Shown here piece after piece: positions 1-64,000 of a DNA stretch of 64,000 bases. The translations under genes were made by a program, and so were the position numbers. Position 1 is the first letter of the stretch. Each line of letters starts with the position of its first letter. The notes beneath the pieces were generated by a model. The model was given only the letters and a program-made list of their open reading frames with translations. It was not told where the DNA came from and ran no database searches. Source of the stretch: Chamaesiphon sp. 336R_metabinner_41 (GTDB lineage: Bacteria > Cyanobacteriota > Cyanobacteriia > Cyanobacteriales > Chamaesiphonaceae); contig JANYDE010000137.1 of assembly GCA_025359915.1 (NCBI GenBank), positions 1-64,000 on the forward strand. The letters run 5' to 3'.

Positions 1-110
1 GCTGGTATGTTGAAGCTCTCAAGTACGTTAAAGCAAACCACGGTTTGTCTGGCGATGCTGCGGTAGAAGCTAATTCCTACATCGACTATGCAATTAACTC
101 CTTGAGCTAG
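1..110 (+). CDS. cpcA: Phycocyanin alpha subunit, C-terminal part (gene begins upstream of the window)
   Basis: Frame from base 3 reads [35 protein letters not shown], the typical CpcA C-terminus. Confidence 0.93.
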
Positions 111-122
111 TTCATAGTTATT

Positions 123-188
123 ACCCGAAGTTATTTCTCAACTCTTGCGTTTTCGTTGGCGATGGGAAATAGCTTCGGGGTATTTTTT
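123..188 (+). terminator. Rho-independent-like terminator after cpcA
   Basis: acccgaagttatttctc ... gggaaatagcttcggggt inverted repeat followed by a T-run. Confidence 0.75.
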
Positions 189-353
189 TGGCTGTCAATA
201 ACAGTAAAATTAGGTAGGATTCGTCTGGGTTTGTTTATAAATATCTAGCACGAAGAAGGTTGCTTGCATAAACCCATCCCTACAGATTAATCACCCATTC
301 TGACAGATTGATGTTGGGTGTCAAATGTCAGTCTAATGTACTAACAAAAAATT

Positions 354-1169
354 ATGGATGATGAATCGGCAATTCAAGCTGGCGAAACACTAAATACAAT
401 ACAAGCGATCGAGAATCTTTATTGTGAAGATTTAGGTTTGCGTGCCTATGCAGCTTGGTGGTTGGGCAAATTTCGGGTAAACGATCCTGCTGCGATTGTG
501 GGATTAATTGCAGCTTTGAAAGATGAAGCAGATCGTACCCCCGAAGGCGGCTATCCACTGCGCCGAAATGCAGCTAGAGCTTTAGGTAAATTAAACGATC
601 TTCAAGCTGTTCCTGCACTGATTGAATGTCTAAATTGTTCCGATTTTTATGTGCGAGAAGCGGCGGTGCAATCGCTCGAAATGTTGGGAGATCCTAGTTG
701 TATTCCGCATTTGACTGAAATATTAGCTGCATCAGTTCGAGATGGAAAGCTCCTACCACAGGGCGAAGATTTTTCTCAGCCTTACGATTCGATCATCGAA
801 GCTTTAGGCACTTTGGGAGTGACAGCCGCAGTACCATTGATTCAACCATTTCTCGAACATCCAATTCCTCGGATTCAGTATGCGGGATTGAGATCGATGT
901 ACCAGTTGACTCAGGATACCGTCTATGGCGATCGATTGGTGCAATCCTTATCAAATGGCGATCTCCAACTTAGAAGGGCACTCCTGTCCGATTTAGGGGC
1001 AATTGGGTATCTTCCCGCCGCAATCCCGATCTCTCAAGCTCATGCTGAAAATAGTCTGAAGTTGATATCGCTCAAGGGCATATTAGAAACCCAGATTATG
1101 CTTTCGCCATTCGACAGGTTATCTGATGGTGCAGTTCAAGTAATGCAACTAATGGATGAATTGCTCTAG
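354..1169 (+). CDS. cpcE: HEAT-repeat phycocyanin alpha phycocyanobilin lyase subunit CpcE
   Basis: HEAT repeats (LRAYAAWWLGKFR, PLRRNAARALGKL, YVREAAVQSLEMLGD) and position directly after cpcA. Confidence 0.88.
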   Translation: MDDESAIQAGETLNTIQAIENLYCEDLGLRAYAAWWLGKFRVNDPAAIVGLIAALKDEADRTPEGGYPLRRNAARALGKLNDLQAVPALIECLNCSDFYVREAAVQSLEMLGDPSCIPHLTEILAASVRDGKLLPQGEDFSQPYDSIIEALGTLGVTAAVPLIQPFLEHPIPRIQYAGLRSMYQLTQDTVYGDRLVQSLSNGDLQLRRALLSDLGAIGYLPAAIPISQAHAENSLKLISLKGILETQIMLSPFDRLSDGAVQVMQLMDELL

Positions 1170-1213
1170 AAATGTCGGCACCGAGGATAGTCACACAGAT
1201 CGAAACATGGCTG

Positions 1214-1228
1214 GTGGGCACTGCCCAC
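1214..1228. repeat. Short palindrome GTGGGCACTGCCCAC, related to the copy at 49965
   Basis: Inverted repeat read directly; similar palindrome at 49965-49981. Confidence 0.6.
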
Positions 1229-1252
1229 ACTAAAGCCTAAACCCTAGTTCAG

Positions 1253-1441
1253 CTATTTAGAATTTTTAACAGCAGTCAAAAAGAAGACAACAGTCAGGGG
1301 AATAGCTGCGGCTAAAATACTCCCTGTTACTGCTACACCTAATTCAGGCGTACCCGAACTAAGTTCAAAGATGGAACCGACTGCGGCAATTGCGGAAATC
1401 GATGCACCAAGCAAACAGATACCAGTTAGAGGGGTGTACAT
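1253..1441 (-). CDS. Small hypothetical membrane protein
   Basis: 62-aa ORF with two hydrophobic stretches, adjacent to def on the same strand. Confidence 0.5.
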   Translation of the reverse strand: MYTPLTGICLLGASISAIAAVGSIFELSSGTPELGVAVTGSILAAAIPLTVVFFLTAVKNSK

Positions 1442-1447
1442 GGACGG

Positions 1448-2023
1448 TTATTTTGCTCCTGATGTGATGTGTTGGACGTGCTGAAGGGAGAAACCTTTTT
1501 TCTTGAGTTCCTCAGTGAGAGCGAGTTGATTTTCGACTCGATCGACAAATAATACTCCCGTCAGATGATCTAGTTCATGTTGAATGGCGCGGGCGAGTAA
1601 GCCGTCAGCCTTTAGCGTGCGCGGACGACCGGATTCATCTCGGTAAGCCAGTTCGATCGTTTCTGGACGTTCGACATCCAAATACACTCCAGGAATACTC
1701 AAACACCCTTCTTGGTCTTTGCAGAGGGTTTTACCATACTTTTTGATGGTAGGATTGATTAGAATTAACGGCGGAATTTCTGGTTTTTCCAGCTCGGTAT
1801 CTATAACGACTAATTGTTTATTAATGCCTACTTGTGGTGCGGCTAAACCTATACCATCCGCACTATACATAGTTTGCAGCATCGCCACGATCGTCCGGCG
1901 AATATCTTCATCCACGCTGGCAATCCGTTTGGCTGGTTGACGCAAAACTCGATCGCCGAGATAGTGAATATCTAATGGCGGTTTGGCTAATTTTTTCTTT
2001 TCAACGAGGATTGATATTGTCAT
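1448..2023 (-). CDS. def: Peptide deformylase
   Basis: Motifs GIGLAAPQVG, EGCLSIP, QHELDHLTGVLFVDR. Confidence 0.96.
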   Translation of the reverse strand: MTISILVEKKKLAKPPLDIHYLGDRVLRQPAKRIASVDEDIRRTIVAMLQTMYSADGIGLAAPQVGINKQLVVIDTELEKPEIPPLILINPTIKKYGKTLCKDQEGCLSIPGVYLDVERPETIELAYRDESGRPRTLKADGLLARAIQHELDHLTGVLFVDRVENQLALTEELKKKGFSLQHVQHITSGAK

Positions 2024-2090
2024 GAACGAATCGTTACAGGCGATGATGTCTGAAAAATAGATCTCAGTGGTACTCTTATTTTAACAGGAT

Positions 2091-2651
2091 TTAGACATAC
2101 ACGATCGTCGCTTCCAATTTATGGCCTAATTGAGATAAATTCAAAACATGTCCTCCGGTAACTAAATACACCGTGCTGGAAATCGATCCAATTTGACGAG
2201 ATAGCATTCCCAACCTGTCGCGAAATAATCGCCCACTAGGATAAGCTGGTACTACACCCCAACCTGTTTCCTCTGCTACCAAAATTATGATTGCTAAACT
2301 CTTCGTTAATTCACTGAGTAATTCAGTCGTCAAATTTTCCCATTCAGAGTCAGATCGATCGAGTAAATTGGCTACCCATGTACCGATAGAATCGATGAGA
2401 AGGCAGTCCGAAGACTGAAATTGAGAAATGGTAGGAGAGAGATCTTCGATCGCGGCTACAGTCTGCCAGGTGGCGGGACGACGCTGTTGATGTCGCAAAA
2501 TTCTAGCTTGCCATTCTCGATCGCTTGGATCTATAGTTGCGGTAGCGATATAGCTGACAGCTTTGCCACTTTGCCTTGCAAGCGTCTCCGCCCATTCACT
2601 CTTCCCACATCGCGCTGCACCCGTAACTAAAATTAGTTGTTGCCCAATCAC
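2091..2651 (-). CDS. cobU: Adenosylcobinamide kinase / adenosylcobinamide-phosphate guanylyltransferase
   Basis: GAARCGKSEWAE P-loop, SYIATA, VAEETGWGVVPAYPSGRLFRDRLG. Confidence 0.94.
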   Translation of the reverse strand: MIGQQLILVTGAARCGKSEWAETLARQSGKAVSYIATATIDPSDREWQARILRHQQRRPATWQTVAAIEDLSPTISQFQSSDCLLIDSIGTWVANLLDRSDSEWENLTTELLSELTKSLAIIILVAEETGWGVVPAYPSGRLFRDRLGMLSRQIGSISSTVYLVTGGHVLNLSQLGHKLEATIVYV

Positions 2652-2724
2652 TTCTATTTCCTCTGAATTATTGCGCTATCAACTATTCTCCCCTGGAGAT
2701 GCTATATCAACAACTATTAATTAG

Positions 2725-2773
2725 TATCAACTATCAACTATCAACTATCAACTATCAACTATCAACTATCAAC
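2725..2773. repeat. Heptanucleotide tandem repeat (TATCAAC)x7
   Basis: Seven exact units; ends 9 bp before the ATG of the next ORF. Confidence 0.97.
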
Positions 2774-2782
2774 TGACTGAGT

Positions 2783-3328
2783 ATGTCAATATCCATAGAC
2801 TGTAATTCAGATTTAAAGACTCAACTATTCTCAGCTCAGATTCCAAAATTTAGTAATCTTCGGCAAGATGCCAACCCAATTTTGGCAGCACATATGCTCC
2901 AAGAAATGTATAAAATGGTGATGGAGTGGCAGCAAGAATTACAAGAAATTGATAAGAACAGTTTTAACATCACTACTAGTGGTCCAGTTTTAGCTGCCTG
3001 GTTGGAATCGCGCACTTTCAAACCTGGATCTACAGGTGAAGCAATTCCTACTCCTTATACTACTGTTGAGGCGATTTCCATTCTGGAAGGCTACGCCAAC
3101 GATCTAACGGCTGTCGATCCAAAAGCGGGTTATCGTTTATGTGGATTGGATGAATACGGTCAACTCTGGACGCGTCCTTGTCACATGGCTGAAATCTTAA
3201 ATGTTAGCAGGGCAATTGCTCGATATCAACAGTTAAAAGATTTAACCGATCGAAAACAACAATTAGAGCAATATATTCGTCACGTGCTCGAAGATCTCGT
3301 TCATCTTCGACTCAAACTACAGGATTAG
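2783..3328 (+). CDS. Conserved hypothetical protein
   Basis: 181-aa ORF; no motif recognised. Confidence 0.65.
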   Translation: MSISIDCNSDLKTQLFSAQIPKFSNLRQDANPILAAHMLQEMYKMVMEWQQELQEIDKNSFNITTSGPVLAAWLESRTFKPGSTGEAIPTPYTTVEAISILEGYANDLTAVDPKAGYRLCGLDEYGQLWTRPCHMAEILNVSRAIARYQQLKDLTDRKQQLEQYIRHVLEDLVHLRLKLQD

Positions 3329-3367
3329 AATTGATTTAGTTGATAATTGATAGCAATGTTTCTAGAG

Positions 3368-3425
3368 TGGTACCTAAATCCCCCTCCTGAAAACAATTCT
3401 CTTAAAGGAGGGGGCTTTAGAACCA
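3368..3425. repeat. Imperfect inverted repeat (tggtacctaaatccccctcct / aggagggggctttagaacca)
   Basis: Complementary arms read directly, just after the ORF ending at 3328. Confidence 0.7.
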
Positions 3426-3456
3426 TTGTTCTGCTTAATTCATCATCGCCATTCGC

Positions 3457-4035
3457 CTAACTTTCAACTAAATTGGAAATATCAATGCCAGCTAGTTTCC
3501 AAGCTAATCCATTACGCTTCAAGATCAGACTGACATCTTTGGATCGATCGTGCTTATCGGTAATATGAACGACAAAGCGATCGATTGATTCATAGCCCAT
3601 TTTAATGTCTGATTTAGCAATATCCCGATCCAAATTAGCCAGATCTATTTTAGCTCCAGGTACTTTATCGTGGATTAATTGGTCTAGTCCTTCTGGAGTG
3701 ATTAACTTGTCCACCATTGGACTCACCATTTTTTCTACTATTTCTGGAGTCATTTTCGGCGATATAGAGCCATCATCAGATCCAGCTATGTGTTTGAGGA
3801 CTTGAACTTTTACACTCTCTTTAATACTAACTCGTAATTCTGGAAAATTAATTTCTTTCGACAGAGCATCAACATTCTGATTTTCTGTCGCATTTTTCAT
3901 ATTATTGAGCGTTAGATAAGGAGAATAATAAATTCCTCCACCTGAGATCGCCGCAACTCCCACGATGGCACTAGTCCCAATAGCAACTGCTTTTACATCC
4001 ATAATATTTCTCAGTTCTAGAAATTTAATTATCAA
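3457..4035 (-). CDS. DUF2939-like hypothetical protein with N-terminal hydrophobic segment
   Basis: N-terminal hydrophobic segment then YYSPYLTLNNMKNATENQNVDALSKEINFPELRVSIKE pattern. Confidence 0.65.
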   Translation of the reverse strand: MIIKFLELRNIMDVKAVAIGTSAIVGVAAISGGGIYYSPYLTLNNMKNATENQNVDALSKEINFPELRVSIKESVKVQVLKHIAGSDDGSISPKMTPEIVEKMVSPMVDKLITPEGLDQLIHDKVPGAKIDLANLDRDIAKSDIKMGYESIDRFVVHITDKHDRSKDVSLILKRNGLAWKLAGIDISNLVES

Positions 4036-4104
4036 CTATTCTCATCCGAATAGTCTTGTGATTAAGACAGACACTTTGCTAAAAACTAACAACTATCCAC
4101 TAAC

Positions 4105-5343
4105 TCAAGTTGTATATTCAGCGTTAATTTTTACATAGTCATAACTAAGATCGCAGCCCCAAGCAATTCCACACCCACTACCATTACCAACAGCTACCGA
4201 GATTAAAACTGTATCTGTTTTGAGGTATTCCCCTTGACTGGCAGCTTTGAGATAATTACTAGCAGCGACTCGATCGAATGTCAAAGGTTGTCCATTTGTC
4301 ATTAATTGAATATCGCCCAATCGCACCGCCAAATTATTTTGATCGAAGGGTACGCCAGCCTTCCCAGCCGCCATCGCAATTCTGCCCCAGTTGGGATCGT
4401 TGCCAAAAATTGCCGCTTTGAGGAGGGAAGATCCGGCGATTTCACGGGCAATTTGTCGGGCATCTCGATCGCTCAGAGTACCAGACACTCGCACTTCAAT
4501 CAAACAAGTAGCACCTTCACCATCACGGGCGATCGATCGAGCTAAATACTGACAGACAGCGGTGAGCATTGCTTCTAGTTTATCAGCTTCCGCTCCTGGA
4601 TGCACAATTGCGGGCGTGCGGGATTCGCCATTCGCCAAAGCAATCAACGTATCATTCGTACTCGTATCCCCATCTACCGTAACTTGATTGAAACTCTTAT
4701 CCGCAGCGCGACTGAGCATTTGTTGCCATAGCGTTGTCGATACCGCCGCATCACAAGTCACGAACGCCAACATCGTCGCCATATTCGGATGAATCATCCC
4801 CGAACCCTTAGCCATCCCGCCAATTCTTACGGCTCGATCGCCAATTGTAGTCTCTAATGCGATCGATTTGCTCACCAAATCGGTGGTCATAATCGCCTTC
4901 GCAGCAGTATCGCCACCCTCATGGGTAGCCGCTGCCACCAAACCAGGAATTCCGGCGATTAAGGCATTCATTTTGATGCGTTGACCGATTACCCCAGTTG
5001 AAGCCAGCAAGATCGCTTCTGGGGTGATATTTAGGGCACTAGCGAGCGCATTTGCACTGGCGACGGCATCATCCCAACCAGCTTCACCAGTCGCCGCATT
5101 TGCCTGTCCCGAATTGCAGAGAATCGCACGGGCACTAGGTTTGACAGCAAGCTGTTGACGACAATATTCGACGCAAGCAGCCCGAACCTGACTGGTGGTA
5201 AAGACTCCAGCCGCGATCGCATCTACATCAGATAATATCAATGCCAAATCGGGCAATCCAGACGCTTTCAATCCCGCTGTAATCCCCGCCGCTCTAAAGC
5301 CTCTCGGTGCCGTCACTCCCCCAGAAATCTCTTGCCAGTCCAT
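4105..5343 (-). CDS. argJ: Bifunctional ornithine acetyltransferase / N-acetylglutamate synthase
   Basis: GVTAPRGFRAAG, KGSGMIHPNMATMLAFVTCDA, FNQVTVDGDTSTNDT, NDPNWGRI. Confidence 0.97.
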   Translation of the reverse strand: MDWQEISGGVTAPRGFRAAGITAGLKASGLPDLALILSDVDAIAAGVFTTSQVRAACVEYCRQQLAVKPSARAILCNSGQANAATGEAGWDDAVASANALASALNITPEAILLASTGVIGQRIKMNALIAGIPGLVAAATHEGGDTAAKAIMTTDLVSKSIALETTIGDRAVRIGGMAKGSGMIHPNMATMLAFVTCDAAVSTTLWQQMLSRAADKSFNQVTVDGDTSTNDTLIALANGESRTPAIVHPGAEADKLEAMLTAVCQYLARSIARDGEGATCLIEVRVSGTLSDRDARQIAREIAGSSLLKAAIFGNDPNWGRIAMAAGKAGVPFDQNNLAVRLGDIQLMTNGQPLTFDRVAASNYLKAASQGEYLKTDTVLISVAVGNGSGCGIAWGCDLSYDYVKINAEYTT

Positions 5344-5523
5344 ATCCGTCTTTGGTCAATAAGTACTAGTTATCAGCATACTAGAATATAGGTCTTGGGT
5401 ATGCCGTAATTAATTCTTGCTCCGTCACGATCTGATCCTAATTAGATTAAACAATTCCATATTTGATTGGATTTTATATTGGTAAGCCCCTAAGTACATA
5501 CTATGCAGTAGTTTTCAGTCATT

Positions 5524-6252
5524 ATGGAATTTCCAGCCTACCTAACTATTGGGGCGTTAAAACTCCATCCCCATCCAGTATTTGAGAGCATCGCTTATTT
5601 TGTTTCTCTACGGTTGGCATTCCGACGATTTCGGAAAAGTACCGTCAAAGCAGAACAACGAGGGGTAGTAATTGCGGGGGGTTTAATTGGTGGGATGCTG
5701 GGAGCCAAGCTGTTGGCAATTGTTCAGCATTTAGATCTATTGTGGACGGCACAAATTAGTTTTGTAATGCTGTTAATTGGTGGTAAAACAATCGTCGGGG
5801 CGTTACTAGGCGCAGTTTTTGGGGTTGAAATCACCAAGAACTTTCTCAAGATTGAGACGGCGACGGGGGATGCTTTCGCCTATCCGCTAATTGTTGGCAC
5901 CGTCATTGGGCGTATTGGCTGCTTCTTAACCGGATTAAGCGACCAAACCTATGGTACACCAACATCGTTACCTTGGGGCGTGGATTTTGGCGATCGAATC
6001 CCTCGTCATCCCACTCAGCTCTATGAGGTGGTATTTATGATTGGTTTGCTAATCTTCCTCAAATATCGAGAGCGAAAACCATATCTACAAGGCGATCTAT
6101 TTAGATTTTATATGATTTGTTACTTAGCATTTCGATGGTCGATCGATTTTATCAAACCTGACTTTCATCCATTACTAGGCATGAGCGCGATTCAAATCAC
6201 TTGTCTGCTAGGATTGGTCTATTATCGCGCTGCAATTCGTCGGTTAATTTGA
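5524..6252 (+). CDS. Prolipoprotein diacylglyceryl transferase (Lgt)-family membrane protein, possibly divergent
   Basis: Polytopic; GRIGCFLTGLSDQTYG in place of the usual Lgt signature; PRHPTQLYE conserved. Confidence 0.75.
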   Translation: MEFPAYLTIGALKLHPHPVFESIAYFVSLRLAFRRFRKSTVKAEQRGVVIAGGLIGGMLGAKLLAIVQHLDLLWTAQISFVMLLIGGKTIVGALLGAVFGVEITKNFLKIETATGDAFAYPLIVGTVIGRIGCFLTGLSDQTYGTPTSLPWGVDFGDRIPRHPTQLYEVVFMIGLLIFLKYRERKPYLQGDLFRFYMICYLAFRWSIDFIKPDFHPLLGMSAIQITCLLGLVYYRAAIRRLI

Positions 6253-6264
6253 ACAAGATTGCCA

Positions 6265-6927
6265 CTAACGCGCCTGTAGAACTCGTTCGACAGTCAAATC
6301 TAAATTAGCTAATATTGTTGACTCAATTTTATTATCTCCCATATACACCTTCTCCTCATAAAAACCTTCCACCCATTCCAAAATTGTGACTCGTGACTGA
6401 AGCGGATCGACGATCCAATATTCAGCAATTCCCCTCGCCGCATATTCACTCCGCTTGTAACGATAATCGCGTTTTTCTTGGTTAGGACTGACAACTTCTA
6501 CTACTAATAATGGTGGGGGCATATCCATCAACACGATCGATCTAGTTGCTCCATTCATTTCTGTTGCTAATTCTTCAGATAGCAATACCAAATCTGGTAT
6601 TCGTACCGATACCTTAGCCCCACTTACGGCTACTTCGATACCAATTCTCAGTCGATAGCTGGGAGTACCCAATCCGAGAAAAAAGGCAAACAAAAAAGAT
6701 GCAATTCTCTGGTTGATATCGCTCTCAGCAGGCATAGGAATCAATTCTCCATTTTCTAGTTCATATAATTTATCCGTGCCATCGTCGTAAGCAAGGAACT
6801 CTTCTAGCGTCATTTTCTCGATCGCAACTGTCATCGCTACACTTCCTGCAAGAGTATATTCATTAATTCTAACATTTCGATCGATCTCAGAATTACCGCC
6901 GTTTGAACTATGATTTGTGGGATCCAC
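6265..6927 (-). CDS. Uma2-family (DUF820) putative restriction endonuclease-fold protein; likely start at internal Met (MTVAIEKMTLEEFLAYDDG)
   Basis: LEEFLAYDDGTDKLYELENGELIPMP, RIPDLVLLSEE, PPLLVVEVVSPNQEKRDYRYKRSEYAARGIAEYWIVDP. Confidence 0.9.
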   Translation of the reverse strand: MDPTNHSSNGGNSEIDRNVRINEYTLAGSVAMTVAIEKMTLEEFLAYDDGTDKLYELENGELIPMPAESDINQRIASFLFAFFLGLGTPSYRLRIGIEVAVSGAKVSVRIPDLVLLSEELATEMNGATRSIVLMDMPPPLLVVEVVSPNQEKRDYRYKRSEYAARGIAEYWIVDPLQSRVTILEWVEGFYEEKVYMGDNKIESTILANLDLTVERVLQAR

Positions 6928-6974
6928 AGATAGACTAAGATTGTCACATAGCGATCTTAACAGTTAGAACTATC

Positions 6975-7006
6975 AGATCTCCGACTGTCCAAGAAGTCGG
7001 GGATCT
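6975..7006. repeat. Palindromic repeat, GATCCCCGACTTCT family
   Basis: agatctccgact / agtcggggatct inverted repeat with one mismatch. Confidence 0.75.
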
Positions 7007-7017
7007 AGCCTCACCAA

Positions 7018-8574
7018 ATGTCAACTAGTGTGGCGACTGCTATAGCAGCTCATCACATTAAAACGATCGACTACAACGATCGAACTAACCAAGATTGGTG
7101 GTTTGAGTGCCATTGTTTTTTAAAAGCTATCCCCTATTCCCCTAAATTTATGCCTACTCGCCCCTACTTATTTTACGGATTGACTAATAGCATTTGCTCC
7201 CAGTGTTTGGAGAAAGTCGAGGCGAAGATTGTCTTTCGGGATGAGGCGGTGTATCTCGTCAAACATTGTCTGACGCATGGGCGAGAAGAGGTGCTAATTG
7301 CTGACGATATTGAGTATTACAAGCTCTGTCAGGACTTTATCAAGCCTGGAGATATGCCACATCATTTTAATACTAACATCGAGCGTGGTTGCCCTTATGA
7401 CTGCGGATTGTGTCCAGATCACGAGCAGCATAGTTGCGTGACGTTGGTCGAAATTACCGATCGATGTAATTTGGACTGTCCGATTTGTTATGCTGATTCG
7501 GGTGCGGCGGAAGTGTCGGCTTTGACGGATACAGCGCGAAATCATCGCAGTTTAGCAGAAATTGAGCTGATGCTGGATGCAGTGGTGGCGAATGAGGGGG
7601 AGCCGGATATCGTGCAGTTGAGCGGTGGTGAGCCGACTATTCATCCTGAGTTTTTTCAGGTGTTGGATTTGGCGAAAATGAAGCCGATTAAGCATTTGAT
7701 GATCAATACTAACGGTGTAAGGATTGCGACCGATCGAGTATTCTGTGAGAGACTAGCGGCGTATCAGCCTGGGATTGAGGTTTATTTACAATTTGATAGT
7801 TTTGAAGAGAAAGCTTTGCGAGAGCTGCGCGGGGCAGATTTGCGGCAAATGCGGCAACGGGCGATCGATCATTTGAATGAATTTAATATTTCGACGACGC
7901 TAGTTGTGACGGTGAAAAAGGGATTGAATGATAGTGAGTTGGGTAAAATTATTGATTATGCTTTAGCCCAAAAATGTGTGCGCGGTGTCACTTTTCAACC
8001 AATTCAAGTAGCGGGAAGATTAGAAGGTTTCGATCCGAAAGTTGATCGATATCCATTAACCGCAGTCCGTCGATCGATCCTCGAACAAAGTCCTCATTTT
8101 AAGTCTGAAGATTTACTTCCCGTTCCCTGTCACCCCGATTGTTTGGCGATGGGATACGCGCTCAAAGTCGATGGTAAAGTGATTCCCCTGGCTGGATTAG
8201 TCGATCCGAGTACTTTCTTAAAATTGATGCCAAATTCGATCGTCTACGAGCAGAATGATACACTCAAAAAGAAACTATTCGATCTATTTTCGACAGGAAA
8301 TTCACCCACGATGTCCGCTGTCAAAATGGAACAGTTATTATGTTGCTTACCATTAGTTGCCGTTCCCCAAGGATTAACCTATGAAAATGTGTTTCGGATC
8401 TTAATTGTCCAGTTTCTCGATCCTTATAACTTCGACGTGCGATCTGTTAAACGATCTTGCATTCACATGGCGCAAACTAACGGTCAATTAATCCCTTTTG
8501 ATACCTTCAATATCTTCTATCGAGACGGCGCACCAGGAGCGCATTTAGTGGCAAAAGCTGAAGTTAAATCATGA
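7018..8574 (+). CDS. Radical SAM protein resembling tetraether lipid synthase (Tes/MJ0619-like) family
   Basis: ERGCPYDCGLCPDHEQHSCVTLVEITDRCNLDCPICYADSG, VQLSGGEPTIHPEFF, additional N- and C-terminal Cys motifs. Confidence 0.85.
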   Translation: MSTSVATAIAAHHIKTIDYNDRTNQDWWFECHCFLKAIPYSPKFMPTRPYLFYGLTNSICSQCLEKVEAKIVFRDEAVYLVKHCLTHGREEVLIADDIEYYKLCQDFIKPGDMPHHFNTNIERGCPYDCGLCPDHEQHSCVTLVEITDRCNLDCPICYADSGAAEVSALTDTARNHRSLAEIELMLDAVVANEGEPDIVQLSGGEPTIHPEFFQVLDLAKMKPIKHLMINTNGVRIATDRVFCERLAAYQPGIEVYLQFDSFEEKALRELRGADLRQMRQRAIDHLNEFNISTTLVVTVKKGLNDSELGKIIDYALAQKCVRGVTFQPIQVAGRLEGFDPKVDRYPLTAVRRSILEQSPHFKSEDLLPVPCHPDCLAMGYALKVDGKVIPLAGLVDPSTFLKLMPNSIVYEQNDTLKKKLFDLFSTGNSPTMSAVKMEQLLCCLPLVAVPQGLTYENVFRILIVQFLDPYNFDVRSVKRSCIHMAQTNGQLIPFDTFNIFYRDGAPGAHLVAKAEVKS

Positions 8575-9074
8575 ACGATATCATATCATTCAGAATTCGG
8601 CTACTAGCGGCTGGACTTTATGCGATTTTTGCAGTACCAATGGGAGCCTTTCTTTTATTTACTGTTTTTATCCTAATTAGTGAAAATAACCCTGCTAATC
8701 ACAATATGCTGGGATTAGTTGCAATAGAATTTTTGGTTGGATTGCCTATGACGATCGTTTTACCAGTAGTCCTTTTTATTATTTGGCAAATAACCAGAAG
8801 AATACATAGCTTTATCGATCTATCTGGTAAAGATGTGTTGAACTATAGTTTGAATAGTTTACTAGTAATCCTATGTTTTTCATTTGTGACTTGCACAACT
8901 TGTAGTGTTGTCTCTGTGATGAATCCTGCCGCAGGTACTATTTTCATAGTAGGCTTAGTTATTATAAATTGTACAGCACTCGCCTATACGATCGGTTCTA
9001 TAGTTGCAGGAATATATGCACTAAGAGGATACCGTTTTAAAAATCGGTTGATTTACTCTTTTATACCAGACTAA
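8571..9074 (+). CDS. DUF4870-like membrane protein
   Basis: HSFIDLSGKDVLNYSLNSLL and C-terminal IVAGIYALRGYRFKNRLIYSFI resemble DUF4870 proteins; start overlaps the upstream stop. Confidence 0.6.
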   Translation: MNDIISFRIRLLAAGLYAIFAVPMGAFLLFTVFILISENNPANHNMLGLVAIEFLVGLPMTIVLPVVLFIIWQITRRIHSFIDLSGKDVLNYSLNSLLVILCFSFVTCTTCSVVSVMNPAAGTIFIVGLVIINCTALAYTIGSIVAGIYALRGYRFKNRLIYSFIPD

Positions 9075-9273
9075 TATTATACTGCAATGAAAGATCGACA
9101 TTTAAATTCTAATATCCGTCGCAAAGCAGTCAGATGTCATCTAGTTGGGTTAATCTGGTTACCAATCTCGATCGAGCCATTGCAGCTTGGAAAGGGAAAA
9201 TTCCGAGCAATTCTCTGATGATTAAGTTCTTATCTGAAATATTATGATCGTTTTATCCAAGACGAATAGAACT

Positions 9274-10056
9274 TCAGCTCGAAGCACTAGTATAAAATCT
9301 CAGTGCAAATCGCCAAACTCGATCAGACAAAAATAACAACACTAAAGCCAAAGATCCACCACTCAAAATCCACAGCGGATCTCCTCGCCCTAACAGCGTC
9401 TCAGCAGGCACAGTAGTTAGAAATGCCACCGGAATAATAAAGGTAAAAAAGAAGCGATAGGTAGCCGGATACGCCGCAATTGGGAAACGTCCAGCAGCCA
9501 ATAAACCTTTCAATACCTCCGTAATATTATAAATCTTGGTAAACCAAATACTCGTCGCTCCGAGCATAAACCATAGACTATACATAATCACCAATCCAGA
9601 CAATAATGGAATCGCACTGAGCAAGTAAGCACTTACTCCTAAACCGAGCAAACTCCCCGCATAGAAGATAATAACTAATCCAAATAGTAGATCTGGAACC
9701 CCCCAAACTGAGAAACTATGAAAGGAGAGCCAAAACTGCGAACTAATTGGTTTGAGCAAGACAAAATCTAGTGTTCCATCTTGAATGTGTTTGACAATTC
9801 GATTGAGATTACTAGCGAGAAATGTACTAGAGAATCCTTCGAGAAATGTAAAAATACCGACCACGATTAAGGCTTCTTCCCATCGCCATCCTTGAAAGTT
9901 ATAACCTTTACGATAAAACAAAAATAGACTAAATAAACTTCCAGCCAGTCCACCCAAACTGCTTAAAGCTGCAAAGACAAAATTCAATCGATATTCTAAC
10001 TCAGATGCGATCGCTGTCTTCCAAAAAATCTGGATTAAATTTAAGTATCTATACAT
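9274..10056 (-). CDS. ABC-2 type permease (COG3694-like)
   Basis: Polytopic; GFSSTFLASNLNRIVKHIQDGTLDFVLLKPISSQFWLSFHSF. Confidence 0.85.
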   Translation of the reverse strand: MYRYLNLIQIFWKTAIASELEYRLNFVFAALSSLGGLAGSLFSLFLFYRKGYNFQGWRWEEALIVVGIFTFLEGFSSTFLASNLNRIVKHIQDGTLDFVLLKPISSQFWLSFHSFSVWGVPDLLFGLVIIFYAGSLLGLGVSAYLLSAIPLLSGLVIMYSLWFMLGATSIWFTKIYNITEVLKGLLAAGRFPIAAYPATYRFFFTFIIPVAFLTTVPAETLLGRGDPLWILSGGSLALVLLFLSDRVWRFALRFYTSASS

Positions 10057-10072
10057 ATTACCTATTACCTAA

Positions 10073-10861
10073 CTAAGCTCCCATCCCTGAATATTGCTGT
10101 AAGCCTTTGCGCCAGAGCCAACGATTGAGCGCAAAGAATATAACGCCCCAAATAAACATCATGCCAAAATCATGAACAAGATCGACTTTTAAACCAGTTA
10201 AAATACTCGCGGGAAAGTTGATAATATATGGAAATGGAGTCCACCTGACGATCGATCTGATCTCAGCCGGAAATATTTCAATCGGGGCGATCGATCCTGA
10301 CAAAAATAGATGAATCAAAAACCAGACCTCTTGAATCGAACTAGCTTTCTCAGTCCAGAAGGCAAACATCGCTAACGTATATTGAATCAGAAATTGCAAT
10401 GCAAAGGCACAGATCCCTGAGATCGCAAATAGCACCATCGTACTCAAACTCGGCAACCAAAAAGCACCAGGATACAGCAAGAAAAATAGCACCACTAATC
10501 CAAAGATAAACGGTAATCTGGCAAATCGTTCGGCAATATGTGACGCGAGATGATGTCCAACTGGATCTACTGGCTGTAACAATAGAAACGACAACTTACC
10601 ATCGACAATCTGCCGCTCAAAATCCCAGATTACCCAAACAACCGTAAGTTGTCGCGCCAGATACACCGCCAGAAAATAACGGGAAAATTCGATCGACGAT
10701 AAACCGAAGTTTACCTTTTGAGCAGCCTCGCTCCACACGCCCATCAGAATGAACGGTAACGACCCCGAAAGTGCCCACAGGAGCAATTCAGCCCGATACT
10801 CCAGCATATAGGCGTAGTAGGTCACTAGCAGGGATTTGGAGACTCTGAGTAATTGTTTCAC
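10073..10861 (-). CDS. ABC-2 type permease (COG4587-like); likely GTG start at 10861 rather than the ORF start at 11032
   Basis: DFERQIVDGKLSFLLLQPVDPVGHHLASHIAER; the longer ORF's N-terminus is translated G-rich repeat. Confidence 0.82.
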   Translation of the reverse strand: MKQLLRVSKSLLVTYYAYMLEYRAELLLWALSGSLPFILMGVWSEAAQKVNFGLSSIEFSRYFLAVYLARQLTVVWVIWDFERQIVDGKLSFLLLQPVDPVGHHLASHIAERFARLPFIFGLVVLFFLLYPGAFWLPSLSTMVLFAISGICAFALQFLIQYTLAMFAFWTEKASSIQEVWFLIHLFLSGSIAPIEIFPAEIRSIVRWTPFPYIINFPASILTGLKVDLVHDFGMMFIWGVIFFALNRWLWRKGLQQYSGMGA

Positions 10862-10950
10862 AGTGTGAGGGTGTGTGGGAGTGGGGGAGTGGGGAAGTGG
10901 GGGAGTGAGGGAGTGTGGGAGTGGGGGGAGTGTGGGAGTGGGGGGAGTTA
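10862..10950. repeat. G-rich low-complexity tandem repeat (gggagtg / gtgtggga units)
   Basis: Degenerate repeats of GGGAGTG read directly, upstream of the permease start. Confidence 0.85.
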
Positions 10951-11106
10951 AGGACGCTTGTGTTCTAACTCTTTCCTCCCCATCTCCCATCTCCCATCTC
11001 CAAAAATTGTAAAGATTTGCCAAAGATCCCACAGAGGTTTAATTGTGTCACCGAGAATAGCTAAACTACTCTAATAGAAGATCTGTAAAAAATCGATCGT
11101 AATAAT

Positions 11107-11592
11107 ATGAGCGTAGTTAGTCAAGTTATACTCAAAGCCGATGATGCTTTGCGCTACCCTAGTAGCGGAGAACTCCAAAATATCCAATCCTTCCTCAAAA
11201 CGGGCGAACAACGGATTCGGATCGTTACCACTCTAGCAGAGAGTGAAAAGAAAATCGTCGAAGCAGCTAGTAAAGAGTTGTGGAAGCTACATCCTGATTA
11301 TATTGCGCCTGGTGGTAATGCGTTCGGTCAAAAACAACGCACTCAGTGCTTGAGAGATTACGGTTGGTACCTACGCTTAGTTACCTATGGTGTACTCGCT
11401 GGTGACATCGCTCCGATCGAACAGATTGGTCTGATTGGCGTGCGGGACATGTATAATTCTCTTGGCGTTCCAGTTGCGGGGATGGCTGATTCGATTACTG
11501 CACTCAAAGCAGCAGCTCTCAATCTGCTCAATGATGAAGACGCAGCAGCAGCGGCTCCTTATTTTGACTACATCATTCAGGATCTTTCCTAA
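11107..11592 (+). CDS. apcD: Allophycocyanin alpha-B subunit
   Basis: [57 protein letters not shown]. Confidence 0.95.
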
Positions 11593-11599
11593 TCGATAT

Positions 11600-12088
11600 T
11601 TGCTATTGGTATCTGCTCAATCTTATAAATCGCCCTCAGTGTTGCTGGGGGTTATTTATAACGATCTAAATCTCGAATTGTACCGCCAGTTATTTTCGAC
11701 GGTATTTGCCGACTTTTATCTATTCGACAGGCTTTTAGGTTTACAGTTAGCAGATGTAGATAGTCAGGCTCAGACTTATCTAGAGCAACTGCAACTCACC
11801 CATAAAGTTTCAGTCCAAAATGGTAAGCTGTCTACGACAGCACTATCCCAAGGTCAACGCAAACGGTTAGCACTCCTCACCGCTTACCTTGAAGATCGAC
11901 CAATTTATTTATTTGATGAATGGGCAGCAGATCAAGATCCATTTTTTCGGGAAATTTTTTATCAACAGCTTTTACCAGAACTAAAACAACGCGGTAAAGC
12001 ATTGCTAGTCATCAGTCATGACAATCGATACTTTCAGCTAGCCGATCGATTACTCAAGCTAGACTATGGGAAAATTATCATTAATTGA
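11600..12088 (+). pseudogene. C-terminal fragment of a cyclic-peptide exporter-type ABC transporter (SyrD/PvdE-like) ATPase domain, lacking TMD and Walker A
   Basis: YRQLFSTVFADFYLFDRLLGL, LSQGQRKRLALLTAYLEDRPIYLFDEWAADQDPFFREIFY, LLVISHDNRYFQLADRLLKLDYGKI; no in-frame TMD or P-loop upstream because apcD occupies the position. Confidence 0.8.
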
Positions 12089-12253
12089 GGGGAGAGCTGG
12101 GAGCTAATTTCGGTGTAACAACAGATAATTAAACATCAGATCGCCATTCGCGCTCCCCCAGTCTTCGCCGTCGTATACCGTTGTTACTTCTGTCGTCAGA
12201 AATTTATGTTAATTCTGCTACTATTTAAGAGTATATTATAGCTAAGAATATTT

Positions 12254-12313
12254 GGGACTTAGAGGCAATCTCGGGTAATCGAGGGAAAACAGCAAGGTCT
12301 GTTGCTATGTCCC
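12254..12313 (+). other. Candidate structured RNA element (three-way junction)
   Basis: Closing stem GGGAC/GTCCC enclosing hairpins CTCG-ggtaat-CGAG and AGCAA-ggtctg-TTGCT. Confidence 0.35.
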
Positions 12314-12654
12314 TAAATCACCGTAATAGTTGTATCGATTGTCACTGTTCACTCTCGAAGTAATACTTAAAATTTTCTTCAAGCCGGATAAATTCGATCG
12401 GAACAGAATAGTTGCAGCCTATAATAAAGGTCATCTTGACAATCCATTAGGTCAGCGAACTGTATCGAGATTATCAGTATTTAATCTGGCAAGACAATTA
12501 AGCTATTGTGTCGCTAGTGCTGAGGCTAGTGGAGTTACGCCCACGGTAGTTGTATTAGCCAAATCGATCGAGATTGCAAGATCCAATCTAAATTTGTCTA
12601 AAATCCAGCTACTCAAACCCAATCTATTTCAAGTTAAACACCTTTAAATCTAAC

Positions 12655-12663
12655 TGTGAGGAG
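12655..12663 (+). promoter_or_regulatory. Putative Yfr1 sRNA pairing site overlapping the RBS of the porin gene
   Basis: TGTGAGGAG is the exact reverse complement of CUCCUCACA within the conserved Yfr1 motif ACUCCUCACAC; GAGGAG lies about 10 nt before the ATG at 12674. Confidence 0.6.
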
Positions 12664-12673
12664 CACCACCCGA

Positions 12674-14284
12674 ATGTCATCAGCATTTTGGAAATCTGTA
12701 TTAATTAGCCCTGTAGTTTTGGGCATCACTCTGTTATTATCCACTGGGGTAATGGCAGCACCGAAAAGCGATTCGATCGATAGTTTGACACCAATTAGGG
12801 AAAAAGCCAATGGTGTAACACCTGTTAAAGTTGCCGCCAGCGAAACTGCTCCAACTACCGAAGCTGAAGTTGCGACTAATACTGTTAAACCTGGAGACTG
12901 GCAATATACTGCCCTTCAAGGTGTTGCCGCGAAATATGGTTGTAACTCTAACCTGAACAATCAAGTTGTCTCGCAACTGGAATTCGCGCGTGGTTTGAAT
13001 AGCTGCTTGGCAAAACTAGAGCCGATCTTGGCTCAAAAGCCAACTACAACTACTCAGCCAACCACTCCTGCTGTCACTGCCGCCGATCTTGAAGTGATCA
13101 AGAGATTGACTCAAGAATATCGCGCCCAACTGACCGAAATTGATGGTCGTCTGACTAGTGCTGACAAGAAAGTAGCTCAAGCTCAAGCAAGCCAGTTTTC
13201 TACTACTACCAAGCTCAAAGGTGAAGTAATCTTCAACGTAACTGGTGCTGCTAGTGGTGCGACGTCTAATAATACTGTACTTGGCGATCGGGTTCGGTTA
13301 TTATTTGAAACTAGCTTCAACGGTCAAGACAGGCTTTGGACACGTTTGGCGACTGGAAACCAAGGTGGTGTCAATGGCGGCTTGAAAAATAGCACCGCTG
13401 AAGGTGGGCAAGTTTCTGAAGGTGTTCCGTTCACCAATCTTAACACTGTCGGTATCGACTGGTTAGCCTATCAATTTCCGGTTAGCAACACCAATGTCTA
13501 TGTAGCTGCATATAACGGAATTCATGCTGATTACGCTCCTACCTATGGGTCTAATTTTGATGACTTCACCGGAGGTAGTGGTGCCCTTTCCAACTTTGCC
13601 GAATCTAGCCCCATCTACAAAATCGGTGGTGGTTCTGGCGTTGGTACTAGTTTACCCTTTGGGGATACTGGGTTGAAGTCTTTGACAGTCGGTTACTTTG
13701 CCGGTCCTACCAGTGCGAACAAGCCTGCCGCTGGACAAGGTTTATTCAACGGTGACTATGCTCTATTAGGACAGTTGAATTTCAAACTTAGCGATAAGTT
13801 GGATGCTGGTTTAACCTATGTCAATAGCTATCATACTGCTACCAACCCCATTTATGCCTTTGGGGGTTCTGGTGGATTAACTGGTACAGGAATAGCAAAC
13901 CTCGCAACTGCTGGTACTACAGCCAATTCCTATGGTGCTGAGTTTGCTTTCAAAGCTAGTGATACTCTCGCATTCAATGGATTTGTACTAAATACTAGTG
14001 CAAACAAAGCTACTATCGGCAAACAAGATCTTTGGAGCTATGGTGCTGGACTTTCTTTACCAAACATCGATGGTAAAGGTAGTTTGGCTGGGTTGCTAGT
14101 TGGAGCTGAACCTTATGTTGGTGGTGTTGGCACCGTTCCTTATCACATCGAAGGTTTCTACAAGTACAAATTTAGTGACAACCTCAGCATTACACCTGGA
14201 TTGATCTATCTAACTGCTCCCAATCAAACTAGTAATGGTAATAGTGCCGTAATTGGTGTGGTCAGAAGTACTTTCACATTCTAA
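12674..14284 (+). CDS. Iron uptake porin (OprB/SLH-type cyanobacterial porin)
   Basis: Signal peptide; SLH-like QYTALQGVAAKYGCNSNLN; TTKLKGEVIFNVTGA...; barrel ending SITPGLIYLTAPNQTSNGNSAVIGVVRSTFTF. Confidence 0.9.
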   Translation: MSSAFWKSVLISPVVLGITLLLSTGVMAAPKSDSIDSLTPIREKANGVTPVKVAASETAPTTEAEVATNTVKPGDWQYTALQGVAAKYGCNSNLNNQVVSQLEFARGLNSCLAKLEPILAQKPTTTTQPTTPAVTAADLEVIKRLTQEYRAQLTEIDGRLTSADKKVAQAQASQFSTTTKLKGEVIFNVTGAASGATSNNTVLGDRVRLLFETSFNGQDRLWTRLATGNQGGVNGGLKNSTAEGGQVSEGVPFTNLNTVGIDWLAYQFPVSNTNVYVAAYNGIHADYAPTYGSNFDDFTGGSGALSNFAESSPIYKIGGGSGVGTSLPFGDTGLKSLTVGYFAGPTSANKPAAGQGLFNGDYALLGQLNFKLSDKLDAGLTYVNSYHTATNPIYAFGGSGGLTGTGIANLATAGTTANSYGAEFAFKASDTLAFNGFVLNTSANKATIGKQDLWSYGAGLSLPNIDGKGSLAGLLVGAEPYVGGVGTVPYHIEGFYKYKFSDNLSITPGLIYLTAPNQTSNGNSAVIGVVRSTFTF

Positions 14285-14320
14285 ATTAGGATCGTGGATT
14301 AGATAACTTATCGCTTTTTA

Positions 14321-14372
14321 GCGATTACTAGAGTAGGGGCAATTCATGAATTGCCCCTACTCTAGTAATCGC
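14321..14372. repeat. Perfect 52-bp palindrome, GGGGCAATTCATGAATTGCCCC family, copy 1
   Basis: gcgattactagagtaggggcaattca|tgaattgcccctactctagtaatcgc, 26/26 complementary. Confidence 0.97.
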
Positions 14373-14434
14373 GGGTATGATGACAATTCTGAATCTTATT
14401 AAATCCTCATTTCTTAATCAATTATTTAACTCAT

Positions 14435-14474
14435 CCAGCCAGGAGTATTATTTTACTTCTGGCTGGTTATTTTT
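14435..14474 (+). terminator. Rho-independent terminator downstream of porin
   Basis: ccagccaggagta...tacttctggctgg stem followed by TTATTTTT. Confidence 0.8.
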
Positions 14475-14483
14475 GAGTAGACT

Positions 14484-14999
14484 TTAACTATACAAATATT
14501 TAGGTGGGATCGAGCAGTGGAGTTGAGCGGTACCAATTGCAACTCTATAATCTGGAAATTTCAAACCAATCATCCCGCTCTTCTTGAGATTGAATTTGTG
14601 GTAGATTTTCCCAAAGAGAAGTAGTTCAGCCCACTCACTCAAATTAGGCTCATGTCCGACTACTGCGAGAGTAGAAATATCTATATCAGCAAAAGATCTG
14701 GCATTCCAATCCATCATCCAAGATGGTAGATTTCCCATTGGTTTTAAGTCTTGAGATACTTCTAATTTGGGACTAAGTTGCTTGTCCATGAGAATGTCCG
14801 CAGTTTGACGAGCGCGGACAAGCGGACTGGTGATGAGGAGATCGAAAGTTAACTCCAATCTTTGCAGTCTATCGGCAACTTGCGCAACTTTTCTGCGTCC
14901 TACTTTAGTAAGGCATCTTAACTCATCACTGGCGATTGAATCCAGATTGAGAGGATCTGGATCTTCAGCAATACCATGACGAATGAGATACAAATACAT
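14484..14999 (-). CDS. sixA: Phosphohistidine phosphatase SixA-like
   Basis: LYLIRHGIAEDP, LLITSPLVRARQTADIL, LAVVGHEPNLSEWAELL. Confidence 0.9.
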   Translation of the reverse strand: MYLYLIRHGIAEDPDPLNLDSIASDELRCLTKVGRRKVAQVADRLQRLELTFDLLITSPLVRARQTADILMDKQLSPKLEVSQDLKPMGNLPSWMMDWNARSFADIDISTLAVVGHEPNLSEWAELLLFGKIYHKFNLKKSGMIGLKFPDYRVAIGTAQLHCSIPPKYLYS

Positions 15000-15149
15000 A
15001 TTTTTGTTAATTATGTGGTGCTGGTTGTCGATTGAGTAGATGATAGCTAGCGGGTAACTATTTATTGCTCATTGATACATATATCGATCGATGGGGAATT
15101 CTAAAATTGGGTAATCAATATCAAAGATACGATCTAGGGTGCAGTAGTT

Positions 15150-15812
15150 ATGACACAAAATATAGAAGAGTTTGCGAACCAGCGCAAGCGAAGATTTGAT
15201 TGGGCGGCTGTATTGCCCAAGCGCAAAGCTTGGATTCAGACACTGATTTTATTGCCTTTTGGTTTGCCTGTGGCAAACTTTTTGGGCGCGAGCTGGAATT
15301 TTTCAGTCAATTCAATCGTCGAAGAACAGCAATACCTGTTTGGGGTGCTCTCAATGGCGTTTAATTTAGTGCTGCCCAGCTTATTTTTTGCCTTTTTATT
15401 CCATTGGGGCTGGTTTATCTGGAAACAATCATCAGTTACATGGTATCCCAACCCGCAAGCATTATGGGCCGGAACTTATGCTACCCTAACGATCGCGGTA
15501 TCATTTGTGATCGTCGAACTATTCAACCAGCATTTGGGAGTCTGTGGTAGTAGGGGCTGGGATGACATCGGTCAAAATCTATTCTGCAATCTCAATGGCT
15601 ATGGCTTTGAATCCAAGTCCTGGTTTGGGGTATGGTTTATCCTCACGGCTTATTGCTATCAAGCGCAAGCCCTAATCAACTCCATCTATCGGCACTATTT
15701 CCCACAAGCTGATGTCAATGACTCTAACACCGTTGAGATCGATCTTGATGAGCCATCTCCTGATGATTTTGGATCCACTCCACTCGACACAATTGCCAAC
15801 GGTGAAGAATAG
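15150..15812 (+). CDS. Hypothetical membrane protein
   Basis: 220-aa ORF with several TM segments. Confidence 0.65.
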   Translation: MTQNIEEFANQRKRRFDWAAVLPKRKAWIQTLILLPFGLPVANFLGASWNFSVNSIVEEQQYLFGVLSMAFNLVLPSLFFAFLFHWGWFIWKQSSVTWYPNPQALWAGTYATLTIAVSFVIVELFNQHLGVCGSRGWDDIGQNLFCNLNGYGFESKSWFGVWFILTAYCYQAQALINSIYRHYFPQADVNDSNTVEIDLDEPSPDDFGSTPLDTIANGEE

Positions 15813-15842
15813 GCCTTTAACTTTTCGCCCCAATGGTAAAAT

Positions 15843-16676
15843 ATGACTAGATCGATTAGAGCGTATCAACGCACCCCCCAAAGGTGGTCGAACAAAGACA
15901 CTCAAGTAATTAAATTGCTCAACCGAAATTATCATAAATTTAGTCTGGGGAACCTGTCCCAAACCTTAATTTGGACAGCCATCGTCTGCTTAGGATCTTG
16001 GGGACAAGCCTTACCCACCGTTGCTAGTCCCCCCCCTCTAGTCGCCCAATATCTCTCTCCACCAGAGACACCTAATCATAATTCGATAGATATTAGTCCC
16101 GAAATTATTAATAGTAGCCCCGTCTTGCAAAAATGGCTCAAGGGGATTCCCGATGTGCTCAGTGACATCAAAACCGACCCCAGTTTTCGGACGCGCGTAA
16201 AAGTTGGTTATTCCCAATACCCCTCCACAAATCAAGCTGGGGGCTTTCATCTGGCAGTAGACGATCTCTTCTTCGGGCGTGGGGGACTCTCAGCCAGTGC
16301 TAATTATAATTCTTCCTCTACTGGCAATCGCACCGCTTATGGTGCCGATGCGCAATATTATCTCTTGCCTTTAGGCGGTTATGTAAATGTCACCCCACTA
16401 GTTGGATTTCGGCACCTCGAAACTGATAAATATAAACGAGACGGTTTGAATCTAGGCGTGAAAGTAATGGTCGTACCAGCTCGTGGTGGTGGTGCAGATT
16501 TAGCTCTCAGTCAAAGTTGGGTGGGTTTCGGGAGTGCGACGGAAACAGGTTTGACAACTTTCTCTGTTGGTTATGCACTTACCAATCATCTGCGGTTATC
16601 GACAGATATCCAACAGCAAAATGCCAAGGAAAACTACGACAGTCGTGTCGGATTTGGAGTTGAGTGGATGCCTTAA
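15843..16676 (+). CDS. Hypothetical protein, probable exported beta-rich/outer-membrane protein
   Basis: N-terminal hydrophobic signal (TLIWTAIVCLGSWGQALPTVASPPPLVAQ) then alternating beta-type sequence. Confidence 0.6.
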   Translation: MTRSIRAYQRTPQRWSNKDTQVIKLLNRNYHKFSLGNLSQTLIWTAIVCLGSWGQALPTVASPPPLVAQYLSPPETPNHNSIDISPEIINSSPVLQKWLKGIPDVLSDIKTDPSFRTRVKVGYSQYPSTNQAGGFHLAVDDLFFGRGGLSASANYNSSSTGNRTAYGADAQYYLLPLGGYVNVTPLVGFRHLETDKYKRDGLNLGVKVMVVPARGGGADLALSQSWVGFGSATETGLTTFSVGYALTNHLRLSTDIQQQNAKENYDSRVGFGVEWMP

Positions 16677-16751
16677 ATTAATTGAGAATTGCGGATGCGC
16701 GTTCGTCGGGTTCCCCGACGGTTTAGCGCACCAAGCAGAGAATTGATACTG

Positions 16752-16777
16752 AAGGGGAAATCCATGAATTTCCCCTT
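16752..16777. repeat. Variant palindrome aaggggaaatccatgaatttcccctt, related to the GGGGCAATTCATGAATTGCCCC family
   Basis: 12/13 complementary arms, same ATTCATGAAT-type centre. Confidence 0.75.
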
Positions 16778-16802
16778 TGGGCATTTATTGCACTCCCAGT
16801 TT

Positions 16803-18412
16803 TCAGCCAACCGTTTCAGCCAAAGCGACCACTGGCTCTGCTGCCACTGCTGCCGCCTTCACCTTCGCCTCACCGACGAGGAACTCCGCAACTTGAATCT
16901 CAATCTCCCGCCGGACAATCCCTCTGTACTCTAGGAAATGTTCGATTTGGGCGCAGACACCCAAATAACTAGTCACCCCGCCTGGATTGAGCTGCAACAT
17001 GCTCCAGAGATTGCGCCAGAACTGCCAACGAGTAGAACGAACCACCCCTTGTCGCCAGCAGATAGTTAGAAACGCCTGAATTACAATCCAACTAATTGCT
17101 TTCTTGCGTCCCTCGCCTTTATCGGGATATGTCGCAGTACCGAGCGTCAGGAAATGTCGGTAGGTTCGATCGAGAAACTTCGATGGCTCGTATAATTCAT
17201 CAAAGGCATCCATATACTCGTAGGCGATTTCTTCGAGCGGACGAGTTGGGACAAAATTCATCAAGGTGGTTTGGTTGATATTGGCACCCTCAACCCGCAT
17301 TCGACCCTCTTTGGTCAACCGATGCCACAGAGCCGTATCGGGTAATGCTTGGAGCATACTAAATACCGCAGTTGGAATATTTGTCTGTTCGACAAATTTG
17401 ACGATTCTGTTTCCAGCACCTGTTTTCTCGCCATCAAAGCCGATAATAAACCCTGCCATCACCCGAATACCTGTGGCAGAAATTCTGTCAACTGCTTCAC
17501 TGAGGGAGCTACGAGTATTTTGGTGTTTTTGTGTGAGTGCGAGACTTTCTTCATCAGGGGTTTCAATGCCCAAAAAGACGGCTCCAAAGTTGCACTTGAC
17601 CATCTCATCCATCAGTTCTTGGTCATTTGCCAAATCGACTGAAGCTTCAGTTGCAAAGGAGAAGGGATACTTATGTTCGACCATCCACGGCAATAGTTCT
17701 TTCAAGAACAGTTTGACATTACGTTTATTGCCGATGAAATTGTCATCCACCATGAAAATACTCCGCCGCCAACCCAATTCGTAGAGATAATCGAGTTCTT
17801 TGAGTAGTTGTGCTGGTGCCTTAGTTCGGGGTTTACGACCGTATAAAACGATAATATCGCAGAACTCACATTGGAACGGACAACCGCGCGAAAACTGGAC
17901 AGACATCTCGGCATAAGCATCGAATTCCAGCAATTCAAATCGCGGTACGGGAGTCGTGGTGACATCGGGACGTTCGCCATTGGGAGCGCGGAAAGTACCT
18001 GATAGTTGTCCCTGTGCTACTGCCTCGACAAATAACGGGATCGTCAGTTCCCCTTCATCTAAAATTAAATAATCAGCGAATGCTGACACTTCATGGGGTA
18101 AGGCTGTCGGGTAAGGGCCACCAACGGCTACTCGTTTTCCACGGCGTTTCGCCTCTTGCATCTGGACAAGTAAATCTGGCTTTTGGACGATCATTGCCGA
18201 GCAAATCACCATTTCCGACCAATTCCATTCGGCTTCAGTTACCTCGCGAACGTTCAAATCGACCAGCTTATAGTTCCATTCTTGGGGAAGAATTGCCGCG
18301 ACGGTAATTAGTCCTAATGGCGGTAGCATCGCTTTCCGACCGAGCAATTCGATGGTTTTCTCAAACGACCAAAAACTTTTGGGGAAGCGAGGGTAGAGGA
18401 GTAGCACGTTCA
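16803..18412 (-). CDS. B12-binding-domain radical SAM protein (DUF4070 type); start likely at MNVLLLYPRFPKSFWSFEK
   Basis: N-terminal cobalamin-binding-like domain, SRGCPFQCEFCDIIVLYGRKPRTK, long C-terminal domain. Confidence 0.88.
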
Positions 18413-18565
18413 TAATATTATCTCCAAACAACGGCATTCCTCGTTAGGTGGAATGATCGACGCATATAACTAATTGACTTTAGTTTAATCGGTTTTGTTT
18501 CGATCGGGTCTGATTATTACAGAAGTTTTCAGAAGTCGAAAATGTGGGATTCAGATCTTCGACTT

Positions 18566-18604
18566 CTTCTCTTCTCTTCTCTTCTCTTCTCTTCTCTTCT
18601 CTTC
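18566..18604. repeat. Pentanucleotide tandem repeat (CTTCT)x7
   Basis: Seven exact units then CTTCG. Confidence 0.95.
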
Positions 18605-18684
18605 GAGAGGCTCCGCCAACGAGAGGCTCCGCCAACGAGAGGCTCCGCCAACGAGAGGCTCCGCCAACGAGAGGCTCCGCCAAC
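18605..18684. repeat. 16-bp tandem repeat GAGAGGCTCCGCCAAC x5
   Basis: Five exact contiguous copies. Confidence 0.97.
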
Positions 18685-18733
18685 GAGAAGTCGGGGATCT
18701 GGCATGGCTACAATCAACTTTAAATATTAATTA

Positions 18734-19223
18734 TCAACCTAAAAATTTGCGGAGATCGAATTCTACTGAATTGGGTTCTGTGATTGAAGCAGTTTCAGTG
18801 GGATCGAGTGATGCTGATAACATTAGTAAAATTCGCTCGGTATAATCTACTGCTCCGCACAATTCTTTTTCCAGTAGCTCCAAGCCCCCATTCGCATACT
18901 CTTCAAATATATTAATTCGCTGCTGTTCAAAATCAGATCGATCTGGTGAAATTACGTTAATATTTTCAGTAGCTGCGATCGCAATTAGTTTCATCACTGG
19001 ATCGTAACCACGGGAGATAAATATCTCCATACTAATTGGTCCTGGCTCTTTTTTGGATATTTCGCCGAGTGGGACACGTTGGTTGTGTTTAGCACCTAAT
19101 ACTGCAGCAAATAAAATCGCATCGGCATATGTTTGAAATGGACTATTGTTATCGGCTGATGCAATTAATGATTTGACCAATTCTGCTTTGTCTCTGGCTA
19201 CTCGAATCCGGTTTTCAGACATG
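18734..19223 (-). CDS. DNA phosphorothioation (Dnd)-system-associated protein 4-like; likely start MSENRIRVARDKAELV
   Basis: MSENRIRVARDKAELVKSLI...FQTYADAILFAAVLGAKHNQRVPLGEISKKEPGPI...FISRGYDPVMKLIAI...IFEEYANGGLELLEKEL.GAVDYTERILL. Confidence 0.75.
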
Positions 19224-19230
19224 GGTATAT

Positions 19231-19276
19231 TAATTAATAATTGATAATTGATAATTGATAATTGATAATTAATAAT
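19231..19276. repeat. AT-rich heptanucleotide tandem repeat (ATTGATA units)
   Basis: taattgataattgataattgataattgataatt read directly, just upstream of the gene start at 19223. Confidence 0.85.
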
Positions 19277-19444
19277 CATGGAGATAGGCGTAGTCGTAGT
19301 GTTGCCCACCAAATTATCTTCGATCGATTATAAGTATTTAGAAAGATAGTATTTATTGTTGATTTTTGGGGTGGGCGGGTTTGTTCTGTATTTTATTTTA
19401 TAGATACGTTGCTAAAAAAAATTAGCAAAACCCGCCCCTATAGG

Positions 19445-21001
19445 TTAATAATCTCCGGCGATTAGATGTTCAGTTTCGGCAAATTTTTCTTCCATTCCGA
19501 CTTCTGGTGTGAATAGAGAAACAATTATCCCTACCATAAATGAGAGCGGAATTGTCACCAAACCAGGATTTTTAAGTGGGAAAATCGCCGTGGTATGTTT
19601 GAGGATATCGACCTGAATTGTTGGCGATAAATAAATCAGAATCAAAGCCGAAAGTGTGCCGACTAAAATACTCGCAACAGCACCCTTTGTCGTGAACCCT
19701 CGCCATACCATTGACATTAATAGTGAAGGAAAATTGGCACTAGCGGCGATCGCAAATGCTAGCCCAACCATGTACGCTACATTTTGTCCTTTGAAGATAA
19801 TTCCTAATACCATTGCTACCACACCTAATAGTAGGGTTGCAATCCGCGCAACTTTTAATTGTTCGGTTTCACTGGAGTTTCCTTTCTTGATTACATTCAC
19901 CCATAAATCGTGGGATAAGGCTGCGGCACCAGAGAGAGTCAACCCAGCAACTACAGCTAAAATTGTCGCAAAAGATACGGCAGAAATAAAGCCTAAAAAG
20001 GGACTACCACCCAATACTTGAGCTAAGATGGGGGCTGCCATATTTCCAGATTTGTCGATCGCTCCAGTCGCGCCTAGAGGATGTAAAATTGTCTCTCTAC
20101 CGACTAATACCATTGCCCCAAATCCTAAGATAAATGTGAGCAGATAAAAGAAGCCAATTAGGATCGTGGCGTACATGACTGAAATGCGTGCTTCTTTGGC
20201 ATTTGGCACGGTATAAAACCGCATTAAGATGTGGGGTAAACCAGCAGTACCCAACATCAATGATAGACCTAATGAGAGGGCATCTAGGGGATTTGCGACT
20301 TCTTTTCCAGGTGCTAAAACTGCATCACCATATTTATTTGCAGCTTCTGCAAATAGGGTGAGTGGATTGAAGCCAAATCTAGAAAGTACGAGTAGTGCCA
20401 TCACAGTTGCACCACCTAATAATAGTACGGCTTTGATAATTTGAACCCAAGTAGTGGCGATCATCCCACCGAAAGTTACATAGGCAAGCATGACGCAACC
20501 AACGATGACAATTGCCAGATTATAATCCAACCCAAACAATAGTTGAATCAATCCACCAGCCCCAACCATTTGGGCGATCAAATAGAAGCTAACTACGACT
20601 AAAGTGCCGATCGAGGATGCAATTCTGACAGGTGTTTGTTGGAGTCTAAAAGCCACAACATCGGCGAAAGTATATTTGCCCAAATTCCGCATCGGTTCGG
20701 CAATCAAGAACATCACAATTGGCCAACCAACCAGAAATCCGATCGAGTAAATCAATCCATCGAAGCCATTTAAGGCAACTTTGCCCGCAATTCCCAGAAA
20801 ACTAGCCGCACTCATAAAGTCGCCAGCTAAAGCTAATCCATTCTGGAAACCGCTAATATTTCCGCCAGCAGTATAGTATTCAGCGGTACTTTTAGTTTGT
20901 TTTGCTGCCCAGTATGTGATGCCTAAAGTAAAAGTGATAAATACTAAGAAAAAGCCAATTGCGATCGGATTAAATTGTCCCAGGGACGTTGTTGAATTCA
21001 T
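19445..21001 (-). CDS. actP: Cation/acetate symporter (sodium:solute symporter family)
   Basis: [45 protein letters not shown]; polytopic; followed by DUF485. Confidence 0.93.
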
Positions 21002-21051
21002 GTTTTAGTTGTTGGTTATTAGTTTTTAGTTATTAGCAAGTTTAATTGTGC

Positions 21052-21348
21052 TTAGTTTCTATTACGTATTTTTTCTAATTGATCGTCGTAATTGTGATTC
21101 GTCCAGCGGACATACACAAAAATGAGCACCCAGGCAGTGACAATCGTTAGGGCACCTAATAAAATGCCGATACTTAGTCCAGGTACTAAAGTTTGCCCCA
21201 TCAACTTTTTATTAAAAGCAACCAGTAAAATAAAGCCAAAGTAAACAACCATCATCGCCGCTGTCAGCCATATCGAGACGCGCCAGCGTTGATTTGCCAG
21301 AGCGCGTAAAGATCTCAGTCGTTCGCTCATAAAATCACCTATATACAT
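21052..21348 (-). CDS. DUF485 (YjcH-like) membrane protein; likely start at MSERLRSLRALANQRWR
   Basis: LANQRWRVSIWLTAAMMVVYFGFILLVAFNKKLMG, TAWVLIFVYVRWTNHNYD. Confidence 0.9.
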   Translation of the reverse strand: MYIGDFMSERLRSLRALANQRWRVSIWLTAAMMVVYFGFILLVAFNKKLMGQTLVPGLSIGILLGALTIVTAWVLIFVYVRWTNHNYDDQLEKIRNRN

Positions 21349-21530
21349 TTAACTACGACATTTTAGAGTCAAAGGGGATTAATCGATCGTTAAATTAAGC
21401 ATCAATGATCTAAATTCTCTTTTGTCAGAGACTGCACCAATGAACTATAAGGAACTAAAATGAAAACAGCAGAGCCTAAATCTTCTCCTGAACTCTCAAC
21501 TAAACTTTACCCAGCCCGCTCCACCACAAC

Positions 21531-22352
21531 ATGAATATTCTCACCGACTTACTCAAGCCTCAAGCCACTCGCGAAAAGAAGCAATCAAAGGGGATCCAGA
21601 TTAAAACCGAGCGTGAAATTGGCATCATGCGCCAATCTTCGAGAATTGTCGCTACAGTTTTGAAAGAGATTTTGGCGATGGTGGAGCCAGGGATGACTAC
21701 GGCAGACTTAGATGCTTACGCTGAGAAACGGATTCGGGAGATGGGTGCAATCCCTAGTTTCAAGGGTTTATATGGGTTTCCGGCGACGATTTGTGCCAGC
21801 ATCAATGATGAAGCCGTACATGGTATTCCCAATCGCAAGAAAGTAATCAAGCAGGGTGATGTGCTCAAAGTCGATACGGGAGCTTTCTTTCAGGGCTTTC
21901 ACGGAGATTCTTGCATCACGATCGGCGTAGGGACAGTGACTCCCGCTGCTGCTAAACTAATCCAAGTAGCTGAAGAAGCTCTCTACAAGGGCATAGAACA
22001 GGTGAAAGAGGGTGCTTACCTGTTAGACCTCGCTGGCGCGATTCAAGACCATGTAGAGGGCAATGGCTTTAGTATCGTGGAAGATTTTACCGGACATGGA
22101 GTGGGGCGCAATCTCCATGAGGAACCATCGGTCTTTAATTTCCGCACGCGGGAGATGCCCAATGTCAAACTCAGAGCTGGCATGACGATCGCGATCGAGC
22201 CGATTATCAATGCTGGATCGAAGGTTACTCGAATGATGCCAGATAAGTGGACTGCTGTCACGATCGATAAATCTTTATCTGCTCAATTCGAGCATACTGT
22301 CTTGGTAACGAAGGATGGTTATGAGATTTTGACCGATCGTAATTTAGTTTAA
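21531..22352 (+). CDS. map: Methionine aminopeptidase type I
   Basis: [75 protein letters not shown]. Confidence 0.96.
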
Positions 22353-22355
22353 TTT

Positions 22356-22423
22356 AGCACCTGATAAAAACCAAGGTAGGGGCAATTCATGAATTGCCCC
22401 TACCTTAGTTTTTGTGAGGTGCT
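22356..22423. repeat. Palindrome, GGGGCAATTCATGAATTGCCCC family, copy 2 (48 bp with one mismatch; weaker pairing to 68 bp)
   Basis: aaaaaccaaggtaggggcaattca|tgaattgcccctaccttagttttt plus outer agcacct/aggtgct. Confidence 0.93.
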
Positions 22424-22518
22424 GAAATTTTTAGCCCACACAAACCGTCCTCTTTTATTAGGAGTTAGAACCATCTTTTCTAAGAGGGTGGGGAGTAACA
22501 TATTCAATCCACAGCTAA

Positions 22519-23400
22519 TTACTTCACTGCTTGAGTTACTGGAATAGTAGTAGATTTGCTCGGTGCAATTGCAGGTGAAGATGTTGGTGTAGGAGTACTG
22601 AGATTTGGAGCAACCGAAATCTTCGGTGGTTGAGTCGCCTGAGCCAATTGCTTAATCTGATCCTTGTACTCAGCCGGAGCGAGATCTACCGCCGCCGTCA
22701 TCAGGGTTTGAGCATCAGAGAGATTGCCCATCTGCTTGAATACCAAGCCCTTGGCTAAGACAGGACGAAAATCTGCTTTATTAACCTCCATCAAAGCATC
22801 ATAAATACCCAACGCATCCGCATTGCGTTGTTGGGTGAGATAAACTTGGGCTAATAATAGTTTGAGCGGGGTCGCATCAACACCCACTATATTGGTCTTT
22901 AAAGCGGCTTGTACGGCACCCATTGCTGCCTCAGGACGTTTTGCGTCCAGGAGCAAACTAACGAGTCCCTGAAGGGCATTAATATTCTGCGGTTGAATGC
23001 TTAATACCGTCCGATAACTAGCTGTCGCACCTTCTCGATCGCCTAAATACTGTTTGGTTTGTGCTAAAAGCACGGTATAGTCAGAAGTCTGGGGATTTAG
23101 TGCCGCAATTTTTTCGAGCGGTAACAAGCTCCCTTTGATATCGCCCAATTGCAACCTAGCATTGAGCAGACCCTTGAGTGCGACTTGGTTTTCAGGCTCT
23201 CTTTGCAGCACCTGAGTATAACCCTGTGCCTGAGCTTGAATTTGAGTTGTTTGAGCGGTGGAAAGACTATTTGGTTCTGTGGCAACAGCAGCACCACCAT
23301 CTAGTACCAAGTTGACAAGTGGAAATAATGAGAATCCAGTTAAAGCCAGCAGAGACACAGCTACAACTAGATTGATGACCCAGCGATGACGTTTTAACAC
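22519..23400 (-). CDS. TPR-repeat protein with N-terminal TM segment
   Basis: VLQREPENQVALKGLLNARLQLGDIKGSLLPLEKIAALNPQTSDY..., SYRTVLSIQPQNINALQGLVSLL. Confidence 0.85.
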   Translation of the reverse strand: MLKRHRWVINLVVAVSLLALTGFSLFPLVNLVLDGGAAVATEPNSLSTAQTTQIQAQAQGYTQVLQREPENQVALKGLLNARLQLGDIKGSLLPLEKIAALNPQTSDYTVLLAQTKQYLGDREGATASYRTVLSIQPQNINALQGLVSLLLDAKRPEAAMGAVQAALKTNIVGVDATPLKLLLAQVYLTQQRNADALGIYDALMEVNKADFRPVLAKGLVFKQMGNLSDAQTLMTAAVDLAPAEYKDQIKQLAQATQPPKISVAPNLSTPTPTSSPAIAPSKSTTIPVTQAVK

Positions 23401-23501
23401 AGACTGCTTTCTAAAATGATGGACGATCGATATTGTTGATTCTAGTACAAAATCGATCGTCTCGCGAGCAACAAAAAAACTAGATCTAGTAACTTGAGTT
23501 A

Positions 23502-25883
23502 CTACGGTTCCATGAAAGTATCAACATTTCCGTCAGTTTGCAGTACAACCCGAATTTTTTGGTCAGCACCACCGGATGGAGACACCAGTTTTTGTCCAGC
23601 TTTAATTAATTTTGTTTGCTTGAGATAAGTTGTGGCTGCTTCACCTTGAGGCGAAACACTCCGCACAGTCCCACTTTTACCACTAACCTGGACTACGTAT
23701 TGCAAGGGGCTAGATTCCGTGTCAGTAGCTTTCCATTTGGATTGGAAGTAGCGTTTGGCTTCTTGCAATGAGGGGCTATTTTCAGCAGTATCTACAGGCC
23801 AGTCTCCCCCGTTATTGGCGGCGGGGAAAGGCTGCGGTTGGACGGCTGGGAGATTTTGATAATCAGCGATCTCATTCGTCGGTTGTGGTTGTTCGGGGTT
23901 GGTGAACTGGGGCTTGACGGGCATGGGAGCAGCTTGCTCGAACAATGGTTGACGAGCGACAGTGATGCCAGTCAGTTTGACTGCTTTGGGTTTGACTGCT
24001 TTTGCGGCTACTTTCAGCTTGGCTTTCTGCTTGGCAGCTTTGTTCGCAACGGGGCGAGTTGTGGCGGTTGAATTCATCTGCGTTGGATTCGACGGCATCT
24101 GTGACGAGTTGGACGGATTGATGCCAATACCTGGTAGATCTGATGGGAGTAAAATTGGTTGTGTAGATACCGATACGGTGCCAGGACTGATAACTGGGCT
24201 GTTCCCTGGGATCATCGGTGCAGCGGTAGAGTTGGTGATACTTCTGCTAGGCTTGGCTGTGATTTTTGGTGGCAGCTTGCTGGGGCGCGATTCAGTGTTC
24301 CCAACGATAGTCTTAGCTTCTGCGGGGGATATCTGGGAGTTCAGTGGGTTGGGTGCGATTCCAGCTTGCGATCCATTGCGAGGTAATACAGACAATACGC
24401 CTAATTGATTGCCGCTGGGAATTGCGGCTGCGGCTGGGAGATCTTTTCCTGGTGTCCCAACAAGTGACGCTGGTAGTGGCGCAGTCCCAATTTTAGAGAC
24501 TGTTTGTGGCGGTTGTGTCGCGGTGTTGACGGACGGAGTTTTGGATTGAGGCGGTTGAACTGTCTGTGCTTCCCAAGGTTTGGGTAAGTTGGGATTGGTA
24601 GTCGAGCTAGTTGGCTCTGGATCGATTACTGGTGGCGACATGGCGACGGTGACTGTTTTTTTCACAGTCTCCAGATCGGGCACTTTCACCTTGCTGGTAG
24701 CATCTTTGAGTGGATTCGGCTTGGGATCGAGCAATAGCAATGGCACACCAACGGCAACAGCGGCTGCGGCTGCCCAAGGTACTACGGACATAAACGAAAA
24801 ATTGGGCGCGTGGTTACTTCGACGAGTCCGATTGTAAACCTGACTATTCTGCACCCCAGTAGCTGGTTTTGGTAAGTTTGGTAATCTTGCAAGGGAGACA
24901 GTTGCGGGGTCTCCATCGGTAAATAGATCTTTATTAATTGGAATATTGGCAACACTAAGCGTGACGGCTGGAGTGGGGTTAATGGTTGTGGGCGTTTCTG
25001 CTGGGGGATTCTTGGTGGTATCTGCTGCGGCGTATTCATCTAATACGTTGGACAAATCGAATAGTTGAATTGGCGAGAGTGTAACTACTTCACCAGATGT
25101 TGGATTTGCTAAGTCGCCTAAATGGAGTTGACGATCGAGCGATCTTTCACTGCCAATCAGGTATGGTGTTGTGGGTGACTGTTCGCTACTGGCAGTATGC
25201 TCCTGCTTGGCTTTGGATGCCAATTTATCCTCGATTTGCCGTTTGCCAAAGCCAGATGTGACGGAGGCTGCGGCACCTAGTGGTGTGTTCTGTTGTTTAT
25301 TGTCTTCTGTGCGAGGGGTTTTGCCGTTATTGTACTTGTTCCAAACACCGAATAATTTGGAGATCCCAGTTGTCGTTACTACTGGATTCGGATGAGGAGT
25401 CTTGTTATTTGCGGTTGGAGATTTTGTTAAGTTATCGCGCAATCCAGGTAAATTGTTCATTAATCCAGATTGTGTGAATTGATTATCCTGGTTGGGATAC
25501 AGTTTATTGCCAATCGAATTTTCGGTCTCAATTTTTGGTGTTGACATATCTTGATTTCGATCGGTAGTCGAGCGAGCTTGGTCTGATGTAGTATTATTCA
25601 TATTTGGTAGTGGAAATTTTGCAATTAGTTCTGTTATGTATTTATTAACCACCTGCTGTAGCCGATCTAATTGATGGAACTGTCCCTTCAATACAATTCT
25701 TTCCAATTCCCCACGATCTGGATCGTCTAGATGGAGGGTAAAATCGACTGGAGTATCTCGATCCTGTTGGTGCGGGGACTTTGCTCGCAAGTCGAGATCG
25801 GCAATCTGGTTATCTTTGGTTGAGACAACCAATGTACAGGTAAGTGTCGTATATGTTCGTGTTGTTAAATTATTAGATTCCAT
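23502..25883 (-). CDS. DUF4335 protein with a long Pro/Thr/Asn-rich linker and a TM segment
   Basis: RTYTTLTCTLVVSTKDN...LHLDDPDRGELERIVLKGQFHQLDRLQQVVNKYITELI; next to DUF3038 gene. Confidence 0.8.
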   Translation of the reverse strand: MESNNLTTRTYTTLTCTLVVSTKDNQIADLDLRAKSPHQQDRDTPVDFTLHLDDPDRGELERIVLKGQFHQLDRLQQVVNKYITELIAKFPLPNMNNTTSDQARSTTDRNQDMSTPKIETENSIGNKLYPNQDNQFTQSGLMNNLPGLRDNLTKSPTANNKTPHPNPVVTTTGISKLFGVWNKYNNGKTPRTEDNKQQNTPLGAAASVTSGFGKRQIEDKLASKAKQEHTASSEQSPTTPYLIGSERSLDRQLHLGDLANPTSGEVVTLSPIQLFDLSNVLDEYAAADTTKNPPAETPTTINPTPAVTLSVANIPINKDLFTDGDPATVSLARLPNLPKPATGVQNSQVYNRTRRSNHAPNFSFMSVVPWAAAAAVAVGVPLLLLDPKPNPLKDATSKVKVPDLETVKKTVTVAMSPPVIDPEPTSSTTNPNLPKPWEAQTVQPPQSKTPSVNTATQPPQTVSKIGTAPLPASLVGTPGKDLPAAAAIPSGNQLGVLSVLPRNGSQAGIAPNPLNSQISPAEAKTIVGNTESRPSKLPPKITAKPSRSITNSTAAPMIPGNSPVISPGTVSVSTQPILLPSDLPGIGINPSNSSQMPSNPTQMNSTATTRPVANKAAKQKAKLKVAAKAVKPKAVKLTGITVARQPLFEQAAPMPVKPQFTNPEQPQPTNEIADYQNLPAVQPQPFPAANNGGDWPVDTAENSPSLQEAKRYFQSKWKATDTESSPLQYVVQVSGKSGTVRSVSPQGEAATTYLKQTKLIKAGQKLVSPSGGADQKIRVVLQTDGNVDTFMEP

Positions 25884-25913
25884 ATTAACCCTGATAGATA
25901 ATTAATCATTTGT

Positions 25914-26492
25914 TTAAGTGGGCTTCGGGGGTGTAGATGTTGAGTGAGACCTATGTAGCAATGCATTCCAAAGTCGTAGATGTCCGTTAGTACTACTGTA
26001 GAATAATAGTTCGATCAGTAGATTCAGTGCCGCTTGAGATAGTTCTTCAGTCGAATGTATTATCTCTCGATCGAGACGCGTTTGATAGATATTGATAAAG
26101 TTGTCGATATAGTCTGCCAATGCTGGAGATTCTACGGGTAATCGATTGAATTGGACGATCTGTTGCCAATAGTTCATATTTTGACGCACCACCGTTTGAT
26201 ACTTTTGAGCTAGATGATGGACGATCGATATCCGCGATCGAATCTGGGCAAGATCGATCTGTTGGGATGAGCTAATTTGACGATCTGGCCATTCATTGAG
26301 CCAATCGGCGATCGTTGATACCACTTGCAACTCCTGGGCAATTTGCTCGATCTCCACTCGATCAATCCGAGTAAGTGCAGCAATGGCAATTGTCACCAGC
26401 TCTAGCTCCAGACTAATCTGATGCAATTGGGATGAGTTGAGCGGTGATTCGATCGATAAATCGTCCCACTTAGCAGTTGATGCAGGCATCAT
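25914..26492 (-). CDS. DUF3038 protein
   Basis: LELELVTIAIAALTRIDRVEIEQIAQEL...LLIELLFYSSTNGHLRLWNALLHRS; pairs with DUF4335. Confidence 0.8.
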   Translation of the reverse strand: MMPASTAKWDDLSIESPLNSSQLHQISLELELVTIAIAALTRIDRVEIEQIAQELQVVSTIADWLNEWPDRQISSSQQIDLAQIRSRISIVHHLAQKYQTVVRQNMNYWQQIVQFNRLPVESPALADYIDNFINIYQTRLDREIIHSTEELSQAALNLLIELLFYSSTNGHLRLWNALLHRSHSTSTPPKPT

Positions 26493-26930
26493 TTAATAGA
26501 CAAGGCGTAGGAGTACAAGGTTCGATAACAAGGTTTCCAGGTGTAACCAAAGTCGCGCCCAATCACCAAATTATCCAAGCGGCAAAGCACACCAGAACAT
26601 GAAAATGTCTAATACTGATCAAGAAGCATTTAAGCTTGGAAATGTTTCGAGGGTATTGCGACTTATTTGCTGGTGGTAGGTCTAAGCTATTTACCACGCA
26701 GCACCAACATTTTTTTTACATATGATACCAACAATTGTATCATAGTCGATTCTTTACCCGTAATTAGACCAGTCTCGATCAGCAATAAGTCGTAGTAGCT
26801 GATACCCTGATGGACGATACCAGCTTTTGGTAGAATAAAGGAGATAGACTGTCCACCAATCAAATCCCGACACAGCTAGTCATGTGACACGGGAAGGTTG
26901 AATTTTCCTAAACATTTAGAGCCAATTAAT

Positions 26931-27512
26931 ATGCGGGATAGTTGTCAGTGTTTTCAGCAGGATGGGATCGATTTGGTCAAGTCGTCTATTCCGAATCGCC
27001 GTCAATTTCTCCGTCATCTCGTTGGTACGGGAGTGCTGATTACCGCTAGTACGATCGCTCCGGCTGCTGCCAGAGCTGAAAAAAAAGTCCCCAAAGCTTT
27101 AGTGCTTAGTTGTATCGATTATCGAATTCTCGAAGCAGAACGCTATTTTCTTTCACTCCAAAACTTGGGCGGACAATACGACTTTGTGTCCCTCGCAGGG
27201 GCTTCTCTGGCTCTAAGTGGGATGCCACATCAATATGATGCTGACGCATTTTGGGATCAGTTGGATATCTCCTATCGCCTGCACCACATCAAAAAAGTCC
27301 TTATTCTCGATCACCAAGATTGTTCTGTCTACGAGTATAAGATCGATCCCAATCTCACCGCTAATCCCGACTTGGAACTCACCACCCATACGGAATACCT
27401 CAGTCGAGCATATTGGGCAATTCGCGATCGATATCCCGATCTCAATATCGAACTCTACTTCGTCAATCTCAATACTGAGGTGAAGCAAATTTCTCCCTTG
27501 GCGAAGGCGTAA
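26931..27512 (+). CDS. Carbonic-anhydrase-like protein with N-terminal signal
   Basis: NRRQFLRHLVGTG signal, KALVLSCIDYRILEAERYFL, YDFVSLAGASLAL, KVLILDHQDCSVY. Confidence 0.75.
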   Translation: MRDSCQCFQQDGIDLVKSSIPNRRQFLRHLVGTGVLITASTIAPAAARAEKKVPKALVLSCIDYRILEAERYFLSLQNLGGQYDFVSLAGASLALSGMPHQYDADAFWDQLDISYRLHHIKKVLILDHQDCSVYEYKIDPNLTANPDLELTTHTEYLSRAYWAIRDRYPDLNIELYFVNLNTEVKQISPLAKA

Positions 27513-27732
27513 GAGATGGGGGGATAACTTAACTAGCCACTATCCACTAGCCCCTAGCCCTAAAGAGTAATATCCGTCCATCCAAATGTTAATTCTGCTG
27601 TTAAATATGGCAATAATAAAACTGAAGCTACACTAGAAGATATATAAGTCTCCATTGCAGATTGTTGAAAGGACGAACTGCGACAGACAAACAGTCAGTA
27701 TCAGGTGCAGGTATAAAGACACAAAAAAATAT

Positions 27733-29589
27733 ATGCATAACAGTTCCCACATCAAGTCGAAGCGATTATCTAAGTCATTGTGGCGATTAGCGGCTGGCTT
27801 GCTAATCGCGCAGGGAGTTGTCTGGAGTAGCCCAGTTGTGGCGAAACCAAACGATCCCAATACACTTACCTATGGAGAACTATTCAAGGAAGTTGATCGC
27901 GGTACAGTATCCAAGGTAGAACTCGATCCCGCTACCAAAGTCGCCAAAGTTACTGTTACAGATGGATCCGCAGACAAAAAAGTGCGGAACAAAGAAGTAC
28001 TTTTATTAGAAGACAACTCAGAGCTGTTTAGCAAACTTAATACCAAGGGTGTTGAAATTAGTATTCAGCGATCTGCTGACAAAAATGCTATTTTTGGACT
28101 ACTTGGAAATGTCCTATTATTAGTATTCGTAATTACCGTACTGTCAGCAATTATCCGCCGCTCGGGTGGTGCTGGCGGACAGGCGATGAGTTTTGGGAAA
28201 TCCCGCGCTCGGTTTCAGATGCAAGCGAAAACGGGTGTGATGTTTGACGATGTAGCTGGCATTGAGGAAGCCAAAGAAGAACTCCAAGAAATCGTCACCT
28301 TCTTGCAACAACCAGAACGCTTTACCTCTGTCGGTGCCAAGATTCCCAAGGGTGTCCTGCTCGTCGGATCGCCAGGAACGGGTAAAACCCTGATGGCAAA
28401 AGCGATTGCTGGTGAAGCCGGCGTGCCATTCTTTAGTATTTCCGGTTCGGAATTTGTCGAAATGTTCGTTGGGGTGGGTGCCTCCCGCGTCCGCGATCTG
28501 TTCAAAAAAGCCAAAGAAAATGCACCTTGCTTGGTGTTCATCGATGAGATCGACGCAGTTGGTCGTCAGCGGGGCGTAGGCATCGGTGGCGGTAACGATG
28601 AGCGGGAACAGACGCTCAATCAATTGCTAACCGAGATGGACGGATTTGAGGGCAATAATGGCGTAATTATTATCGCTGCGACCAACAGGGCTGATGTCCT
28701 CGATACCGCACTGCTGCGTCCGGGGCGATTCGATCGACAGGTGCAAGTCGATCCGCCGGATTACAAGGGTCGATTGGCAATTCTCAATGTCCATATTCGG
28801 GACAAGAAAATCGACCCCAATCTCTCCCTCGAAGCCGTAGCGCGTCGGACGACGGGCTTTACTGGTGCAGATTTAGCCAACTTATTAAATGAAGCGGCAA
28901 TTTTCACCGCTCGTCGGCACAAATCAGCGATTACCATTACCGAAATTGATGATGCGATCGATCGGGTGATGGCTGGGATGGAAGGTAAGGTGGTGATGGA
29001 CGGTAAATTTAAGCGGATGACTGCTTATCATGAAATCGGTCATGCCTTACTAATTACTTTGCTCAAAGAACATGACCCACTCCAAAAAGTTACGGTCTTA
29101 CCTCGCGGGCAAGCTATTGGTCTCACTTGGTCGATGCCCAATGAAGAAAACGGTCTCGAAAGCCGTGCTAAACTCCGATCGATGATTACCGTCTGCCTTG
29201 GTGGTCGTGCGGCGGAAGAAATCGTCTTTGGCAAAGATGAGGTCGATTCTGGCGCGAGTAGCGATATCCAGAAATTAACCAATATTGCCCGATCGATGGT
29301 AACTCAGGTCGGCATGTCCGAGCTAGGTTTGGTCGCGATGAATACCGAGCGTCAAGAATACTCGGAAACCATTGCTGCCCAGATCGATCGAGAGGTGCGT
29401 AAAATCGTCAAGGAATGTTATCAGCAAGCCTTGGAGCTGCTCCAAACTCATCGCCCATTAATGGATCTGTTGGCAGATATCCTCGTCGATCGAGAAACAA
29501 TTGATGGCGAGGAGTTTCGTCAAATTGTCGATCGAGAAACTGGTCGCAAGGAAACACCCCAAACCAAACCTGTCCTCGCTGGATCCTAG
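27733..29589 (+). CDS. ftsH: ATP-dependent zinc metalloprotease FtsH
   Basis: [67 protein letters not shown]. Confidence 0.97.
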
Positions 29590-29604
29590 TTAATAGCCAG
29601 CATC

Positions 29605-29639
29605 AAATCCCCGACTTCTTCCAGAAGTCGGGGATTTTT
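29605..29639 (+). terminator. Strong stem-loop after ftsH, also a GATCCCCGACTTCT-family palindrome
   Basis: aaatccccgacttct-tcc-agaagtcggggattt perfect 15-bp stem followed by T-run. Confidence 0.85.
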
Positions 29640-29784
29640 CCATATCCCTCGTCCAAATGCGAATAATTGTGAGCTATGTAACAACTATCTACCAATTGTT
29701 GGGTAAAATAGGATTAGTGGTGCAAATTAGATCTGCTGTTAGTTCAGAGGTCCGCATCAATATCGAGTTAAATACATTCATCAC

Positions 29785-29970
29785 ATGGAATCTAGTGTCC
29801 CCCCTGGCAAATCTAAAACCGAACCTCCTCCACATAAGTGGGGCGAGTTCTGGGGCAGTGCGATCGCAATTTTTACCCTGATCTTACCCGTTGCGGCGAT
29901 CGTGCATTACTCGCCAGCTAGTCAAGTTCAAGCTTTTCCAAATTTACCAGCCACAACGCAACCCGAATGA
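29785..29970 (+). CDS. Small single-TM hypothetical protein
   Basis: 61-aa ORF with TM segment (FWGSAIAIFTLILPVAAIVHY). Confidence 0.55.
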   Translation: MESSVPPGKSKTEPPPHKWGEFWGSAIAIFTLILPVAAIVHYSPASQVQAFPNLPATTQPE

Positions 29971-30081
29971 GATCGAGACAGATTCGGACGCGATTGACTA
30001 TATATCCAATTCCCAATCCCTAGTAAAATGCAAGTAGGGGAGATTCACTCCTCTAGTTTTTTTGAATTGGAGAATTTTGTT

Positions 30082-30594
30082 TTGGACTTATCCCTCATCC
30101 CCGCTCAACCCAAATACGGGATTATCAACGTTTTAATCGAAATTTCCGCTGGTAGCAAAAATAAATACGAATTTGACAAGGATCTGAATGCAATGGCACT
30201 TGATCGAGTGTTATCCTCCTCAGTACACTATCCCTGCGACTACGGTTTTATCCCCAATACCCTCGGTAATGATGGCGATCCCCTCGATGCGATGATCATT
30301 ATCGACGAACCTACTTTCCCTGGCTGCGTCATTGCTGCACGTCCGATTGGGATGCTAGAAATGATCGATGGTGGCGATCGAGATGAGAAAATTCTCTGTG
30401 TAGCTGACAAAGATCCCAACTATGCTCATGTAAAATCTCTCAAAGATATTCCCCAACATCGTTTGGATGAAATCTCGGAATTTTTCAAAACATATAAAAA
30501 TCTAGAGAAAAAAGTAACTGAAATCCTCGGCTGGAAAGATGTCGATGCTGTCATGCCCTTAGTTCAAGAATGCGTCGCCGCTGCGAAGAAATAG
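30082..30594 (+). CDS. ppa: Inorganic pyrophosphatase; start uncertain (TTG 30082 or ATG 30028)
   Basis: [58 protein letters not shown]. Confidence 0.95.
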
Positions 30595-30618
30595 GGGATA
30601 GGGGATAGGGGATAGGGG
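30591..30618. repeat. Heptanucleotide repeat (ATAGGGG)x4 including the ppa stop codon
   Basis: Four exact units; first TAG is the ppa stop. Confidence 0.93.
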
Positions 30619-30727
30619 ATAGGTAATAGGTAATAGAGTTTATCCAATCTCCAATCCCCCACACTCCCACACTCCCACACTCCCACTCTCCCAATCCCCC
30701 ACTCTCCCAATCCCCCTTCCCCCCTCC

Positions 30728-31108
30728 ATGCACCGCACCTTATTGGCTGCAAAAATCCATAGTTGTACGATTACAGATGCTAACCTGCAATATATGGGTA
30801 GTATTAGTATCGATGAGCTGTTATTGACTGCTGTCGGTATAGTCCCCTACGAACAAGTGCAAGTAGTCAATATTAATAATGGCGAAAGATTTATCACTTA
30901 CGCGATTGCTGCTGCATCTGGTTCTGGATCGATCGAATTGAACGGTGCCGCCGCTAGGCTGGGTGTCAAAGGCGATAAATTGATTATCATGACCTACGCC
31001 CAATTTGATGACCTTGAAGCCCAAAATTACCGTCCTAGAGTAGTCCTGGTAGACGATCTCAACCATGTCACTGAAGTTAAATCGTATATTCCCACTGGCT
31101 TAGGCTAA
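30728..31108 (+). CDS. panD: Aspartate 1-decarboxylase
   Basis: [60 protein letters not shown]. Confidence 0.96.
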
Positions 31109-31355
31109 TTGTTTCCCTCGCCTCTCAAATAGATATTGGCACGAGGATAGATCTCTGCTTTTCAAAAATAATTGCTAATAGTTGTCATTTGTCTCTCAGT
31201 ACTATATAGTATTTGAGTGGCATTAATGCATATCTTTATCAAAAACAACTTCTAATTGCCCATCAGTAGCTTTCGATAGCTCGATTCAGCAAAACCAAAA
31301 TTTTTCTTAGTCTAATTAGTAAACAGAATTATTATCAATAGTTGTAGCAATTTGC

Positions 31356-32027
31356 ATGAAGCAGCAAAAACGAATCAGATCGTTAACAGGTCACTTTCTC
31401 GGTTGGGGTGACGATTGTCAGCCACATCGTCGGATTAAATTATCGACCACAGATGGGGAGCAATTAATCAAAGTTGCCAAAAGCCTCCGTCCGCAAATTC
31501 AGGGTTGGCAACCAGGACTATGGTTGACATTGCTGGGTTCAGAACGAATAGATCGAGCAACAGGCGAGACCAAAATCAAAGTCAAACAGTTATTAACTCC
31601 ATCGCAGATTCATTCGCCTAATCTTCGCGAGAGCGGATCTCCCGCGACAATCAATATTCCGGTTGAATCCACCAAAATTCGAGTTTGTCAGGGTTCTAGT
31701 TGTCGCAGGCAGGGGAGCGATCAGATTTGTCGATCGATGCAAGCATATCTCAATCTAAATGATTTAACCGATCGAGTGCAGATAGAAACTGTCAAATGTT
31801 TACATCAATGTAAAGCCGCGCCACATGCAATCGTCACAAGTCCAGTTGGCGAAATATTACCAGGAAAAACTCACTACCGCCAACTCCAGCCTAGTCAGGT
31901 ACAATTAATTTTAGCTAAACACTTCCCAATTGCAGTAGCACCAAAACTAATTGGTTCCACTTTAATTGAAAAAATCAGTAATTATCTCCAACAACATCGA
32001 ATTCAGACAGCTACTCCCCTCTCTTAA
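31356..32027 (+). CDS. [2Fe-2S] thioredoxin-like ferredoxin protein
   Basis: IRVCQGSSCRRQGSDQICRSMQAYL...VKCLHQCKAAPHAIV four-Cys pattern. Confidence 0.82.
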   Translation: MKQQKRIRSLTGHFLGWGDDCQPHRRIKLSTTDGEQLIKVAKSLRPQIQGWQPGLWLTLLGSERIDRATGETKIKVKQLLTPSQIHSPNLRESGSPATINIPVESTKIRVCQGSSCRRQGSDQICRSMQAYLNLNDLTDRVQIETVKCLHQCKAAPHAIVTSPVGEILPGKTHYRQLQPSQVQLILAKHFPIAVAPKLIGSTLIEKISNYLQQHRIQTATPLS

Positions 32028-32042
32028 TTTTAACGACATATC

Positions 32043-32477
32043 ATGAAAGATTTAGACCAAGAAAAAGCGATCGATGTTCTTCGGATCATCATGGAAGTTG
32101 AGCTAGCTGGAGTCGTGCGATATACTCATTACGCCCTAATGGTGACAGGTCCGAACCGGATTCCAATCGTCGATTTCTTTAAAGCCCAGGCCACAGAATC
32201 ACTACTTCATGCCCAGCAAGTTGGAGAGATTTTAACCGGACTAGAAGGTCATCCATCGCTCCAAATCAGCCCGATGGAGGAAACTTATAAGCACTCAGTT
32301 AAAGACATCTTAGAAGAGAGTTTAGCTCACGAGAAAAATGCATTGCAAATGTACAAGAAGCTACTCGATATCGTCGAAGATGCGAGTGTTTATCTTGAAG
32401 AATTCGCTCGAACGATGATTGGTACTGAGGAATTGCATAATATCGAAATCAAAAAAATGCTACGCGATTTCAGCTAA
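32043..32477 (+). CDS. Bacterioferritin/ferritin-like protein
   Basis: IIMEVELAGVVRYTHYALMV, ATESLLHAQQVGE, ESLAHEKNALQMYKKLL, IGTEELHNIEIKKML. Confidence 0.85.
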   Translation: MKDLDQEKAIDVLRIIMEVELAGVVRYTHYALMVTGPNRIPIVDFFKAQATESLLHAQQVGEILTGLEGHPSLQISPMEETYKHSVKDILEESLAHEKNALQMYKKLLDIVEDASVYLEEFARTMIGTEELHNIEIKKMLRDFS

Positions 32478-32522
32478 CCCCCTGAGACACCTTATTCTCC
32501 ACTTCTTTTAGGAATCTGTATT

Positions 32523-34007
32523 TTGAAAAAACAACTAAACTGGCTGACAATTACCGCAAGTGGCCTGTTTGCCACCTTGTTACTAATCTCCGGTACTCAA
32601 GCAGCCGAATCTTTTGTCAATACATCTACTGACGTTAGTTCAGAACTATTGGCGAACCAGACACCTCACGATAGTTCAAATCAGCTCCTCGCTGCCAGGA
32701 AAAAGAAACGCCTCAAGCAAAAAATTAGGTCGAAAGCAAAAACAACTGCGACGGTGCCAACTACTGCGCCCTCGACAGAATTACCAACAGATCTCACCCA
32801 AACAAATCCAACCCCAGTCCCTCCAACTCCTCCAACTCCTCCAACTCCTCCAGTCCCAACAGGAATAGCTCCACCATCACCAGTAGAAGCACCTACAGCA
32901 CCCATAGAACCACCCAAAGCCGCAGCTCCGGCTCCGAATCAATTTTCATTAAATACAAAGCTGCAAGGACAAGTAATTTTTGGGGTTACGGGAACTGTTG
33001 CTGGTGACTACAGCCGCAACTCAGCATTTGGACATCGGACTCGACTTGAACTCAAAACTGATATCAATGGTGGTACACTCACTACCCGACTTCAAGCCGT
33101 AGGATTGGGACTATCAAATCAAAGCCCGAAAGTGGGTACTACTGCCGTCAGCACTCCTGAGGGTAGCTTATCCTGGACAGACGGCACAACTACGAATAGT
33201 ATCGGCGTTGATGCGCTTAAATATGAATTTGCACTCTCACCTCAAACACAGGTAGTCGTTGCCGCAAATGCTGGTGCGTCAGATGACTTTACCGATACTA
33301 TCAATCCTTATTTTGATGGTGATGGTGCTAGCGGCTCAATTTCTGCTTTTGGTAATCGTCCCTCGATTTACTATACAGTTCAGGGTGCTGGAGTCGGAAT
33401 TCGCCACAAGTTAAGTGAAAACACTGAACTCAGCGTAGGCTATCTAGCACGTAGCGGTAGCAATCCAACCGCAGGGAATGGCTTATTCGGCGGCGGTTAT
33501 GGTGCTCTAGCTCAACTTACCTTCAAAACTGGAGCAAATTCTAAAGTTGGTGTAACTTATACTCGCACGCTAAATTCTGACACTGGTACAGGCAGTATCA
33601 ATGCTAATCCGGCAACTGGAAGTGGAAATAGTAATAACTTCGGACTGCAAAGTTCTTTCCAACTAAGCCCTGAGTTTGCATTGGGTGGTTGGGCTGGTTA
33701 TACCCAAAACCAAGCTACTGGTGGCGACAGACAAATCTGGAACTGGGCGGTAACTGCGGCTGCGCCGGATTTCGGTGGCAAAGGTAATTTAGCCGGGTTA
33801 TTAGTCGGACAAGAGCCACGAGTAGCTTCTTCTGATAATGGCACTACCGATCCTAAATCTGGGCTACATATTGAAGGATTTTATCAAATGAAAGTCAATG
33901 ATAGTCTGAGCATTACACCAGGTATTATTTATCTGACGGCACCGAATCAGGCGACAAATAGCAATGGTGCGGTGATTGGTGTTTTACGAACTACTTTTAG
34001 TTTCTAA
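32523..34007 (+). CDS. Iron uptake porin-like beta-barrel protein with Pro-rich linker (TTG start)
   Basis: LNTKLQGQVIFGVTGT..., C-terminus SLSITPGIIYLTAPNQATNSNGAVIGVLRTTFSF parallels the porin ending at 14284. Confidence 0.87.
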   Translation: MKKQLNWLTITASGLFATLLLISGTQAAESFVNTSTDVSSELLANQTPHDSSNQLLAARKKKRLKQKIRSKAKTTATVPTTAPSTELPTDLTQTNPTPVPPTPPTPPTPPVPTGIAPPSPVEAPTAPIEPPKAAAPAPNQFSLNTKLQGQVIFGVTGTVAGDYSRNSAFGHRTRLELKTDINGGTLTTRLQAVGLGLSNQSPKVGTTAVSTPEGSLSWTDGTTTNSIGVDALKYEFALSPQTQVVVAANAGASDDFTDTINPYFDGDGASGSISAFGNRPSIYYTVQGAGVGIRHKLSENTELSVGYLARSGSNPTAGNGLFGGGYGALAQLTFKTGANSKVGVTYTRTLNSDTGTGSINANPATGSGNSNNFGLQSSFQLSPEFALGGWAGYTQNQATGGDRQIWNWAVTAAAPDFGGKGNLAGLLVGQEPRVASSDNGTTDPKSGLHIEGFYQMKVNDSLSITPGIIYLTAPNQATNSNGAVIGVLRTTFSF

Positions 34008-34119
34008 GGGATTAAGTAATTTTGCTATACTCAACATCCAAACTATACTTTTTATCAATAGTAGGATCGAAGAATAAAAGTCAGACTTTGTTGACTATTG
34101 TTGATAGATCTCAATATTT

Positions 34120-34626
34120 ATGCTCATAGCACTTTCTCTTTCAATTATCTCGGCTGGCGCAATTGTATTTTTTAGCCGTCGGCTATTGTGCTATTTACGT
34201 CATTTTCAAGAAGTTGATTATTGCAAAAAGAACTTTAAAAATTGGCTGCTAGAAAATGGAATCTATGACAAAAAAGGTAGTATGATTGCTGCTGGTGCAG
34301 CTTTATCGATCGAACTGACCAAGGAAAAAATATTGCTTTCTTTGCTAATTTCTGTGATTGCTTCTGCGGGACTAGTCTGGCTGAGTTTAGCCGAGAATGA
34401 CCCACGAAAGACTGGTTCATTCAAATTACAAGCAACTCAGAAATCAACCGGAATTTACAATATTGCCTTGGGTGTATATTCAATCTTGCTCGTAAGTTCT
34501 ATTCTATCTGTCTACCAACTGGGTGCTGATGACGATATTGCCTGTTACTGGCTGGTTGTGATTATTGCAATCCAATCTTCACCGATTTTACTCGTTCTTT
34601 CAAATAGCATTCACAAACGCATTTAG
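34120..34626 (+). CDS. Hypothetical membrane protein, tandem paralogue 1
   Basis: 168 aa, similar along its full length to the ORF at 34746 with no indels (shared [19 protein letters not shown]). Confidence 0.85.
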   Translation: MLIALSLSIISAGAIVFFSRRLLCYLRHFQEVDYCKKNFKNWLLENGIYDKKGSMIAAGAALSIELTKEKILLSLLISVIASAGLVWLSLAENDPRKTGSFKLQATQKSTGIYNIALGVYSILLVSSILSVYQLGADDDIACYWLVVIIAIQSSPILLVLSNSIHKRI

Positions 34627-34730
34627 CCGCCAGTCAACAATATGCCGTCATTGAGTCGTTGAGTGATGTATTTGTACCATCGAGACAGCGGATATCTTCA
34701 CCATTGATCTAGAAATTAAGAAATTATCTA
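34627..34730 (-). pseudogene. Decayed duplicate of the 3' end of the MoaD/ThiS-like gene
   Basis: gtgatgtatttgtaccatcgagacagcggatatcttcaccattgat parallels gtggtgtattagtaccatcgagaaagcggatatcttcgtcattgac inside the intact gene near 35299-35344. Confidence 0.8.
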
Positions 34731-34745
34731 AAGATATCAATCTTC

Positions 34746-35252
34746 ATGCTTATAGCTCTCACCCTAGCAATTATTTCCGTTGGTACTATTGTTTTCTTTG
34801 GTCATCGCCTCTTATGCTACATGCGACACTTTCAAGAGCTTTCGTACTCTAAGTATGATTTCAACGCTTTTGTCTTAGAGCATAGTATCTATGATAAAAA
34901 AGGCAGCTTGATCTCTGCAATCGCAGCTCTGATGATCGAGCTAACAAAGGAAAAAATAGTGCTTTCTTTGATAATTTCGACAATTACTTCTGCTGGGCTG
35001 ATCCTGATCACTAGATGGGAAAATGATCCGCTTGAAATTGGACCTTACCAGCTACAATCAACCCACAAAGCAAGGGGAATTTATAATATAGCGTTGACTG
35101 TGTACTCAATTTTTTTGACAGTTTCGCTTATTATAGTCTACCTAATTGGTGCTGATGATGACATTGCCTGTTACTGGCTCGTCGTCATCATTGCTATCCA
35201 ATCTACCCCAATTTGGCTATCTCTATCAAGTAGTATTTTTAAGCGAATCTAA
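34746..35252 (+). CDS. Hypothetical membrane protein, tandem paralogue 2
   Basis: 168 aa, paralogous to the ORF at 34120. Confidence 0.85.
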
Positions 35253-35524
35253 CCCCCAGCAACAGCCGGAACGATACTTACTTGGTCGCCATCACTGAGT
35301 GGTGTATTAGTACCATCGAGAAAGCGGATATCTTCGTCATTGACATAAAAGTTGAGAAAGCGTCGCAATTGACCGCTGTCATCACAGAGTCTAGCTTTGA
35401 TGCCAGGACAGATTACTTCGATCGCATCTAATAATTCAGCGATACTATTTCCTTCACAGTCAATTGTAGCTCGATCGCTAGTGAATTTTTGCAGTGCAGT
35501 TGGAACGAGGACTTTGACGGTCAT
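35249..35524 (-). CDS. MoaD/ThiS-family sulfur carrier protein
   Basis: Ubiquitin-like size and C-terminal ...[14 protein letters not shown] (di-glycine end). Confidence 0.88.
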
Positions 35525-35529
35525 TTTTG

Positions 35530-35569
35530 GAGTTGGGAGTTGGGAGTTGGGAGTTGGGAGTTGGGAGGA
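35530..35569. repeat. Heptanucleotide repeat (GAGTTGG)x5
   Basis: ggagttgggagttgggagttgggagttgggagttgggagg, immediately upstream of the MoaD-like start. Confidence 0.9.
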
Positions 35570-35637
35570 GATGCGGAGATCTACCCACCCCCCCCCTTCG
35601 GGTACCCCTCCAGGGAGGGGATTTTCTAGCCTAAAGC

Positions 35638-37017
35638 CTAAACTAACGTTTGTTGCCAGTCAAGGCGGTTTAGGGTCTGAGAACGCTCTAGGGCGCGTTC
35701 AAAGCTGTCTAATTTGGCTTCGATCGCAAAAGGCTCATTGATATAACCTTGGACTGATTCCTGGGTCTTTAAGCCGTTACCAGTGATGTAGACGACGGTG
35801 GTTTCATCGGGATGAATTTTACCCGCTTCGATCAGTTTTTTGAGGACGGCGACAGTAGTACCACCAGCGGTCTCGGTGAAGATACCTTCGGTTTCGGCGA
35901 GGAGTTTCATCCCTTCGATGATTTCGGCATCAGTGACAGATTCGATGTTTCCGTTGCTCTTGCGCGCGAGTTCGAGGGCGTAGATACCATCGGCTGGGTT
36001 GCCAATCGCGATCGATTTAGCGATCGTGTTAGGCTTGACTGGGACGACAAAATCACGACCTTCGGTGAATGCTTGAGCAATTGGTGAGCAGCCTTCAGCC
36101 TGCGCTCCACTAAACCTGACTGGTTTGTCTTCGACTAAGCCGATTTTGACAAATTCTTGGAAACCTTTATTAATCTTGGTAAATAGGGAACCAGATGCTA
36201 GCGGTGCGACGATATGATCTGGCAATTCCCAGCCGAGTTGTTCGGCGACTTCAAAACCGAGGGTTTTGGAGCCTTCGGAGTAGTAAGGGCGAAGATTGAT
36301 ATTCACAAATCCCCAACCATAGGTATTGGCGACTTCACAACACAAGCGGTTTACTTGGTCATAGTTACCTTGCACAGCCATTACCGTTGGGCCGTAAATT
36401 ACTGTACCTAACACTTTACCTGCTTCTAGGTCAGCAGGGATAAATACACAACAATCCAAGCCAGCATGAGCGGCGATGGCGGCGGTGGAGTTGGCTAAGT
36501 TGCCAGTACTCGCACAGGAGATAGTAGAGAAGCCAAATTCTTTCGCTTTGGACAGCGCAACTGATACTACCCGATCCTTGAAGCTCAAGGTAGGCATATT
36601 AACGGCATCATTTTTGATGTAGAGATTTTTGATGCCGAGGCGACGTGCTAGACGATTCGCTTTGAGTAATGGAGTCATTCCAGTGCCGACATCGACAATA
36701 TGCTCGTCGGGAACAGGAAGTAAATCTTTGTACCGCCAAATCGAGTTGGGGCCAGCTTTGATGCTTTCGCGAGTTACTTTAGTACGGAGGTAGTCATAGT
36801 CATACTGCACTTCCAATGGCCCAAAACACAGTTCGCAAATATGTGTCGCTTGAAGAGGGTACTCTTCTTTACATTCTTTGCAGACTAATCCTTTGGCGGC
36901 AGTAGTTCTGGTGCTGTTTAGGGTTGCTTGGGTCATGGTTGGATGTCGGTATGAATTTTGATATCCGTTAACTTGTTGAAAATAACGATAACACGACTCG
37001 ATCGACCCGTCAAACAT
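35638..37017 (-). CDS. thrC: Threonine synthase; likely start at [12 protein letters not shown]
   Basis: [75 protein letters not shown]. Confidence 0.94.
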
Positions 37018-37056
37018 ACCCGACTAATTTAGTCAGGTATGTTTGAAAACAAAATA

Positions 37057-37087
37057 TAGCCACGACTTCTTGGAGAAGTCGCGGCTA
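37057..37087. repeat. Palindrome related to the GATCCCCGACTTCT family
   Basis: tagccacgacttct-tgg-agaagtcgcggcta, one mismatch. Confidence 0.75.
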
Positions 37088-37120
37088 TTGAGATGCTTCC
37101 TTTAGCAGAAATTCCAAATT

Positions 37121-37327
37121 CAAACTCATTTCCACACGCCGTAGGGGCTGGTTTATGCTAGCCAGTATGGATTTGCAACAACAAATATCAACCAAAACCC
37201 GCCCAACCCCGCCAGCAACAATATTCAAACTCATTTCCACACGCCGTAGGGGCTGGTTTGTGCTAGCCAATATGGATTTGCAACAATAAATATCAACCAA
37301 AACCCGCCCAACCCCACCAACAACAAT
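37121..37327. repeat. Direct tandem duplication, 105-bp period, two units
   Basis: Units starting caaactcatttccacacgccgtaggggctggttt at 37121 and 37226, differing at a few positions. Confidence 0.93.
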
Positions 37328-37383
37328 CGAGAATCGGCAAAATATTTGGAATTTGGAATTATTGTTCCTTTGGTGCGTTACTA

Positions 37384-37458
37384 GTGGGTTTGGGCGGGTT
37401 TTGGTTGATATTTGTTGGTAAAAGCGACGACTTCTAGCATAAACCCGCCCCTACGGGT
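37384..37458. repeat. Inverted partial third copy of the 105-bp unit
   Basis: Reverse complement reads gtaggggcgggtttatgctag...accaacaaatatcaaccaaaacccgccc. Confidence 0.85.
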
Positions 37459-37467
37459 TCTTTTTGA

Positions 37468-38268
37468 TTAGTCTTCGCTCTGACGTTGACGCACATATCC
37501 GGCGATACCGCGCTGAGAATTTTTGATGAAGTCACAGATTTCGATGACTAATGGTGAGTCAAATTCAGTTTCTAATCTGGCTAAGGCTTCAGGAATGAGT
37601 AGGTTTGATTGATACAGAATTTTGAAAGCGCGTTTGAGCGTCAATCTTTCGGCTGAGGTGAATCCAGCGCGACGCAATCCCACGCTGTTTAATCCCATCA
37701 CTTTATTGAGCGTGGTACTCCGCGTCATGCAAAATGGGGGGATATCTTTATGCGCCGCAGAGCCTCCCGCCATCATTACCAATCGCCCGATTTTGGCAAA
37801 TTGATGAACTAAACAATTTCCACTTATAAATGCTCGATCTCCAACTTCGACGTAACCCGCTAATAGTGCGCCGTTGGCGACGATGACATCGTTACCGAGT
37901 TGGACATTGTGGGCGAGGTGACTGTATGCCATTAATAGACAGTTATTGCCGACAGTAGTTTTCGTACCTGCTTTGGTACCCCGATGAATGGTTACGCCTT
38001 CTCTGAGACTGCAATTATCACCGATTTTGACATAGCTCGGCTCATCCTTGAAGCCTACGTCTTGAGGAGTATCACCTAAGACGACATTACTATGAAGATG
38101 GCAATTTTGACCGATCGAAGTGTACGGTAACAGCGTGACATGAGCATCTAAAATACAATTATCGCCAATTTCTACATCATGTCGAATGTAGCAAAATGGA
38201 CCGATCGAGACATTAGTACCAATTTTAGCACCAGACTCGATCGCTGCTGTTGGATGGATCTGACTCAT
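37468..38268 (-). CDS. lpxA: UDP-N-acetylglucosamine acyltransferase; start likely MSQIHPTAAIESGAKIG
   Basis: Hexapeptide repeats, IHPTAAIESGAKIGTNVSIGPFCYI, GVTIHRGTKAG, MTRSTTLNKVMGLNSVGLRRAG. Confidence 0.95.
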   Translation of the reverse strand: MSQIHPTAAIESGAKIGTNVSIGPFCYIRHDVEIGDNCILDAHVTLLPYTSIGQNCHLHSNVVLGDTPQDVGFKDEPSYVKIGDNCSLREGVTIHRGTKAGTKTTVGNNCLLMAYSHLAHNVQLGNDVIVANGALLAGYVEVGDRAFISGNCLVHQFAKIGRLVMMAGGSAAHKDIPPFCMTRSTTLNKVMGLNSVGLRRAGFTSAERLTLKRAFKILYQSNLLIPEALARLETEFDSPLVIEICDFIKNSQRGIAGYVRQRQSED

Positions 38269-38272
38269 AAAA

Positions 38273-38746
38273 TTAGCGATTGCTAGCTTCGATTTCTTTG
38301 GAAGCGCGATAGGCATCTTTCATTCTGCCAAAGTTGATTTTAAACTCTGCTACACCGAGCAGACTACCCTTGCTATCCTCCTCCTCATCCCAACAGGAAG
38401 ACAAAATCCCATAAGTTAATCCCAATACACTCAAGCCCAAACAACCCATACTTGTCAGCAAGATTACTGTATTCGGAACTCTAAACCAGTGATTGATGAT
38501 CGCCAAATAACCGCCAATAAAGATCGACATACCCATGATCACCGGAATACCGCAGAATGCCAACACCCGCCGAATCATCCGTTGACTAACAACCTCAGGA
38601 ATAAAACCCGAACCCTGCTCCGTCATTGCTGGCGATGGAGTCTTGGGGTTAACAATTGGTGTTCCTTTTTTCGCGGCGGATTTCCGCTGCTTGTTGTTAT
38701 TTTTCGGTTCGAATGGTACTGATGGGCGGGGATTCTCAGCAGGCAT
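38273..38746 (-). CDS. PAM68-family (DUF3464) protein
   Basis: Two TM segments, VVSQRMIRRVLAFCGIPVIMGM, FGRMKDAYRASKEIEA; next to rpsO. Confidence 0.85.
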   Translation of the reverse strand: MPAENPRPSVPFEPKNNNKQRKSAAKKGTPIVNPKTPSPAMTEQGSGFIPEVVSQRMIRRVLAFCGIPVIMGMSIFIGGYLAIINHWFRVPNTVILLTSMGCLGLSVLGLTYGILSSCWDEEEDSKGSLLGVAEFKINFGRMKDAYRASKEIEASNR

Positions 38747-38865
38747 AATTATTCAGTTGTTGGCGATCGATTAAGTCTTGCGTATGAGCGTAAAATACTT
38801 TTAAGCTCCTAGCTACTAGTCACTACTTTTCAAGTCACTAGCCACTAGTTACTATTTTCCAGCCA

Positions 38866-39141
38866 CTATTTGACGCGACGAATACCGAGGCTATCAGCGA
38901 GATTTTGGTAACGTTGAACGCTTTCAGTGTTGATAAACGCCAATAAACGTTTGCGTTGTCCGATCATTTTCAATAAGCCTCGGCGAGAAGCATGATCGCT
39001 TTTGTTGGCTTTGAGGTGTTCGCTAAGACGATTGATTCTCTCAGTCAGCATCGCGACTTGAAGATCTGAGGAACCTGTATCGGTTGCGTGCAACTGATGC
39101 GCGGTCATGATTTCTTGTTTGCGTTCTTGAGTTAGGGTCAT
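38866..39141 (-). CDS. rpsO: 30S ribosomal protein S15
   Basis: HATDTGSSDLQVAMLTERINRLSEHLKANKSDHASRRGLLKMIGQRKRLLAFI. Confidence 0.97.
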   Translation of the reverse strand: MTLTQERKQEIMTAHQLHATDTGSSDLQVAMLTERINRLSEHLKANKSDHASRRGLLKMIGQRKRLLAFINTESVQRYQNLADSLGIRRVK

Positions 39142-39317
39142 GAATACTGGAAATTTTGATTAAATTTTGCAACTTACTATTTTAGCATTTACAGTTCGAT
39201 TTGACTAGAGTCTGCTAACGATTAGCGGCTCTCACACTCGATCATCCATTCACTAGTTCCCCAGTCTCTCAATCGCCGATTAAAATAGGGATACTGTAGG
39301 TCAGAATAAGGGAAAAT

Positions 39318-40409
39318 ATGTCAACATTGGCAGCGATCGGCGTTTTAGCAATATTAATTTTTGTACATGAGCTGGGACACTTTTTGGCAGCCAGATTACA
39401 GGGAATTTATGCCAATAAATTTTCGATCGGCTTTGGGCCAGTATTATTAAAGTATCAAGGTAAGCAGACCGAATACGCGCTCCGTGCGCTACCTTTGGGT
39501 GGTTTTGTTGGCTTTCCCGATGACGATCCTGAGAGCGATATTCCACCTACGGATCCTAATTTACTTAGCAATCGACCGATTCTCGATCGAGCAATTGTGA
39601 TCAGTGCAGGAGTAATTGCCAATCTAATTTTCGCTTATTTCTTGCTCGTAGTCCAGGTCAGCGTGACGGGATTCCAACAAATTGATTATCATCCTGGCGT
39701 AGTCGTCGCTGGAATAGCTGACAGTTTGAGTACTGCGGCTGGGAAAGCGGGAATTCAGGCTAATGACGCGATTTTGGCGGTGAATCAAGAGCGATTAGGC
39801 GATGGTAAACCCGCAATTGTCAAATTGATGGCGGAGATCCAAAATCATCCCAATCAACCAATTACCTTTGAGATCAAACGCGGTGAAAAGACATTAGATA
39901 TTCAAGTTACGCCGGATGCTACCGCTGATGGTAAAGGACAAATCGGTGTTAAACTTGTGCCCAACGCTGATGTAATTGTGACTCGATCTCTAAATATCGG
40001 TGATGCACTTGCCAAGGGAGCTACCGAATTTGAACGAGTTATCATACTTACCGTTCAAGGTTTAGCTCAACTAGTTACTAATTTTGGTGAAACTGCAACT
40101 CAAATTGCGGGACCGATTAAAATTGTTGAAATTGGCTCGAATATTGCCGCAACAAATATCGCTGGATTGCTCCAATTCGGCGCACTAATCAGCATCAACT
40201 TAGCTGTAATGAACACTCTACCATTACCTGCTTTAGATGGCGGTCAACTGGCATTTCTATTGATTGAAGGATTGCTCGGTAAACCGTTACCCATGAAACT
40301 GCAAGAAACTGTGATGCAAACTGGTTTATTTTTACTGCTAGGATTGGGGGTATTTCTGGTAATCCGCGACACTGCGAATCTTTCCAGTGTTCAACAATTC
40401 TTTAAGTAG
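39318..40409 (+). CDS. rseP: Site-2 protease RseP/MmpA-like
   Basis: FVHELGHFLAARLQGI, PDZ region, NTLPLPALDGGQLAFLLIE. Confidence 0.95.
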   Translation: MSTLAAIGVLAILIFVHELGHFLAARLQGIYANKFSIGFGPVLLKYQGKQTEYALRALPLGGFVGFPDDDPESDIPPTDPNLLSNRPILDRAIVISAGVIANLIFAYFLLVVQVSVTGFQQIDYHPGVVVAGIADSLSTAAGKAGIQANDAILAVNQERLGDGKPAIVKLMAEIQNHPNQPITFEIKRGEKTLDIQVTPDATADGKGQIGVKLVPNADVIVTRSLNIGDALAKGATEFERVIILTVQGLAQLVTNFGETATQIAGPIKIVEIGSNIAATNIAGLLQFGALISINLAVMNTLPLPALDGGQLAFLLIEGLLGKPLPMKLQETVMQTGLFLLLGLGVFLVIRDTANLSSVQQFFK

Positions 40410-40413
40410 ATAA

Positions 40414-41364
40414 ATGGCAAAAAATAATTACGATCCAGTTGGTACCCTGAGTATCGGTAATGTCATCACCACAGGTACCACTCTATATAAGTCCAACTTT
40501 AAACGTTATTTTCAGGTATCATTGCGAGCAACTGGTTGGTTGATCGCAATCGGGTTTTCTGCGGTGATTGGGATACTTATTGGTGGTGTTTTGTCTGGAG
40601 TAACAAAGTCCTGGCTACTAACTATTCCATTAGGATTGGGATGGATTGCGATCGTTCTATATTGTCTGGCTAAATATGCCACAAATCGAGCTGTAATTTG
40701 TCGTCTAGCCTATCAAGAAATCATCGATGCACCTGAAAGTGCTGAAGTTGCCACCAGACAATTGACACCACGTACCTGGAGCTTTCTGAGACTTTCCTGG
40801 TTGGTAGGCTTCTATCTGTGTTTAGTTGCCACGATTAGCTATATTGGCTTGGGAATATTGGTAGTTATGGCGATCGGGGTAGCAATATATGGATTAAACT
40901 TATCGATCGAGAATCCCTTCATAATTGTGGGTATCGCGTTATTGATAATTGGTGCCTTTTTAGTGTGGCTGGTAATTTTAATTCGCTACTATGCCTACTG
41001 GTTTATCGCCGAATTACCACTTGCGATCGAGCAAACTACATCAGCTAACTTTAGTATCAGTCGTAGCAATAAATTGAGTAGAACTGTGACCAGTAGGGTA
41101 GTATTAATTATCACAATCGCTTTTTTGATGACACTCCCGATTAGTGCGGTAGGTAGCGTACCTAGCTTCATCGGTCAAATTATGAGCAGTGTCAATATTT
41201 CTGGCGATCCATCAACACAAGCTATTGGGAAATCACTAGTTTCATTGGGATTATTACTGAATCTACTCTCTGAACTATTTGTGATGCCATTTTGGCAGGC
41301 GATCAAAGCAATTGTTTATGCCGATCTCCGAAATCGAAGAGAAGGTGGCGATTTAATCATTTAG
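40414..41364 (+). CDS. Hypothetical polytopic membrane protein
   Basis: 316 aa, multiple TM segments, apparent operon with RDD gene. Confidence 0.75.
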   Translation: MAKNNYDPVGTLSIGNVITTGTTLYKSNFKRYFQVSLRATGWLIAIGFSAVIGILIGGVLSGVTKSWLLTIPLGLGWIAIVLYCLAKYATNRAVICRLAYQEIIDAPESAEVATRQLTPRTWSFLRLSWLVGFYLCLVATISYIGLGILVVMAIGVAIYGLNLSIENPFIIVGIALLIIGAFLVWLVILIRYYAYWFIAELPLAIEQTTSANFSISRSNKLSRTVTSRVVLIITIAFLMTLPISAVGSVPSFIGQIMSSVNISGDPSTQAIGKSLVSLGLLLNLLSELFVMPFWQAIKAIVYADLRNRREGGDLII

Positions 41365-41370
41365 GCATAT

Positions 41371-42153
41371 TTGCTAACCAAAATGAAATTCTTAAACCGA
41401 GTTAAATCCCAAACCCCAGAAAGTGTCGAACTAGAATTTGTCCTCGCTGGATTAGGCAATCGTATTTATGCCTTAAGTATCGATTACCTCATTTGGAGTT
41501 CGACATTATTGATCCTCTTGTTGGGGTGGGCTTTTATAATTAGTCAAATAAATTGGCTCCAATCAGAGCCGATTCGTCCGTGGGTTTCGGCAATCCAAAT
41601 CTTAATTTTATTTGGCGTATATATTGGTTATTTTATTATCTTTGAAACCTTGTGGCGCGGACAAACTCCAGGCAAAAGGTATGTTAAAATTAGGGTGATT
41701 CGAGAAGACGCGCGCAATGTGGGCATCCAGCAATCAATCCTGCGATCGTTGCTGCGTCCAGTTGACGATATTTTTTGTTTAGGCTTGTTATTAATTCTGT
41801 TCACAGCCCAAGAAAAACGGCTTGGTGATTGGGTAGCGGGAACGATTCTAGTCCAAGAAGGACAAGCTATTACCAATCAACAAATTACTCTCTCACCAGC
41901 AGCTTCAGATCTAGCAGTGCGACTAATCGAAACTGGGAAAATTGCAGCAATTACGCCGCATGAATTTGCCACTATTCGTAAATATCTCTATCGTTATATA
42001 GGATTAGATCCAGCCATGAGAAATGAAGTTAGCGACAGATTGGCTCATCAACTATTACAGCGAATCGAACTCGAAAATCGACCACTGACAATGGATTCTC
42101 ATCTGATGCTAGAATCAGTTTATCTCGCCTATCAACAGCAATTTAGGGAATAG
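41371..42153 (+). CDS. RDD-family membrane protein
   Basis: LAGLGNRIYALSIDYLI, FETLWRGQTPGKRYVKIRVI, EKRLGDWVAGTILV. Confidence 0.88.
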   Translation: MLTKMKFLNRVKSQTPESVELEFVLAGLGNRIYALSIDYLIWSSTLLILLLGWAFIISQINWLQSEPIRPWVSAIQILILFGVYIGYFIIFETLWRGQTPGKRYVKIRVIREDARNVGIQQSILRSLLRPVDDIFCLGLLLILFTAQEKRLGDWVAGTILVQEGQAITNQQITLSPAASDLAVRLIETGKIAAITPHEFATIRKYLYRYIGLDPAMRNEVSDRLAHQLLQRIELENRPLTMDSHLMLESVYLAYQQQFRE

Positions 42154-42215
42154 GGAATTAATTGATAATTGATAATGCCGGAAAAGATACATACATATAC
42201 ATAAAATATAAATAT

Positions 42216-42869
42216 ATGCAAGCGATCGAATCAGAAGTTTATCAAGGGCAGTTTGGGACATTTACCATTACAGATCGAGATCGTCAGAGTGTGGTAATTT
42301 ATCGCAGTGCTTTGATGGTGGCGGCGGTGAGTTTTGGGATTGGAACAATTGCCGCATTATCACAATTTGGTCAGACGGAGGTTGTGAATTCTAATGTGTT
42401 AGATTTAATCACATTTTTGTATATTACCTTCTCCATTGGATTGGGGATTGCGCTGGCGATGATTCATATTTACATGGTAGTTTTACACCGTGCATTGCAA
42501 TCATTTTTGGCAATTGGGAGTGTGAGTGCGATCGTTTGTTCGATATATTACCATCAACCAATTGGATCGATAGTTTATCAGCAGCCAATGACAATTTTAG
42601 GCGTGGGATTTACTTTCGCTGCACTAACGGGTATCTTTTTCAAGGAAGCCTTTTGTTTCAATCGCTTTGAAACGAAGATCCTCACATTTTTAGTTCCCAT
42701 CTTATTATTAGGACATCTCACCAATCTACTTCCTCAGACTATTGAAGCCATATTATTAGCAATGTGGGCGGGATTATTCTTGATATTTGCCATCCGCAAA
42801 GCCATTCAAGCAATCCCACCCGATCTCGGTGATAAATCAGTATTTGAGTACCTGAAAAAACAGAAATAG
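42216..42869 (+). CDS. DUF2301 membrane protein
   Basis: VYQGQFGTFTITDRDRQSVVIYRSALM; GIFFKEAFCFNRFETKILT. Confidence 0.82.
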   Translation: MQAIESEVYQGQFGTFTITDRDRQSVVIYRSALMVAAVSFGIGTIAALSQFGQTEVVNSNVLDLITFLYITFSIGLGIALAMIHIYMVVLHRALQSFLAIGSVSAIVCSIYYHQPIGSIVYQQPMTILGVGFTFAALTGIFFKEAFCFNRFETKILTFLVPILLLGHLTNLLPQTIEAILLAMWAGLFLIFAIRKAIQAIPPDLGDKSVFEYLKKQK

Positions 42870-42960
42870 CCGAATAATTCAGCAATTTTAGATTAAAAAA
42901 TACAAGCATATAATCTAGATGCTAGGCTAATTCATATCAATTATTAATTATTAATTATCC

Positions 42961-43656
42961 ATGTACAGTTCTTTACCAATACAATCGCATGATTGGTCGA
43001 TTGAGATCGATCGAGTCAAACAAAGATTCGATCGAGAATTTAAACAAGAAGCCTTCGATTTGCCAGCAGAAGTAGAAGCAATGCCAATTTTTCGAGAGTG
43101 GATTGCTCATAATCTCACAGCAAAGATTACTTCACCATTTTGGGAATTAGCCGAATTCAAAAAGAATCACCGTTGCTTAGATATTGGCTGTGGCGTTAGC
43201 TTTTTAGTATATAATTGGCGGGAATGGGAAACCTATTTTTATGGACAAGAAATCAGCATCGTGTCACGTAATGCCCTCAACTCAAGAGGGCCACAATTAA
43301 ACTCTAAATTATTTAAAGGCGTGCAATCTGGAGCCGCCCATCAATTACACTATGAGGAGGGTATGTTCGATCGAGTAATTGCGACTGGATTTAGTTGTTA
43401 CTATCCACCAGAGTATTGGAAACTAGTACTTCAGGAAGTAAAAAGAGTCCTGAAACCAGATGGAATATTTATCTTTGATGCGATCGATCCAGATGCCGAA
43501 TTAGCTGAAAATTGGGCAATTTTAGAGATGTATTTAGGTGCTGAAGTATTTTTGTCATCTCTAGATCAGTTCACAGAGATAATCAAAGAAGTTGGTGGTC
43601 GAGTTTCATCCACCAAATCAGGAGAATTGTTTCAGATGTATCAAGTTAGCTTTTAA
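42961..43656 (+). CDS. Class I SAM-dependent methyltransferase
   Basis: CLDIGCGVSFLVYNW, FDRVIATGFSCYYPPEYWKLVLQEVKRVLKPDGIFIFDAID. Confidence 0.87.
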   Translation: MYSSLPIQSHDWSIEIDRVKQRFDREFKQEAFDLPAEVEAMPIFREWIAHNLTAKITSPFWELAEFKKNHRCLDIGCGVSFLVYNWREWETYFYGQEISIVSRNALNSRGPQLNSKLFKGVQSGAAHQLHYEEGMFDRVIATGFSCYYPPEYWKLVLQEVKRVLKPDGIFIFDAIDPDAELAENWAILEMYLGAEVFLSSLDQFTEIIKEVGGRVSSTKSGELFQMYQVSF

Positions 43657-43763
43657 TCCAATCGGTCATTTACCACATTTAATTTGGTAGAAAACACTAC
43701 ATTTCCAACCAATTAAATTAAGAACCCGATCGAAACTAATCTCGATCGGGTTCTAAGTTATTA

Positions 43764-44159
43764 TGGAGCTGGGCAGAGTCGAACTGCCGTCCGCCCTGGG
43801 TATTAACTTTCCGCTCATTCACAGGTATAGTCTATCTAATCCTCAAGACGGGAGTGACCAATTATCCCTGGTCGCAGGATTCTCTGATGAATCTTAGCTA
43901 TCGAACCTACCAGAGACGGTGAGATAGAGCATCCGTTGGGGGTTATCTATAGTAATTAACGGAGTCATACTATAAATGCTCGAACTTAGAAATTAATCTT
44001 AAGCGTTTTTTTAAGCAGCTACAGGAGCGGCTTTACGAGCGAAAGGTACAATGTTGTTTGCATCTATATTTATTTGAGCCGATATTAACGAGAGTGGACT
44101 CCCTCTCGACCTGCATCACAGTGCAGCTTTCGCCAACACGTCGAAACCTTTACAGCCCC
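43764..44159 (-). ncRNA. ssrA: tmRNA
   Basis: Minus strand starts GGGGCTGTAAAGGTTTCGACG and ends GGTTCGACTCTGCCCAGCTCCA; internal tag codons (44014-44061, stop TAA 44011-44013) read ANNIVPFARKAAPVAA. Confidence 0.96.
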
Positions 44160-44277
44160 AAGTCTCTTTATTATATAGTGTTTTGCGGGAATTGTCATGA
44201 GGGGGCGAGGCGACTGGGAGACTGGGGGAGAAAATATATCCCCTATTACCTATTACCTATTACCTATCCCCCTCCTC

Positions 44278-45597
44278 ATGAAACTCCTCTGTATCAGCAA
44301 CGGACATGGTGAAGATGCAATCGCCTTACCTGTCTTACAAGAATTGCGCAAACTATCCCCATCCGCAGAAATAGTCACATTGCCGATCGTGGGTGTGGGG
44401 AAGGCGTATAGTAATAATGGTTTCTCGATCGCAGGGAATGTCCAAACGATGCCGTCGGGGGGATTTCTGAATCAAGATAATCGCCAATTGGTGCGGGATT
44501 TGCGCGGGGGATTGGCGGGATTGACGATCGACCAAATTCGGACTGTTCGCAATTGGGCGAAGTCTGGTGGTAAAATTCTGGCGGTGGGTGATATTGTGCC
44601 GTTATTATTTGCCTGGATGAGTGGGGCTGATTATGCTTTTATCGGTACGGCAAAATCGGAGTATTATATTCGGGATAGTCAGGGACAGATTTTACCATCG
44701 CAGCAGGATTCGATCGAGGTAAAAACCGGATCTTATTATTTTCCGTGGGAGCGGTGGTTATTAAGTCGGGATAGATGTCAGGCGGTATTTCCAAGAGATA
44801 AATTAACTACTGAAAATCTGTGCCAATACCAGATTCCGGCTTTCGATTTGGGAAATCCGATGACGGATGGAGTATCGACAGATCCCAATCTACCAATATT
44901 TTATCCATCTAAATCAGCCAAGCAACCCCTCGTTGTCACATTACTTCCTGGCTCGCGTCCGCCAGAAGCTTATGGGAATTGGAAACAAATACTTATCGCT
45001 GTAAATAGCCTGATTCCGGTCTTTAACCAGCGGGAAATCATCTGTTTGGCTGCAATTACCCCGACCTTAGATTTAGATATCTTACAAGGCAATTTGGATG
45101 AATTGGGATGGATGCAAACGATTGCCGTTCGCGAAGCGTCTCGAAGAGAAGGCAGGTTTTCAACCAACGATCCTGCTGCTGAGTTAATTAGTCTCATTCC
45201 CGATGCGAGGGCGATTTATTATCGACGAGATCATTCGACGATCGTGATTAGCACTCAAGCTTATTCACAGTGTATGCGATCGGGGGACTGTGCGATCGCG
45301 ATGGCGGGTACGGCGACGGAACAGTTTATCGGATTGGGTAAACCTGCATTTATCATTCCAGGTGCTGGCCCTCAGTTTACACCAGCTTTTGCCGAAGCTC
45401 AAACTCGACTATTGGGTGAGTCGGTGATTCTAGTACCTCAGGCGCAGGATCTGGGGGTGGAAATGCAGCGATTATTAGCGCAACCCGATAAGTTAAGATC
45501 GATTTATCAGAATGGACTATTACGCATGGGTACGCCTGGTGCTGCGAAACGAATTGCAGCGTGTTTGATGGGAATAATGGGTAGGGGTAATTCATGA
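44278..45597 (+). CDS. Lipid-A-disaccharide synthase-related protein (TIGR03492-like), paralogue A
   Basis: MKLLCISNGHGEDAIALPVLQEL, MPSGGFLNQD, LAVGDIVPLLFAW, LLPGSRPPEAYGNW, GTATEQFIGLGKPAFIIPGAGPQFTPAFAEAQTRLLG. Confidence 0.87.
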   Translation: MKLLCISNGHGEDAIALPVLQELRKLSPSAEIVTLPIVGVGKAYSNNGFSIAGNVQTMPSGGFLNQDNRQLVRDLRGGLAGLTIDQIRTVRNWAKSGGKILAVGDIVPLLFAWMSGADYAFIGTAKSEYYIRDSQGQILPSQQDSIEVKTGSYYFPWERWLLSRDRCQAVFPRDKLTTENLCQYQIPAFDLGNPMTDGVSTDPNLPIFYPSKSAKQPLVVTLLPGSRPPEAYGNWKQILIAVNSLIPVFNQREIICLAAITPTLDLDILQGNLDELGWMQTIAVREASRREGRFSTNDPAAELISLIPDARAIYYRRDHSTIVISTQAYSQCMRSGDCAIAMAGTATEQFIGLGKPAFIIPGAGPQFTPAFAEAQTRLLGESVILVPQAQDLGVEMQRLLAQPDKLRSIYQNGLLRMGTPGAAKRIAACLMGIMGRGNS

Positions 45598-45605
45598 ATT
45601 ACCCC
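45584..45605. repeat. Palindrome GGGGTAATTCATGAATTACCCC, family copy with a compensated arm change; contains the stop codon of the overlapping ORF
   Basis: Perfect 11+11 bp arms; TGA at 45595-45597. Confidence 0.93.
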
Positions 45606-45678
45606 ACCAATCCGTTGCGAACAAACCAAAAGCTGATAGCGTCTAATAAGTAAATCATTTAGCGATCGAGTAAGTCTT

Positions 45679-47406
45679 TTGAAGCAGCGTTCTAATTATT
45701 GGCAAATTCTCCCTTATCTTCGTCCCCATTGGCGGATGATTAGCGGCGGCTTAATATGTGTGATTATCTTTAGCCTATTTTCGCCACTGATGGCATCTTT
45801 GGCGGGGGATATTTCCAAGTATTTGGGAGATGGTAATGTCAAGTTATTAATTAAATTTGCTCTAATTGGTGGGTTGATTTATATCCTGCGGGGTATTGCT
45901 CAGTATGGGCAAGATTCACTGATGGCGAAGGTGGCATTTACTGTGACATTGGATTTACGAAAACGGGTATATGCTCATCTGTTAAAAGTGGGTTCAGCAT
46001 ATACCCAGACTGTCCAAACTGGCGATCTAGCTTATAGATTGACAGAAGATGTCGATCGAGTTGCGGAAGTTATCTATAAGATTTTTCATCAATTTATTCC
46101 CTGTGTTTTACAGCTAGTTCTAATCCTGGGATATTTGGTCTGTGTGAATTGGCAATTGACAATTTCGGTATTTATTCTGTTGCCAATTATCTCGATTATC
46201 GTCGGTTGGTTTGGCGATAAATTGCAGAAGTTTTCCCTCCGCAGTCAAAATCGCACATCCGATTTAGCTTCCCTAATTACTGAGTTTACTGGGAACATGC
46301 GATCGATCCAAGCATTTGCCGCTGAGGATTATGCTAATTATCGATTTGGACAGGAAGCCGAATTAAATTACTTAGCCAAATATGGGACGGAGCATCTCAA
46401 AGCTTTTCAATTTCCGATTATTAGTTTTATCCAAGTATCGAGTATTCTATTTCTATTTGTCTTAGCTGGTTGGCAGATTTCTCTGGGTAATTTAACTAGC
46501 AGTGTATTCGTCAGTTATATTATTGCCATTGCCTTATTAATCGATCCGATCGCGATTACTACTGGCAATTATAATGATATCAAGCAATCGGAAGCTTCTG
46601 TCGATCGAGTGTTTGAATTATTTCAGATTCCGGTGACAATTACCGAAAAAGCTGACGCGATCAAGTTGCCACGCATAACAGGTACGATTGACTATCATCG
46701 AGTCAGCTTTGGATATACGCCCGAACAACCAATTATCAAATCATTTGACCTTCAGATTCAACCAGGCGAAACCACTGCCCTGGTCGGGGCTTCTGGGGCA
46801 GGCAAAAGCACGATTCTGAGCTTATTAAACCGCTTCCACGATGTCTCATCTGGCAGCATCTCGATCGATGGCATCGATATCCGCGATGTCACTCTCAAAA
46901 GTCTGCGTTGTCAAATTGGGATCGTGCCTCAAGATACAGTTTTACTCTCTGGATCGATCGCTCAAAATATCGCATTCGGACAGACAGAATTCGATATTAA
47001 AGAAGTAGAAGAAGCAGCTAAAATCGCCAATGCCCATCAGTTTATCTCTCAACTTCCCCAAGGCTATTATACATACGTCGGCGAAAAGGGAACAACACTA
47101 TCAGGCGGACAAAAACAACGAATTGCGATCGCTAGAGCCGTATTATTTAATCCTCGGATTCTGATTTTAGATGAAGCAACTTCCGCGCTAGATTCTGAAT
47201 CAGAAGCCTTAGTCCAAGAAGCACTCGAACGCATCATGGCAGATCGTACAGTATTTATCATCGCTCATCGTCTGGCGACAGTGCGAAAAGCCGATCGAAT
47301 TTTAGTCATCGAAAATGGCGAAATTATCGAAGCTGGTACTCATCCCGAACTGCTCGATAAAACTGGGCGGTATGCAGAGTTTTATGCTCGACAATTTAGC
47401 GAGTAG
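45679..47406 (+). CDS. ABC exporter, TMD-NBD half transporter (MsbA/lipid A export-like); start codon uncertain
   Basis: TALVGASGAGKSTILSLLNRFHDVSSGSISIDG, LSGGQKQRIAIARAVLFNPRILILDEATSALD. Confidence 0.9.
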   Translation: MKQRSNYWQILPYLRPHWRMISGGLICVIIFSLFSPLMASLAGDISKYLGDGNVKLLIKFALIGGLIYILRGIAQYGQDSLMAKVAFTVTLDLRKRVYAHLLKVGSAYTQTVQTGDLAYRLTEDVDRVAEVIYKIFHQFIPCVLQLVLILGYLVCVNWQLTISVFILLPIISIIVGWFGDKLQKFSLRSQNRTSDLASLITEFTGNMRSIQAFAAEDYANYRFGQEAELNYLAKYGTEHLKAFQFPIISFIQVSSILFLFVLAGWQISLGNLTSSVFVSYIIAIALLIDPIAITTGNYNDIKQSEASVDRVFELFQIPVTITEKADAIKLPRITGTIDYHRVSFGYTPEQPIIKSFDLQIQPGETTALVGASGAGKSTILSLLNRFHDVSSGSISIDGIDIRDVTLKSLRCQIGIVPQDTVLLSGSIAQNIAFGQTEFDIKEVEEAAKIANAHQFISQLPQGYYTYVGEKGTTLSGGQKQRIAIARAVLFNPRILILDEATSALDSESEALVQEALERIMADRTVFIIAHRLATVRKADRILVIENGEIIEAGTHPELLDKTGRYAEFYARQFSE

Positions 47407-47408
47407 AA

Positions 47409-48641
47409 TTATGGATATGTATCGGTTTTCAAAAATAAATCGCTGAAAACCCGCGCCATTGCGTCGCCGCCACCAGAATTACCAATTCGCTCCAAGCCAT
47501 TTGCTCGACATTGAGCAAGGTATTCTTGATCCTCTAAGGTGCGATAGATGGCTTGCGCTGCTTCGGTAATTGTTGCGGCGGTAGCTGGTTTGGTACCGAT
47601 GGTTTGCACCGAAGATCCGAGTAAACGCATTTGCGCTTCGGCGAAAACATAGGTAAACTGAGGCCCAGCACTAGGAATCTGAATAATTGGTTTGCCTAAT
47701 CCGACTGCTTGTTCGATCGCAGTGCCAGCCATGCCCGCAACTAGATCGCACTGCTGTAAAATATCTGCAAAGGCATCATAAATGCACCGTAACCGCATCT
47801 GATGTTCGGGATGAGTTAAATCACCTGTGGGATAATACTCCCACCCCCTTTGCTCGGCTAGCTGTTGGAGCGGAATCATTCCGGTTGCATCGGGTAAACA
47901 TAAATTCGGGGTGACGGCGGCGCAAAATTGAATCCCATCGGGAAAGAGGGGAGTTGTCGCAATTGCTAGATCCAGCAGTAGCTGTAAATTAGTTCCGGCT
48001 TCGGGTAATCTACTCCCTGGTAATAATGCAACTAGGGGTATATTTGGTAATAACTGTAAGTCTTTCCCTGTCAATTCCAACGCATCCATCGCCGGAAAAC
48101 CAACAAAGATGGCTTTACTATACCCCTGATTATTCAACATCTGGGCTGTATATCGATCGCGTGTAAATATCTGCCGACATCGATCGGATTTTAGCAGCCA
48201 ATCGGTAAGGAGGGGAAATTTCATCCGATCTTCATAGTATGCGGAACTCGATACCATAAATGAGATATATGGTTTACCTGTGAGATAGGCACCTAATAAA
48301 ACGACGACATCGCCGACGGCTAAAATTGCGGTACAATCACGACCATATTTACGAATAGCCTGAATCTGTCGCCACAGCAAGGTAAATAAACCAGACTTCA
48401 CATCGTCTAGCAATTTCAACCTGTCGCTATACACAAATCCACCTGATGGTAAGGCTTCCGTTGGGCCGATAATATGTACATCTAAATTGCGATAAGCGTT
48501 ACCATATCCAACAATCGGCATTGCACCGATTTCTACTTGTGGTTGTTGTTGACGCAATGCTTTTAATATTTGAATGGCGTTAAGATCTTCTCCATGTCCA
48601 TTACTGAGGAATAAAATTTTTTTGGTTGCTTGGCTGCTCAT
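47409..48641 (-). CDS. Lipid-A-disaccharide synthase-related protein, paralogue B
   Basis: KKILFLSNGHGEDLNAIQILKAL, LPSGGFVYSDRLKLL, LAVGDVVVLLGAYL, LLPGSRLPEAGTN, GTAIEQAVGLGKPIIQIPSAGPQFTYVFAEAQMRLLG. Confidence 0.87.
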   Translation of the reverse strand: MSSQATKKILFLSNGHGEDLNAIQILKALRQQQPQVEIGAMPIVGYGNAYRNLDVHIIGPTEALPSGGFVYSDRLKLLDDVKSGLFTLLWRQIQAIRKYGRDCTAILAVGDVVVLLGAYLTGKPYISFMVSSSAYYEDRMKFPLLTDWLLKSDRCRQIFTRDRYTAQMLNNQGYSKAIFVGFPAMDALELTGKDLQLLPNIPLVALLPGSRLPEAGTNLQLLLDLAIATTPLFPDGIQFCAAVTPNLCLPDATGMIPLQQLAEQRGWEYYPTGDLTHPEHQMRLRCIYDAFADILQQCDLVAGMAGTAIEQAVGLGKPIIQIPSAGPQFTYVFAEAQMRLLGSSVQTIGTKPATAATITEAAQAIYRTLEDQEYLAQCRANGLERIGNSGGGDAMARVFSDLFLKTDTYP

Positions 48642-48844
48642 TTTTTTTAACCGCAGCGGTGCGCGCTTGCCTTTGTTCCCCGACAGTATAGCGCAACAAG
48701 ACAGAGGCGCAGAGGACGCAGAGAGAATACTAGTATGAATCACAGTTAAGATGCTGTAGGGGCAGGTTTGTGCGAGGGATTGCCTACCTGAAAATAAGTC
48801 TAAAACAAAACCTGCCCTAACCACTCTAGTAAAGATGGTATGTT

Positions 48845-49954
48845 TTAAGCCAGGAGTTTAGAGTATAAGTTTTCGGTCTTAATTAACATTCGATCGACTG
48901 TAAAATTATCTTCATATCTTTTCCGTCCATTCTTCGCAAATTCATCAACTAATTCAGGTCGATCGAGTAAGTATTGCAATTTTTCGGCTAAACTATCTAC
49001 ATCTTGCGGTGGAATGATAAATCCAGTTTCACCATCGGCTACTTGTTCGACGATGCCGCCGATGCTGGTGCCAATCACTGCTTTCTGTTGAGCCATTGCT
49101 TCGGCACATGCAAGGCTACAGGCTTCTTGAAGAGAAGGCAAAACAAAGAAGTTAAATAAGCTCATCAATTCGGGTAGATTACTTACATATCCAGCAAAAA
49201 TCGTTTGATTCGCAATACCTAAATCTTCGGACTGTTGTTTGAGTTGTTGTTCTAATTCTCCCACGCCCGCGATAACTAATCGCAAATTTGGCTTATCTTT
49301 TGCTACTCGTGCAAATGCCTGCAATAGATAAGTTAATCCTTTTGCTTCAGATAGTCTAGCCGCTGTGCCGATAATAGTTTGGGTATTAGCATCTAGATCA
49401 AATTTTTTGGATAGAGAATCGACGATCGATCGATCGATTGTCGGTGTTGCTACACCATTATAAATCATCTCTAGCTTCGCCGGATTCATTCCCAGCTTAA
49501 CTAAAATATCGTATTCTGTTTGGCAAACACAAATTACTCTCGTTGCAAATAGATTGGCAAATATACAGGCTAATCGATAACTGATTTTGGCACTAGCTCC
49601 ATGATAGCCATGTACCGTAAATACGATCGGTAGCTTGGGAAAAAACAACCGTAGTGGTATCATCAATTCATGTGCGCCATGAACATGAATTAGATCGATC
49701 AATTGCCGTTGCTGAGACGCTTTAATCCCCGCAACTAATTCTCGTAAGCCACTAAAGAAATTTCGATCCCATGAGGTGAACTCATTATAATTAAGCTGCT
49801 TTGCTAGAAACAATGGTAAAGTTTTGCCAGTTGGTGCTAGTAGTGAGATCTGATAACGATCTTGAAATTCTTCAATCAAACTTAAAGCTTGTTTCTCGGT
49901 ACCACCCTGTTCTAGATAAGGCAAAATACAAACTAAATGTTTCCTACTTCCCAC
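48845..49954 (-). CDS. Glycosyltransferase family 4
   Basis: EQGGTEKQALSLIEEF, IGTAARLSEAKGLTYLLQAFARV, EACSLACAEAMAQQKAVIGTSIGGIVEQVADGETGFI. Confidence 0.93.
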   Translation of the reverse strand: MGSRKHLVCILPYLEQGGTEKQALSLIEEFQDRYQISLLAPTGKTLPLFLAKQLNYNEFTSWDRNFFSGLRELVAGIKASQQRQLIDLIHVHGAHELMIPLRLFFPKLPIVFTVHGYHGASAKISYRLACIFANLFATRVICVCQTEYDILVKLGMNPAKLEMIYNGVATPTIDRSIVDSLSKKFDLDANTQTIIGTAARLSEAKGLTYLLQAFARVAKDKPNLRLVIAGVGELEQQLKQQSEDLGIANQTIFAGYVSNLPELMSLFNFFVLPSLQEACSLACAEAMAQQKAVIGTSIGGIVEQVADGETGFIIPPQDVDSLAEKLQYLLDRPELVDEFAKNGRKRYEDNFTVDRMLIKTENLYSKLLA

Positions 49955-49964
49955 GCTGCTGTCG

Positions 49965-49981
49965 GGTGGGCAGTGCCCACC
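49965..49981. repeat. Palindrome GGTGGGCAGTGCCCACC
   Basis: Inverted repeat, cf. 1214-1228. Confidence 0.7.
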
Positions 49982-50193
49982 ATCTAGGGTTTAATTAATA
50001 CTAATATAAGTGAATCAGGATCGAGATCGATCGGTTAGAAACTACCTAAAATGTAGATGATGGGACATGTTCACCATACGGCTAAATTCATCAAGATTAA
50101 ATGTGTTAGTGCGTCATCCTCTGAAGTAACGCACCCTACAACCGATTGCTAACAACCCAATTAATAATTATTAATTATTAATTATTAATTAAT

Positions 50194-50844
50194 TCAAGAT
50201 GGATCGTTACCCATAAAAGTAGGCATAGCGACAATATTATCATTCTGGCTGATCCCTTCTTGCCTAAAGACCTTCTTCACTGTCAATAGCAAAATCTTAA
50301 AATCGAGCCATAGGCTCCAATTATCTACATACCAAAGATCTAGTGCAAATTTTTCATCCCAGGTAAGAGCATTTCGCCCGTTAACCTGTGCCCAACCAGT
50401 AATCCCTGGTTGAACGTCATGACGACGTGCTTGCTCGGAATTGTACCGTTCTAGGTATTCTACCAACAATGGTCTCGGACCGACAAAACTCATATCACCC
50501 ATCAATACGTTCCAAAGCTGGGGTAGCTCATCTAAGCTAGCTTTTCGGAAAAATTGCCCCAAGGGAATTAACCGCTCTTCGTCAGAGAGTAAATTACCTT
50601 CAGCATCGCAATCGCTAGTCATTGTGCGAAACTTATATACAGTAAATATCTTACTATTTTTGCCGGGACGTGCTTGGGTAAAGACAATCGGGCTACCCAT
50701 GCGAACGCGAACCAGAACTGCTACTACTATTAAGATCGGAGAAAATAGCAACAGCAACAAGGCAGCCATCGATCGATCGCCGATTAGTTTGAGGACTAAG
50801 CTAAAATAGTTAGGCCGATTATCTGAATATTTTTTTTCTGTCAT
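50194..50844 (-). CDS. Bacterial sugar transferase (undecaprenyl-phosphate sugar phosphotransferase, WcaJ/ExoY-like)
   Basis: VFTQARPGKNSKIFTVYKFRTM, FFRKASLDELPQLWNVLMGDMSFVGPRPLL, QPGITGWAQVNGRN. Confidence 0.95.
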   Translation of the reverse strand: MTEKKYSDNRPNYFSLVLKLIGDRSMAALLLLLFSPILIVVAVLVRVRMGSPIVFTQARPGKNSKIFTVYKFRTMTSDCDAEGNLLSDEERLIPLGQFFRKASLDELPQLWNVLMGDMSFVGPRPLLVEYLERYNSEQARRHDVQPGITGWAQVNGRNALTWDEKFALDLWYVDNWSLWLDFKILLLTVKKVFRQEGISQNDNIVAMPTFMGNDPS

Positions 50845-51087
50845 TGTCGATCTCGATTCGGTAGTTATTATGAGAGCAATGGATATGGAATATAGCTCTA
50901 ACTAATCTTTATGTTTCCCATTAGCGGCATCAGCATTACCAAAGCAAAAGAATTCTTTCACTTTTGACCTGTGAGAGTCAAAAAGAGCTACCCTCTTTAG
51001 TTTATACAGCACTATCGCTCTGGACTGCAAATTATTTAAAATCGTTCGGTCAGCCTAGCTATACCCTCGAACATCAAAAGCCCCCTC

Positions 51088-51429
51088 ATGACTAAAATTA
51101 TCTCAGTATCCAGTCAACCAATTGTCAACTTATCAGCACAATCAGAGCGCAGTCAGCTTGATGCGGAGCGGATGCAAGAGGTCTTAACACTGCTCACAAG
51201 TTTAATTGCCAGAGAAGAGGCAACGATTAAATTAATCATCGGTTGTTTGTATGATATTGGAACTGTGAATGCCATTAATAAGAAAGTACGATTTCGAGCG
51301 ATCAATTCGGTGGCTAAATTTGCTGCTAAAAAATCTAAGCCAGTAGCCAAAGTATTTGCTTGGCGATGGTTTAATCAAAAATGTCCGCAGTTAATTGCTG
51401 GATGGCTGTATCGCAAGGTAAAATTTTAG
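51088..51429 (+). CDS. Hypothetical protein
   Basis: 113-aa ORF. Confidence 0.55.
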   Translation: MTKIISVSSQPIVNLSAQSERSQLDAERMQEVLTLLTSLIAREEATIKLIIGCLYDIGTVNAINKKVRFRAINSVAKFAAKKSKPVAKVFAWRWFNQKCPQLIAGWLYRKVKF

Positions 51430-51462
51430 GGCGTTAGGCGACACCAACAATTATCAACTAAA

Positions 51463-52305
51463 TTAAAGCCTAGCGTATTCTTTGACAAATTCGATCGGAA
51501 TTGCCCAATTAGAATTCTTAATCTGTTCTTGGAGTACGTCGCTGACAGTGGAGCCATCTTCGAGGATTTCTGGACTATCCCAGAGGGGATGAGCATGAAC
51601 GCCATTAATCCCAATTAACTTGCCAGATCGATCGATCATTGGCCCCCCGCTCATACCTTTCTCGATCGATCGATCTGAGCCGATGCTATAGCCTCCAGCG
51701 ATGGGAATCGGTAAAATTTGAACAATTTGACCGCTAACGATATTCGGCTCCCAGATTTGCGTAGAGGTGTCATTGGATCGGTTCTCGCGTCCAGCAGAGG
51801 CTTCGCCAACGCCAACGAGGGGAAATCCAGATGACCAAACTCGATCGCCAGTTTTCGGTAGAGCTGTGGCTAATTTTGCAGTAAGATAAGTACGATCGGG
51901 ACTTTGAAAACGAAGGATACTTAAATCGCGATTTTGTCCGGTTGGGGGCGTAATTAAAGCGGCGGCGTAGACTTGCCCGTCATGAGTTTGGAGTTGAAAC
52001 GGCACACTCGCAGATTGAATCACATGGGCATTGGTAATCACAGTATAAACATGCTGTTGTTTGGCGAGTAGCACCCCAGAACCGATGGTTTCACCATGCG
52101 CCAATATTTTAATCGAGATCGATCGTAAGTGCTGCTGTAATTTCTGCTCTTGTGTCGCGCCCAACTCAGACACCACAAAAGATTGAGTCAAAATTTTCGG
52201 GAGCAAGAGTGTTAGGGTTGTGATATACAACATCGGGAACACTCTCGCAATCCAGTATTGCCATTGAGGAGATTCTAGCAGTTCAGAGGGAGTGAGCTTA
52301 GACAT
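51463..52305 (-). CDS. Trypsin-like serine protease with N-terminal TM segment
   Basis: GSGVLLAKQQHVYTVITNAHVIQ, NRDLSILRF, EKGMSGGPMIDRSGKLIGING. Confidence 0.88.
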   Translation of the reverse strand: MSKLTPSELLESPQWQYWIARVFPMLYITTLTLLLPKILTQSFVVSELGATQEQKLQQHLRSISIKILAHGETIGSGVLLAKQQHVYTVITNAHVIQSASVPFQLQTHDGQVYAAALITPPTGQNRDLSILRFQSPDRTYLTAKLATALPKTGDRVWSSGFPLVGVGEASAGRENRSNDTSTQIWEPNIVSGQIVQILPIPIAGGYSIGSDRSIEKGMSGGPMIDRSGKLIGINGVHAHPLWDSPEILEDGSTVSDVLQEQIKNSNWAIPIEFVKEYARL

Positions 52306-52414
52306 TAGAATTCAGATCGGCGTGAAAACCGTAGTCTTGTAAACATGCATTTCACTGAGGATGTTTTAGGATAAGTGGTAGTGCTGTTGTCAATTACAAT
52401 CGGGAAACAAAGAC

Positions 52415-53218
52415 ATGCTGGAACTATATCAATTTGAATTGTCGCATTTTTCGGAAAAAGTGAGATTGATTCTCGACTATAAAGGGTTAGCATACCGTAA
52501 AATCGAAGTTGTACCTGGAATGGGTCAACTGGACTTATTTCGGATGTCTGGACAAAGACAGGTACCCGTACTCAAAGATGGTGGTAAAATCATTTCTGAC
52601 TCTACGGCAATCGCGCTTTACTTAGACAAAACTTATCCAGATCGACCAATTATCCCGACGAATCCCCAGCAAAAAGCAAATTGCTTACTGCTCGAACAAT
52701 GGGCGGATAGCTCGATCGGGATCAAAGGACGTAGTATCTTATTAGAAAGTCTCAAAAATAGCAACCTTCGTACTTCTATTTTACCCGCTGGGACACCCGA
52801 TATACTTAGAAATTTAGTCGGTTCGATTCCTAGAGAAGCGATCGATGTACTAGGATTAGGCTTAGGCTTAACTCCAGACTCAATTAGAGCCGCCAAAGCC
52901 GAAATGCACCGCAGTCTCGAATCTATCTGCTTGCTCCTGGCTCAAAATTCTTGTGATTATCTCACGGGTGATACCCCTACCCTAGCAGACTTGACGGTAG
53001 CCGGATTGAGCCTCTTGATCAAAATACCTGATGGCCCGTACCTGAATATCGCCGATAATCTTAAAGGGAAAGGTATACCTGGTTTCGCTGATAATCCCGA
53101 CTACGATCTATTCTTCACCTGGCGCGATAAGCTCTACGCCGATTTCCGAAAACCTCACAAGCCAGACATGAATAATTCTGGCACCGCAACAGCTCCAACT
53201 ACAATTGCGATCGATTAA
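52415..53218 (+). CDS. Glutathione S-transferase-family protein
   Basis: LELYQFELSHFSEKVRLILDYKGLAYRKIEVVPG, RQVPVLKDGGKIISDSTAIALYLDKTYP. Confidence 0.9.
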   Translation: MLELYQFELSHFSEKVRLILDYKGLAYRKIEVVPGMGQLDLFRMSGQRQVPVLKDGGKIISDSTAIALYLDKTYPDRPIIPTNPQQKANCLLLEQWADSSIGIKGRSILLESLKNSNLRTSILPAGTPDILRNLVGSIPREAIDVLGLGLGLTPDSIRAAKAEMHRSLESICLLLAQNSCDYLTGDTPTLADLTVAGLSLLIKIPDGPYLNIADNLKGKGIPGFADNPDYDLFFTWRDKLYADFRKPHKPDMNNSGTATAPTTIAID

Positions 53219-53348
53219 TTTAGGCTTTAGGGGAAAGGGGCTTACCCACCCCGATAGAGCCTACGGCTCTATCGCCCCTCCTTGGAGGGGATTTTTCCAC
53301 ACATCTACTACCAACTCTCTCAGTCTCCCAGTCCCCCAGTCCCCACCG

Positions 53349-54341
53349 ATGCCTAGTATTATTGTCGATCGACTAAGCAAAGTATATCCTGTCGCGATCA
53401 AAGAGCCTGGATTGAAAGGGACGATCGATCATTTCTTCCAGCGTAAGTACAAGCAAATCGACGCTGTAAAGGACGTTTCCTTCCAAATTGAAGCTGGAGA
53501 GGTGGTCGGCTTTTTGGGGGCAAATGGGGCGGGTAAAACCACCACTCTGAAGATGCTCAGTGGTTTGATCCATCCCTCGACGGGGACGGTAAATGTCGCT
53601 GGGCAAATTCCGTTTAAGCGGGAGATTGCGTTTCTCAAGCAAATTACCCTGGTGATGGGGCAAAAGCAGCAGTTAATCTGGGATTTACCCGCCTTGGATT
53701 CGCTCAAAATGAATGCGGCTGTCTATGGTTTGAGCGACAAAACTGCTAATTTCCGCATCAATGAATTAGCTGAAATGCTATCTATTCAAGGCAAACTTAC
53801 CCAACCAGTGCGGAAGTTATCCCTGGGCGAACGGATGAAAGCCGAATTATTAGCCGCCTTAATTCACGAGCCAAAAGTGTTATTTCTCGACGAACCGACA
53901 TTAGGCTTGGATATCAATGCTCAGGTAGCAGTTCGTCAATTTCTGCGCGAATATAATCAGCAATATAAAGCGACAATCTTGCTGACGAGTCACTATATGA
54001 CCGATATTACCGCACTATGCGATCGAGTCTTGGTGATTCATCAGGGACAATTAATTTATGATGGTAGTCTCAATGGTTTAGTCGAAAGATTTTCACCCTG
54101 TCGTGAAGTTAAGGTAGAATTCGATCGAGTTTATGCGATCGACATATTAGCAAAATACGCCCAGGTAAAAGAAGTTGAAGGCGCATCCGCTAGCTTTTTA
54201 GTACCTCAAGAAATCCTGACTAAAACTGTCTCGCAAATGTTGGGAGAATTAGCCGTGGTAGATCTCAGTATTACAGATCCTCCGATCGATGATGTAATCG
54301 GTCAGATATTTCAATCGGGAAATGCTGAAAATCTAGCCTAA
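53349..54341 (+). CDS. ABC transporter ATP-binding protein (COG4586-like)
   Basis: VVGFLGANGAGKTTTLKMLSGLIHPSTGTVNVAG, LSLGERMKAELLAALIHEPKVLFLDEPTLGLD. Confidence 0.92.
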   Translation: MPSIIVDRLSKVYPVAIKEPGLKGTIDHFFQRKYKQIDAVKDVSFQIEAGEVVGFLGANGAGKTTTLKMLSGLIHPSTGTVNVAGQIPFKREIAFLKQITLVMGQKQQLIWDLPALDSLKMNAAVYGLSDKTANFRINELAEMLSIQGKLTQPVRKLSLGERMKAELLAALIHEPKVLFLDEPTLGLDINAQVAVRQFLREYNQQYKATILLTSHYMTDITALCDRVLVIHQGQLIYDGSLNGLVERFSPCREVKVEFDRVYAIDILAKYAQVKEVEGASASFLVPQEILTKTVSQMLGELAVVDLSITDPPIDDVIGQIFQSGNAENLA

Positions 54342-54430
54342 ACCAACAACACCTAGCGAGATATTGCACCTTTCCTTCCCCAAAAATTTTCACTAAGATC
54401 GAAGGATTAGTATTATTCCTATATTATTCC

Positions 54431-55336
54431 ATGACCACCACGCCATCCCTCGCACCGATCGACAAGACTGAGAAACTATCCTGGAACTGGCGCGGACACC
54501 AGATTAAATATACAATTAGAGGTGAAGGTCAACCGCTGTTGTTGATTCATGGTTTTGGTGCATCGATCGATCATTGGCGCAAAAATATCCCAGTATTAGC
54601 TGAAGGTGGATATCAAGTATACGCGATCGATCTACTCGGATTTGGCGGTTCGGACAAAGCCCCGATCGACTACAGTATGGAACTGTGGGAAGAATTAGTC
54701 GTAGACTTCTGGCACGAGTATATCAACCAACCGACGGTATTTGTCGGTAACTCGATCGGTGCTTTACTGAGTCTGATGTTGGTAGCCCATCACCCCGAAA
54801 TTAGTGCGGGTGGAGTCTTAATTAATTGCGCTGGTGGATTAAACCATCGCCCCGACGAATTGAATTTTATGCTGCGGAATGTGATGGGGATATTCACAAA
54901 TATTGTCGCATCTCCAGCCTTCGGTAAATTTATCTTCGATCGAGTTCGCCAGAAATCGCGCATCCGCACTAGCCTCTACCAAGTCTATACCCGCCGTGAA
55001 GCCGTCACCGACGAACTAATCGAGATTATCCACCAACCTGCTTGCGATCCAGGCGCACAGCAAGTTTTCGCCTCAATTCTCACCGCCTCACCAGGGCCGA
55101 CTCCCGAATCATTATTACCCGCAGTGACTAAACCGCTACTAGTATTATGGGGCGAAAATGACCCTTGGACACCGATCAAAGGTGCAACAGTCTATCAGGA
55201 ACTCGCCGCTGCCGGACAAACAATCAAGGTTGTTTCGATCCCCAATGCAGGGCATTGTCCCCACGATGAGCATCCCGAAGTTGTTAATCCAGCAATTTTA
55301 AATTGGTTGGAGACGATCGATAAAATATCCATCTAA
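54431..55336 (+). CDS. Alpha/beta hydrolase
   Basis: PLLLIHGFGASIDHWRKNIPVLAE, VFVGNSIGALLSLMLV, NAGHCPHDEHPEVV. Confidence 0.92.
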   Translation: MTTTPSLAPIDKTEKLSWNWRGHQIKYTIRGEGQPLLLIHGFGASIDHWRKNIPVLAEGGYQVYAIDLLGFGGSDKAPIDYSMELWEELVVDFWHEYINQPTVFVGNSIGALLSLMLVAHHPEISAGGVLINCAGGLNHRPDELNFMLRNVMGIFTNIVASPAFGKFIFDRVRQKSRIRTSLYQVYTRREAVTDELIEIIHQPACDPGAQQVFASILTASPGPTPESLLPAVTKPLLVLWGENDPWTPIKGATVYQELAAAGQTIKVVSIPNAGHCPHDEHPEVVNPAILNWLETIDKISI

Positions 55337-55350
55337 ATCTCTTTAATTTT

Positions 55351-56223
55351 ATGGCACATTTAGCGCATCGACGAATTGAAAATATCGACGGTGATTTTTA
55401 CGTCGATAAAAGTTGTATTGACTGCGATACTTGTCGCTGGATGGCTCCGACGGTATTCAGTCGATCTGGTGATATGTCGGCAGTTTATCATCAACCGATC
55501 GATCCTGCTGAAAGATTGGTGGCGATGCAGGCATTATTATCATGTCCGACAGGATCGATCGGGACGCGAGAAAAGCCCTATGATATCAAGCAAGCTCAGG
55601 CATCATTCCCACTACTCATCACCGAAAATGTTTATCATTGCGGTTATCATTCTGAGAAATCTTATGGAGCCGCGAGTTATTTAATTCAGCATCCAGATGG
55701 CAATATTTTGATCGATTCACCCCGATTTACACCGCCATTAGTCAAACAGATTGAAGCAATGGGTGGCGTAAAATATCTCTATCTCACCCATCGCGATGAT
55801 GTCGCCGATCATCAGAAGTTTCACGAGCATTTTGGTTGCGATCGCATCCTGCATCAAGACGATATTACCACTGATACGCAATCGATCGAACATCAACTTC
55901 AAGGGATAGATTCGATTGAATTAACTCCTGATGTTCTAATTATCCCCGTCCCTGGACATAGTAAAGGACATACGGTTCTACTATACAAACACAAATTTCT
56001 ATTCACTGGCGATCATCTTGCTTTCAGTCGCCGCCTCGGACATCTGGGAGCCTTTCGAGATTTCTGTTGGTATTCCTGGGCGGAACAGCTTAAATCTATG
56101 CAAAAATTAGCAACGTATGATTTTGAATGGGTTCTACCAGGTCATGGCAGACGATATTATGCTGACGTAGAAATGATGCATGAGCAGATGCAGAAATGTG
56201 TCGATTGGATGGCTACTGTTTGA
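55351..56223 (+). CDS. Ferredoxin-MBL fold metallo-hydrolase fusion
   Basis: DKSCIDCDTCRWMAPTVF N-terminal ferredoxin-like motif; LTHRDDVADHQKFHEHF, PVPGHSKGHTVLLY, FTGDHLAF metallo-beta-lactamase motifs. Confidence 0.87.
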   Translation: MAHLAHRRIENIDGDFYVDKSCIDCDTCRWMAPTVFSRSGDMSAVYHQPIDPAERLVAMQALLSCPTGSIGTREKPYDIKQAQASFPLLITENVYHCGYHSEKSYGAASYLIQHPDGNILIDSPRFTPPLVKQIEAMGGVKYLYLTHRDDVADHQKFHEHFGCDRILHQDDITTDTQSIEHQLQGIDSIELTPDVLIIPVPGHSKGHTVLLYKHKFLFTGDHLAFSRRLGHLGAFRDFCWYSWAEQLKSMQKLATYDFEWVLPGHGRRYYADVEMMHEQMQKCVDWMATV

Positions 56224-56232
56224 AAATTAAAT

Positions 56233-57297
56233 ATGAGTACTATCAAAGTAGAAGTTTGCAAAATTCTAGAAATCAAGCCCCATAATAATGCTAATGCTTT
56301 GGAACTAGCCACCGTTCAAGGTTGGCAAATGTGTGTCAAAAAAGGTGTCCATCAATCAGGGGATTTGGTTGTTTATTTTGAGCAAGAAACCGTTCTGACA
56401 AAAGAAGTTGCAGATCGATTGAATGTTGGTGCATATCTAGTTGAAAAAACTGATATTAATGGCGATCGAGTCTTAGTAGTTCACCGGATTAAATTGCGTG
56501 GTGAGCCATCATTTGGACTGGTAGTTCAGCCGGAAGTGGGGATGGAATTAGGTGCTGATGTTGCCGAATTTTATGGTGCAACTAAATATTATCCACCAGT
56601 TAAAGCACAAGCTGGAGATAGTGCCAGTGACGATCCTGATTTTCCTAAATATACTAACCTGGAAAATATGCGCAGCTACCCCAAAATCTTAGAAGCAGGG
56701 GAATTAGTGATCGCGACAGAAAAAATTCACGGTACAAATGCTAGGGTTGGTTTTGTTTGGCATTCTGATGAAGAACAGCCGACAATGATGGCTGGATCAA
56801 GAGCTTTGCGGCGCAAAGAACCGGAAGATCCGATGGCAATGGTGGTGAATACTTACTGGTTTCCGCACACATTAATTAGTGTCAAAAAGTTACTAGAAGA
56901 TTTGCAAAGTCAAGGGCATAAACAAGCGATCTTATATGGCGAAGTTTATGGGCAAGGAATTCAGGCTTATACATATGGCGAGAAAAGAATGAATTTCCGC
57001 GCTTTTGATTTGATGTTGGATGGTAAGTATGTTGACTATCCAATCTTTAAATCTTTATGCGATAAACATCAAGTAGAGCAAGTACCATTAATCTATGAAG
57101 GTGCTTTTTCACTGAAATTTATCAAGGGATTATCTGATGGTGATTCCCTAATTGGTGGTAATCACGGTAGGGAAGGAGTCGTTGTCAAACCGATAGAGGA
57201 GAGGAACAATGCTAAATCAGGAAGGGTGATCTTAAAGTATATTGGCGATCGATACTTATTTGGCAAAGTCGCCGAACAAGATACCACCGATGTCTAA
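56233..57297 (+). CDS. RNA ligase (DraRnl/Rnl5-like), N-terminal OB-like domain plus ligase domain
   Basis: VIATEKIHGTNARVGF (motif I KxxG), AILYGEVYGQGIQAYTYG, NHGREGVVVKPI. Confidence 0.85.
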   Translation: MSTIKVEVCKILEIKPHNNANALELATVQGWQMCVKKGVHQSGDLVVYFEQETVLTKEVADRLNVGAYLVEKTDINGDRVLVVHRIKLRGEPSFGLVVQPEVGMELGADVAEFYGATKYYPPVKAQAGDSASDDPDFPKYTNLENMRSYPKILEAGELVIATEKIHGTNARVGFVWHSDEEQPTMMAGSRALRRKEPEDPMAMVVNTYWFPHTLISVKKLLEDLQSQGHKQAILYGEVYGQGIQAYTYGEKRMNFRAFDLMLDGKYVDYPIFKSLCDKHQVEQVPLIYEGAFSLKFIKGLSDGDSLIGGNHGREGVVVKPIEERNNAKSGRVILKYIGDRYLFGKVAEQDTTDV

Positions 57298-57348
57298 AAT
57301 GTCGATCGTAATCTACAATTAAGGTACAATCTAATCGGAAGCTCAACG

Positions 57349-57573
57349 ATGCAAGTATCTTTAATAGAAGCCGCAGCTAGCCTGAGTGACTTAGTTCAAG
57401 CTGCTATCAATGGTGAAGAAGTAATTTTACTCGATGGAGATCGACCTGCAATTAAATTTACTCCAATAACATCAGCCAAGCCTCGTCCAAAATTTGGCAG
57501 TGCTAAAGGACTAGTCTGGATGTCAGATGATTTTGATGAGCCTTTAGAAGAAATGAAGGAGTATATGGAGTGA
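57349..57573 (+). CDS. Type II antitoxin (Phd/YefM-like)
   Basis: 74-aa; SLIEAAASLSDLVQAAINGEEVILLDGDRPAIKFTPI; overlaps start of PIN toxin. Confidence 0.85.
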   Translation: MQVSLIEAAASLSDLVQAAINGEEVILLDGDRPAIKFTPITSAKPRPKFGSAKGLVWMSDDFDEPLEEMKEYME

Positions 57574-57953
57574 AGCAATTACTCGATACGCATACGTTTT
57601 TGTGGTTTGTCATGGGAAATCCCAGAATTACGCCAAAATTGAGAGCGCAAATCGAAGATAATGAAAATTTTGTTAGCATTGTCAGTATCTGGGAAATAGC
57701 TATCAAAAATGGAATTGGTAAGTTAAATCTTGAGGTGTCTTTCGATAATTTTGTAGACCAACAAATAATTCCTAATGGAATTCAAATATTAGATATTAAA
57801 CTCGAACATCTCAAAGTCCTTACGACATTACCACTCTATCATCGAGATCCTTTTGACCGTATATTAATTGCTCAGGCAATAATGGAGGATATCGTACTTG
57901 TTAGTGCTGATAGTGTGTTTGCTCCATATCCAGTTCAAAGAGTTTGGGAATAA
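57570..57953 (+). CDS. PIN-domain toxin (VapC-like)
   Basis: LLDTHTFLWFVMGNPRI, SIWEIAIKNGIGKL, HRDPFDRILIAQAIMEDIVLVSAD. Confidence 0.92.
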   Translation: MKQLLDTHTFLWFVMGNPRITPKLRAQIEDNENFVSIVSIWEIAIKNGIGKLNLEVSFDNFVDQQIIPNGIQILDIKLEHLKVLTTLPLYHRDPFDRILIAQAIMEDIVLVSADSVFAPYPVQRVWE

Positions 57954-57994
57954 ATATACTAATATTATGCGTTAGTAGATTATCAATCTTTACC

Positions 57995-58042
57995 AAAACT
58001 GAGAGTAGGGGCAATTCATGAATTGCCCCTACTCTCAGTTTT
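57995..58042. repeat. Perfect 48-bp palindrome, GGGGCAATTCATGAATTGCCCC family
   Basis: aaaactgagagtaggggcaattca|tgaattgcccctactctcagtttt. Confidence 0.96.
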
Positions 58043-58166
58043 AGGTTCGCATGAATTGAATTAGTAGTGATTCAGTAAGAATAAACTCAAATGAAGATAG
58101 AAGGAAATAAATTAATCTTTACAGAACGCGAATTTCATTGTGACGATTTTTTTGAAGGAGAGGACA

Positions 58167-59921
58167 CTAGCTCAACGATTGAGTTGAAGTAAGTGTCTGC
58201 GGATGTCCCCAGATGATTTGTTCGTGCTTGTAGATTACCATCCCTGGTTTGGCACCTTTGGGTTTATAGACGTGCTTTGTAGCGGTATACACGACGGGAA
58301 CGGCTTGGCTTTGTCTGGAGCGACTATAATAGGCGACAGCATTGGCGGTGAATTGTAAATCTGCTTCTTCGGCTACCGCGCCAGGTGTGATTCTTAATAA
58401 GCCATGACTTCCAGCGATTTCTTGGGCGTGAAACCAGAGATCGTATTCGGTGGCGGTTTTAAATGTTAGTTTATCGTTTTGACGATTATTTCTGCCAATT
58501 AATAGTTCAAATCCGCTGGGAGTTGTTAATGAGTGGGGTTTGGTTTCGGCTAGTTCAGCTTTGGCTAATCTATCGGCGTTGGGGAAGTAGCCAGTATCGA
58601 TTAATTCTTTCTTAATTTCTAGTAGAGTTTGAAGCATTTCTCGTACATCGTTTGCGCCATCTTCTTGGAGCTGGAGCACACTTTCTTCTACTTGTTCTAA
58701 ATAGTCGATCTCTGCTTGAACTGCTGCAAGTAAAGGATCTACTGCGAGTTTGGCGCGTTTTAATTTCTGGTGACGTTTGTAGAGAAATTGGGCATTTTGG
58801 ATCGCGTTCTTTTCGGGTTCGAGTTTGATTTTGACTGGTTCCCCTGTCTCGAAATCGTTTAGGATGATTTCCTTCATCCCTGGTTGCCATTCTTGGAGAT
58901 ATGACATCAATAAATCGGCGTTGGTGCGATATTCGTCTGCACCTGTAGATTCTTGGAGTTTTGCTTTGAAGGTATTCGCTTTAACTCGTAATTTGGCGAG
59001 GATGGTGCCTAATTTCTGGGTGAGTTGATGTTTGAGTTGGGTAAATGCTTCTCGATCGAGTATCCGGCTATAATAATTCTCGATCGCACTATTGACGCTA
59101 GCGACGGGAGTACCGATATTGCCCACTCCGATGACGCTGAAGCCGTTGTCAGTCAGATGAGGATTGAAGCTATATCCATCGACTTGAGTCAGGGTTCTCA
59201 GCCAGATTTGCCAGTATTCAAATAACTTTTCCCAGTCTGCGGGAGCTAATGTGTCAGTAGTCTGAAAGGGATCTAATCCGGCGGCGGTAATTAGCTCATT
59301 CATCAGGATCGTACTCAAACCGCGATAACTTCTGACGAGTCTTTGGTTGAGCTTATCGGGAATCAGACTAACACGATCGATCCACCGCTCGATCGATTCC
59401 TCGATATTGGGCATCGGATCTGTGAGCGATGGCGGTACCTCGTAAGGTCTACCAGTTTCGATCGTTCTGACGCTAGACTGTTTATTACTAACTTGATGAG
59501 CTGTGGTGATAATTAAATTATCCGCATCTGTGAGCGTGAGATTACTATATTTACCGATCGGTTCTACATATAAATAATATAATACTTCCCCCCCAGGTCT
59601 GGTTCCAAATGTCAGCCGCAGCAATCGTTCCCAGGGAGATACCATCTCCATCCCAATCATCGCCAATCCACCCAAAACAGAGCGTAATTGCTGGCTGAGT
59701 GTAAATGTATCGGGAATCCGTGGTGGGGGGTCTGTGAGAACGATTCTCGCGGCTTGGGGATGCCAGGAGATCGCAATCCAGCCGCGTTTGTCGAGGGTAC
59801 GGAGGCTCAAAGCGAGAGTATATCGATCGCGCTGATATACTGATTCTACTCGTGCAGGTATCCAGTCAGATTGTAACTCCCGTACTGCTGCTGTTAATGT
59901 CGTGAAGTCAACCTGTTGCAT
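58167..59921 (-). CDS. rqcH: NFACT-family protein (RqcH / fibronectin-binding protein A homologue)
   Basis: MQQVDFTTLTAAVRELQSDW, PPRIPDTFTLSQQLRSVLGGLAM, YDLWFHAQEIAGSHGLLRI. Confidence 0.9.
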   Translation of the reverse strand: MQQVDFTTLTAAVRELQSDWIPARVESVYQRDRYTLALSLRTLDKRGWIAISWHPQAARIVLTDPPPRIPDTFTLSQQLRSVLGGLAMIGMEMVSPWERLLRLTFGTRPGGEVLYYLYVEPIGKYSNLTLTDADNLIITTAHQVSNKQSSVRTIETGRPYEVPPSLTDPMPNIEESIERWIDRVSLIPDKLNQRLVRSYRGLSTILMNELITAAGLDPFQTTDTLAPADWEKLFEYWQIWLRTLTQVDGYSFNPHLTDNGFSVIGVGNIGTPVASVNSAIENYYSRILDREAFTQLKHQLTQKLGTILAKLRVKANTFKAKLQESTGADEYRTNADLLMSYLQEWQPGMKEIILNDFETGEPVKIKLEPEKNAIQNAQFLYKRHQKLKRAKLAVDPLLAAVQAEIDYLEQVEESVLQLQEDGANDVREMLQTLLEIKKELIDTGYFPNADRLAKAELAETKPHSLTTPSGFELLIGRNNRQNDKLTFKTATEYDLWFHAQEIAGSHGLLRITPGAVAEEADLQFTANAVAYYSRSRQSQAVPVVYTATKHVYKPKGAKPGMVIYKHEQIIWGHPQTLTSTQSLS

Positions 59922-60088
59922 GATTTAGGGGTTAGGGGTTAGGGGATAGGGGATAGTTGCAAGCGTCAACCTGATTTGACTATTGGCGTAGAATCTGGAT
60001 TCATAGAAGGATGGAAAATTGAATTTTATAATAGTTCCTTAGCCTAACCCCTAACCCCTAACCCCTAACCCCTAACCCCTAAATCATG
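59919..60088. repeat. Inverted repeat with telomere-like TTAGGGG/CCCCTAA heptamers spanning both start codons of the divergent rqcH/remA pair
   Basis: CATGATTTAGGGGTTAGGGG (59919-59938) is the exact reverse complement of 60069-60088; (TAACCCC)x5 at 60045-60079. Confidence 0.95.
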
Positions 60089-60313
60089 GTAAATGTTGGT
60101 TTTGGCAATATTGTCTCGACACAGCGGATTGTGGCGATAGTTAGTCCTGATTCGGCACCGATTAAACGTAATATTAGTGAAGCGAGGGAGCGTGGACAAT
60201 TAATCGATGGAACTTACGGTAGGCGGACTCGTGCGGTGATTATTATGGACTCTGGACATGTAATTTTATCAGCAATTCAACCAGAAACGATCGCTAGTCG
60301 CATTCAAGGTTAG
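60086..60313 (+). CDS. remA: RemA-like (DUF370) regulatory protein
   Basis: [71 protein letters not shown]. Confidence 0.92.
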
Positions 60314-60314
60314 A

Positions 60315-62948
60315 GTGGAAATCTCTAGCAGAAACAAAGTCATCTACAGATCCTCCTCCCAATTTCCTCGCATGGTTCAGACAAATCCAAATCAAAGCAT
60401 CATCGCCGAATCAGCTTCAAACACAATCGTTCTGGATATTGCGGGAATGAAATGTGCTGGATGTGTTGGTGCGGTGGAAAAACATCTCCTCGCCGAAACG
60501 GGGGTAAAGTCTGCATCTGTTAATTTGTTGACTGGGGTAGCGGCGATTTCGGTAGAGCGGGAGACAGTTACAGCCGATGCTCTCGCTACGAAATTGACGA
60601 CAAAAGGATTTCCGACTCAACCCCGAATCGTAGCACTGAATGAGAATCGATCGCACCAACGAAAGACTAAATACGCCCAAGCATCTAAACAAATTCTGTC
60701 GCAATTAGTCACTGCTGGTATTTTGTTAGGATTATCCGCTGTCGGACATTTTACTCAACCAGATAATACCCACATGCATCATGGGTATTCAGTATTAAAT
60801 AACTTTTGGTGGCATTGGGGTTTAGCGACACTAGCTATTATATTTCCAGGTAGAGCGATGCTCGTTGATGGTTGGCGAAGTCTGTGGTTTGGCAATCCGA
60901 ATATGAATACCCTGGTGGGTTTGGGAACGATTGCTTCTTATACAGCCAGCGTCGTTGCGCTACTATTGCCGAATTTAGGCTGGGAATGCTTTTTTGAAGA
61001 ACCCGTGATGATTATCGGGTTTATCACATTGGGGCGCACCCTCGAACAACAGGCGAAACATCGAGCGGCGAATGCATTTGACCGACTATTATCACTCCAG
61101 CCGACAATAGCACGGTTAGTTAGTCCAGATCCAGAGCGTCCCCAAGCGATCGAAATTCCGGTCGAACAGGTTAAAGTGGGTGAATATTTGCGGGTACTCC
61201 CAGGCGAAAAAATTCCGACTGATGGCGCGATTCGGTGGGGAGAGACGACGATTGATGAATCCTTGATTACGGGTGAATCGATTCCGGTGCTGAAGCAGTT
61301 GGGGGATGGGGTAATTGCAGGTACCGTGAATCAATCGGGGGCGATATCGATCGAAGTTACCCGCACGGGGGATGATACTACTCTGGCACGAATTATCGCC
61401 CTGGTGGAATCAGCCCAAACTCGCAAGGCTCCAGTCCAAAAATTCGCCGATACCGTCGCCGGATATTTTACCTATGGCGTAATTGCGATCGCAATTCTAA
61501 CATTTCTGTTCTGGTATTTGATCGGCACCCATAACCCCAATTTAGATCCGCCGATTTCCAGTTTAACGCCGCTCAAAGCTGCGATTGCGGTAATGGTGGT
61601 TGCTTGCCCCTGTGCATTGGGTTTAGCCACGCCTACGGCGATTCTCGTGGGGACAGGGATTGGCGCAGAATCAGGGTTATTGATCAAGGGTGGCGACGTA
61701 CTGGAAACGGTGCATCGATTGGATACGGTGGTATTCGACAAAACAGGTACTCTAACCGAAGGGAAGCCGCAAGTTACCGATATTATTACGGCTGATGCTT
61801 TTCAAGATCATTCGGTTAGTCAGCGACTAAAGTCGCCGCTAGTGATGCAAAGTCTGCCTACGCAGACTAAGATTGTTAGTTCGACAGAATTACTCCAACT
61901 TGCGGCGGCGGCGGAAAGTGTTACCAATCATCCTCTGGCGGTGGCTATTTGTCAGGAAGCTGCACGATTGGGTTTAACTATTCCAGTGGTGCTCAATTCC
62001 CATACTGAAGCTGGTTTAGGTGTCTATGCAGAGGTTCAAATTACAGGAGATGGGGAGACGCGGGGACTGGGAGACGGGGAGACTGGGATAATTGTGGGGA
62101 ATCAAAACTGGTTAACTGCAAAGGGAATTGATATTAGCGATGAGTGGTTAGATGCGGCTGAAAAGTTGACAGTTGCTGGAAAAACAGTGATGTATGTCGC
62201 GATCGCCGAGAATTTACCATTATTCAGTAAAATCATAGGTATAATTGGTGTGACCGATCGATTGCGAGTAGATGCGATCGAAACTATCACGCAGCTACAG
62301 CGCAAAGGTTTGCAGGTAGTCTTGCTCACAGGTGACAGAAAACCAGTCGCAGATCTCATCGCCCAGAAATTAGGAATTGTCGATATCTACGCCGAAATCT
62401 TACCCCAAGATAAAGCCCGAATAATTCAATCATTACAACAAAATCAGAATAGATCGAGTCAAAAAAGTGAATATTCTCAACATCCCGAAAACAGCGATAC
62501 CTTTCCCCTTTCCCCTTTCCCCTTTCCCCTAGCAACAACACCATCAACGAAGTTACTCAACACCAAAAAAGTAGCCATGATTGGGGATGGAATCAATGAT
62601 GCTCCCGCTCTAGCTCAAGCCGATGTGGGAATTGCGATGAATGCTGGTACTGATGTCGCGATCGAAGTAGCTGATATTATCTTAGTACGCGATCGACTAC
62701 TAGACGTGGTTTACTCGATCGAATTATCCACCAAAACCTTCACCAAGATTCGTCAAAATCTCTTCTGGGCGGCTATTTATAACATCATTGGTATTCCCGC
62801 CGCTGCGGGATTGCTCTACTGGTTTGGTTGGGGTGCAATGCTCAGTCCATCCGCCGCTGGCGCGATGATGGCACTAAGTTCGGTAAGTGTCGTTACTAAT
62901 TCATTATTACTGCGATTGGGCAGAACAAAGAATAAGATAATTGCGTGA
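60315..62948 (+). CDS. Heavy-metal (Cu-type) P1B ATPase; likely start at ATG 60372
   Basis: HMA domain IAGMKCAGCVGAVEKHL, VVACPCALGLATP, VFDKTGTLTEG, MIGDGINDAPALAQADVGIAM. Confidence 0.95.
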   Translation: MEISSRNKVIYRSSSQFPRMVQTNPNQSIIAESASNTIVLDIAGMKCAGCVGAVEKHLLAETGVKSASVNLLTGVAAISVERETVTADALATKLTTKGFPTQPRIVALNENRSHQRKTKYAQASKQILSQLVTAGILLGLSAVGHFTQPDNTHMHHGYSVLNNFWWHWGLATLAIIFPGRAMLVDGWRSLWFGNPNMNTLVGLGTIASYTASVVALLLPNLGWECFFEEPVMIIGFITLGRTLEQQAKHRAANAFDRLLSLQPTIARLVSPDPERPQAIEIPVEQVKVGEYLRVLPGEKIPTDGAIRWGETTIDESLITGESIPVLKQLGDGVIAGTVNQSGAISIEVTRTGDDTTLARIIALVESAQTRKAPVQKFADTVAGYFTYGVIAIAILTFLFWYLIGTHNPNLDPPISSLTPLKAAIAVMVVACPCALGLATPTAILVGTGIGAESGLLIKGGDVLETVHRLDTVVFDKTGTLTEGKPQVTDIITADAFQDHSVSQRLKSPLVMQSLPTQTKIVSSTELLQLAAAAESVTNHPLAVAICQEAARLGLTIPVVLNSHTEAGLGVYAEVQITGDGETRGLGDGETGIIVGNQNWLTAKGIDISDEWLDAAEKLTVAGKTVMYVAIAENLPLFSKIIGIIGVTDRLRVDAIETITQLQRKGLQVVLLTGDRKPVADLIAQKLGIVDIYAEILPQDKARIIQSLQQNQNRSSQKSEYSQHPENSDTFPLSPFPFPLATTPSTKLLNTKKVAMIGDGINDAPALAQADVGIAMNAGTDVAIEVADIILVRDRLLDVVYSIELSTKTFTKIRQNLFWAAIYNIIGIPAAAGLLYWFGWGAMLSPSAAGAMMALSSVSVVTNSLLLRLGRTKNKIIA
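61821..61870. repeat. Pair of small hairpins in the ATPase coding sequence
   Basis: gcgac-taaa-gtcgc and agtctgc-ctac-gcagact. Confidence 0.8.
62047..62088. repeat. G-rich degenerate tandem repeat in the ATPase coding sequence
   Basis: gagatggggagacgcggggactgggagacggggagactggg, encodes GDGETRGLGDGETG. Confidence 0.85.
62502..62529. repeat. Heptanucleotide repeat (TTTCCCC)x4 in the ATPase coding sequence
   Basis: Four exact units; encodes FPLSPFPFPL. Confidence 0.95.
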
Positions 62949-62977
62949 GGATCGTTAATTAAATATATTGGTGGGTT

Positions 62978-63274
62978 TTAGCGATTTCGTGGTAGGGGCA
63001 ATTCATGAATTGCCCCTACCACGAGATAGCTAGCCAACTGTTGATAAATAACATCGCCAACGGCTGCTTTCAGAGATTTACCTAGCCTGTTTTTTTTCTG
63101 TGCTAGTTGGAGACAGTCAGCGTTTGGACATAGATAAACCGAACGTCCTTGAATGAATTTATCGCCAAGATCGATCGTGACTTCTCGTGTAGGATGGCAT
63201 CTTACCACCCGCCAAAACTGACTTCTCAGGGCAACTTTTCGACAACTTACACACCGACGAATATCTTTAGTCAT
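62978..63274 (-). CDS. ylxR: YlxR-family (DUF448) protein
   Basis: DIRRCVSCRKVALRSQFWRVVR, QGRSVYLCPNADCLQLAQKKNRLGKSLKA; between nusA and the convergent ATPase. Confidence 0.92.
   Translation of the reverse strand: MTKDIRRCVSCRKVALRSQFWRVVRCHPTREVTIDLGDKFIQGRSVYLCPNADCLQLAQKKNRLGKSLKAAVGDVIYQQLASYLVVGAIHELPLPRNR
62987..63024. repeat. Perfect 38-bp palindrome, GGGGCAATTCATGAATTGCCCC family, inside the ylxR 3' coding end
   Basis: tcgtggtaggggcaattca|tgaattgcccctaccacga; translated as ...VGAIHELPLPR. Confidence 0.96.
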
Positions 63275-63283
63275 AATCTAAGG

Positions 63284-63321
63284 ATAGATCCCCGACTTCT
63301 GGCTAGAAGTCGGGGATCTAT
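63284..63321 (-). terminator. Perfect 17-bp stem-loop between nusA and ylxR (GATCCCCGACTTCT family); possible terminator
   Basis: atagatccccgacttct-ggct-agaagtcggggatctat; no clear T-run. Confidence 0.6.
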
Positions 63322-63431
63322 CGTAATAAAAACACCGATCTAACCAAGTTGCTACCAATAACTCCAGCGGTTTCAATCGTAGGCATTCTATCGATAGCAA
63401 CTTAGATTATCTACTAACACTATCAACTAAA

Positions 63432-64000
63432 TTAGTAGCTGTCGCCAGTATATCCAGCGTCTTGATAGTCAGGTTGATAATGAGACTGATATTCCGAGTC
63501 AGAGCGGCGTTGAGATTCAACTTCCGCCATTGCTGCGACAGGATCGTATTTATCAGTATCTTTGATATCGATTTTCCAACCAGTCAACCTGGCGGCGAGC
63601 CGGACATTTTGCCCTTCCTTGCCGATGGCTAAACTCAACTGATCCACAGGTACCAATACGTGCGCCTGACGACCTTCTGGATTAACTAATCTTACCTCAT
63701 CAATTCGCGCTGGACTGAGAGCATTCGAGATATATGTAGCCGGATCTGGCGACCACCGAATTACATCGATTTTCTCGCCTTGCAATTCACCGACGACTAC
63801 TTGAATCCGCGAACCCCGTGCGCCGATACACGCGCCTACGGGGTCTACGTCGCCTTCTAAGGTGTCTACGGCGATTTTTGTGCGGGGACCAACGTGACGG
63901 GAGGTCGGGGTGGCTTCACGCGCCACTGCGACGATTCTGACTAGTTCTTCTTCGATTTCGGGAACTTCGTTGGCGAAGAGTTCGACGACTAATCCGGCGG
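63432..64000 (-). CDS. nusA: Transcription termination/antitermination factor NusA, C-terminal part (continues beyond the window)
   Basis: [43 protein letters not shown]...[55 protein letters not shown]. Confidence 0.96.

Follow-up and report, generated by a model that had tools for sequence, protein, structure and literature searches.

Yfr1 is a small RNA that is nearly universal in cyanobacteria and is characterized by an ultraconserved loop. Small RNAs are also deployed against porins in enterobacteria, where MicF (PMC6202907) acts against the translation of the OmpF mRNA. MicF and other enterobacterial porin sRNAs resemble the system considered here in blocking the translation of an outer-membrane porin mRNA but are not homologous to it. 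The closest described systems are those of other cyanobacteria. In Nostoc sp. PCC 7120, Yfr1 pairs with the mRNAs of the OprB-type porins alr0834 and alr4550 immediately before the start codon and thereby represses them; that this repression is direct was established with an E. coli reporter and Yfr1 mutants (PMC6974561). In Prochlorococcus MED4, it represses the porins PMM1119 and PMM1121, with a reporter for the latter going down approximately fourfold and Yfr2 relieving the repression (PMC6778093). Yfr1 has been reported to be nearly constitutive; the authors of the Nostoc study also concluded that it has been assigned differing functions in distant lineages and asked for an analysis of its targets in non-heterocystous filamentous strains (PMC6974561).

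Here, we consider a porin gene of Chamaesiphon that lies in a 64,000-nt stretch of DNA (hereafter the window, i.e. the whole stretch analyzed). Like alr0834 and alr4550, it belongs to a homologous porin family, faces the same Yfr1 loop and has its predicted pairing near the start codon. It differs from them in coming from another lineage, in having a pairing of 9 bp, in being known from sequence alone and in that only one of the five OprB-family genes of its 4.23-Mb genome, namely this one, has the full seed. With PMM1119 and PMM1121 it shares the targeting of a porin mRNA by Yfr1 in the translation start region; however, those are distant porins, and in MED4 Yfr2 and Yfr10 form a network. The leader element of the Prochlorococcus porins, GTGTGAGG, also occurs in the picocyanobacterial relatives examined here. 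As porin repression by Yfr1 is already known from Nostoc and Prochlorococcus, the new point is a modest, comparative one. We consider it highly likely that the leader of the Chamaesiphon porin carries a conserved site targeted by the trans-acting Yfr1, which would block ribosome binding there.

The porin gene and its leader

The gene (12674..14284, plus strand) codes for a 536-aa protein of the por_somb ('iron uptake porin')/OprB family with a signal-peptide-like N-terminus, which matches the NCBIfam model NF033921 (por_somb; 287.4 bits, cut-off 100) and the Pfam model PF04966 (OprB; 112.2 bits, cut-off 22.9). The label 'iron porin' reflects the family name only, with iron as a putative substrate; Slr1908 of Synechocystis reportedly transports inorganic iron. 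The nearest homologues in named genomes are all from Chamaesiphon. The ATG at 12674 is the right start, since the N-terminus MSSAFWKSV is kept across the genus, and two relatives have no in-frame start corresponding to the in-frame GTG at 12656, which here lies within the seed.

Upstream of this ATG, TGTGAGGAG (12655..12663, plus strand) is perfectly complementary over 9 bp to CUCCUCACA of the Yfr1 loop. The Shine-Dalgarno sequence GAGGAG (12658..12663, plus strand) lies inside it, 10 nt before the ATG. A preliminary description of this DNA had recorded both elements and a perfect pairing over 9 nt, all of which hold: nine of nine positions pair, and the match is exactly 9 bp, given that the C flanking the seed on either side is unpaired with Yfr1. 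This is shorter than the 10-12 bp seen in many other families.

Across the genome, there are 28 copies of TGTGAGGAG as against 17 of the reversed pattern, one of the 28 being the antisense of yfr1 itself. The copy at 12655-12663 is the sole convincing one at Shine-Dalgarno distance before the ATG of a long frame. Copies in L015 and L033 were considered as leader sites and rejected: there are long frames nearby, but on inspection the copies look internal to coding sequence. What distinguishes the copy in the porin leader within the genome is its position, the count alone being barely beyond chance.

yfr1 and the predicted pairing

The proposal that Yfr1 represses this porin by occluding its ribosome-binding site presupposes a yfr1 gene in the genome. 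The gene is present and intact (L001, 1461-1533, minus strand), matching the Rfam covariance model RF01116 with 46.6 bits (E = 2e-7) against a gathering score of 38. It is located directly downstream of guaB on the same strand; the gene on its other side codes, by inspection, for a rhomboid-like membrane protein and is not trxA, whereas most homologues of yfr1 sit between guaB and trxA. The predicted fold has two hairpins, and the 11-mer ACTCCTCACAC, found once in the genome, is unpaired between them with a probability of 1.0; the ultraconserved ACUCCUCACAC is likewise unpaired between the two hairpins. The same 11-mer is present in all nine family relatives with a yfr1 match, and yfr1 itself in all searched members of the genus except one, whose genome is 77% complete.

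Pairing energies were computed for the unpaired Yfr1 loop only, with the energy for opening the leader included. An unrestricted duplex prediction with the whole of Yfr1 had yielded long meaningless duplexes that melted the Yfr1 hairpins and was replaced by the loop-only version. The interaction prediction for the 12674 leader is favorable, with a hybrid energy of -15.9 kcal/mol, or -11.0 kcal/mol after the leader-opening cost, at positions -20 to -10. None of 200 dinucleotide-shuffled leaders matched it (mean -1.9, best -7.2 kcal/mol). A few sites in the window outside the ribosome-binding site reach a similar energy, so that energy by itself is not decisive. A comparison of the paralogous leaders, which the preliminary description had called for along with the interaction prediction, gave -1.0, -7.6, -1.7 and -0.9 kcal/mol for the other four OprB-family genes. 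The leader of the porin at 32523 had been described as having no Yfr1 match, and this is correct. The paralogue at -7.6 kcal/mol (L003, on contig C30 of the same genome) has the leader cagtgtgaaggaaa (gtgtgaaggaa), in which the seed is broken by one extra A; this is possibly a decayed or weak Yfr1 site.

In the mechanism that we propose, the unpaired loop ACUCCUCACAC of Yfr1 would pair with UGUGAGGAG in the porin mRNA leader, thereby covering the Shine-Dalgarno sequence and blocking ribosome binding, and abundant free Yfr1 would result in less porin being produced. Ribosome occlusion is the natural reading because this porin shares its anatomy with the Nostoc and Prochlorococcus targets, and it is by analogy with these relatives that pairing and translational repression would be expected in this organism. 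The intact yfr1, the conserved seed and the repression of homologous porins elsewhere lend support to the earlier claim that Yfr1 may repress this porin in such a manner.

Conservation of the seed in porin leaders

Seven of the eight orthologous leaders in the genus retain GTGAGGAG, although most of the upstream leader sequence is divergent. One close relative (G005), which has an intact yfr1, carries GTAAGGAG in the leader, and its pairing is weakened to -6.5 kcal/mol. Outside the genus a longer seed, GGTGTGAGGA, occurs right in front of the porin ATG in many families and in the picocyanobacteria. To quantify this, leaders were scored by their longest exact match to GGTGTGAGGAGT at most 24 nt from any ATG that lies in frame within the 5' part. 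A Yfr1 complement of at least 8 nt lies just 5' of the start in 58 of 75 porin homologues from other genomes, as opposed to 3 of 220 control ORFs drawn from 400 kb of 20 relatives (Fisher p ~5e-42, which is too small, as related genomes are counted as independent). Since the p-values share this treatment of related genomes, the safer figure is that all 23 of the 23 sampled families include a porin with the seed. Conservation of the seed in porin leaders at the genus, order and class levels lies far beyond what a Shine-Dalgarno sequence would lead one to expect.

Among the controls, a complement of at least 8 nt precedes the start in just three genes (L091, L098 and L102); on inspection, their products have signal-peptide-like N-termini, and they may be further envelope targets of Yfr1. 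An attempt to delineate a regulon by GTGAGG before an ATG gave 257 occurrences genome-wide versus 208 for the reversed control, a mild excess that defines no regulon.

Judging from these comparisons, the match at the porin ribosome-binding site very probably represents a genuine control site of ancient origin, and porins seem to form the stable core of a Yfr1 regulon that otherwise shifts. We lean toward a broader scenario in which porin leaders have been the ancestral core target of Yfr1 throughout the phylum, with GGTGTGAGGA and the loop co-conserved since before the picocyanobacterial split and other targets changing over that time; some lineages, this genus among them, would have retained the seed on a single porin copy, and Yfr1 would accordingly shift the porin mix. 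A porin seed in every sampled family provides a simple reason for the conservation of the Yfr1 loop and a single site for examining it.

Alternative explanations for the conserved element

Viewed from a single genome, the porin-leader match could be a Shine-Dalgarno coincidence, with a strong GAGGAG preceded by TGT through chance. TGTGAGGAG is present as a single copy in the window, where 0.36 copies are expected, and at least one copy appears in 28% of the shuffled windows; taken alone, its occurrence is unremarkable. Moreover, GAGG cores are ordinary ribosome-binding sequences. As such a coincidence is possible in one genome, the matter is settled by comparison across genomes. TGT was found ahead of a near-start GAGG in 50 of 68 porin cases versus 2 of 55 control cases (p ~1e-16, a value that ignores kinship and is not to be taken literally). 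Further, the leaders of L061, L078 and L082 have GTGTGAG and, downstream of it, a distinct GAGGA- or GAGA-type site (e.g. ggtgtgagtgaggaataattATG), and in L232 GGTGTGAG directly adjoins the ATG, a Shine-Dalgarno sequence of its own being absent. The TGT excess before GAGG and the separation of GTGTGAG from the Shine-Dalgarno sequence argue that the element is maintained as a Yfr1 seed, i.e. the conserved entity in porin leaders is, on this comparative evidence, the Yfr1 complement. A Shine-Dalgarno sequence with a fortuitous TGT, an explanation largely refuted at the family level, is accordingly very unlikely.

If the element is a seed, it might still be read mainly by a factor other than Yfr1, such as an RNA-binding protein or an sRNA sharing the loop, e.g. 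Yfr10, whose targets overlap those of Yfr1 (PMC6778093). The five of 146 genomes of the class that lack an Rfam Yfr1 were considered as a natural experiment. Two of them, the small, complete Prochlorococcus-like genomes G085 and G155, keep the porin seed and possess a second RNA-like locus, resembling Yfr10, in which a terminator-like hairpin comes after the same 11-mer. At L168 and L172 (around 1501, minus strand), from two Prochlorococcus-like genomes without Yfr1, ACTCCTCACAC precedes a GC-rich hairpin and a T-run in a Yfr10-like arrangement, with no match to an Rfam sRNA there. Another two (G069 and G118) are fragmented assemblies in which porin seeds are still present, and their yfr1 has therefore probably been lost from the assembly; the fifth genome is only 62% complete. 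With the Yfr10-like locus in the first pair and the fragmentation of the second, the natural experiment failed: among the five there is no clean co-loss of the sRNA and the porin seed, and no contradiction either. In the Chamaesiphon genome, in contrast, yfr1 is the sole locus with the 11-mer, so that no other RNA could supply the full motif, and published Yfr1 mutants map the effect to the Yfr1 loop (PMC6974561); we regard a different main reader as very improbable. The least probable of these alternatives is that Yfr1 does pair here but activates the porin or mainly alters the stability of its mRNA. Nostoc amiC2 is indeed activated by Yfr1, but the pairing in that case lies further upstream, whereas those targets to which Yfr1 pairs right before the start, as it is predicted to do here, are repressed (PMC6974561).

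Other features of the window

Just past the stop codon of the porin gene, there is a perfect 52-nt palindrome (14321-14372; 26+26 with no spacer). Its 28-nt core, GTAGGGGCAATTCATGAATTGCCCCTAC, is a dispersed palindromic repeat with 27 copies in the genome and none of the reversed control; four of them are on the contig of the window, at 14333, 22376, 58005 and 62992. The window also contains a tmRNA gene (43764-44159, minus strand) with the tag ANNIVPFARKAAPVAA. The permuted-tmRNA model scores slightly over its cut-off in an overlapping region (44011-44353), which is probably a cross-match.
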